IMG/VR virus record: IMGVR_UViG_3300017744_000172
Span: 1-23,034 of that record
Length of the DNA: 23,034 bases
Reading direction: 5' to 3' (one strand)
DNA from: a virus
Part shown: in pieces, positions 1-23,034 of the stretch
How the letters are laid out: every line of letters starts with the position of its first letter
Position numbering within the stretch: the stretch's first letter is position 1
Notes under the pieces: generated by a model
The model's input: only the letters and a program-made list of their open reading frames with translations
What the model was told of the DNA's origin: nothing
The model's database searches: none
Position numbers and translations under genes: made by a program

Positions 1-5
1 AAATT

Positions 6-20
6 GATAAGAATCTTATC
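6..20. repeat. Short perfect palindrome GATAAGA-A-TCTTATC
   Basis: Two 7-bp arms face each other around one base. A partial copy of the left arm with its flank (AAATTGATAAGA) recurs at 248-259. It could be an operator or a protein-binding site; no function is shown. Confidence 0.4.
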
Positions 21-91
21 ACTTTCTCATTTCCGATTTGAGGGTGAAACGTAAGTGATAAAAATATACCCACTTTTGTGTAGATAAGTGG

Positions 92-139
92 TTAGATATT
101 ATATATTTATATTATTATAACATTTATATTATATATATA
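92..139. promoter_or_regulatory. A/T-only tract, possible TATA or DNA-unwinding element
   Basis: About 48 bases consist almost entirely of A and T, with several TATATA-like words. Archaeal promoters use a TATA box recognised by TBP with TFB, and origins use easily melted tracts. Either role is possible. The first coding start is more than 200 bases downstream, so a promoter here would give a long leader. Confidence 0.3.
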
Positions 140-142
140 CAA

Positions 143-170
143 CTACCTACCTACCTACCTACCTACCTAC
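143..170. repeat. Tetranucleotide microsatellite (CTAC)x7
   Basis: Seven uninterrupted CTAC copies follow the A/T tract. The strand is fully asymmetric, with no G on this strand. Such tracts expand and contract by slippage. The position between the A/T tract and the CGGAAA words suggests a spacer in a regulatory or origin region. Confidence 0.9.
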
Positions 171-184
171 CCCTCAGACACCAT

Positions 185-283
185 CGGAAATGTCGGAAAC
201 GAGAAATGAAAGGATAAGTGGTAATATTCTATTCAGATTATATGCGGAAATTGATAAGATTCTCATTTATTATGAATCGGAAA
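185..283. repeat. CGGAAA iteron-like words
   Basis: CGGAAA occurs at 185, 194, 245 and 278, three of the four in the longer context TCGGAAA(T/C)G, with a reverse copy (TTTCCG) at 30-35. Spacing is irregular (9, 51 and 33 bases). Such words could be binding sites for a virus-encoded factor, for example one of the Myb-like proteins. That is inference only. Confidence 0.4.
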
Positions 284-352
284 CGAACCAGAAACGACAT
301 CATTGTCTCAGGAACGGCATCAATTGAGTTAACTAACAAAGGAATGAATAAC

Positions 353-877
353 ATGAGTAAATGGAAAATAAGCGAAGATAAGAAATTAATAAAATTATGG
401 GAAGCAGGTTATACTGTTTCTACAATAGCAAAAGAAACGAAAAGAACAATACCTGCTTGTAGGATGAGAATCAAACAATTACAGGATTTAAACAAAATAG
501 GTAATAGATATAGAAAAAACTATCTTAGTAAAGATAAGCGTTATACACCTACAAAATCTAAACTTTCTAAACAGCAAGCAATGCAACAAGCAGGCATGAA
601 TATGGATAAAACCTCTACTGCTTATTTCATAACAAAACAATGTGATGACATTAAAACAATGTTATTGAAAAAGAATGAAGCATATGGCGATTCAGCATTA
701 ACACCTGTAAGAGTCTTTTCAAAGGCTAGTTCAGATGAACAAATTAAGGTTAGAATAGACGATAAACTTAATAGATTAATGCAAGGAAAAAACATATTAG
801 AATCAGATAATGATGTCATAAAAGACCTTATAGGCTATTTGATATTATTATTAATCAATCAAGAGAAAAACAACTAA
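353..877 (+). CDS. Myb/SANT-like DNA-binding domain fused to Nmad1 (DUF1599) domain
   Basis: This 174-residue protein has two parts. Residues 3-45 look like a Myb/SANT-type three-helix DNA-binding domain (an opening W-x-x-x-E-D-x-x-L pattern, then T-I-A-K and a basic recognition helix). Residues 92-170 match the nucleotide modification associated domain 1 pattern: K-N-E-A-Y-G at 108-112, R-x-D-D-K-x-x-R-L at 134-142, an E-S pair at 150-151 and D-L-I-G-Y at 158-162. Nmad1 is a helical phage domain related to MazG-type nucleotide pyrophosphatases and linked by gene context to modified-nucleotide metabolism; its biochemistry is not settled. The frame is open upstream to 218, but the ATG at 353 begins exactly at the domain; ATG 344 is the alternative. 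It is the first gene after the repeat-rich control region. Confidence 0.65.
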   Translation: MSKWKISEDKKLIKLWEAGYTVSTIAKETKRTIPACRMRIKQLQDLNKIGNRYRKNYLSKDKRYTPTKSKLSKQQAMQQAGMNMDKTSTAYFITKQCDDIKTMLLKKNEAYGDSALTPVRVFSKASSDEQIKVRIDDKLNRLMQGKNILESDNDVIKDLIGYLILLLINQEKNN

Positions 878-1009
878 AGCACTATAAGCGTGTTTTTATG
901 TCGGTTTGTAAAGTTAAAAACAACAAAGAATTATTTTCGTCTTACTCCTATTACAAGGGTGTTATTCAGTACATCCTGTTGTTCCGATAAACTAATTGAT
1001 GTTAATTAC

Positions 1010-1027
1010 ATTCCACGGAGGTGGAAT
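1010..1027 (+). other. Perfect hairpin ATTCCAC-GGAG-GTGGAAT
   Basis: A 7-bp stem encloses a GGAG loop, about 38 bases before the next start codon. The GGAGG in the loop and stem resembles a ribosome-binding site, but no start codon follows at a usable distance; the functional one is AAGGAG at about 1053. It may be an mRNA structure in the leader of the next gene, or a binding site. Confidence 0.4.
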
Positions 1028-1065
1028 AAATAGTAAGAAAAAAACTGAAAAAAGGAGAGATAATA

Positions 1066-1566
1066 ATGAACATATTTGTACTAAATAAATGCCCGACAAT
1101 AAGCGCCCAAGAGATGATAGATAAGCACGTAATTAAGATGCCAACTGAGAGTATGCAGATGATTTCTACGACACTAGATTACCTACGATTACCCTGTCCA
1201 TATAAGCCTGTGATGTTGAACCATCCTTGCACTATTTGGGCTAGAGAAAGTAAGGATAATTTTCAATGGCTTGTATCTCATTGTCAAGCATTATGTAAAG
1301 AATATACTCTCCGTTACAATAAGACTCACAAGGTAGAAACTACCTTATCAGAATATGAAGTCTACTTAGATTTAGCAATGGATTATTTGCCGGATGTTGG
1401 CCTTACGCCTTTCGCTCAAGCAATGCCTGATTCACTCAAAAATGATGATGCTTGCATAGCATATCAGAATTACTATTTAAACAATAAATGGCCTTTCGCT
1501 AGTTGGAAAACAGAGATGCCTAAATGGTGGCCGCATGACCATATACAAAAGATGCGAACAAGATAA
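1066..1566 (+). CDS. Conserved phage protein of unknown function (DKHVxKM / NHPC family)
   Basis: This 166-residue protein carries blocks I recognise from a family widespread in marine phages. They are D-K-H-V-I-K-M with M-P-T-E-S-M-Q-M near residues 20-32, N-H-P-C-T-I-W-A about 52-59, S-K-D-N-F-Q-W-L about 62-69, E-Y-T-L-R-Y-N-K-T-H-K about 79-89, F-A-Q-A-M-P-D about 117-123 and F-A-S-W-K near 145. Conserved His, Cys, Glu and Asp residues suggest an enzyme or a metal-binding protein. I know of no established function; a distant link to pyrimidine-dimer glycosylase-like proteins is only a guess. A strong AAGGAGAGATAATA motif fixes the start. Spacers of about 185-190 bases lie on both sides, so it may form its own transcription unit. 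Confidence 0.75.
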   Translation: MNIFVLNKCPTISAQEMIDKHVIKMPTESMQMISTTLDYLRLPCPYKPVMLNHPCTIWARESKDNFQWLVSHCQALCKEYTLRYNKTHKVETTLSEYEVYLDLAMDYLPDVGLTPFAQAMPDSLKNDDACIAYQNYYLNNKWPFASWKTEMPKWWPHDHIQKMRTR

Positions 1567-1595
1567 TTCAATATGGTTTGATTGTACGGTTTTAA

Positions 1596-1718
1596 GGGCA
1601 AGACTTCTTGTTTGCCTCATCGTATGATTTATTGAAGAAGGTTTTTTGATGTTAAAAAGGATGAAACTCTCGGTGATGTGTTATGCTCTAGTCAATGGGG
1701 ATAAAGACCCCATCCTTT
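1596..1718 (+). promoter_or_regulatory. Structured spacer with nested stems
   Basis: The 184-base spacer before the small zinc protein can fold. GGGCAA at 1596-1601 pairs with TTGCCT at 1612-1617. AAAGGATG at 1656-1663 pairs with CATCCTTT at 1711-1718. Inside that, ATGGGG at 1695-1700 pairs with CCCCAT at 1708-1713, sharing bases with the outer stem, so the two are partly alternatives. The enclosed segment includes AACTCTCGGT, close to a word in the other structured spacer at 5102-5158. A T6 run lies at about 1642-1647 and could end transcription of the upstream gene. Confidence 0.4.
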
Positions 1719-1750
1719 CCCTTCTAAACCAATTTTAAGGAGATAATAAT

Positions 1751-1906
1751 ATGAATAAAAGAAATATAAAGAATGAAACTATAAGCCCTATGGGTTGCCC
1801 TAAATGCGTAGGTGGCATAATAATGAAGCAAATTAGAATTGCTGATTTTATGCCAGAACCTTGTGATTGTTCAGTAGAACATTGGTTTAAGGGACTAAAA
1901 CATTAG
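1751..1906 (+). CDS. Small zinc-binding protein (51 aa)
   Basis: A 51-codon ORF begins 3-4 bases after a textbook AAGGAGATAATA motif and ends with TAG. It encodes C-P-K-C at residues 16-19 and C-D-C at 38-40, so a four-cysteine (CxxC...CxC) zinc site is likely. The rest is short and polar and ends in H-W-F-K-G-L-K-H. I do not recognise the family. The strong ribosome-binding site, paired cysteines and fit between neighbours support a real gene. Small zinc-ribbon proteins recur across this window, which suggests nucleic-acid-binding or transcription-modulating roles. Confidence 0.7.
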   Translation: MNKRNIKNETISPMGCPKCVGGIIMKQIRIADFMPEPCDCSVEHWFKGLKH

Positions 1907-1946
1907 GCTTATAAGTTAGAAACAAAAACAAAAAGGAGATAATAAA

Positions 1947-2330
1947 ATGCAAGAATGGAATAAAAAGAATAGAACAACAATGAAAGTATGGTATAGTATG
2001 GATAAATACCGTGAAGATGAAAAGTATGGAGATAACGTGCAAAGTGTGGAGGGTAACATGGCTTATCTAAACACACCTATGGCTAGTAGTTATCTAAACT
2101 TAGAGACTAAAGAAGGAATAATTAGTATTAGTAGAGAATTAATATTAAAAATAGAATGGTTGAATACACCTGCATGGTGTATATTAAACGAAAAAGAAGT
2201 GGTAGATGCTGCAAAGATGCGTCTTAAGCACTTAAAGAATGATTTAGAGATTCAGAAGAATAACTTTGAACAAGAGCAAAAACTTGCTGAATTAAAAGAA
2301 AAAGAAGAAAAGGAGAATGGATATGAATAA
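1947..2330 (+). CDS. Unknown protein with C-terminal coiled coil
   Basis: The 127-residue product starts after AAGGAGATAATAAA, so the start is well supported. Residues 1-85 are mixed, with several Trp and Tyr residues and a predicted strand-rich middle. Residues about 88-127 are a continuous charged helix rich in Lys and Glu that probably forms a coiled coil. I see no catalytic motif and recognise no family. It overlaps the next gene by a few bases, so the two are probably translated together. Confidence 0.7.
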   Translation: MQEWNKKNRTTMKVWYSMDKYREDEKYGDNVQSVEGNMAYLNTPMASSYLNLETKEGIISISRELILKIEWLNTPAWCILNEKEVVDAAKMRLKHLKNDLEIQKNNFEQEQKLAELKEKEEKENGYE

Positions 2331-2571
2331 GACGGAAGAAAAGAAAAGAAGTATAGAGTTTAATTTGATTGATGATGAGAATATGCCCCCTATTGTAATA
2401 ACAATAGGTGAAGGAGATTTACCTAAAGTTGTCTTAAACCAAAAACATAAAATATGGCTATCCTTGTATAGAAAATGTATCGGTGGATGTGCTGAGAGTC
2501 TATATGAAAAGATAGATGAATTACTAACTGCTCACCTTACTGAACAAAGAATGTATGAAAACATGGAGTGA
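2323..2571 (+). CDS. Unknown small acidic protein
   Basis: I place the start at ATG 2323 because AGGAG at 2311-2315 is seven bases upstream. An ATG two codons earlier at 2317 is in frame but too close to that motif. The product is about 82 residues, with an N-terminal strand-like part and a helical C-terminal half (L-Y-E-K-I-D-E-L-L pattern). There are two cysteines (C-I-G-G-C), too few for a zinc ribbon alone. No family is recognised. It overlaps the previous stop codon. Confidence 0.65.
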   Translation: MNKTEEKKRSIEFNLIDDENMPPIVITIGEGDLPKVVLNQKHKIWLSLYRKCIGGCAESLYEKIDELLTAHLTEQRMYENME

Positions 2572-2575
2572 GTTA

Positions 2576-2689
2576 ATGAGTGGAACAATTAGAATTAAAT
2601 GTCCAGAATGTAAAGAATGGATGCTACAAGGTCTGGAAAACCTTTGCGAGAAATGCAGAATATTTCCACTAAAAAGAGAAGAGGAATAA
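2576..2689 (+). CDS. 37-residue zinc-ribbon-like protein
   Basis: A short ORF lies between two larger genes, with GGAG at 2565-2568 at a good distance from its ATG. It encodes C-P-E-C at residues 9-12 and C-E-K-C at 24-27, the classic CxxC...CxxC zinc-ribbon or knuckle pattern, and ends in a charged tail. Its presence means the following gene must start at 2692 rather than further upstream. The function is unknown; single zinc ribbons of this size often bind nucleic acid or bridge proteins. Confidence 0.65.
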   Translation: MSGTIRIKCPECKEWMLQGLENLCEKCRIFPLKREEE

Positions 2690-2691
2690 AA

Positions 2692-2886
2692 ATGGAAAGT
2701 GAAATAAAAATGAATAAAGAATTGGATATGCCATTACTGATGGCAGTCGTGAATAAAGTAAATGAAGAAGATAAGGAAACGCTATTGAGTATTATCTATA
2801 ATGGTGTTTCTGAAGATAAACATGATGATTTGTATCAACTTGCTTATCTTATGTTAGACGAAATTGAACAGGAGGAAGAGGAATGA
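2692..2886 (+). CDS. Unknown 64-residue acidic helical protein
   Basis: The ATG at 2692 is chosen because a GAGG motif precedes it and a longer in-frame version would run through the zinc-protein gene. The product is mostly helical with a run of Glu at the C terminus. No motif is recognised. The stop overlaps the next start as ATGA, which points to coupled translation with the glutaredoxin-like gene. Confidence 0.6.
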   Translation: MESEIKMNKELDMPLLMAVVNKVNEEDKETLLSIIYNGVSEDKHDDLYQLAYLMLDEIEQEEEE

Positions 2887-3206
2887 AACTGTATGGATTA
2901 GTGTTAGAAGATAACCATCCTGATTGCTATAAGTTAATGAGAATATTAAAGGATGATAGAGTCTTAGAAGGATTTCCTATTTTCTATTCTCACATTAGAC
3001 CTGATGTAATTGATGCATTACCTGCGGAAGAATTACACTTTCCAAGTCTAGTGTTATTTGATGTAGACGAAAATAACCAACCAATAGTTGACTCATTTGA
3101 GTTAGTTGAGACAGGAGTTGTAGGTTGCCTAATTGATATTAGAAATATATTAGGAGATGAAGGCTACGGGGCTAACAAAAAATTAGTAGGAGATGAAGAA
3201 GAATGA
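2883..3206 (+). CDS. Possible thioredoxin/glutaredoxin-like protein with HPDC site
   Basis: The 107-residue product has the segment order of a thioredoxin fold: a first strand (residues 2-9), then H-P-D-C at 12-15 where glutaredoxins have C-P-x-C, a helix, a second strand (31-36), a helix (40-50), a Pro-Ser-Leu-Val-Leu-Phe strand at 54-59 placed like the cis-proline strand, a hairpin partner and a final helix. The first active-site cysteine is replaced by His, so at most a monothiol chemistry is possible. It lies about 2.3 kb upstream of the class II ribonucleotide reductase, an enzyme that needs a dithiol reductant. The fold assignment rests on pattern only; an unrelated alpha/beta protein is possible. 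Confidence 0.35.
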   Translation: MKLYGLVLEDNHPDCYKLMRILKDDRVLEGFPIFYSHIRPDVIDALPAEELHFPSLVLFDVDENNQPIVDSFELVETGVVGCLIDIRNILGDEGYGANKKLVGDEEE

Positions 3207-3418
3207 AGTTTATAGAAATTGAAACATCAACAGGAATGACCTGTTTAGATTTAGAACACGTTAGTGCTTTCACATATACTAAAAAAACAGGTATGCTAAA
3301 GAAAACACAATATGACATATCAATACATATGATTAGTGGAACAATATTTACAGGAGTAGTTGGTGAAGAAAAGTTCCAATTTATCCAAGATGAATTAGGG
3401 TGTGAATGGGTTGAGTGA
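3203..3418 (+). CDS. Small beta-rich unknown protein
   Basis: This 71-residue protein alternates hydrophobic strands (residues 3-8, 13-17, 20-26, 36-43, 45-51) before a short C-terminal helix. The pattern (strand, L-x-x-V, strand, turn, strand, S-G, strand, V-x-E-E-x) resembles the separate small protein at 20798-21043, so the two may be diverged relatives of one small beta-barrel or PH-like family. No enzyme motif is seen. It overlaps its upstream neighbour by ATGA. Confidence 0.6.
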   Translation: MKFIEIETSTGMTCLDLEHVSAFTYTKKTGMLKKTQYDISIHMISGTIFTGVVGEEKFQFIQDELGCEWVE

Positions 3419-4568
3419 AGTCCGACCTAGAAGAACATTAGGCACAGGACATTGGGATAAGAAACTCATGCGAAACATGGTAGATTTATCTGAAGCAGAT
3501 AACTATGAAGATGCTAAACATGAATGGATAGCAACAGGTAAAGTTTGGTGGACAGGCTTAGGTGATAAAATACCTGATTATGTTAAACCTCACAGAAACT
3601 ATTGTTTATGCGGTCATAATATAGCATATCATTTTGAAATACACAATACAGTAACAGATGTTAGAGAATGTGTTGGTTCAGACCACATTAACTCTTATCT
3701 AATTCTTAGAGCAATCCGTGAAGAAACAGGATTATCAGATGAAAATATTACTGATGAAATGATTGAAGAGTGGATTACCGTTAGAGTAGAAGCACTAAAG
3801 AAAACTGCTTGGTGGAATGTTCACGGTGAAGCGTTTGTTCATATGTTTGATGCTGTCAAAGATATTGACTTAAGAGTTAATGTTAGAGAGGGCAAGAAAA
3901 GATATTATGATTCAGAGATTAGAAGATATAAAAATGAAACATATATTCGTAAGCGTTCTACCGGAGAAGTTGGTGACGACCATTATGAAATGGCTTCTAT
4001 AGTTTGGAGATGGAATCATCCCGATAACCCTAAAGCACAAGCAAACAAAAGAGGATATCCTAATGATAAACTATGGATGGACTTGATTAGATTCTTTGCT
4101 GATTTAGAAAATGTCAACCTTCTCTTGAAAAAAGAGGATGATTTACGAGCAAAACAGATTGAGACTGTAAAAAAACACGATGATTTACAGAAGAAAATCA
4201 GAGAAGAACAAAGAAAACGTAGAGATAAAGTTGTTGAAAACATGAATGAGATAAAAATATCTCCTGCATTTACAGCAGCGTGTGAGTATTATGGTGTACC
4301 TGTTTTTGTTGCAGAACAGGGTAAAGACTCTTGGGAAGAAAGATTTCTTGGAGATATCAAAGGTAAAATGGTGAAAGGAACAATATTATCAGAAAACCAA
4401 ATAAGTAAGTTGAATGAAATATTACTTGGTAAGAAAAAGGATGTTCCGGCAACAGATAAACAAAAGAATTATCTTTTAAGATTGGGGTATGAAGGTGATG
4501 TAGATGATATCACTAAGAGTCAAGCAAGTGATGAAATTGGGAAATTAAAAAATAGTAGGTGGTCTTAA
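3402..4568 (+). CDS. Zinc-finger and coiled-coil protein with phage-type C-terminal domain
   Basis: The 388-residue product starts with GTG inside the end of the previous gene; a TTG nine bases later is an alternative. Residues 66-97 hold C-x-C-G-H, then a strand pair and E-C-V-G-S-D-H, resembling a single zinc-binding module (CxCG...vGs.C/H) that I recall from viral proteins. Residues about 230-285 form a long charged coiled coil. Residues 355-388 match a short C-terminal element common in phage recombination and repair proteins: A-T-D-K-Q-x-N-Y-L-x-x-L-G, then an acidic loop and T-K-x-x-A-S-x-E-I. A nucleic-acid-binding role is likely but unproven. The stop overlaps the next start as TAATG. 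Confidence 0.6.
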   Translation: MNGLSEVRPRRTLGTGHWDKKLMRNMVDLSEADNYEDAKHEWIATGKVWWTGLGDKIPDYVKPHRNYCLCGHNIAYHFEIHNTVTDVRECVGSDHINSYLILRAIREETGLSDENITDEMIEEWITVRVEALKKTAWWNVHGEAFVHMFDAVKDIDLRVNVREGKKRYYDSEIRRYKNETYIRKRSTGEVGDDHYEMASIVWRWNHPDNPKAQANKRGYPNDKLWMDLIRFFADLENVNLLLKKEDDLRAKQIETVKKHDDLQKKIREEQRKRRDKVVENMNEIKISPAFTAACEYYGVPVFVAEQGKDSWEERFLGDIKGKMVKGTILSENQISKLNEILLGKKKDVPATDKQKNYLLRLGYEGDVDDITKSQASDEIGKLKNSRWS

Positions 4569-4873
4569 TGACTAAAAAGAAAGAAACAAAAGAAGTAAAA
4601 GAATTAAAAAAAGCAATGGATAAAACAACAGAAATGTTGAATCAATATGAAGAAGTAGTAAAGAAGCAAACAGCAGATATAGAAATACTACAACAAAGAC
4701 TGAGTGAAGTAGTTAATGGATATAATTCATTAGTACAAACTCTAGCAAGAACAGAGGCTCAAGCAAGCAGATATGAAGAGACAATTAACATTATGTCTAG
4801 TCGTTTAATCGAGAGTAGAACACAAGGCTTATTATCTAACGCTGAGACCACAGAACAACAAGGAAGTGAATAA
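4568..4873 (+). CDS. Coiled-coil protein
   Basis: The ATG at 4568 shares its A with the upstream stop and follows AGGTGG, so I prefer it to the in-frame GTG at 4559. The 101-residue product is almost entirely predicted helix, with heptad-spaced hydrophobic residues between about 10 and 90 and a polar, Gln-rich tail. It probably forms an oligomeric coiled coil. No family is recognised. It sits directly upstream of the ubiquitin-like gene. Confidence 0.65.
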   Translation: MTKKKETKEVKELKKAMDKTTEMLNQYEEVVKKQTADIEILQQRLSEVVNGYNSLVQTLARTEAQASRYEETINIMSSRLIESRTQGLLSNAETTEQQGSE

Positions 4874-4875
4874 AG

Positions 4876-5076
4876 ATGTTATTAACAATAATAAATGAAA
4901 CAGGACACACAGAATTAGAAGTAACCCAAGTAGAGGTAATTGAGCAAATCAACGACCATCCTACACATTGGGTCTTTGTAGACGGTGAATTAACTTCAAG
5001 AGAAGATATAGCCGATGTTAATTGGGATGCCGTAGAAATGGTTGACCTAACCCCTGCAATAGTTGGCGGCTGCTAA
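4876..5076 (+). CDS. Ubiquitin-like (MoaD/ThiS-type) beta-grasp protein ending in GGC
   Basis: This 66-residue protein follows the MoaD/ThiS-type beta-grasp layout. There is an N-terminal hairpin (residues 2-7 and 12-18), a helix-forming segment about 19-28, a strand with V-F-V-D-G-E at 33-38 (the position of V-N-G-E in ThiS), then D-A-V-E-M-V and the tail P-A-I-V-G-G-C at 60-66. MoaD, ThiS, SAMPs and ubiquitin expose a terminal Gly-Gly that an E1-like enzyme adenylates. Here one Cys follows, as in ubiquitin precursors that need trimming. An E1-like gene and a JAMM peptidase gene lie downstream in the same gene array, which supports the reading. Short length and low sequence conservation make this a pattern call. 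A folded, structured spacer follows. Confidence 0.6.
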   Translation: MLLTIINETGHTELEVTQVEVIEQINDHPTHWVFVDGELTSREDIADVNWDAVEMVDLTPAIVGGC

Positions 5077-5101
5077 AGCCCCACTATTTGTAGGATTTTT
5101 A

Positions 5102-5158
5102 GAAGGGTCTTAGTGGTAACTCTCTCGGTATTGCTAAGACCTTTCACCCATAGGGTGA
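5102..5158 (+). promoter_or_regulatory. Two consecutive RNA hairpins upstream of the reductase genes
   Basis: GAAGGGTCTTAG at 5102-5113 pairs with CTAAGACCTTTC at 5134-5145 over 12 positions with one G-U pair, around a 20-base loop containing AACTCTCTCGGT. A second stem, TCACCC/GGGTGA with an ATA loop, occupies 5144-5158. The ATG of the next gene follows seven bases later, and no separate Shine-Dalgarno is visible except GGGTGA inside the second stem. Opening that stem could control translation of the gene before the ribonucleotide reductase. A terminator or processing site is also possible. Confidence 0.5.
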
Positions 5159-5164
5159 TTTATA

Positions 5165-5548
5165 ATGGAGTTAAAAGACGATTTAAATTACGCTGATAAA
5201 AGAATAATCAAAACATTGTTTGAGTTGTTTGGATGGAATCTAAAGACATTCAAAGAATATGAAAATCTAGCACTTGTTCGTGCTGATTTTTACCCTGTTG
5301 GTTATGTTCTTGCTATCAGCAATAAAGCAATAATAATTTGTGAAGGTCAGAGTGTTTTTACATATAAGAATAAAGAATATAATGACTTTGAAGAATTATT
5401 AAATACAATAGGCTCTAGGGCTTATTCCACGTTTCCTAATTGGCAGGTAGGAATAGAGAAAGAGTGGACAATTAGAAAGAATGGTAAATGGGTTGGCTCA
5501 TTTTCAAATCTTTCTGATATGCCGTATAGAAAACAGGTAAGGTGTTAA
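5165..5548 (+). CDS. Unknown protein upstream of ribonucleotide reductase
   Basis: This 127-residue protein has an N-terminal helical part (residues 1-30), a strand-rich middle with V-G-Y-V-L-A-I and A-I-I-I-C-E blocks, and a C-terminal W-T-I-R-K-N-G-K-W-V-G stretch that looks like a beta hairpin. No family is recognised. It is separated from the reductase gene by three bases, so the two are probably co-translated. Its translation may be governed by the hairpins in front of it. The neighbourhood suggests, but does not show, a link to nucleotide metabolism. Confidence 0.65.
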   Translation: MELKDDLNYADKRIIKTLFELFGWNLKTFKEYENLALVRADFYPVGYVLAISNKAIIICEGQSVFTYKNKEYNDFEELLNTIGSRAYSTFPNWQVGIEKEWTIRKNGKWVGSFSNLSDMPYRKQVRC

Positions 5549-5551
5549 AAA

Positions 5552-7408
5552 ATGGAGTTAAGTAATAAAATATTATCAGATATAACAGTATATATGAAGT
5601 ACGCTAAATGGCGTGAATTAGATTGGAGAAGAGAAACTTGGGATGAGATTTGCGATAGAAATATGCAAATGCACATTAAGAAATATCCTGAGTTAAAGTC
5701 AGACATAGAGATGGTGTATGCCCTTCATGTAAAGACTAGAAAGATTCTTCCCTCTATGAGGTCATTTCAGTTTGCAGGTAAGTCAGTAGAGATTTCACCT
5801 AACCGTATATACAATTGTGCATATATGCCTGTTGATGACATTGCCTGTTTTTCAGAAGCAATGTTCTTATTACTTGGTGGAACAGGAGTAGGTTATTCTG
5901 TTCAAAGACATCATGTAATTAAATTACCAGAAATTAGATTACCTAACCCTAACAGAACAAGAAAGATAGTTATCGAAGATTCTATTATGGGATGGGCTGA
6001 TGCAATCAAAGATTTGTTCCGTTCATATACAGGAGAGTTAACACAAACACCTAGGTTCATTTATGATGATATTAGACCTAAAGGTGCAAGACTAAAAACA
6101 AGTGGTGGTAAAGCGCCCGGAGCAGCGCCTTTAAAGAAAGCAATGGTTATTATTGAAGGTATTCTTCAGAATAAGACTAACGGTAGTTATCTTACTCCTT
6201 TAGAATGCCATGATATATTATGTCATATTGCTGATGCAGTATTATCTGGCGGTATCAGACGAGCAGCAATGATTAGTTTGTTTAGTGCTGATGATTCATC
6301 AATGATTAATTGTAAAGCAGGTCATTTCTGGGAGACTAACCCTCAGAGAGCAAGAGCAAACAATTCAGCAGTAATTCAAAGACATAAGATAAAGAAAGAT
6401 TTCTTTCTTGATTTATGGAAAAAGATAGAAGAAGGTGGTTCAGGAGAACCCGGAGTTTATTTCACTAATGACAAAGATTGGGGAACAAACCCCTGCTGCG
6501 AGATAGGATTAAGACCGTATCAATTCTGCAACTTGACTGAATTAAATACTTCTAATATAGAAAGTCAACAAGACTTTGAAGAAAGAGCATTAGCAGCAAC
6601 CTTCTTAGGAACATTACAAGCAGGTTATACTGATTTCCATTACCTTAGAGATATATGGAAAGAAACTACTGAAAGAGATGCTTTACTTGGAGTTTCAATG
6701 ACAGGTTTAGCAAGCAATAAAGTATCTAATTTAGATATAGTAGGTGTAGTTCATAAGATGAAAGCATACAATGCTGAGATTGCAGAAAAGATAGGAATAA
6801 ACCCTGCTGCAAGATTAACTTGTGTTAAACCATCAGGAACAGCATCATGTGTATTAGGCACATCGAGTGGTATTCATGCTTGGCATTCTGCTTATTATAT
6901 TAGAAGAGTGCGAGTTAAAGACAATGAACCTATTTGTAAATATTTAGTAGACAACCATCCTGAATTAGTTCAGAGAGATGTATTTGATGCAGAAGGTCAT
7001 GTTATAGAAATACCTCAGAATGCTCCTGCGGGTGCGCTAACAGTAGATGATGAAGATTCGTTTATGTTCCTTGAAAGAGTAAAACACGCATCAACACATT
7101 GGGTTCAACCCGGCCATTCAGACGGTCAGAATAGCCACAATGTTTCTGCTACTGTTTATATTAAAGAAGAAGATTGGGATGCAGTAGGAGAATGGATGTG
7201 GCAGAATAGACATTTCTATAATGGTTTATCTTGTTTCCCTGAGAATCAAAAATATGCACAGGCTCCATTTGAGAAATGCAGTAAAGAAGTATACGATAAG
7301 ATGATGCAATCTTTGAAGAATGTAGATTTAACTCAAATTATTGAACATGATGATTCTTCTGATTTCGGGAATGACCCTGCTTGTGCGGGTGGTGCTTGTG
7401 AAATCTAA
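5552..7408 (+). CDS. Class II (adenosylcobalamin-dependent) ribonucleotide reductase, monomeric type
   Basis: This enzyme reduces ribonucleotides to deoxyribonucleotides using a cobalamin-generated thiyl radical. The 618-residue sequence has the signature order of monomeric ribonucleoside-triphosphate reductases. R-I-Y-N-C places the first redox Cys at 89, and L-L-G-G-T-G-V-G-Y-S-V-Q-R lies at 107-119. N-P-C-C-E holds Asn313, the candidate thiyl Cys315 and Glu317, and F-C-N-L places the partner Cys at 326, eleven residues after Cys315 as expected. P-S-G-T-A-S follows at 427-432, and a C-terminal Cys611-x4-Cys616 pair can re-reduce the active site. It is shorter than the roughly 740-residue Lactobacillus enzyme, mainly in the N-terminal half. 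Class II enzymes need no radical-carrying partner gene, and none is seen. Confidence 0.92.
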   Translation: MELSNKILSDITVYMKYAKWRELDWRRETWDEICDRNMQMHIKKYPELKSDIEMVYALHVKTRKILPSMRSFQFAGKSVEISPNRIYNCAYMPVDDIACFSEAMFLLLGGTGVGYSVQRHHVIKLPEIRLPNPNRTRKIVIEDSIMGWADAIKDLFRSYTGELTQTPRFIYDDIRPKGARLKTSGGKAPGAAPLKKAMVIIEGILQNKTNGSYLTPLECHDILCHIADAVLSGGIRRAAMISLFSADDSSMINCKAGHFWETNPQRARANNSAVIQRHKIKKDFFLDLWKKIEEGGSGEPGVYFTNDKDWGTNPCCEIGLRPYQFCNLTELNTSNIESQQDFEERALAATFLGTLQAGYTDFHYLRDIWKETTERDALLGVSMTGLASNKVSNLDIVGVVHKMKAYNAEIAEKIGINPAARLTCVKPSGTASCVLGTSSGIHAWHSAYYIRRVRVKDNEPICKYLVDNHPELVQRDVFDAEGHVIEIPQNAPAGALTVDDEDSFMFLERVKHASTHWVQPGHSDGQNSHNVSATVYIKEEDWDAVGEWMWQNRHFYNGLSCFPENQKYAQAPFEKCSKEVYDKMMQSLKNVDLTQIIEHDDSSDFGNDPACAGGACEI

Positions 7409-7739
7409 ATATCCGATAACAAGTATTAAAGAATTAGAAATGATAAAGGAAGATTTGATAGCAGTTTGTTCTACTATCGAAACTGTCCTACCTACATTAT
7501 CTTCTAGATATCAAGGAAGAAGTTATTCCTATGTAGATAAAAGAACAGCCTTGCTCGCTGTTAATCGAGCAATAGAGGACACTGTTAAAGGTGAACTTGA
7601 CGTTACAAATCTCTTACGTTATTTGCGTAGACTTTTTATAGTAAGTGGAAAGGTTACAAATGACGAAGAGTTTGATAAGTTTTTAGTTGAGATGTATCAA
7701 CTAGCCAAATATAAAGAAGTGAATAAAGATGAAATGTAA
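7398..7739 (+). CDS. Unknown helical protein
   Basis: I choose the GTG at 7398, which overlaps the end of the reductase gene and follows GGTGG, rather than an in-frame ATG further inside the reductase gene; an ATG at 7440 is a third option. The 113-residue product is mostly helical, with a central basic stretch (L-L-R-Y-L-R-R-L-F) and no recognised motif. Its stop overlaps the next start. Confidence 0.55.
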   Translation: MKSKYPITSIKELEMIKEDLIAVCSTIETVLPTLSSRYQGRSYSYVDKRTALLAVNRAIEDTVKGELDVTNLLRYLRRLFIVSGKVTNDEEFDKFLVEMYQLAKYKEVNKDEM

Positions 7740-8160
7740 ATGTGGTAATGAAAAGTTTATGCTAGAATGGGGTAAATTGAAATGTGCAGAATGTGGCACT
7801 AGACAATATATACGATATTCAGCAGAAGAACATAAAATAATGAAGAACGAAAAACACTATTTCTGGGCAGTATTAACGCCTAAGTTTATAGAAGCAAGAG
7901 ACAAGCACTTTCCTGAGATTGAGGATGATGTAATTATAAATATGTGTAAAGACATAGAAAAATATTACAAGGGCAAATGGCCTAAAGTGCATTGTAAAAC
8001 TACTGCAAGTAAGTGGAGAGGTAAACATATCTATTGGAGATATAAGTTTAATCCTCATAAAAAACGTGCAGAAGTAGTTATGAGTAATATAACAAATAGT
8101 GATAGAATACAAGATAGAAGAAAAGAAGAAGTTAAGTTTGTAACGGTGGATTTTAAATGA
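7729..8160 (+). CDS. Zinc-ribbon protein of unknown function
   Basis: The 143-residue product opens with a zinc ribbon: C-K-C-G at residues 3-6 and C-A-E-C-G at 19-23, separated by a short hairpin. Residues 30-143 are basic, rich in Trp and Tyr (K-W-R-G-K-H-I-Y-W-R-Y), and look like a mixed alpha/beta domain with a basic surface. Zinc ribbons of this form are common in archaeal transcription and primase-associated proteins, so nucleic-acid binding is likely. The family is not recognised. It is tightly coupled to both neighbours. Confidence 0.6.
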   Translation: MKCKCGNEKFMLEWGKLKCAECGTRQYIRYSAEEHKIMKNEKHYFWAVLTPKFIEARDKHFPEIEDDVIINMCKDIEKYYKGKWPKVHCKTTASKWRGKHIYWRYKFNPHKKRAEVVMSNITNSDRIQDRRKEEVKFVTVDFK

Positions 8161-8612
8161 ATGAAATGATAATATATAAAGAAAGTAGTAAAAGTAAATT
8201 GATAGCAGCATATAGACAGTATTTAAGAGATGAATTGAATATTAAAATCGAAGAAGAAAATGCTCGCAATAATAGTAAAAAGAGATTAGTAAATAAATAT
8301 ACTAATCTAAAAAGACCTGAAATAGATAGTAATCCTATATCTTGGAATAAGTTTAGAAGATTACCTAAATCAGCAATTGTAGTGCATTTGTTTATGGAAG
8401 GTTGTAATCCTGATTATGTATCTAATTTTGTTATGGAAAAGGAGTCTGCTGCTAAGGATGTAAAAGGTGCTATATTCTGTTTCCATTCTAAAGGTAAAGA
8501 TAGTAAAAAGGGATTCCATTGGTGTAATTCTAAATGTTGTGAGTCATATAAACATCAAACTTATACACGCTTTTTTACTAAAGGGGTGAAGATAAATGAC
8601 TCTTCCGTATGA
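8157..8612 (+). CDS. Unknown basic protein, possible HTH
   Basis: Residues 1-60 of this 151-residue protein are basic and helical. Residues about 72-100 (A-I-V-V-H-L-F-M-E-G, a turn, then Y-V-S-N-F-V-M-E) could form a helix-turn-helix of the kind that follows a leucine-rich first helix. The C-terminal part is cysteine- and histidine-rich (F-C-F-H, W-C-N-S-K-C-C) and may bind zinc. It overlaps the upstream gene by ATGA and the downstream gene by 17 bases. The function is unknown; DNA binding is the best guess. Confidence 0.5.
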   Translation: MNEMIIYKESSKSKLIAAYRQYLRDELNIKIEEENARNNSKKRLVNKYTNLKRPEIDSNPISWNKFRRLPKSAIVVHLFMEGCNPDYVSNFVMEKESAAKDVKGAIFCFHSKGKDSKKGFHWCNSKCCESYKHQTYTRFFTKGVKINDSSV

Positions 8613-9918
8613 ATATAACATAGAGTTTGTAATAAGACAGGTTGATGATAGTGGTAATACACACACCACTAAAACTAGGATTAAATCATCTTATGATATA
8701 CCACAAGCACAGAATTACTCAATGGAAGGACATCAACGTGTTCATCTTAAACTAGATGCTATCGGAAAGAAAAAAGGAGACCCTTTGATTATATCAATGG
8801 CTTCTCAAATAAGAAAGTTTTTTGGTTGGGGTACTAGAAGTAATTATGCATATGCTTCTGCTCCTGATATATTCAAAATACAGATTCATTTTGAAAATGG
8901 TGCTATGATGTTCATTGAAAAGAAATCACCGTATTACTATTTGATGGGTAATCGTCTCACTAAAAAGAATGTAATGATGCCATTGGCTAGAACAATATTC
9001 CATTCGTGCTTTGAGAAAGATTCTCTTAAGTTGACTGAATATATGTTTAAGATGATAGCATTACCTGAAAATGTTCAGTATGTTCTAGAAAATAGAACAC
9101 CTTATTGGTTTTTTGATACAGGAGAACCTGATGAATGGGGTCAAGTACATAGAACAAAAATTGAGGTCAGACTTAATACGAAAATGATTGCCACTCAAAA
9201 GGCTGCATTAGAAATATCAGATGGTGTATGGTGTCCAATTGATATTGATGACCTTGATAAGTTTGTTAACTATTATTATCATAATCATACTAGAGGTAAG
9301 AAATGGGCGTATAAATCTCCTAACAAGATTTGGGAAATGTTAGTAGGTACTGCTCCAACAGATGCTCAATCACATCTTATGTTAGAGTTTCTAAGACAGA
9401 ACAGAACTGATAAGATGGTTGAAGATAGAGCAAAGGAATTAATGAAAAGTCTAACTGTTAAATATCCTGATAGAATTAAAATATTAGAAGTACCTGCCAA
9501 AGAAGAAGGCAAGACAGCAGAAATTATGATAATTAAAGGTAAATTGATGGATTGGATTATTGTAGAGCAACCTTATAAAACTGCAACTCAAAAAGTTAAA
9601 ACTTATTCCTTTGTAAGTAAGGAATGTTTAAGCCATGAAATTAGTGAACCTGATGTACTTGAAGGTAGATGTAATTTCAAACAATTTGGTGCGCGTATAG
9701 GAATGGTAAAAGGGCCAATTTGTATTGATAACATCCATACTAATTCTAGTGTTGGAGACCAATATGCTGCTAGAGCATTAGCATTATTGAATGATAAAAT
9801 TACTGTTGATTTAGTATATACTATCAAAAAATATGTACCTGTAGTTTGTTATTCTGGTGAAGTAGAATCTAGACTTCCTGATAGTTTAGAAGGTATAGAT
9901 TGGAATGGGGTATTGTAA
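8596..9918 (+). CDS. Unknown 440-residue protein near the E1 gene
   Basis: No family is certain. Residues about 90-185 contain a strand pair, S-P-Y-Y-Y-L-M-G, a helix, then A-L-P-E-N-V and T-P-Y-W-F-F. This is loosely like the order seen in PRTRC system protein B, a family assigned to a divergent E2 group (Prok-E2_D). Near the C terminus G-P-I-C-I-D places Cys376 in a setting that recalls the G-x-I-C-L-D active-site strand of E2 enzymes. Neither likeness is strong, the protein is much larger than a typical E2, and the expected His-Pro-Asn motif is not seen. Its position, one gene before the E1-like gene, is what makes the idea worth noting. The alternative is an unknown structural or replication protein. 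Confidence 0.45.
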   Translation: MTLPYEYNIEFVIRQVDDSGNTHTTKTRIKSSYDIPQAQNYSMEGHQRVHLKLDAIGKKKGDPLIISMASQIRKFFGWGTRSNYAYASAPDIFKIQIHFENGAMMFIEKKSPYYYLMGNRLTKKNVMMPLARTIFHSCFEKDSLKLTEYMFKMIALPENVQYVLENRTPYWFFDTGEPDEWGQVHRTKIEVRLNTKMIATQKAALEISDGVWCPIDIDDLDKFVNYYYHNHTRGKKWAYKSPNKIWEMLVGTAPTDAQSHLMLEFLRQNRTDKMVEDRAKELMKSLTVKYPDRIKILEVPAKEEGKTAEIMIIKGKLMDWIIVEQPYKTATQKVKTYSFVSKECLSHEISEPDVLEGRCNFKQFGARIGMVKGPICIDNIHTNSSVGDQYAARALALLNDKITVDLVYTIKKYVPVVCYSGEVESRLPDSLEGIDWNGVL

Positions 9919-10829
9919 TGCAATGTATGGTGTGTAAAAGCCATAAAAATTATATTGATGATAGATTAGGAGAAAAGGTTTGTGTTGATTGTGGATATGT
10001 AATGGTATCTAATATATCAGAAGAAACTATTTCTCCTAATCTTCCTAACGATGAGTATAGATTGGGTGATAGAGGTAGTCTAGGTTCTCATATGTCTTTG
10101 GTTGGTAATCAATCTTTGATTAGAAAGTTGAAGAGAACACAAGATGTATTTTCTAAAAAACTAGACTCTAACTTAGTTAAAGGTCAAATGGAATGCAATA
10201 TGATTTTAAGTCCATGGCTTCCAAATAATAATCTTAAGGATAGAGTTCATTCATATTACAAGAGATTCTACTCAGATAGATATACTTGGAGATATACTAT
10301 CTCAGTTAGAGCAACAGCATTAGTATTCTTAGTTTTGAGAGAAAATGGTATTCCTATATCTATTTCTCAATTGTCTAAAGATAACAATGAAGATAAGTTT
10401 AGAGTATCAAAAGCAGTCAGGTACTTTGCTAGACAAATAAACAAACCTTGGTTATTGCATCAAGTGTCTGTTGATAGTTGGGCTGATAAAGTAGCACAGG
10501 ATTTGTTTAGTAACAATAAATTAATTGATGAATCAAGTTTTAGAAACGACTTAAGAGTTGTAACACAATATGTAAGTCAGATAATATCTGATAGAGGATT
10601 GTATTTCTCTAAAGGACACATGGCTTCATGCGTGTGGATAACCTGTTTGTTAAGAACAACAGGTTCATGGCCTGAGTTTACTCAAGCCGAGATTGCTAAT
10701 AGTTGTAAATGTGGAACATTAACAATTAGAAACAATAATAATAGCATATATAATATGTTAGCAGTAAACAAAAAAATGCTTAAAGCATTAACCGTAAACA
10801 ATTTTGTAGCAGGTGTAAGATATGAATAA
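9918..10829 (+). CDS. TFIIB-like transcription initiation factor
   Basis: TFB binds the TBP-promoter complex and recruits archaeal RNA polymerase. This 303-residue protein opens with a zinc ribbon (Cys3, Cys6, Cys22, Cys25). A linker at about 30-75 is where the B-reader would lie (D-R-G-S-L-G-S at about 51-57). Two helical repeats of about 90 residues follow and fit the cyclin-like core; the first includes S-V-R-A-T-A-L-V-F-L-V and the second K-G-H-M-A-S-C-V-W-I. The ATG at 9918 overlaps the upstream stop (TAATG) and begins just before the ribbon; an earlier in-frame ATG at 9900 lies inside the upstream gene. The length matches archaeal TFBs but the core is divergent. A virus-encoded TFB could redirect host polymerase. 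Confidence 0.8.
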   Translation: MQCMVCKSHKNYIDDRLGEKVCVDCGYVMVSNISEETISPNLPNDEYRLGDRGSLGSHMSLVGNQSLIRKLKRTQDVFSKKLDSNLVKGQMECNMILSPWLPNNNLKDRVHSYYKRFYSDRYTWRYTISVRATALVFLVLRENGIPISISQLSKDNNEDKFRVSKAVRYFARQINKPWLLHQVSVDSWADKVAQDLFSNNKLIDESSFRNDLRVVTQYVSQIISDRGLYFSKGHMASCVWITCLLRTTGSWPEFTQAEIANSCKCGTLTIRNNNNSIYNMLAVNKKMLKALTVNNFVAGVRYE

Positions 10830-11421
10830 AAAAGAAGAAAAAAGAAAGATATTAATAATAGGCGTAGGTGGAATAGGGAGTTACTTGACTCCTTTATTAC
10901 ATAAAACAGGGTTGTATGATTTACATATTGCCGACCCTGATATTGTTGAAGAAAAGAATCTGTATTATCAGAACTTTAACACAAGTCACTTAGGAAAAAA
11001 GAAAGTAAATTGTATTGTTGAACATGATGTCTTAGGTTTAAGACACATATATCCAATATTAACTGATAGTCAATTAGAAGGTGGATATGATTTAATAATA
11101 TGTTGTGCAGATAACCTAGACGCAAGACGTTTAGTTTATAGGCAAGGGTTTGGAGATAATGCAAAGACTATGTGGTTGGATTTGAGAGCGCAAGGTAGAA
11201 ATGGTGCATTGATTAGTTGTCTTGCAGACCCTAAGTTTTCAGATACTTTCTTAGCAGGTGAAGAGGGTTCGTTTAGTTGTCAAGGTGCATCATTTAATGA
11301 TACAACTCAGAAACAAAACTTACACTTTACTCATGTAGCAATAGCGGGTATTGGAGCGCAATGGATTCAAAGATTCTTCAATGAAGAACAAGTAAAAGAT
11401 AAAATGGTAATAAATATATGA
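10822..11421 (+). CDS. E1-like (ThiF/MoeB/UBA superfamily) adenylating enzyme
   Basis: E1-like enzymes adenylate the C-terminal glycine of a ubiquitin-like protein and often pass it to a cysteine. The 199-residue product has a Rossmann nucleotide-binding start, G-V-G-G-I-G-S at 14-20. It also has A-D-P-D at 37-40 with an acidic ribose-binding residue, N-L-Y-Y-Q-N-F at 46-52, a lysine-rich G-K-K-K at 58-61 and I-I-C-C-A-D-N at 92-98 before A-R-R. Cys153 in S-F-S-C-Q lies where ThiF/E1 proteins carry their catalytic cysteine. The CxxC zinc pairs of MoeB/UbaA are absent. The size matches the compact ThiF proteins of PRTRC-type and phage cassettes. It overlaps the TFB gene by eight bases. Confidence 0.85.
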   Translation: MNKKEEKRKILIIGVGGIGSYLTPLLHKTGLYDLHIADPDIVEEKNLYYQNFNTSHLGKKKVNCIVEHDVLGLRHIYPILTDSQLEGGYDLIICCADNLDARRLVYRQGFGDNAKTMWLDLRAQGRNGALISCLADPKFSDTFLAGEEGSFSCQGASFNDTTQKQNLHFTHVAIAGIGAQWIQRFFNEEQVKDKMVINI

Positions 11422-11431
11422 AGGTGATTAA

Positions 11432-12019
11432 ATGAGAGGAAAAACGTGGACAGAAGAAGAAAAAACAACAATGATGAACTTAGCAATGTCAACTAATATG
11501 ACAACACAAGAAGTAACAGATATGTTGAATGAAAGATATAATAACAAGAGAACAACTAAATCTGTGGAATCTAAAAAGAATAGAGTCCTAGAAGAATTAG
11601 GTGTGATTGATAAGAAAACAAAAGATGTGAATGTAATGACAAAAATAGAAAACAGAAACTCTAGAAAAGGTTGGACAACAGCAGAGGATAGAGTATTAAT
11701 AGATGAATGGACAGCAGAAAAAAGAAAGCAAGAGAAAATTGCCACTAAATTGGGTAGAAGTGTAGGTTCTTGTGCTTCTAGGATTTGGAGAATAAAAAAG
11801 AATCCTCAGTATTTTCATGCTTTATTAGATGGAGCAACTGTAAATCTACATCAGATAGAAATGACAGGAGATATGAGTGTTCGTTCTGAGTATGACTTAA
11901 CAGATAACACTCTTTTAGATAGAAGTTATAGATGGCTTAAAACAAGAAAAGAAAGAAAGCAACGCAAAAGAAAAGAAAAAATAGAAAGAAAAATAAATAA
12001 ACTAAGAGGTAGATTATAA
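11432..12019 (+). CDS. Protein with two Myb/SANT-like domains
   Basis: The 195-residue product has two three-helix DNA-binding units. The first, at residues 6-52 (W-T-E-E-E-K start, T-T-Q-E-V in the second helix), is followed by a linker. The second, at 80-122 (W-T-T-A-E-D-x-x-L-I, then K-I-A-T-K-L-G-R-S and a basic recognition helix), is more typical. The C terminus (165-195) is an extremely basic helix, suited to binding DNA or RNA nonspecifically. The second domain is clearly similar to the domain that begins the next gene, so duplication within this cluster is likely. AAGGTGATTAA gives a clear ribosome-binding site. It probably regulates transcription or packages DNA; the target is unknown. 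Confidence 0.65.
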   Translation: MRGKTWTEEEKTTMMNLAMSTNMTTQEVTDMLNERYNNKRTTKSVESKKNRVLEELGVIDKKTKDVNVMTKIENRNSRKGWTTAEDRVLIDEWTAEKRKQEKIATKLGRSVGSCASRIWRIKKNPQYFHALLDGATVNLHQIEMTGDMSVRSEYDLTDNTLLDRSYRWLKTRKERKQRKRKEKIERKINKLRGRL

Positions 12020-12501
12020 TGGCAAAATGGACAAAAGATGAAGAAGAAGAATTGATACAAGGTTGGCCTGTTAAAGAGCATAGAGACTCAATAGCAGAAG
12101 AACTTGGTAGAAGTAAAGCGGCTTGCGCTGCACGTTATCGCAAGTTGATTAAAGAAACACCTGCAAAAGATTTGACAGGCGATGCTTATGTTGAAAAGAT
12201 TCGACAGATGAAAGAAGAAGTAGTTGAAGAAGTTAAAGAAGCAATTACTCCAACAAAAGCGGCACAAGAAATTAGTGAAAAGATAACTGAAATCATAGAA
12301 CAAAATGAAGCAGAGTTAGTAGCAACTAATGGTAAACTGAAAGAAGTCAAAGAAGAATTGAAGGAAGAACAAATTAGTAATGTGATTGAAGTAATGCAAG
12401 AAAACAAAGTAGAACCTACTAGAAAAGGTAGTGGTTTCGCTATAAAACTACTACTGTTAGTAGGTCTTTGTGCTACTGTATATTGGATGTGGATGCAATG
12501 A
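12019..12501 (+). CDS. Tail-anchored Myb/SANT-like protein with coiled coil
   Basis: This 160-residue protein joins three parts. Residues 4-45 form a Myb/SANT-like domain (W-T-K-D-E-E-E-x-L-I, S-I-A-E-E-L-G-R-S, A-A-R-Y-R-K-L). Residues 55-130 form a long charged coiled coil. Residues 140-158 are a hydrophobic helix (A-I-K-L-L-L-L-V-G-L-C-A-T-V), ended by W-M-W-M-Q at the C terminus. The order implies a tail-anchored protein with its DNA-binding end in the cytoplasm. The start overlaps the previous stop (TAATG), and the end overlaps the JAB gene (ATGA). A role in attaching the genome to the membrane is inferred from architecture only. Confidence 0.65.
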   Translation: MAKWTKDEEEELIQGWPVKEHRDSIAEELGRSKAACAARYRKLIKETPAKDLTGDAYVEKIRQMKEEVVEEVKEAITPTKAAQEISEKITEIIEQNEAELVATNGKLKEVKEELKEEQISNVIEVMQENKVEPTRKGSGFAIKLLLLVGLCATVYWMWMQ

Positions 12502-13037
12502 GTAGTTGTGATTGCTGTAAAGACGGTGAGTTAGAAGTGGAAACCCCAGATTCAGGACTTGCTAAACATATTATGAATAAAGATATTGAATATGACACAC
12601 AGGTAGTTATAGAAGATTGGAAAGAACAGATAGAAGAGTCTTATGGATATGATTGGAATATTAAGTTCCACCAAAAGATTTGGGAAATGTCATTGACTGC
12701 TTTTGATAAGCCTAGAGAGGTTCAAGTGGTTATTGATAAAAACCAAAAACTGTTTATTAGTGTAGGTGATGGTAGTTTTGTTTCCTTTGATGGACAAGAA
12801 GGTGCATTGAAAGGAATGAAGTTGCCTTTGCGTGAATGGATTCATACACATCCGTTTGGACAAGCCTATTTCTCAGGAACAGACTTAAGAACTATTTCTA
12901 TATGGGAACGTTATCTAGACTCAGCAACAGTCATAGGTAAAGACGAGGAAATGAAAATATTCTTTAGAGTTGGTAACAATGGTGAACACTTTCAAGAATA
13001 CTCTCAATATGCTTGGGTAGGAGATGAAGAAGAATGA
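12498..13037 (+). CDS. JAB/JAMM (MPN) domain metalloprotease
   Basis: JAMM peptidases cut after the C-terminal glycines of ubiquitin-like proteins. The start at 12498 overlaps the previous stop as ATGA. Residues 116-129 spell H-T-H-P-F-G-x5-S-x-x-D, an exact H-x-H-x10-D zinc-binding signature with the usual Pro119 and Ser126. The upstream catalytic Glu is probably Glu63 or Glu74. The preceding strands, with G-D-G-S-F-V-S at 90-96, fit the MPN core. The N terminus is cysteine-rich (C-D-C-C at 4-7), an addition I do not recognise from the family. Encoded with a Ubl and an E1, it most likely trims the Ubl (removing its final Cys) or deconjugates it. Phage tail JAB proteins are the alternative parallel, but no tail genes are nearby. 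Confidence 0.85.
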   Translation: MSSCDCCKDGELEVETPDSGLAKHIMNKDIEYDTQVVIEDWKEQIEESYGYDWNIKFHQKIWEMSLTAFDKPREVQVVIDKNQKLFISVGDGSFVSFDGQEGALKGMKLPLREWIHTHPFGQAYFSGTDLRTISIWERYLDSATVIGKDEEMKIFFRVGNNGEHFQEYSQYAWVGDEEE

Positions 13038-13468
13038 TAAGAAGCGTAGTTGTATTAATGATATTATCTACATTACTAGCAGGGTGTGCTGATGCAATAC
13101 CTGATATACCTAGTGATGATGAAGTAATAGTGACAGAATGGACAACATTAACAGGTAATTTTACTATGTTAATTGATGATACCAATAATTCTACATATGA
13201 GACTGTAGTTATAGGCAACAGTAGCAAGTGGTTAGTTGTTGAATCTTTTAATTACACAGCAACTCATTTGAGTTTTATAGTAAATAATAATACTGTTATA
13301 TTTAATAATTATACCTTTGATAATATAGGATTCATTTCTCAAAATGGATTATTGTTTCATCAAGGACACGCACCTAACTATGGACAGGCTGAATTGTTTT
13401 TCCCTGCGTTTCCTTATGATATAACTGTTGAATATACAGTAGTGTTTAGAACGGTGAATGGTAGATGA
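13034..13468 (+). CDS. Secreted lipoprotein with many N-glycosylation sequons
   Basis: Residues 1-18 form a lipoprotein signal peptide: a short basic start, a hydrophobic core and L-L-A-G-C with Cys18 as the likely lipid-attachment site. The mature part (about 126 residues) is polar and beta-strand-rich. It carries seven N-x-S/T sequons within roughly 70 residues (NFT, NNS, NST, NSS, NYT, NNT, NYT), far more than chance gives in the other genes here. It would sit on the outside of the cell membrane and be heavily glycosylated by the archaeal host. Surface exclusion, host recognition or an envelope role are possible. I recognise no family. Confidence 0.65.
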   Translation: MIRSVVVLMILSTLLAGCADAIPDIPSDDEVIVTEWTTLTGNFTMLIDDTNNSTYETVVIGNSSKWLVVESFNYTATHLSFIVNNNTVIFNNYTFDNIGFISQNGLLFHQGHAPNYGQAELFFPAFPYDITVEYTVVFRTVNGR

Positions 13469-13878
13469 CTAGGGCAATAACTGTTAAGTTTCCCGCACCT
13501 TTACCTGCTGAAATACCTTGTCCTATTTGTAGTAGAGATGGTAAGTTAGGTAATGGTTGCGTTGCTTGTGATTATGCAGGTAAAATACACATAACAGTTG
13601 ATGCTAAAATACCCATTCAAAGAGCGCATATAATAAAATATGTATCTGATAATATGAGTGCGGTCTCGGCTGAGTTGACTAAATTATATGGTTTAGTTCC
13701 CTCAGTTGAGACCAATGAAGTTTTAGATACTGAAATGGGGCAATTTGAGATTGTCCAAGTTAGTAGTTTAGGTGGTGCAGTTTGGATAGCAAACAGATTA
13801 GATGAGTTTGCCGCACCAAGATATTTCTATTCTACACATGAACTTAATATATTTAAGAGTGGTATAGATGGAAGATGA
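13465..13878 (+). CDS. Protein with DnaJ-like zinc motif
   Basis: The 137-residue product has C-P-I-C at residues 19-22 and C-V-A-C at 32-35, with intervening glycines (D-G-K-L-G-N-G) and A-G-K after the second pair. This resembles half of the DnaJ cysteine-rich zinc domain (CxxCxGxG repeats). The remaining 95 residues are an alpha/beta domain without a recognised motif. The start overlaps the lipoprotein stop (ATGA). RNA or protein binding through the zinc site is plausible; the function is unknown. Confidence 0.55.
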   Translation: MTRAITVKFPAPLPAEIPCPICSRDGKLGNGCVACDYAGKIHITVDAKIPIQRAHIIKYVSDNMSAVSAELTKLYGLVPSVETNEVLDTEMGQFEIVQVSSLGGAVWIANRLDEFAAPRYFYSTHELNIFKSGIDGR

Positions 13879-14131
13879 AAGGATAATAGCAAGAATACCT
13901 AGGTCTGCAACAAATGAATGTTTGATTAAAACGTTTACATATTGGAATAAAAAAGTTGTAGATGTCAGATGGTATTCTGATGGTAAGCCTTCTAGTAAAG
14001 GGTTTAGATGTAATATGGATGAGGCGAAAACACTTGCCTTAGCCTTAAATAAAATAATAGGTGATAATAATGAAAAAGATGATGATAAGCAGAAATCTAA
14101 TGAAGATTTCTTTAAAAGAAAAATTGAATGA
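13868..14131 (+). CDS. PC4/Sub1-like single-strand DNA-binding coactivator (tentative)
   Basis: Residues about 27-65 follow the PC4 core pattern: a strand with V-V-D-V-R-W-Y, a turn, K-P-S-S-K-G-F (compare P-x-x-K-G-I in PC4), a strand, and a helix of about 14 residues. Upstream, I-A-R-I-P-R-S would form the first strand. The C-terminal 20 residues are highly charged. PC4 proteins bind single-stranded DNA and modulate transcription and repair. At 87 residues the size fits a single PC4 domain. The likeness is moderate, and other small beta-alpha proteins remain possible. The tail of the gene overlaps the next start. Confidence 0.45.
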   Translation: MEDERIIARIPRSATNECLIKTFTYWNKKVVDVRWYSDGKPSSKGFRCNMDEAKTLALALNKIIGDNNEKDDDKQKSNEDFFKRKIE

Positions 14132-14342
14132 AGGCACTTTTGTAAGGTCAGAAACTTATGAAAGTATGGCTAGTGTAATGGATAGTTGGCTTGAAGGATT
14201 ATGTAATGTAATCGTGGAATGTTATAATGAAACCAACGATAAAAAAATAACTGAAATGCACGTTAAAGAAGCGTATTTCAGAATTAACATGGATAAGAGA
14301 ATGATAATAGATAATATAGGTGAGAAAGATGGAATGCTTTAG
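14070..14342 (+). CDS. Possible histone-fold protein (90 aa)
   Basis: The ATG at 14070 follows AGGTGATAATA, the motif used elsewhere here; ATG 14100 is an alternative with less overlap. Residues 29-54 form a long central helix, followed by D-K-K-I-T-E-M-H-V-K-E-A-Y at 57-69. That segment matches the loop-and-third-helix pattern of histone folds (R-K-T-I-x-x-x-D-V-x-x-A). The first 28 residues could hold the short first helix. Archaeal histones are 65-70 residues, so the size fits. The DNA-contacting arginines of typical archaeal histones are not obvious, so a TAF-like or dimerisation partner role is also possible. Confidence 0.45.
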   Translation: MKKMMISRNLMKISLKEKLNEGTFVRSETYESMASVMDSWLEGLCNVIVECYNETNDKKITEMHVKEAYFRINMDKRMIIDNIGEKDGML

Positions 14343-14493
14343 ATGTAAAAAAGATGTAGAACAACTACTAACAATAGACCAAGAGAAACTTAAAATGAGT
14401 ATGTGTTTTCCTTGTGTAGTTAAATGTCTTAGAGATTATAAAAGAAAGACAGCAGAAAAATTAATGAAAGAAGTAATGGGGTTGGATGAATGA
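14329..14493 (+). CDS. 54-residue zinc-binding protein
   Basis: This short gene overlaps the end of the histone-fold-like gene and the ligase start (ATGA). It has AGGTG six bases before its ATG. It encodes C-F-R-C at residues 3-6 and C-F-P-C at 26-29 (a further Cys at 33), a CxxC...CxxC zinc site, followed by a basic helix (K-R-K-T-A-E-K-L-M-K). It may bind nucleic acid or act as a partner of the ligase, with which it is translationally coupled. No family is recognised. Confidence 0.7.
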   Translation: MECFRCKKDVEQLLTIDQEKLKMSMCFPCVVKCLRDYKRKTAEKLMKEVMGLDE

Positions 14494-16019
14494 CATTAGC
14501 AAGGTTTGCTAGAATGTGTGAAGTATTAGAATATCAAACTCCTTCACAAAAAGCGTCAACTATCTCAATGAATCTATCTTCGTTTTCTGATAAGACAACA
14601 GTAATTAAGATTCTATCTAAAGATTATGCTGTCAATAATATTGGTAGCAAAAGAGCAATAACATGGGTTGCACAGTCATTGGGGCTTTTTGAAGATGAAG
14701 TGTCAGGTGCGGTTACAACATGGGCTGATTTAGGTGAAGGAATGAAACAGATGTTGGATGGAGAAAATACTGATTCAAGTATAAGTATAACTGAGTTTCA
14801 CGATTTAATTAGTTTAAATTGTAGTAGGATAGCAGATAATTCATTTAGATTATTTAGCGAAGCATTAAGAAAAATGAGTGCTTTAGAAGTAAAATGGTTT
14901 CTAAGATATTGGTTGCGTAAGCCTAGAAATGGTTGCGGGAATAACGTACCATTGAAGGCAATGGAACTACATTTTGCTGATAATAAAATAGGTGAATATC
15001 ATTTCTATAATTCTGCTGCTGAAATATGTAAGGCATTAGATTCAGGTAGAAAACCAGAATGTAAATTAACACATGGTAATTTTGTATCTTCTATGTTGGC
15101 TAAGTCATATACAGGGTCATTGCCTACTCAATATTATATTGATGTAAAGTATGACGGTAATAGATACCAGATACATAAGAAAGGTGAGTCAGTTATTATC
15201 TTTAACCGTAAAGGTAAGGTTGTAACAGAACAGTTTCCAGATGTTATGAAAGAAGTATTAGATTTACAAGTAGATGATTTCATAATTGATACTGAAATCT
15301 ATCCTGTTAATGCAGATGGAACACCTGCTGAACACAAGATGTTAGGTAAAAGAGTGCATTCAAAAGATAAGGCTAAAGCAGTAGAAGAATGTGCTGTTAA
15401 GATGGTAGCGTTTGATTTATTATCATGGAATGGCAGAGTATATCTAGATGATTCGCTAAGGACTAGACTATATCATTTAGGTGATTTATTACCCGATGAA
15501 AATATCGCTAAGTCATTTCCTGAATGTACCATACAGTCAGCATATAACCAAGCAATATCATTAGGGTTTGAAGGAATAATGATTAAAGATATGAATATGA
15601 CATATCAGCCGGGTAAAAGAAGTAAAGGTTGGTTAAAACATAAACCTCCTAGATTTAACTATGATGTAGTTATTACCTCTGCAAAATATGGAGAAGGTAA
15701 AAGAGGCAATGTTTATGGTACATTTGGTATCGCTGTTAAAGATGGTAATAGTTTCGTTGACGTTGGTAATGTAGGAACAGGTTTTTCCGATGAAGATTTA
15801 ACCCAACTACATAATTCTCTTAGAAAGATAGTAGATTACTATGAAGGCGACACATATTATTTCTTACCTAGAGTGGTGTTAGAAGTAACTTGTGATTTAG
15901 TTACTAACGATGCTAATGGAAATATAGGTTTAAGATTTCCGAGATGTGTAAGAATTAGAAATGATAAATATGTATCAGATATTGATACATTAGAATCTCT
16001 CATGGAGCGAACTGCATGA
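14490..16019 (+). CDS. ATP-dependent DNA ligase
   Basis: This ligase seals nicks using ATP, forming a lysine-AMP intermediate. The 509-residue product has the archaeal/eukaryotic ligase I layout: an N-terminal helical DNA-binding domain (about 1-195), an adenylation domain with motif I K-Y-D-G-N-R at 220-225 (Lys220 is the nucleophile), D-T-E-I-Y-P about 267-272, E-G-I-M-I-K at 361-366 and W-L-K-H-K at 381-385, then an OB-fold domain. Length and motif spacing are close to those of cellular archaeal ligases, slightly short at about 510 against 550-600. The motifs appear intact, so it is probably active. It would join Okazaki fragments made by the PolB/PCNA/RFC set encoded downstream. Confidence 0.93.
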   Translation: MTLARFARMCEVLEYQTPSQKASTISMNLSSFSDKTTVIKILSKDYAVNNIGSKRAITWVAQSLGLFEDEVSGAVTTWADLGEGMKQMLDGENTDSSISITEFHDLISLNCSRIADNSFRLFSEALRKMSALEVKWFLRYWLRKPRNGCGNNVPLKAMELHFADNKIGEYHFYNSAAEICKALDSGRKPECKLTHGNFVSSMLAKSYTGSLPTQYYIDVKYDGNRYQIHKKGESVIIFNRKGKVVTEQFPDVMKEVLDLQVDDFIIDTEIYPVNADGTPAEHKMLGKRVHSKDKAKAVEECAVKMVAFDLLSWNGRVYLDDSLRTRLYHLGDLLPDENIAKSFPECTIQSAYNQAISLGFEGIMIKDMNMTYQPGKRSKGWLKHKPPRFNYDVVITSAKYGEGKRGNVYGTFGIAVKDGNSFVDVGNVGTGFSDEDLTQLHNSLRKIVDYYEGDTYYFLPRVVLEVTCDLVTNDANGNIGLRFPRCVRIRNDKYVSDIDTLESLMERTA

Positions 16020-16483
16020 TAGAAGAAGGCAAGTTAACGCTGCTTGGGATTGTTCCATACGATTGTGTCAAAATTGAGAATGGTATAGCCTATCTTAAGA
16101 AAGTCGGTGATGAAACTAGGGGCAGATTTAAGAAAATGGATGCTGTTTTAGTACCTTACTTTGATGAAGAAAAAGGATTAATAGTACCAAAGAAGTCTTT
16201 ACCGTCTAGAAAGAAGATGTTAAGATTTCATTACTTAAAGGCAATTAAAGAAGAGGTTGATTTGCCTTTATCAAATGATTTAGCCTATTTTGTAGCAGAA
16301 CAGTTGGACACTATAATTAGAGAATTAGCAGCAAAAGCACAGCAAAATGCTGAATATAGAAATGATAGTAGAATAACACCTAATCATTGGTACAACCTAC
16401 AATTAGGTATGCATCAAGGAGATGGTTATTGGCCTATACATAGAGAATTAGCAAAAGAATATAAAGAATATTTGAGGGAATAA
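16016..16483 (+). CDS. Protein with C-terminal histone-fold-like domain
   Basis: Residues 1-60 of this 155-residue protein are strand-rich and unrecognised. Residues about 66-130 read like a histone fold. A basic first helix (66-80) comes first. V-D-L-P-L-S-N-D-L-A leads into a long central helix (86-113) with A-E-Q-L-D-x-I-x-x-E-L-A-x-x-A, matching S-x-x-A-x-x-x-L-A-x-x-L-E-x-x-x-x-E-I in archaeal histones. Then S-R-I-T-P-N-H-W at 118-125 stands where R-K-T-I-x-x-x-D lies. A tail of about 25 residues follows. It overlaps the ligase stop. Genome packing or a transcription-associated histone-fold dimer with the other candidate are both possible. Confidence 0.5.
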   Translation: MIEEGKLTLLGIVPYDCVKIENGIAYLKKVGDETRGRFKKMDAVLVPYFDEEKGLIVPKKSLPSRKKMLRFHYLKAIKEEVDLPLSNDLAYFVAEQLDTIIRELAAKAQQNAEYRNDSRITPNHWYNLQLGMHQGDGYWPIHRELAKEYKEYLRE

Positions 16484-16484
16484 A

Positions 16485-16832
16485 ATGAGTGATAAATACG
16501 AGATAACTCTTGAGAGAGTATTAGATGAACATAATGAAGCATACATAATATCTTTTATGTTCTATGCAGAACCCCATACAAGAGATATGCGGATATTAGA
16601 AGAAGGCCTACAACGGATGTTTGATGGACATATTTATATAAATCTTCTAAAAATAGATGAAGAAGCAGCAAGAGCATTTGATGAAGAACGTGGTTGGAAA
16701 ATAACATTTATGTTTACTGAAAAACCAGAGCATGATGAAATGGATATTATATATTTAATAGCATCAGGATTAAAAGAGTTAAGAGTGAAGCATAAATGGA
16801 TAGAATCTAAGGAGATGACTAAAGATGTTTAG
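16485..16832 (+). CDS. Unknown alpha/beta protein
   Basis: The start follows GAGGGAATAAA. The 115-residue product has two strand-helix units: a strand at about 15-28 and a helix about 32-46, then W-K-I-T-F-M-F-T as a second long strand and a helix (about 86-98). The internal repetition suggests a ferredoxin-like fold or a duplicated beta-alpha unit. I see no catalytic residues. It overlaps the downstream gene by eight bases. Confidence 0.6.
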   Translation: MSDKYEITLERVLDEHNEAYIISFMFYAEPHTRDMRILEEGLQRMFDGHIYINLLKIDEEAARAFDEERGWKITFMFTEKPEHDEMDIIYLIASGLKELRVKHKWIESKEMTKDV

Positions 16833-17220
16833 TCACGCTCAGTTAGAAGGAATATTATTATCTATGGCTAAACCTGAAATACATATTTCAAGAGCAAACA
16901 ATACACAATTAGGTTATAGAGTAAGAGTAAGAGTAAACTTTAGAGGGAGTAAAGACTTCATCTATGGATTACAACGGACTTTAAATCAAAAAGGTATTGA
17001 TTGTTCAGCGAAAGATTTTGAACACAAAAGTAGACCAAGACCAATATTGACTGTTGGTGGTATGGTTAATCTATGGAAACTATGTAAATTAGTACCTGAT
17101 TTACCTGATGCAAAAAATGCTTGGCCTACTTTCAAGAAGGTTGTAGAAATAATTGACAATGGAGAACATCATACTTTACAAGGTTTAGATAAAATCTTAC
17201 AACTTAAGGGTGAAATCTGA
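16825..17220 (+). CDS. Degenerate LAGLIDADG-like protein
   Basis: The 131-residue product follows the layout of one LAGLIDADG homing-endonuclease half. There is a short first helix (H-A-Q-L-E-G-I-L-L), a strand pair ending Y-R-V-R-V-R-V (31-37), and a helix with F-I-Y-G-L-Q-R-T-L and a K-G-I loop. A strand G-G-M-V-N-L-W-K-L follows, then W-P-T-F-K-K-V-V-E-I-I (100-110) and the closing H-H-T-L-Q-G-L-D-K-I-L-Q-L-K (115-128). That last segment is the most family-like part. The acidic catalytic residue at the end of the first helix is missing, so cleavage is unlikely and a domesticated DNA-binding role is more probable. The call is a pattern match and moderately uncertain. Confidence 0.4.
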   Translation: MFSHAQLEGILLSMAKPEIHISRANNTQLGYRVRVRVNFRGSKDFIYGLQRTLNQKGIDCSAKDFEHKSRPRPILTVGGMVNLWKLCKLVPDLPDAKNAWPTFKKVVEIIDNGEHHTLQGLDKILQLKGEI

Positions 17221-17459
17221 TGAATTATTTTCCAGATTTGCCTGATATAGAAGATATAAAAATACTAGAAAACTCTACTTATGAAACATTAAGTGCAGGT
17301 TGTAAACAATGTGGATATAAACACATTATATTTCAAGCAGCAATTAGTGTTGAATTAGATACTAAGGTATTTTTCTTATCTGTTGAATGTCCTTCATGTG
17401 GAGAAGAATATAAAGACATAATGGCTATGAGGAATAAAAATGAAAAATATGAAAATTAA
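17220..17459 (+). CDS. Zinc-ribbon protein (79 aa)
   Basis: C-K-Q-C-G-Y near residues 28-33 and C-P-S-C-G-E-E-Y near 57-64, with strands between them, make a typical two-knuckle zinc ribbon like those of transcription factors and RNA polymerase subunits. The N-terminal 25 residues are acidic. The start shares the A of the previous stop. It directly precedes the clamp-loader-like genes, but no specific partner can be deduced. Confidence 0.65.
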   Translation: MNYFPDLPDIEDIKILENSTYETLSAGCKQCGYKHIIFQAAISVELDTKVFFLSVECPSCGEEYKDIMAMRNKNEKYEN

Positions 17460-18261
17460 AAGACCTATTATAGTAGTAGGAAAACCAAGTTTAGATACAG
17501 AGAAGAGAGCATTAGAGTTTCTAGGAGATGAACCTATTATAGTTTATGCTAATGAGTTTAATATTATTGATAATTTTAGTATACCAAAAGAAACAGGCAT
17601 CTTAATTAAAGAAGTAGACTACAAACCAAATATTGATTTGATAGTTAATACTATGTTAGAATATAGAGGACAGGTAGTATTGACCTCTTATAGTCAAAAA
17701 GATGTTAATAAAAAGATTTACGGGCTTTGTCAGTTAAAGCGTGGTGCTAAGGCATATGTTAATCAACACCACGGAGGTGAGACCGCAGTAAATTATGAAT
17801 TAAATATATTTGAGATGTTCTATGATTATCTAAAAAACTCAGATAGAGAAGAAGTAAGTTATAAACTTAAGAGAAACAAACCTTACGATGAGCAGTTTTT
17901 ATCATGGCTTACTACTAATATGTCTCCTAACAAATTAGCATATATTGATTCTAAAGTTAAAAGAAGATGGTCGCAAGATTATTTTTATGAGTTACTATCG
18001 TATTCTCATAATGGTAAAACGACTAGAAAGGTAATCCCACCTGCTAAGAGAAGTGTATCTAAGATACCTTCTATTTGTAGAAGAGTGGGGTTAAAATCTA
18101 ACGAAGGTTATATTTTAGAACAGTTGTTAGAAGACGAAGAGTTCGCCACATTTGTTAAGAAAAAGGTTAACAATGTAGAAAGACGCACACTCAAATTGGG
18201 TGAAAAAACAAAAAAGAAAAAAGTAAAGACTCCTCAAGTGAGAGGATTAAATGAATGGTGA
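17440..18261 (+). CDS. Degenerate clamp-loader-like (AAA-type) subunit, tentative
   Basis: The first 100 residues of this 273-residue protein have the strand order of an AAA+ module: a strand and loop I-I-V-V-G-K-P-S-L-D-T at 10-20 where a P-loop would be, P-I-I-V-Y-A-N-E-F about 31-39, T-G-I-L-I-K-E-V-D and V-V-L-T-S-Y-S. The GKT and acidic Walker B residues are missing, so ATP hydrolysis is unlikely. The rest is helical and basic, with a lysine-rich C terminus. It lies immediately before the RFC small subunit gene, as expected for a non-ATPase clamp-loader subunit comparable to delta or a reduced RFC large subunit. No PIP motif is obvious. An unrelated DNA-binding protein is the alternative. 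Confidence 0.4.
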   Translation: MKNMKIKRPIIVVGKPSLDTEKRALEFLGDEPIIVYANEFNIIDNFSIPKETGILIKEVDYKPNIDLIVNTMLEYRGQVVLTSYSQKDVNKKIYGLCQLKRGAKAYVNQHHGGETAVNYELNIFEMFYDYLKNSDREEVSYKLKRNKPYDEQFLSWLTTNMSPNKLAYIDSKVKRRWSQDYFYELLSYSHNGKTTRKVIPPAKRSVSKIPSICRRVGLKSNEGYILEQLLEDEEFATFVKKKVNNVERRTLKLGEKTKKKKVKTPQVRGLNEW

Positions 18262-18266
18262 TTAAA

Positions 18267-19172
18267 ATGTTATGGACAGAAAAATATAGACCTAAAAATA
18301 TGAATGATTTAATGGGGCAAGAACCCTTCAAATCAGATGCAAAATCATGGAAAGAAGGTATGCCTAATATTATACTATACGGACAAGCAGGCACAGGTAA
18401 AACTGCTGCTTCAGGTATCTTGGCTGATATGATATTAGGTGAACACAGAGCCTTTAATTTCCATGAAATAAACGCTTCTGATGATAGAAGATTAGATGTT
18501 GTTAGAAATCTGATAAAAGATATTGCGACATCAATGAAAGAAGGAGATGTACCTCATAAAATTATTTTATTAGATGAGATGGATGGTATGACATCTGATG
18601 CTCAAAATGCTTTGAAGAGAATTATGGAAAGATATAGTGGAAATGTTAGATTTATTATTACTTGTAATCATAGACATAAAATAATTTATCCTCTGCAATC
18701 ACGTTGCGCTCACTACAATTTCAAGAGATTGAGTGACGAGCAAGTCAAGTGGGTCTTAGAAAGAATTATGAAAATGGAAGGCGTTTCAGACATAGAACCT
18801 GAACAATTGGACACCTTTATTAGTGGGTTACAAGGAGATGTTAGACGAGCGATAACTGAATTACAGGCATCGGTTAGTAGTAATACTCCATTAACAATGC
18901 AAATAGAAAGAATATATGAACCTTATAATGACTTATTAGATTCTATTCTAAATAAAAAATATGAATTAGCCCTTAATCAATTACATGATTTAATACACCT
19001 ATCGGTAGATATGAAAACAGTATGTATTTCTTTACACGAAGTGATAATAAAAAAAGAGATTGATAGTAATATTAAGTTTAAATTATTAAGAGTAGTGGGT
19101 GAAGCAGAATGGAGAAGCGGCAACATGACTCCAAAAGTGTTGGCCTCATGGATGATAGGACAGATGATATAA
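18267..19172 (+). CDS. Replication factor C small subunit (clamp loader ATPase)
   Basis: RFC opens PCNA and loads it at primer ends. I start at ATG 18267, giving L-W-T-E-K-Y-R-P-K at the N terminus as in RFC proteins; GGTGAT lies just upstream, and an earlier in-frame ATG at 18255 adds four residues. The 301-residue product has Walker A G-Q-A-G-T-G-K-T at 39-46 and N-A-S-D-D at 69-73. Walker B is L-L-D-E-M-D at 101-106 (DEMD instead of DEAD), the sensor is I-T-C-N at 131-134, and the trans-acting arginine motif S-R-C is at 145-147. Sensor 2 and a helical collar domain follow. Length is close to cellular RFC small subunits (about 320). Confidence 0.93.
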   Translation: MLWTEKYRPKNMNDLMGQEPFKSDAKSWKEGMPNIILYGQAGTGKTAASGILADMILGEHRAFNFHEINASDDRRLDVVRNLIKDIATSMKEGDVPHKIILLDEMDGMTSDAQNALKRIMERYSGNVRFIITCNHRHKIIYPLQSRCAHYNFKRLSDEQVKWVLERIMKMEGVSDIEPEQLDTFISGLQGDVRRAITELQASVSSNTPLTMQIERIYEPYNDLLDSILNKKYELALNQLHDLIHLSVDMKTVCISLHEVIIKKEIDSNIKFKLLRVVGEAEWRSGNMTPKVLASWMIGQMI

Positions 19173-19459
19173 TGCGTAAAGGATTGGATAAAATCAAAAC
19201 AGGAGCAATACATTGGCTTGATGTTAATAGAGACGGTAAAATAAACCGTTCTGATGTTAAGAAGTTAATGATGAGATATGAATGGATTATCATAACAGGA
19301 TTACTTCTAACAATATTCCCTATGTTAAATGTATTAGGTTATACTAATATAGACTCAGATTTTTTCTGGGCTTTAGCAGGGTTATGTTTAACAGTTGAAG
19401 GCATAATAGAATTGTATTATGAGCAGAAACATTGGGATAAATTAAAGGAGAGAAAGTAA
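19172..19459 (+). CDS. Membrane protein with an EF-hand/dockerin-type calcium loop
   Basis: The ATG at 19172 overlaps the RFC stop (TAATG); longer starts inside RFC are possible. Residues 17-30 hold D-V-N-R-D-G-K-I-N-R-S-D, which has the D-x-N-x-D-G and final acidic ligand of an EF-hand or dockerin calcium-binding loop. Two hydrophobic helices follow (about 38-57 and 65-84), joined by a short polar turn, and the C terminus is charged. The 95-residue protein would be a two-pass membrane protein with a calcium-binding N terminus. Its function is unknown. Its location inside a replication-gene block is unexpected. Confidence 0.55.
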   Translation: MRKGLDKIKTGAIHWLDVNRDGKINRSDVKKLMMRYEWIIITGLLLTIFPMLNVLGYTNIDSDFFWALAGLCLTVEGIIELYYEQKHWDKLKERK

Positions 19460-19543
19460 ATGACAGAAGAAGAAAGCAGGCAAACCACGCTATATGAGTT
19501 TGAATTAGATTCCCCTAGAAGGGAGGTAAAGCAAAATGAATGA
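19460..19543 (+). CDS. 27-residue PIP-box peptide
   Basis: A 28-codon ORF begins nine bases after AAGGAG and ends inside the start of the SSB gene. The product is acidic at the N terminus, then has Q-T-T-L-Y-E-F at residues 8-14, which fits the PCNA-interacting box Q-x-x-(L/I/M)-x-x-(F/Y/W). The second aromatic of the strict motif is replaced by Glu. Clamp-loader and PCNA genes lie on either side (18267 and 21836). It could be a peptide that recruits or blocks PCNA, comparable in principle to the small PCNA-binding inhibitor TIP of Thermococcales. A short leader ORF that couples translation of the SSB gene is the alternative. Confidence 0.5.
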   Translation: MTEEESRQTTLYEFELDSPRREVKQNE

Positions 19544-20729
19544 AAAAATAAATGAAGAAATTGCTAGTGCCGCAAGGTTGCTAGAAATGGATATAAATGA
19601 AGTGATGACAAAGTATGAGAGTATCTGCGAAGATAACTCTTTAACTGAGGATGATTGGAGATTAGGTTTAAGCCTATTCAGACAATGGTTTAGTGGAGCA
19701 AGAGCATACGCACAAGCCCCGCAAAGAGAAGAGAAAACTAACTCTTTAGTTAAAGAAGCCCGTGGGTTTTTCATATCTTTGGATGCAGCAAGAGATATGG
19801 CTGCTATGCAAAATGAAAGAATAAAGAATGAATATATGATGGATTCAGATACCACATATTCTATGGGTAAAGTAGCAGTAGCAACTAGCACTCAAGAAGG
19901 ATATGAAGTTAGTCGTATGTATAATGGTGAAGAACAAGTTAAGGCAGTTACAGCATTGCCAGAAAATAACTTTGAAATTGACATGGGAACATGGATTATA
20001 CCGTTAGACAGTATTGCTAAATATGGTGAAAGAAGAAATCCTAATCACGGTAAACCGCTACCTGCACAGCAATATAGAATGTCAGGAGTATTTATTGGGA
20101 GAGTTGATGGTGATGAAGGATTGTATTACTTCTCATATAAAGGAGAAGCGTGTAAAGAGTTTACACCTAAAACCTTCACTATGATTGATATGGAAGTTAT
20201 TAGAGACCAAAACAACACAAATAGAATCTACGGATTCAAAACAGGAACACTACAAAGTCTAAGTGTTCTTGATAATGAACATGGTGTTGAAGACTTTAAA
20301 AATCTAATAACTGAATATGCAGGAGAGAACCTATCAGGTCTTGTTGATTTAGATAGATATCATTCTGGATTAAGCCATAAAAACTATGCAGAAAAGTTTG
20401 TTATTACAGACGGTTCTGTTTCTAGTGTGAACATGGTTCCTAATTCATATGGTACTAGAAGAGTAACAATAACTGATTTGAATGCAGACTTTGATTATGA
20501 TGGCGGTTCTTGGGCGGGAACGACTTGTTGGTTCCCTAGTAACGTTGACATTGAGTTTGGTTTAGGTTCTAATGTTATAGTTGTAGGTAGAACATCTTTA
20601 GGTAAAAATGAAGATGGTACTCCGGGTGATATAACATTAAACGTTAGCGGTATTCTTGTTGTAGAAAATCGAGGGGTTGTAACAGAACCTTTTGATGCAG
20701 GCGTAGAAGAAGATTTAGATTGGTTCTAA
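19536..20729 (+). CDS. Probable single-stranded DNA-binding protein (RPA/SSB-like)
   Basis: The 397-residue product has a helical N-terminal part (1-100), then strand-rich segments that fit OB folds: one with M-S-G-V-F-I-G-R-V-D at about 183-192 and one with V-T-I-T-D-L-N-A-D and V-I-V-V-G-R-T at about 310-352. It ends in an acidic tail with a final aromatic, E-E-D-L-D-W-F. That ending is typical of SSB proteins (D-D-x-I-P-F in bacteria), where it docks partner proteins. It would coat single-stranded DNA during replication beside RFC, PCNA and PolB. The identification rests on layout, tail and context, with no diagnostic single motif. GGGAGGT precedes the start. Confidence 0.6.
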   Translation: MNEKINEEIASAARLLEMDINEVMTKYESICEDNSLTEDDWRLGLSLFRQWFSGARAYAQAPQREEKTNSLVKEARGFFISLDAARDMAAMQNERIKNEYMMDSDTTYSMGKVAVATSTQEGYEVSRMYNGEEQVKAVTALPENNFEIDMGTWIIPLDSIAKYGERRNPNHGKPLPAQQYRMSGVFIGRVDGDEGLYYFSYKGEACKEFTPKTFTMIDMEVIRDQNNTNRIYGFKTGTLQSLSVLDNEHGVEDFKNLITEYAGENLSGLVDLDRYHSGLSHKNYAEKFVITDGSVSSVNMVPNSYGTRRVTITDLNADFDYDGGSWAGTTCWFPSNVDIEFGLGSNVIVVGRTSLGKNEDGTPGDITLNVSGILVVENRGVVTEPFDAGVEEDLDWF

Positions 20730-20734
20730 ATGAT

Positions 20735-20781
20735 ACTAAACCTTAGTAAGAAGGTATGCTTACCAAATGGGTGCGAAGCCC
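20735..20781 (+). other. Three small tandem hairpins in the spacer after the SSB gene
   Basis: ACTAA/TTAGT (20735-20747), GGTA/TACC (20753-20764) and GGGT/GCCC around GCGAA (20769-20781) follow each other closely. The stems are short, so stability is modest. The position just after the SSB stop suggests a transcript-end or processing element. A T-arm-like look of the third stem is noted, but the rest does not form a tRNA. Confidence 0.3.
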
Positions 20782-20797
20782 TAAATAAAGTGATAAT

Positions 20798-21043
20798 ATG
20801 TTTACAATAGATAATAGAATGATACATGGTACAAGTTTTATAATTTCACTAGATTCGGTGGAGTTTATAACTTGGAGATTAAATGAAGATACGGGGGATT
20901 ATTGGGTAAAACTACATATTCCTTCAGGTAAAGAAATAAGAATAAAAGTAAGTGAAGAAGAATTAAGAAACATAGCAGACGTATGGGCTGCTACTTCAAA
21001 TATATATTTAAAAATAGGTGATAATTATGGGATGGACTTCTGA
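20798..21043 (+). CDS. Small beta-rich unknown protein
   Basis: This 81-residue protein has strands at about 13-24 (S-F-I-I-S-L-D-S-V-E-F-I), 33-40 and 44-50 (S-G-K-E-I-R-I-K-V), followed by a helix. The order (strand with L-x-S-V, strand, S-G turn, strand, V-S-E-E, helix) mirrors the protein at 3203-3418. It may be a PH-like or small barrel domain. No function is evident. The end overlaps the recombination ATPase gene. Confidence 0.6.
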   Translation: MFTIDNRMIHGTSFIISLDSVEFITWRLNEDTGDYWVKLHIPSGKEIRIKVSEEELRNIADVWAATSNIYLKIGDNYGMDF

Positions 21044-21839
21044 GAAGAATAATGAGAATAAAGATGTAATAGATTTTGGTAAAGAACAAGATGAATGGAA
21101 TAAGAAATATGCAGAAACTTTTCTAGTTAAAAAGGATAAAAAATCTAGAATGTGTTTAGGCATTTGGGGCGACCCTAAGAATGGTAAAACAGGTTTAGCA
21201 TTGGATTTTCCAGATAGAGAAATATACGTTTTAGATTGGGATAGAGGTGTTGAGTCTACATGGAAAGAACATTATGATGCAACAGATAGAATAAAAATAC
21301 ATTGTCCTATCATTAGAGATAAAAGTAATGTAATTGATATTCATGCTTCTGAAAGAGAATCGTTAATGTTTGTTAACTTTGTACGTCAAAAGATTGAAGA
21401 AGGCGATAAGCCAATATTTGTATTTGATGGCGTAGATACTTGGCATGAATCTTGTTTACTAAAGGTAAGTCCTGACCCTAGAAAGGTCGCTAAGATGATG
21501 CCTTGGCAATATGGAGAAAGAAACAAAACTTTCTTTTTCTTAATGGAAGCAGTATACGCTTTAGATTGTGATGTTATTTACATAACCCATAAGACTGAAA
21601 ATTACCTTGATGGTAATGTAGTAGGTTATTCTCCTATATGGAAAAATTGGGGCGGTAAATTAGAACAAGAGATTAGAACAGGAACTAAATCTGTTAAAGG
21701 GGAATTACAATATGTAGCACAGTTAGTTGCTAGTAGAACAAATGGTAACTTAGTAGGTACTACATGGGTAACTAGAGAAGGTAGACCTCCAAATGTAGTT
21801 TGGAATGGTATTCCTCAACTACGAGAGGGTAATATATGA
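21027..21839 (+). CDS. Sak4-like RecA-fold ATPase
   Basis: Sak4 proteins are phage RAD51-related ATPases that help anneal or pair single strands with an SSB. I use the ATG at 21027, after AGGTGATAATT, rather than the GTG at 21018. The 270-residue product has Walker A G-D-P-K-N-G-K-T at 48-55, a strand with V-L-D-W-D-R-G about 68-74, and Walker B I-F-V-F-D-G-V-D-T at 130-138. A later strand V-I-Y-I-T-H-K-T fits the sensor strand (compare I-T-H-x in AAA_24/Sak4 proteins). There is no N-terminal RadA domain. Neighbouring SSB and PCNA genes match the role. Assignment to Sak4 over a general P-loop ATPase is moderate. Confidence 0.75.
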   Translation: MGWTSEKNNENKDVIDFGKEQDEWNKKYAETFLVKKDKKSRMCLGIWGDPKNGKTGLALDFPDREIYVLDWDRGVESTWKEHYDATDRIKIHCPIIRDKSNVIDIHASERESLMFVNFVRQKIEEGDKPIFVFDGVDTWHESCLLKVSPDPRKVAKMMPWQYGERNKTFFFLMEAVYALDCDVIYITHKTENYLDGNVVGYSPIWKNWGGKLEQEIRTGTKSVKGELQYVAQLVASRTNGNLVGTTWVTREGRPPNVVWNGIPQLREGNI

Positions 21840-22627
21840 AAGAGATATTTATAAATAGAAAAAAACTAAGCAACGGAATAGAAGATGTTCTCCTTAAAGG
21901 GAGATATAGGGGAGCATCTTCTTCCAAAGTTGATTTGATTAACCCTAATGTTGCTATATTAATTAATAGTAGAACAGGAATAACGATAGCAAATGCTAAT
22001 CATTCAATCGCTACTATGGTTATAGTTAACATTAATCCTTCAATAGAAGAAGAAAGACACTTTGAACCATGTTGGGTTTATTGTGATGCTGAGAAGGCAA
22101 TCAAATATCTTAAGGCTATGAAAGATGATGAAATTATGTTGAAAATAACAGATAGTAAATTAATATTCAACGGTATTGATACACAATTAATGATGCCTTT
22201 AAGTATTGAACATTCAGGTATTTCTGCAATTGCTAAACTTATGATGGCTAAGGTAGACCAACAACATGAAGGGACAACTGCCAAGTTTGGTAATACTACT
22301 TTTGATACAGTCGTTTTACTTGAAGATAGTAAAGACCTCGCTAGAGCAATTAAAGAATGTTCAGTAGTAGGAACTTCTTCGTTTAAGTTAACGTTTGATA
22401 AACAAAACCTAGCAGTATCTTCTTCTAATTTTCAGAATACTGAAACATATAAAACGTATGTAGATTTTACAGGAGCATTCGGTGAAGATGTAGAAGTAGA
22501 GTTTTCTGCACCGTTAGATAAGTTTTGTAAAGGTAGGTTGTATCTTTGTTTAAAGGATATGGCTCCGGTATTAATAATAGGAGCAGATAGAAAATTAATA
22601 GTTGCTCCTTATATAAGAGATGATTAA
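21836..22627 (+). CDS. PCNA sliding clamp (divergent)
   Basis: PCNA forms a trimeric ring that tethers polymerase and other enzymes. The 263-residue length matches the two-domain protomer (about 245-265). The C-terminal part is diagnostic: D-V-E-V-E-F-S-A-P-L-D-K-F about 222-234, then strands ending V-A-P-Y-I-R-D at 256-262, where cellular PCNA ends in y-l-l-A-P-R. Repeated strand-helix units with buried hydrophobics fill residues 1-210. Sequence conservation is low and the interdomain loop is unusual. The location between the Sak4-like gene and PolB, with RFC upstream, supports the call. The start is an ATGA overlap with the previous gene. Confidence 0.75.
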   Translation: MKEIFINRKKLSNGIEDVLLKGRYRGASSSKVDLINPNVAILINSRTGITIANANHSIATMVIVNINPSIEEERHFEPCWVYCDAEKAIKYLKAMKDDEIMLKITDSKLIFNGIDTQLMMPLSIEHSGISAIAKLMMAKVDQQHEGTTAKFGNTTFDTVVLLEDSKDLARAIKECSVVGTSSFKLTFDKQNLAVSSSNFQNTETYKTYVDFTGAFGEDVEVEFSAPLDKFCKGRLYLCLKDMAPVLIIGADRKLIVAPYIRDD

Positions 22628-23034
22628 ATGATAATAAATGCAGTAGATAAAAATAAAACAATGTTAATTAGATGGAGAGATGAAAACGGTAAGCGTTTGG
22701 AATTAGAAGAGAAATATTCTGATTTCAGACCTTACTTTTTCATCCCCTTAATTTCAAGAGAAATAACTAATGTTAGTTATACTGAGTTTGGACAAAAGTA
22801 TAACATTAGATTAGAATATGATAACGGAGACGATGAACATCCGTTTATGTCTTTAAATAATGGTAGATTAAAGAAAGTAATGTGGAACACAAATAACCCT
22901 GCTCATGCTAGGATTCTTAGAAAAGAGTGGTCGTTAACCTTTGAAGCAGATGTACCTTTTCATTACAGATATGCAGTTGATAAGATTCATTCCATACAAG
23001 AGTATGACATGAGAAAGTTTTATTGGGATTTAGA
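22628..23034 (+). CDS. Family B DNA polymerase, N-terminal part (runs off the window)
   Basis: The frame stays open to the window end, giving 135 complete codons. It starts directly after the PCNA stop. The sequence has the N-terminal features of PolB: an initial strand-rich part with F-R-P-Y-F-F-I-P at about 35-42 and the block F-E-A-D-V-P-F-H-Y-R-Y about 112-122. Near the very end comes F-Y-W-D-L, the start of the exonuclease I motif (D-x-E) with Asp134 and the expected acidic residue just cut off. The polymerase motifs lie beyond the window. It is the main replicase of the block and would use the encoded PCNA and RFC. Confidence 0.85.
   Translation, partial: MIINAVDKNKTMLIRWRDENGKRLELEEKYSDFRPYFFIPLISREITNVSYTEFGQKYNIRLEYDNGDDEHPFMSLNNGRLKKVMWNTNNPAHARILRKEWSLTFEADVPFHYRYAVDKIHSIQEYDMRKFYWDL

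Follow-up and report, generated by a model that had tools for sequence, protein, structure and literature searches.

The window, by which we mean the whole 23,034-nt stretch of viral DNA analyzed here, encodes on its plus strand a 66-amino-acid (aa) ubiquitin-like (Ubl) protein at positions 4876 to 5076, recognized from its ORF, alignment, fold model, and the motif of its homologs. As the first-pass annotation had claimed, this protein ends in GGC: its C terminus reads AIVGGC, the diglycine G64-G65 (5065 to 5070) being followed by a single residue (Cys). V63-G64-G65 are invariant over the 42 rows of the alignment, and VGG is kept in 76 of 76 distinct Ubls, 71 of which carry a tail past the diglycine, mostly of 1 to 2 residues. 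The window Ubl has no Pfam match; ThiS is matched by 9 of the 42 rows at E ≤ 1 (best 8e-4). A fold other than a beta-grasp had been set beforehand as an argument against a ubiquitin-like system, and the AlphaFold (AF2) model (pLDDT 85) has the beta-grasp order b-b-a-b-b-b, with its GG tail free and exposed. Foldseek placed ubiquitin at the top for this model (E 4e-3), with no match at E ≤ 0.001, and the top VIA-align rows were MoaD (Z 5.7, the best yet modest; 3.3 Å over 62 residues) and TtuB (Z 5.2, also modest; 2.5 Å over 57), tied with ubiquitin-type folds.

The second component is a minimal ThiF-fold adenylating enzyme (E1) of 199 aa, encoded on the same strand at 10822 to 11421 and identified by Pfam, alignment, profiles, and tree. 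Its GVGGIGS loop and candidate catalytic Cys153 (11278 to 11280), both noted by the first annotation, hold up, the Cys being invariant over 50 rows along with columns that include G14/G16/G17, D38, D40, N46, Q50, and K61, and kept (as SCQ) in all 104 distinct ORFs. The Pfam ThiF score of the window protein (E 6e-17, 62 bits versus a cutoff of 28.1), the GxGGxGS loop, and the downstream Cys place it in the ThiF superfamily. The usual E1 motif NxxRQ has an Arg, and MoeB and ThiF carry a four-Cys zinc site; here a nearly invariant Tyr49 takes the place of the Arg, and no such zinc site occurs in the alignment of 50 rows, where Cys is invariant only at 94, 95, and 153. Pfam detected no rhodanese domain. 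The best matches of the E1 profile were UBA5 and MoeB, and in the alignment with PRTRC ThiF, Cys153 falls on a Cys. The product p137 (13465 to 13878), considered as a split-off zinc part of the E1, was rejected, having one match at E 0.015 and none against PRTRC ThiF.

A JAMM/MPN+ metallopeptidase, assigned by invariant motif residues and profile matches, is encoded at 12498 to 13037 (plus strand). The first start of this frame is a TTG at 12468, and the ATG at 12498 overlaps the preceding stop. The motif of this family is a Glu plus HxHx(7-10)SxxD; the window protein carries HTHPFGQAYFSGTD at 12843 to 12884, the exact H-x-H-x10-D noted at first reading, with SxxD. E74, H116, H118, S126, and D129 are invariant over 48 rows, thus completing the JAMM/MPN+ motif, and HxHP...SxxD is found in all 104 distinct ORFs. 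The window protein scores under the Pfam Prok-JAB gathering threshold (18 versus 25 bits); 46 of the 48 rows match Prok-JAB at E ≤ 0.1 (best 1.9e-5). Once a WD-repeat artifact was set aside, the best solved matches of the JAMM profile were two deubiquitinases, AMSH-LP (9e-5) and archaeal Rpn11 (2e-3).

Between the Ubl and E1 genes, at 8596 to 9918 (plus strand), lies a conserved 440-aa protein (p440), singled out by its fold model, an invariant Cys, and its conserved position; the first-pass annotation had listed the other three genes at the right coordinates but overlooked this neighbor. Residues ~271 to 430 (nt ~9406 to 9885) are predicted from the structure model to be E2/UBC-like: E2 folds head the structural list (UBE2S, Z 4.2, below 8, 3.9 Å over 110 residues), and the best Foldseek match, at E 0.09, was a chain of the BRCA1-A complex. 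Cys376 (9721 to 9723) is invariant and lies in GPICIDN. E2 active sites follow G-x-[IV]-C-[LIV]-x, which p440 fits, with G.[IVFL]C[ILV]DN in 93 of 104 distinct ORFs and [IVF]C[IV]D in 103, the exception being a 49-aa fragment. There is no HPN motif ahead of the Cys and no significant sequence match to E2s with Pfam or HMM searches, and hhalign of p440 against E2 at default settings gave E 0.034 and a probability of 1.5% over the first helix only. A canonical E2 (PF00179) was not matched elsewhere in 29 large relatives, in a search where no control matched either. Judging by the model, p440 may be an E2-like partner of the Ubl and E1; as the evidence for this arose after looking, we take it as a lead only. 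No similarity was found between p440 and PRTRC F or B, nor with crAss gp78 or gp75.

Searches with three baits returned 72 additional viral contigs (first set), of which three (L002, L003, and L010) have a bait protein 100% identical to that of the window. The Ubl, E1, and JAMM genes occur together in 58 of the 72, with p440 separating Ubl from E1 in each of 54 trio contigs, and the remaining 14 have little sequence on the side where the gene is absent. VGG and HPFG were part of some of the peptide patterns with which Ubl and JAMM were first searched, so that those counts are biased toward these motifs. The second set, free of this bias, consists of the 53 contigs outside the first set among the best 80 of 302 matches to an E1-profile bait, which was built from the first set and is therefore not independent in origin. 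Among these contigs from the best 80 of 302, all 32 that extend >4,289 bp upstream of E1 have the Ubl, all 52 that reach 2,500 bp downstream have JAMM, all 36 that reach 3,000 bp upstream have p440, and all 32 that carry the four genes show the order Ubl-p440-E1-JAMM. Both sets support the complete set claimed at first reading.

Relatives having E1 and JAMM without any Ubl had also been named as grounds for refutation, and none was found among those with >4,731 bp upstream of E1, relatives with a shorter flank being uninformative on this point. The smallest Ubl-E1 gap is 2,262 bp (L152), and the median for 118 loci, where overlapping loci from the same contig each count, is 5,658 bp. Thirteen contigs, seven of the first set (L006, L017, L022, L023, L031, L036, and L037) and six of the second (L092, L097, L108, L114, L146, and L162), have an E1 with more than this smallest gap upstream, yet no Ubl; since none of their flanks (2,302 to 4,731 bp) reaches the median gap, truncation likely explains them. 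The least comfortable case for strict co-occurrence is L031, with a flank of 4,548 bp, a changed gene order, and no Ubl. Other incomplete contigs of the first set terminate at or just past p440 (L073 and L081), stop 37 bp past their Ubl (L065), or have 51 to 1,165 bp upstream (L010, L011, L024, and L025). All these counts rest on fragmentary sequences, and at some loci of the second set (e.g., L134 and L160) it is the stored stretch that ends while the contig itself goes on.

No fusion joining any two of nine families was seen in the loci examined. In GTDB, matches to the Ubl profile were confined to a single Altibacter MAG, in three contigs that appear to be binned virus. In named phage records, neither the Ubl of a relative (L020) nor the window JAMM had a match, and E1 matches were all distant (49 records, all <60% identity). 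For Ubl, E1, and JAMM, 14 pairs gave a nonzero dN/dS (0.03 to 0.24) and one near-identical Ubl pair gave 0.00, with dS saturated in 5 further pairs and the values of the two near-identical Ubl pairs resting on a handful of changes; p440 is under the weakest constraint among the four genes (0.31 to 0.41). With its conserved residues and purifying selection, the Ubl/E1/JAMM set is far beyond chance.

The established part consists of the gene content and its fixed order, the purifying selection, the conservation of catalytic residues, and the predicted Ubl fold. Since the genes co-occur wherever relatives are long enough, they point to a virus-owned protein-tagging system, and we hold it probable that the virus has its own ubiquitin-like modification, most likely a conjugation and removal of the Ubl that the tests run here set apart from SAMP, PRTRC, and Bil/CBASS. 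JAMM would first cut the residues past the Ubl diglycine. From its fold and invariant residues, the small E1 would then adenylate the Gly carboxylate with ATP and could hold the Ubl on Cys153. Transfer to protein targets, the weakest step of this scheme, would probably proceed via Cys376 of p440, or else the E1 would transfer the Ubl directly, as in the archaeal SAMP system, whose E1 does so. Finally, JAMM would strip the tag as well: five Ubls end exactly in GG, and JAMM is kept in all five records (motif confirmed in the four examined), so that it probably has a role beyond precursor maturation. The Ubl core is poor in lysines (none in 27 of 76; one in 44 of 76, nearly always near the N terminus), which probably means single tags rather than chains, and the place of the genes in a replication/transcription module makes viral or host proteins of these two processes the likely targets. 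More tentatively, the cascade could be complete (E1, E2, Ubl, and deubiquitinase) and made of core genes of the replication module, with p440 as a highly diverged E2 taking the Ubl from the minimal E1 on Cys376, lysine-poor single tags on replication or transcription proteins, and JAMM resetting them.

Sulfur supply was the other guess of the first annotation, next to the protein tagging that we favor. The E1 would activate the Ubl, whose thiocarboxylate would serve to thiolate tRNA, DNA, or a cofactor, with JAMM confined to trimming the C-terminal extension. This is compatible with the structural rows, where MoaD and TtuB stand level with ubiquitin-type folds, with the weak ThiS matches, and with the ThiS/MoaD-E1-JAB clusters of siderophore pathways mentioned in Iyer et al. 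(2006; PMC1779556); moreover, a virus could use the sulfur enzymes of its host. Nevertheless, none of the 29 large relatives matched any of the three sulfur-transfer families searched (rhodanese, PF01171 PP-loop, and aminotransferase-V), with controls matched in 13 to 14 of 14, which argues against a sulfur carrier, as do an E1 devoid of a rhodanese domain, the retention of JAMM alongside Ubls that need no trimming to expose GG, and a JAMM profile nearest to deubiquitinases. We thus consider this role unlikely.

More doubtful still is a counterdefense decoy, in which the viral Ubl and JAMM would disturb a host SAMP/Ubl pathway by stripping tags and competing with its machinery. Counterdefense genes are usually patchy, which counts against such a decoy, as the set lies in the replication module and no contig whose flanks were sufficiently long lacked it. 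Moreover, the matched E1, the virus's own Ubl, and the constrained catalytic residues suggest the production of tags and not only their removal. In its favor, bacteria reportedly tag phage proteins (Hor et al. 2024, as cited in PMC12660748), and Borg elements encode numerous putative deSAMPylases of JAMM type, for which a role against host tagging has been proposed (PMC12660748). These are likewise JAMM proteases on archaeal mobile DNA, but multicopy and tied to SAMP, and the portions of that source drawn on here mention no dedicated E1-Ubl set.

Very improbable is a PRTRC plasmid-type system moved into archaeal viruses: ThiF, protein A (the one examined shows a JAB-type motif), and a small Ubl-like protein C upstream of ThiF do share one cluster there, and all 50 E1 rows match PRTRC_ThiF (best E 4e-18; hhalign E 7e-19 over 172 columns), but the window E1 reaches 40.5 bits versus the equivalog cutoff of 144.75, the viral E1s form a group of their own in the tree, not joined to PRTRC (93/93; deep forks weak), hhalign of the Ubl with a small sample of five C proteins, which end in KG or NG and not GG, gave E 0.5, and the large companion proteins have no match, p440 having none with F or B.

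Known prokaryotic ubiquitin-like systems include SAMP in host physiology, PRTRC on plasmids, and Bil/CBASS in antiphage defense. The viral set shares with the SAMP/UbaA/JAMM1 system of Haloferax a diglycine beta-grasp Ubl, a single ThiF-type E1, a JAMM, and an archaeal setting (cf. PMC4443979). It differs by an E1 at 27 bits versus the UbaA equivalog cutoff of 450, which in the tree lies apart from two MoeB proteins of haloarchaea, and by a fixed gene block with a possible E2-like partner; of four Ubls scanned with the SAMP1 equivalog, one scored 14.7 versus 60 bits and three had no match. Bil, Bub, and CBASS type II operons have an E1-E2-Ubl-JAMM layout, and the viral genes resemble them in Ubl, E1, JAMM, and E2 logic. 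The viral E1 matches the E1-E2 models of PADLOC, but only over the adenylation part, it is not fused to an E2, and the set is carried by a virus; the window Ubl and two JAMMs scanned with PADLOC gave no match. In the crAss-like phage crAss001, an E1 also adjoins a JAB protein (gp76-gp77) in a replication module, with genes for uracil-DNA glycosylase and a B12-dependent RNR nearby, and the viral E1 aligns with crAss-like ThiF (hhalign E 6e-20, 102 columns), but no Ubl is identified there, the proteins are larger, and the hosts are bacterial.

The first annotation knew of no description of such a set, and we found no report of it in the open-access literature searched, which covered key magrovirus papers only in part; ubiquitin, ThiF, and JAB did not occur in the four papers searched for them. 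If it conjugates, this compact system would allow one to ask what a virus gains from protein tagging during infection and how E2-type transfer arose, and the full cascade, if true, would be a self-contained viral ubiquitin-like system outside eukaryotes and bacterial defense.

The matched Ubl, E1, and JAMM apparently form a core module of a large archaeal virus group, one reportedly abundant (Philosof 2017). A TFB (TFIIB-like) gene, matched by the TFIIB model (E 6.5e-9, 35 bits versus a cutoff of 384), lies between p440 and E1 (9918 to 10829, plus strand), its 3' end overlapping the E1 start by 8 bases; it is a conserved neighbor of the Ubl system and at most a candidate member. The window also encodes an RFC small subunit and an ATP-dependent ligase, and family B DNA polymerase (PolB) occurs in 28 of 29 relatives of 81 to 103 kb, in line with the archaeal replication module proposed at first reading. 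The features looked for as marks of Magrovirales were PolB, TFB, RFC-S, and ligase in a tailed-virus genome of ~90 to 110 kb from Poseidoniales. The viruses are most likely magrovirus-like and archaeal, and those with this set are large and probably infect ocean archaea. PolB is in two frames in 20 of the 28 relatives, and a chaperonin is encoded in 15 of the 29.

The viral set of ubiquitin-like protein (Ubl), E1-like enzyme and JAMM metallopeptidase is real and conserved. An ORF check of the window (23,034 bases of a virus record, G+C about 33%), whose gene-length ORFs are borne by the + strand, bore out the first-pass annotation, which had placed the Ubl at 4876-5076, the E1 at 10822-11421 and the JAMM at 12498-13037. 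The + strand also encodes a 440-residue protein, p440 (8596-9918), and a ribonucleotide reductase (RNR; 5552-7408) with 51-56% identity to three named phages. The window also carries genes for TFB, an ATP-dependent DNA ligase, an RFC-type AAA protein and a pyrimidine-dimer glycosylase, and its ORF at 21836-22627 resembles a sliding clamp, but a Pfam search returned no match. In the records of phages PD0307 and VPs20 (matches H22-H24), close RNR relatives sit under features labelled "recombinase," apparently a misannotation.

Set beside two published profiles, the gene content of the window and its relatives indicates that the window probably derives from a magrovirus of Poseidoniales. PolB was found in 28 of 29 large relatives, as two separate frames in 20 of them, and chaperonin in 15 of the 29. 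The Aoguangviridae profile comprises PolB N- and C-terminal parts, TFB, RFC-S, PCNA, ligase and GroEL in 92 kb at 31.5% G+C (PMC10768690), and that of the Apasviridae includes PolB and ligase (PMC12999244). A search of the open-access literature on magroviruses or Poseidoniales viruses and ubiquitin returned nothing relevant, and an earlier annotation in magrovirus papers is possible.

Single-sequence baits gave 6 loci for E1, 30 for JAMM and 47 for Ubl, representing 72 distinct contigs besides the window, including three (L002, L003, and L010) with a bait protein identical to that of the window. The trio lies inside the stored stretch in 54 of the 72 contigs; in each of these the three genes share a strand and run Ubl, E1, JAMM, and p440 stands between Ubl and E1 in all 54. 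Whole-record searches completed the trio in four more contigs (L026, L035, L052, and L068), raising the count to 58/72, with the E1 of L035 known only from a 69-codon piece at the stretch edge. The remaining 14 are short on the side where the gene is missing. The Ubl-E1 gap spans 2,262-8,334 bp, with a median of 5,658 over 118 loci when overlapping loci are treated separately. Seven of these 14 contigs have an E1 and a flank of 2,302-4,731 bp, longer than the smallest gap, so truncation is only the likely explanation for their missing gene; the other seven are cut closer. The least comfortable case is L031, a contig with an altered gene order that ends inside the RNR gene. No ORF matched two of the nine tested families as a fusion would.

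A profile built from the first-set E1s found 302 relatives, of which the best 80 were used and gave 53 new contigs. Among these 53 contigs from the best 80 of 302 matches, every one that extends beyond 4,289 bp upstream of E1 has a Ubl (32/32; 22/22 at 8,400 bp or more). p440 is present in 36/36 that reach 3,000 bp or more upstream, and JAMM in 52/52 that reach 2,500 bp or more downstream; all 32 contigs having the four genes kept the order Ubl-p440-E1-JAMM. A Ubl is missing from 20 of the 53 contigs in this sample, whose upstream flanks measure 121-4,289 bp; six of these flanks exceed the smallest gap. The association holds where RNR was not found in the stretch (e.g., loci L122, L126, and L130). 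Identity to the window's proteins is 55-89% for Ubl, 48-74% for E1, 38-79% for JAMM and 30-52% for p440.

Several observations accompany these counts. A single 184,733-bp contig carries the cassette twice, as L066 and L122, with the copies ~90 kb from each other and unlike in their spacing; a chimera, a concatemer or a double-length genome are possible readings. In GTDB, the Ubl profile matches only L085, L086 and L087, three contigs of the Altibacter MAG EAC109 that are likely binned viral contigs. A 388-residue protein (window 3402-4568) with invariant C68-x-C70 and H77 occurs in 69/84 loci; its best Pfam match is DUF3072 at E 0.005, below the cut-off, and the PDB gave none at E ≤ 1. Just downstream of JAMM, a 137-residue protein (13465-13878) with an invariant CPxC...CxxC occurs in 67/84 loci, and its PDB sequence search gave no convincing match, the best being a tRNA ligase zinc-like stretch at E 0.004.

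The AlphaFold model of the Ubl, with the alignment as input (pLDDT 85.2), has strands 2-7 and 10-15, helix 18-27, strands 31-35 and 38-40, a short helix 42-45, strand 55-60 and a loose tail. Foldseek ranks ubiquitin structures first, with a best E of 3.9e-3 and none below 1e-3. VIA-align, in which rows at most 1 Z apart are tied, returned MoaD (Z 5.7, 3.3 Å over 62), TtuB (Z 5.2, 2.5 Å over 57) and a bacterial E1-E2-Ubl complex (Z 5.0). Invariant positions in 42 aligned rows include G10-H11-T12, H28, H31-W32 and V63-G64-G65. All 76 distinct Ubls carry VGG; beyond it, 5 Ubls have no further residue, 26 have one, 44 have two and 1 has nine, with varying letters. A core lysine is lacking in 27 Ubls, whereas 44 have one and 5 have two, almost always close to the N terminus. 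A binding site or metal site may lie at the three invariant histidines (H11, H28, and H31) and W32.

The E1 is one short ThiF domain according to Pfam, and its profile matched UBA5 best among solved structures (3e-10), then a ThiF-type chain (9egc), MoeB and Cap2. All 50 E1 rows match the NCBIfam models PRTRC_ThiF, ThiF, MoeB and UbaA, with the window's row scoring far under their cut-offs. Profile alignment covered 172 columns with seven PRTRC ThiF proteins (E 7e-19), placing Cys153 opposite a Cys, and 102 columns with six crAss-type ThiF proteins (E 6e-20). In a 32-row tree, the 13 viral E1s form one group (93/93) to which no PRTRC, crAss or MoeB/ThiF row belongs; the deep forks of this tree are weak. 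The SCQ motif is present in 104/104 distinct E1 ORFs. Two features count against a simple E1 reading: the viral E1s have Tyr in place of the Arg of NxxRQ, and the aligned rows hold no conserved zinc tetrad.

All 48 JAMM rows keep the candidate catalytic Glu, the two His, the Ser and the Asp, and HxHP...SxxD is found in 104/104 distinct sequences. Its profile matched AMSH-LP (9e-5) and archaeal Rpn11 (2e-3); a top-listed WD-repeat chain was dismissed as a repeat artefact. Five distinct Ubls end exactly at GG (L068, L021, L125, L158, and L137), not as five independent cases, L125 and L137 looking alike. The JAMM motif is intact in 4/4 of these loci whose stretch includes the gene, and the L068 record holds a JAMM gene alongside its GG-ending Ubl. 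Assuming no second Ubl in those five, JAMM is kept where the Ubl needs no trimming, which argues for a putative deconjugating role.

The Ubl could instead be a thiocarboxylate carrier supplying sulfur, which host enzymes could provide. Against this, PF01171, PF00581 and PF00266, the three thiolation families screened, had no match in 29 relatives of 81-103 kb, and they were found in 14/14, 13/14 and 14/14 control genomes, respectively. We consider protein conjugation and removal the best explanation of the Ubl-E1-JAMM set, and probably the correct one.

p440 is as widespread as the trio (76/84 loci versus 75/84 for E1), and its dN/dS (0.31-0.41) is higher than the trio's. Its model is confident (pLDDT 86.5, pTM 0.60); the C-terminal half runs through helix 273-289, strands 294-300, 307-314, 318-324 and 334-341, helix 342-348, a low-confidence stretch, strand 369-375, Cys376, and helices 386-398 and 400-406, an order that we take to resemble E2 topology. 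The first four VIA-align rows are all E2s (UBE2S, Z 4.2; UBE2K, 4.1; Rad6A, 4.0; a UbcH5c fusion, 4.0), values in a range, Z below 8, that can reflect a common arrangement. Of the first 30 rows, about 20 belong to E2-named entries, covering p440 residues about 266-435, with CapZ, Mediator and other chains among the rest; the PDB holds many E2 structures. Foldseek gave nothing below E 0.08 in the PDB and three close relatives without names in a viral library. The sole invariant Cys lies in GPICIDN, and [IVF]C[IV]D is present in 103/104 distinct ORFs, the exception being a 49-residue edge fragment; HPN is absent before this Cys. Sequence methods give the putative E2 reading no support: searches returned no PDB and no E2 Pfam match, and hhalign against four typed E2s gave E 0.034 and a probability of 1.5%, covering the first helix only at default, compared with 0.11-0.68 for nine further families and for the N-terminal half of p440, and 0.0024 for PRTRC B. 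Relaxed settings aligned 135 columns and placed GPICIDN on the E2 Cys motif. p440 is a plausible but unproven E2, treated as a candidate rather than as a member of that family, and a cascade with p440 as E2 beside Ubl, E1 and JAMM is a tentative reading, somewhat short of an even chance.

Among the systems described by Iyer et al. (2006, PMC1779556) are bacterial E1-JAB-Ubl operons and, in the tail clusters of lambda-like phages, Ubl-JAB pairs, and the contents of the Borg paper include putative deSAMPylases (PMC12660748). In crAss001 (L164:4262-6660) and in crAss-like and related gut phages (L165 and L173-L176), a ThiF E1 directly follows a gene whose crAss001 version matches Prok-JAB (E 5e-4). 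This crAss-type ThiF belongs to a block of four genes flanked by primase and uracil-DNA glycosylase, in which no Ubl was identified at these six loci; the block is possibly a parallel Ubl-type module. Virus Rctr197k, from a DAMO/AAA enrichment culture, encodes a ThiF protein and, ~2.7 kb upstream of it, a weak Prok-JAB match (E 0.004; L163:2964-3359 and 6013-6636).
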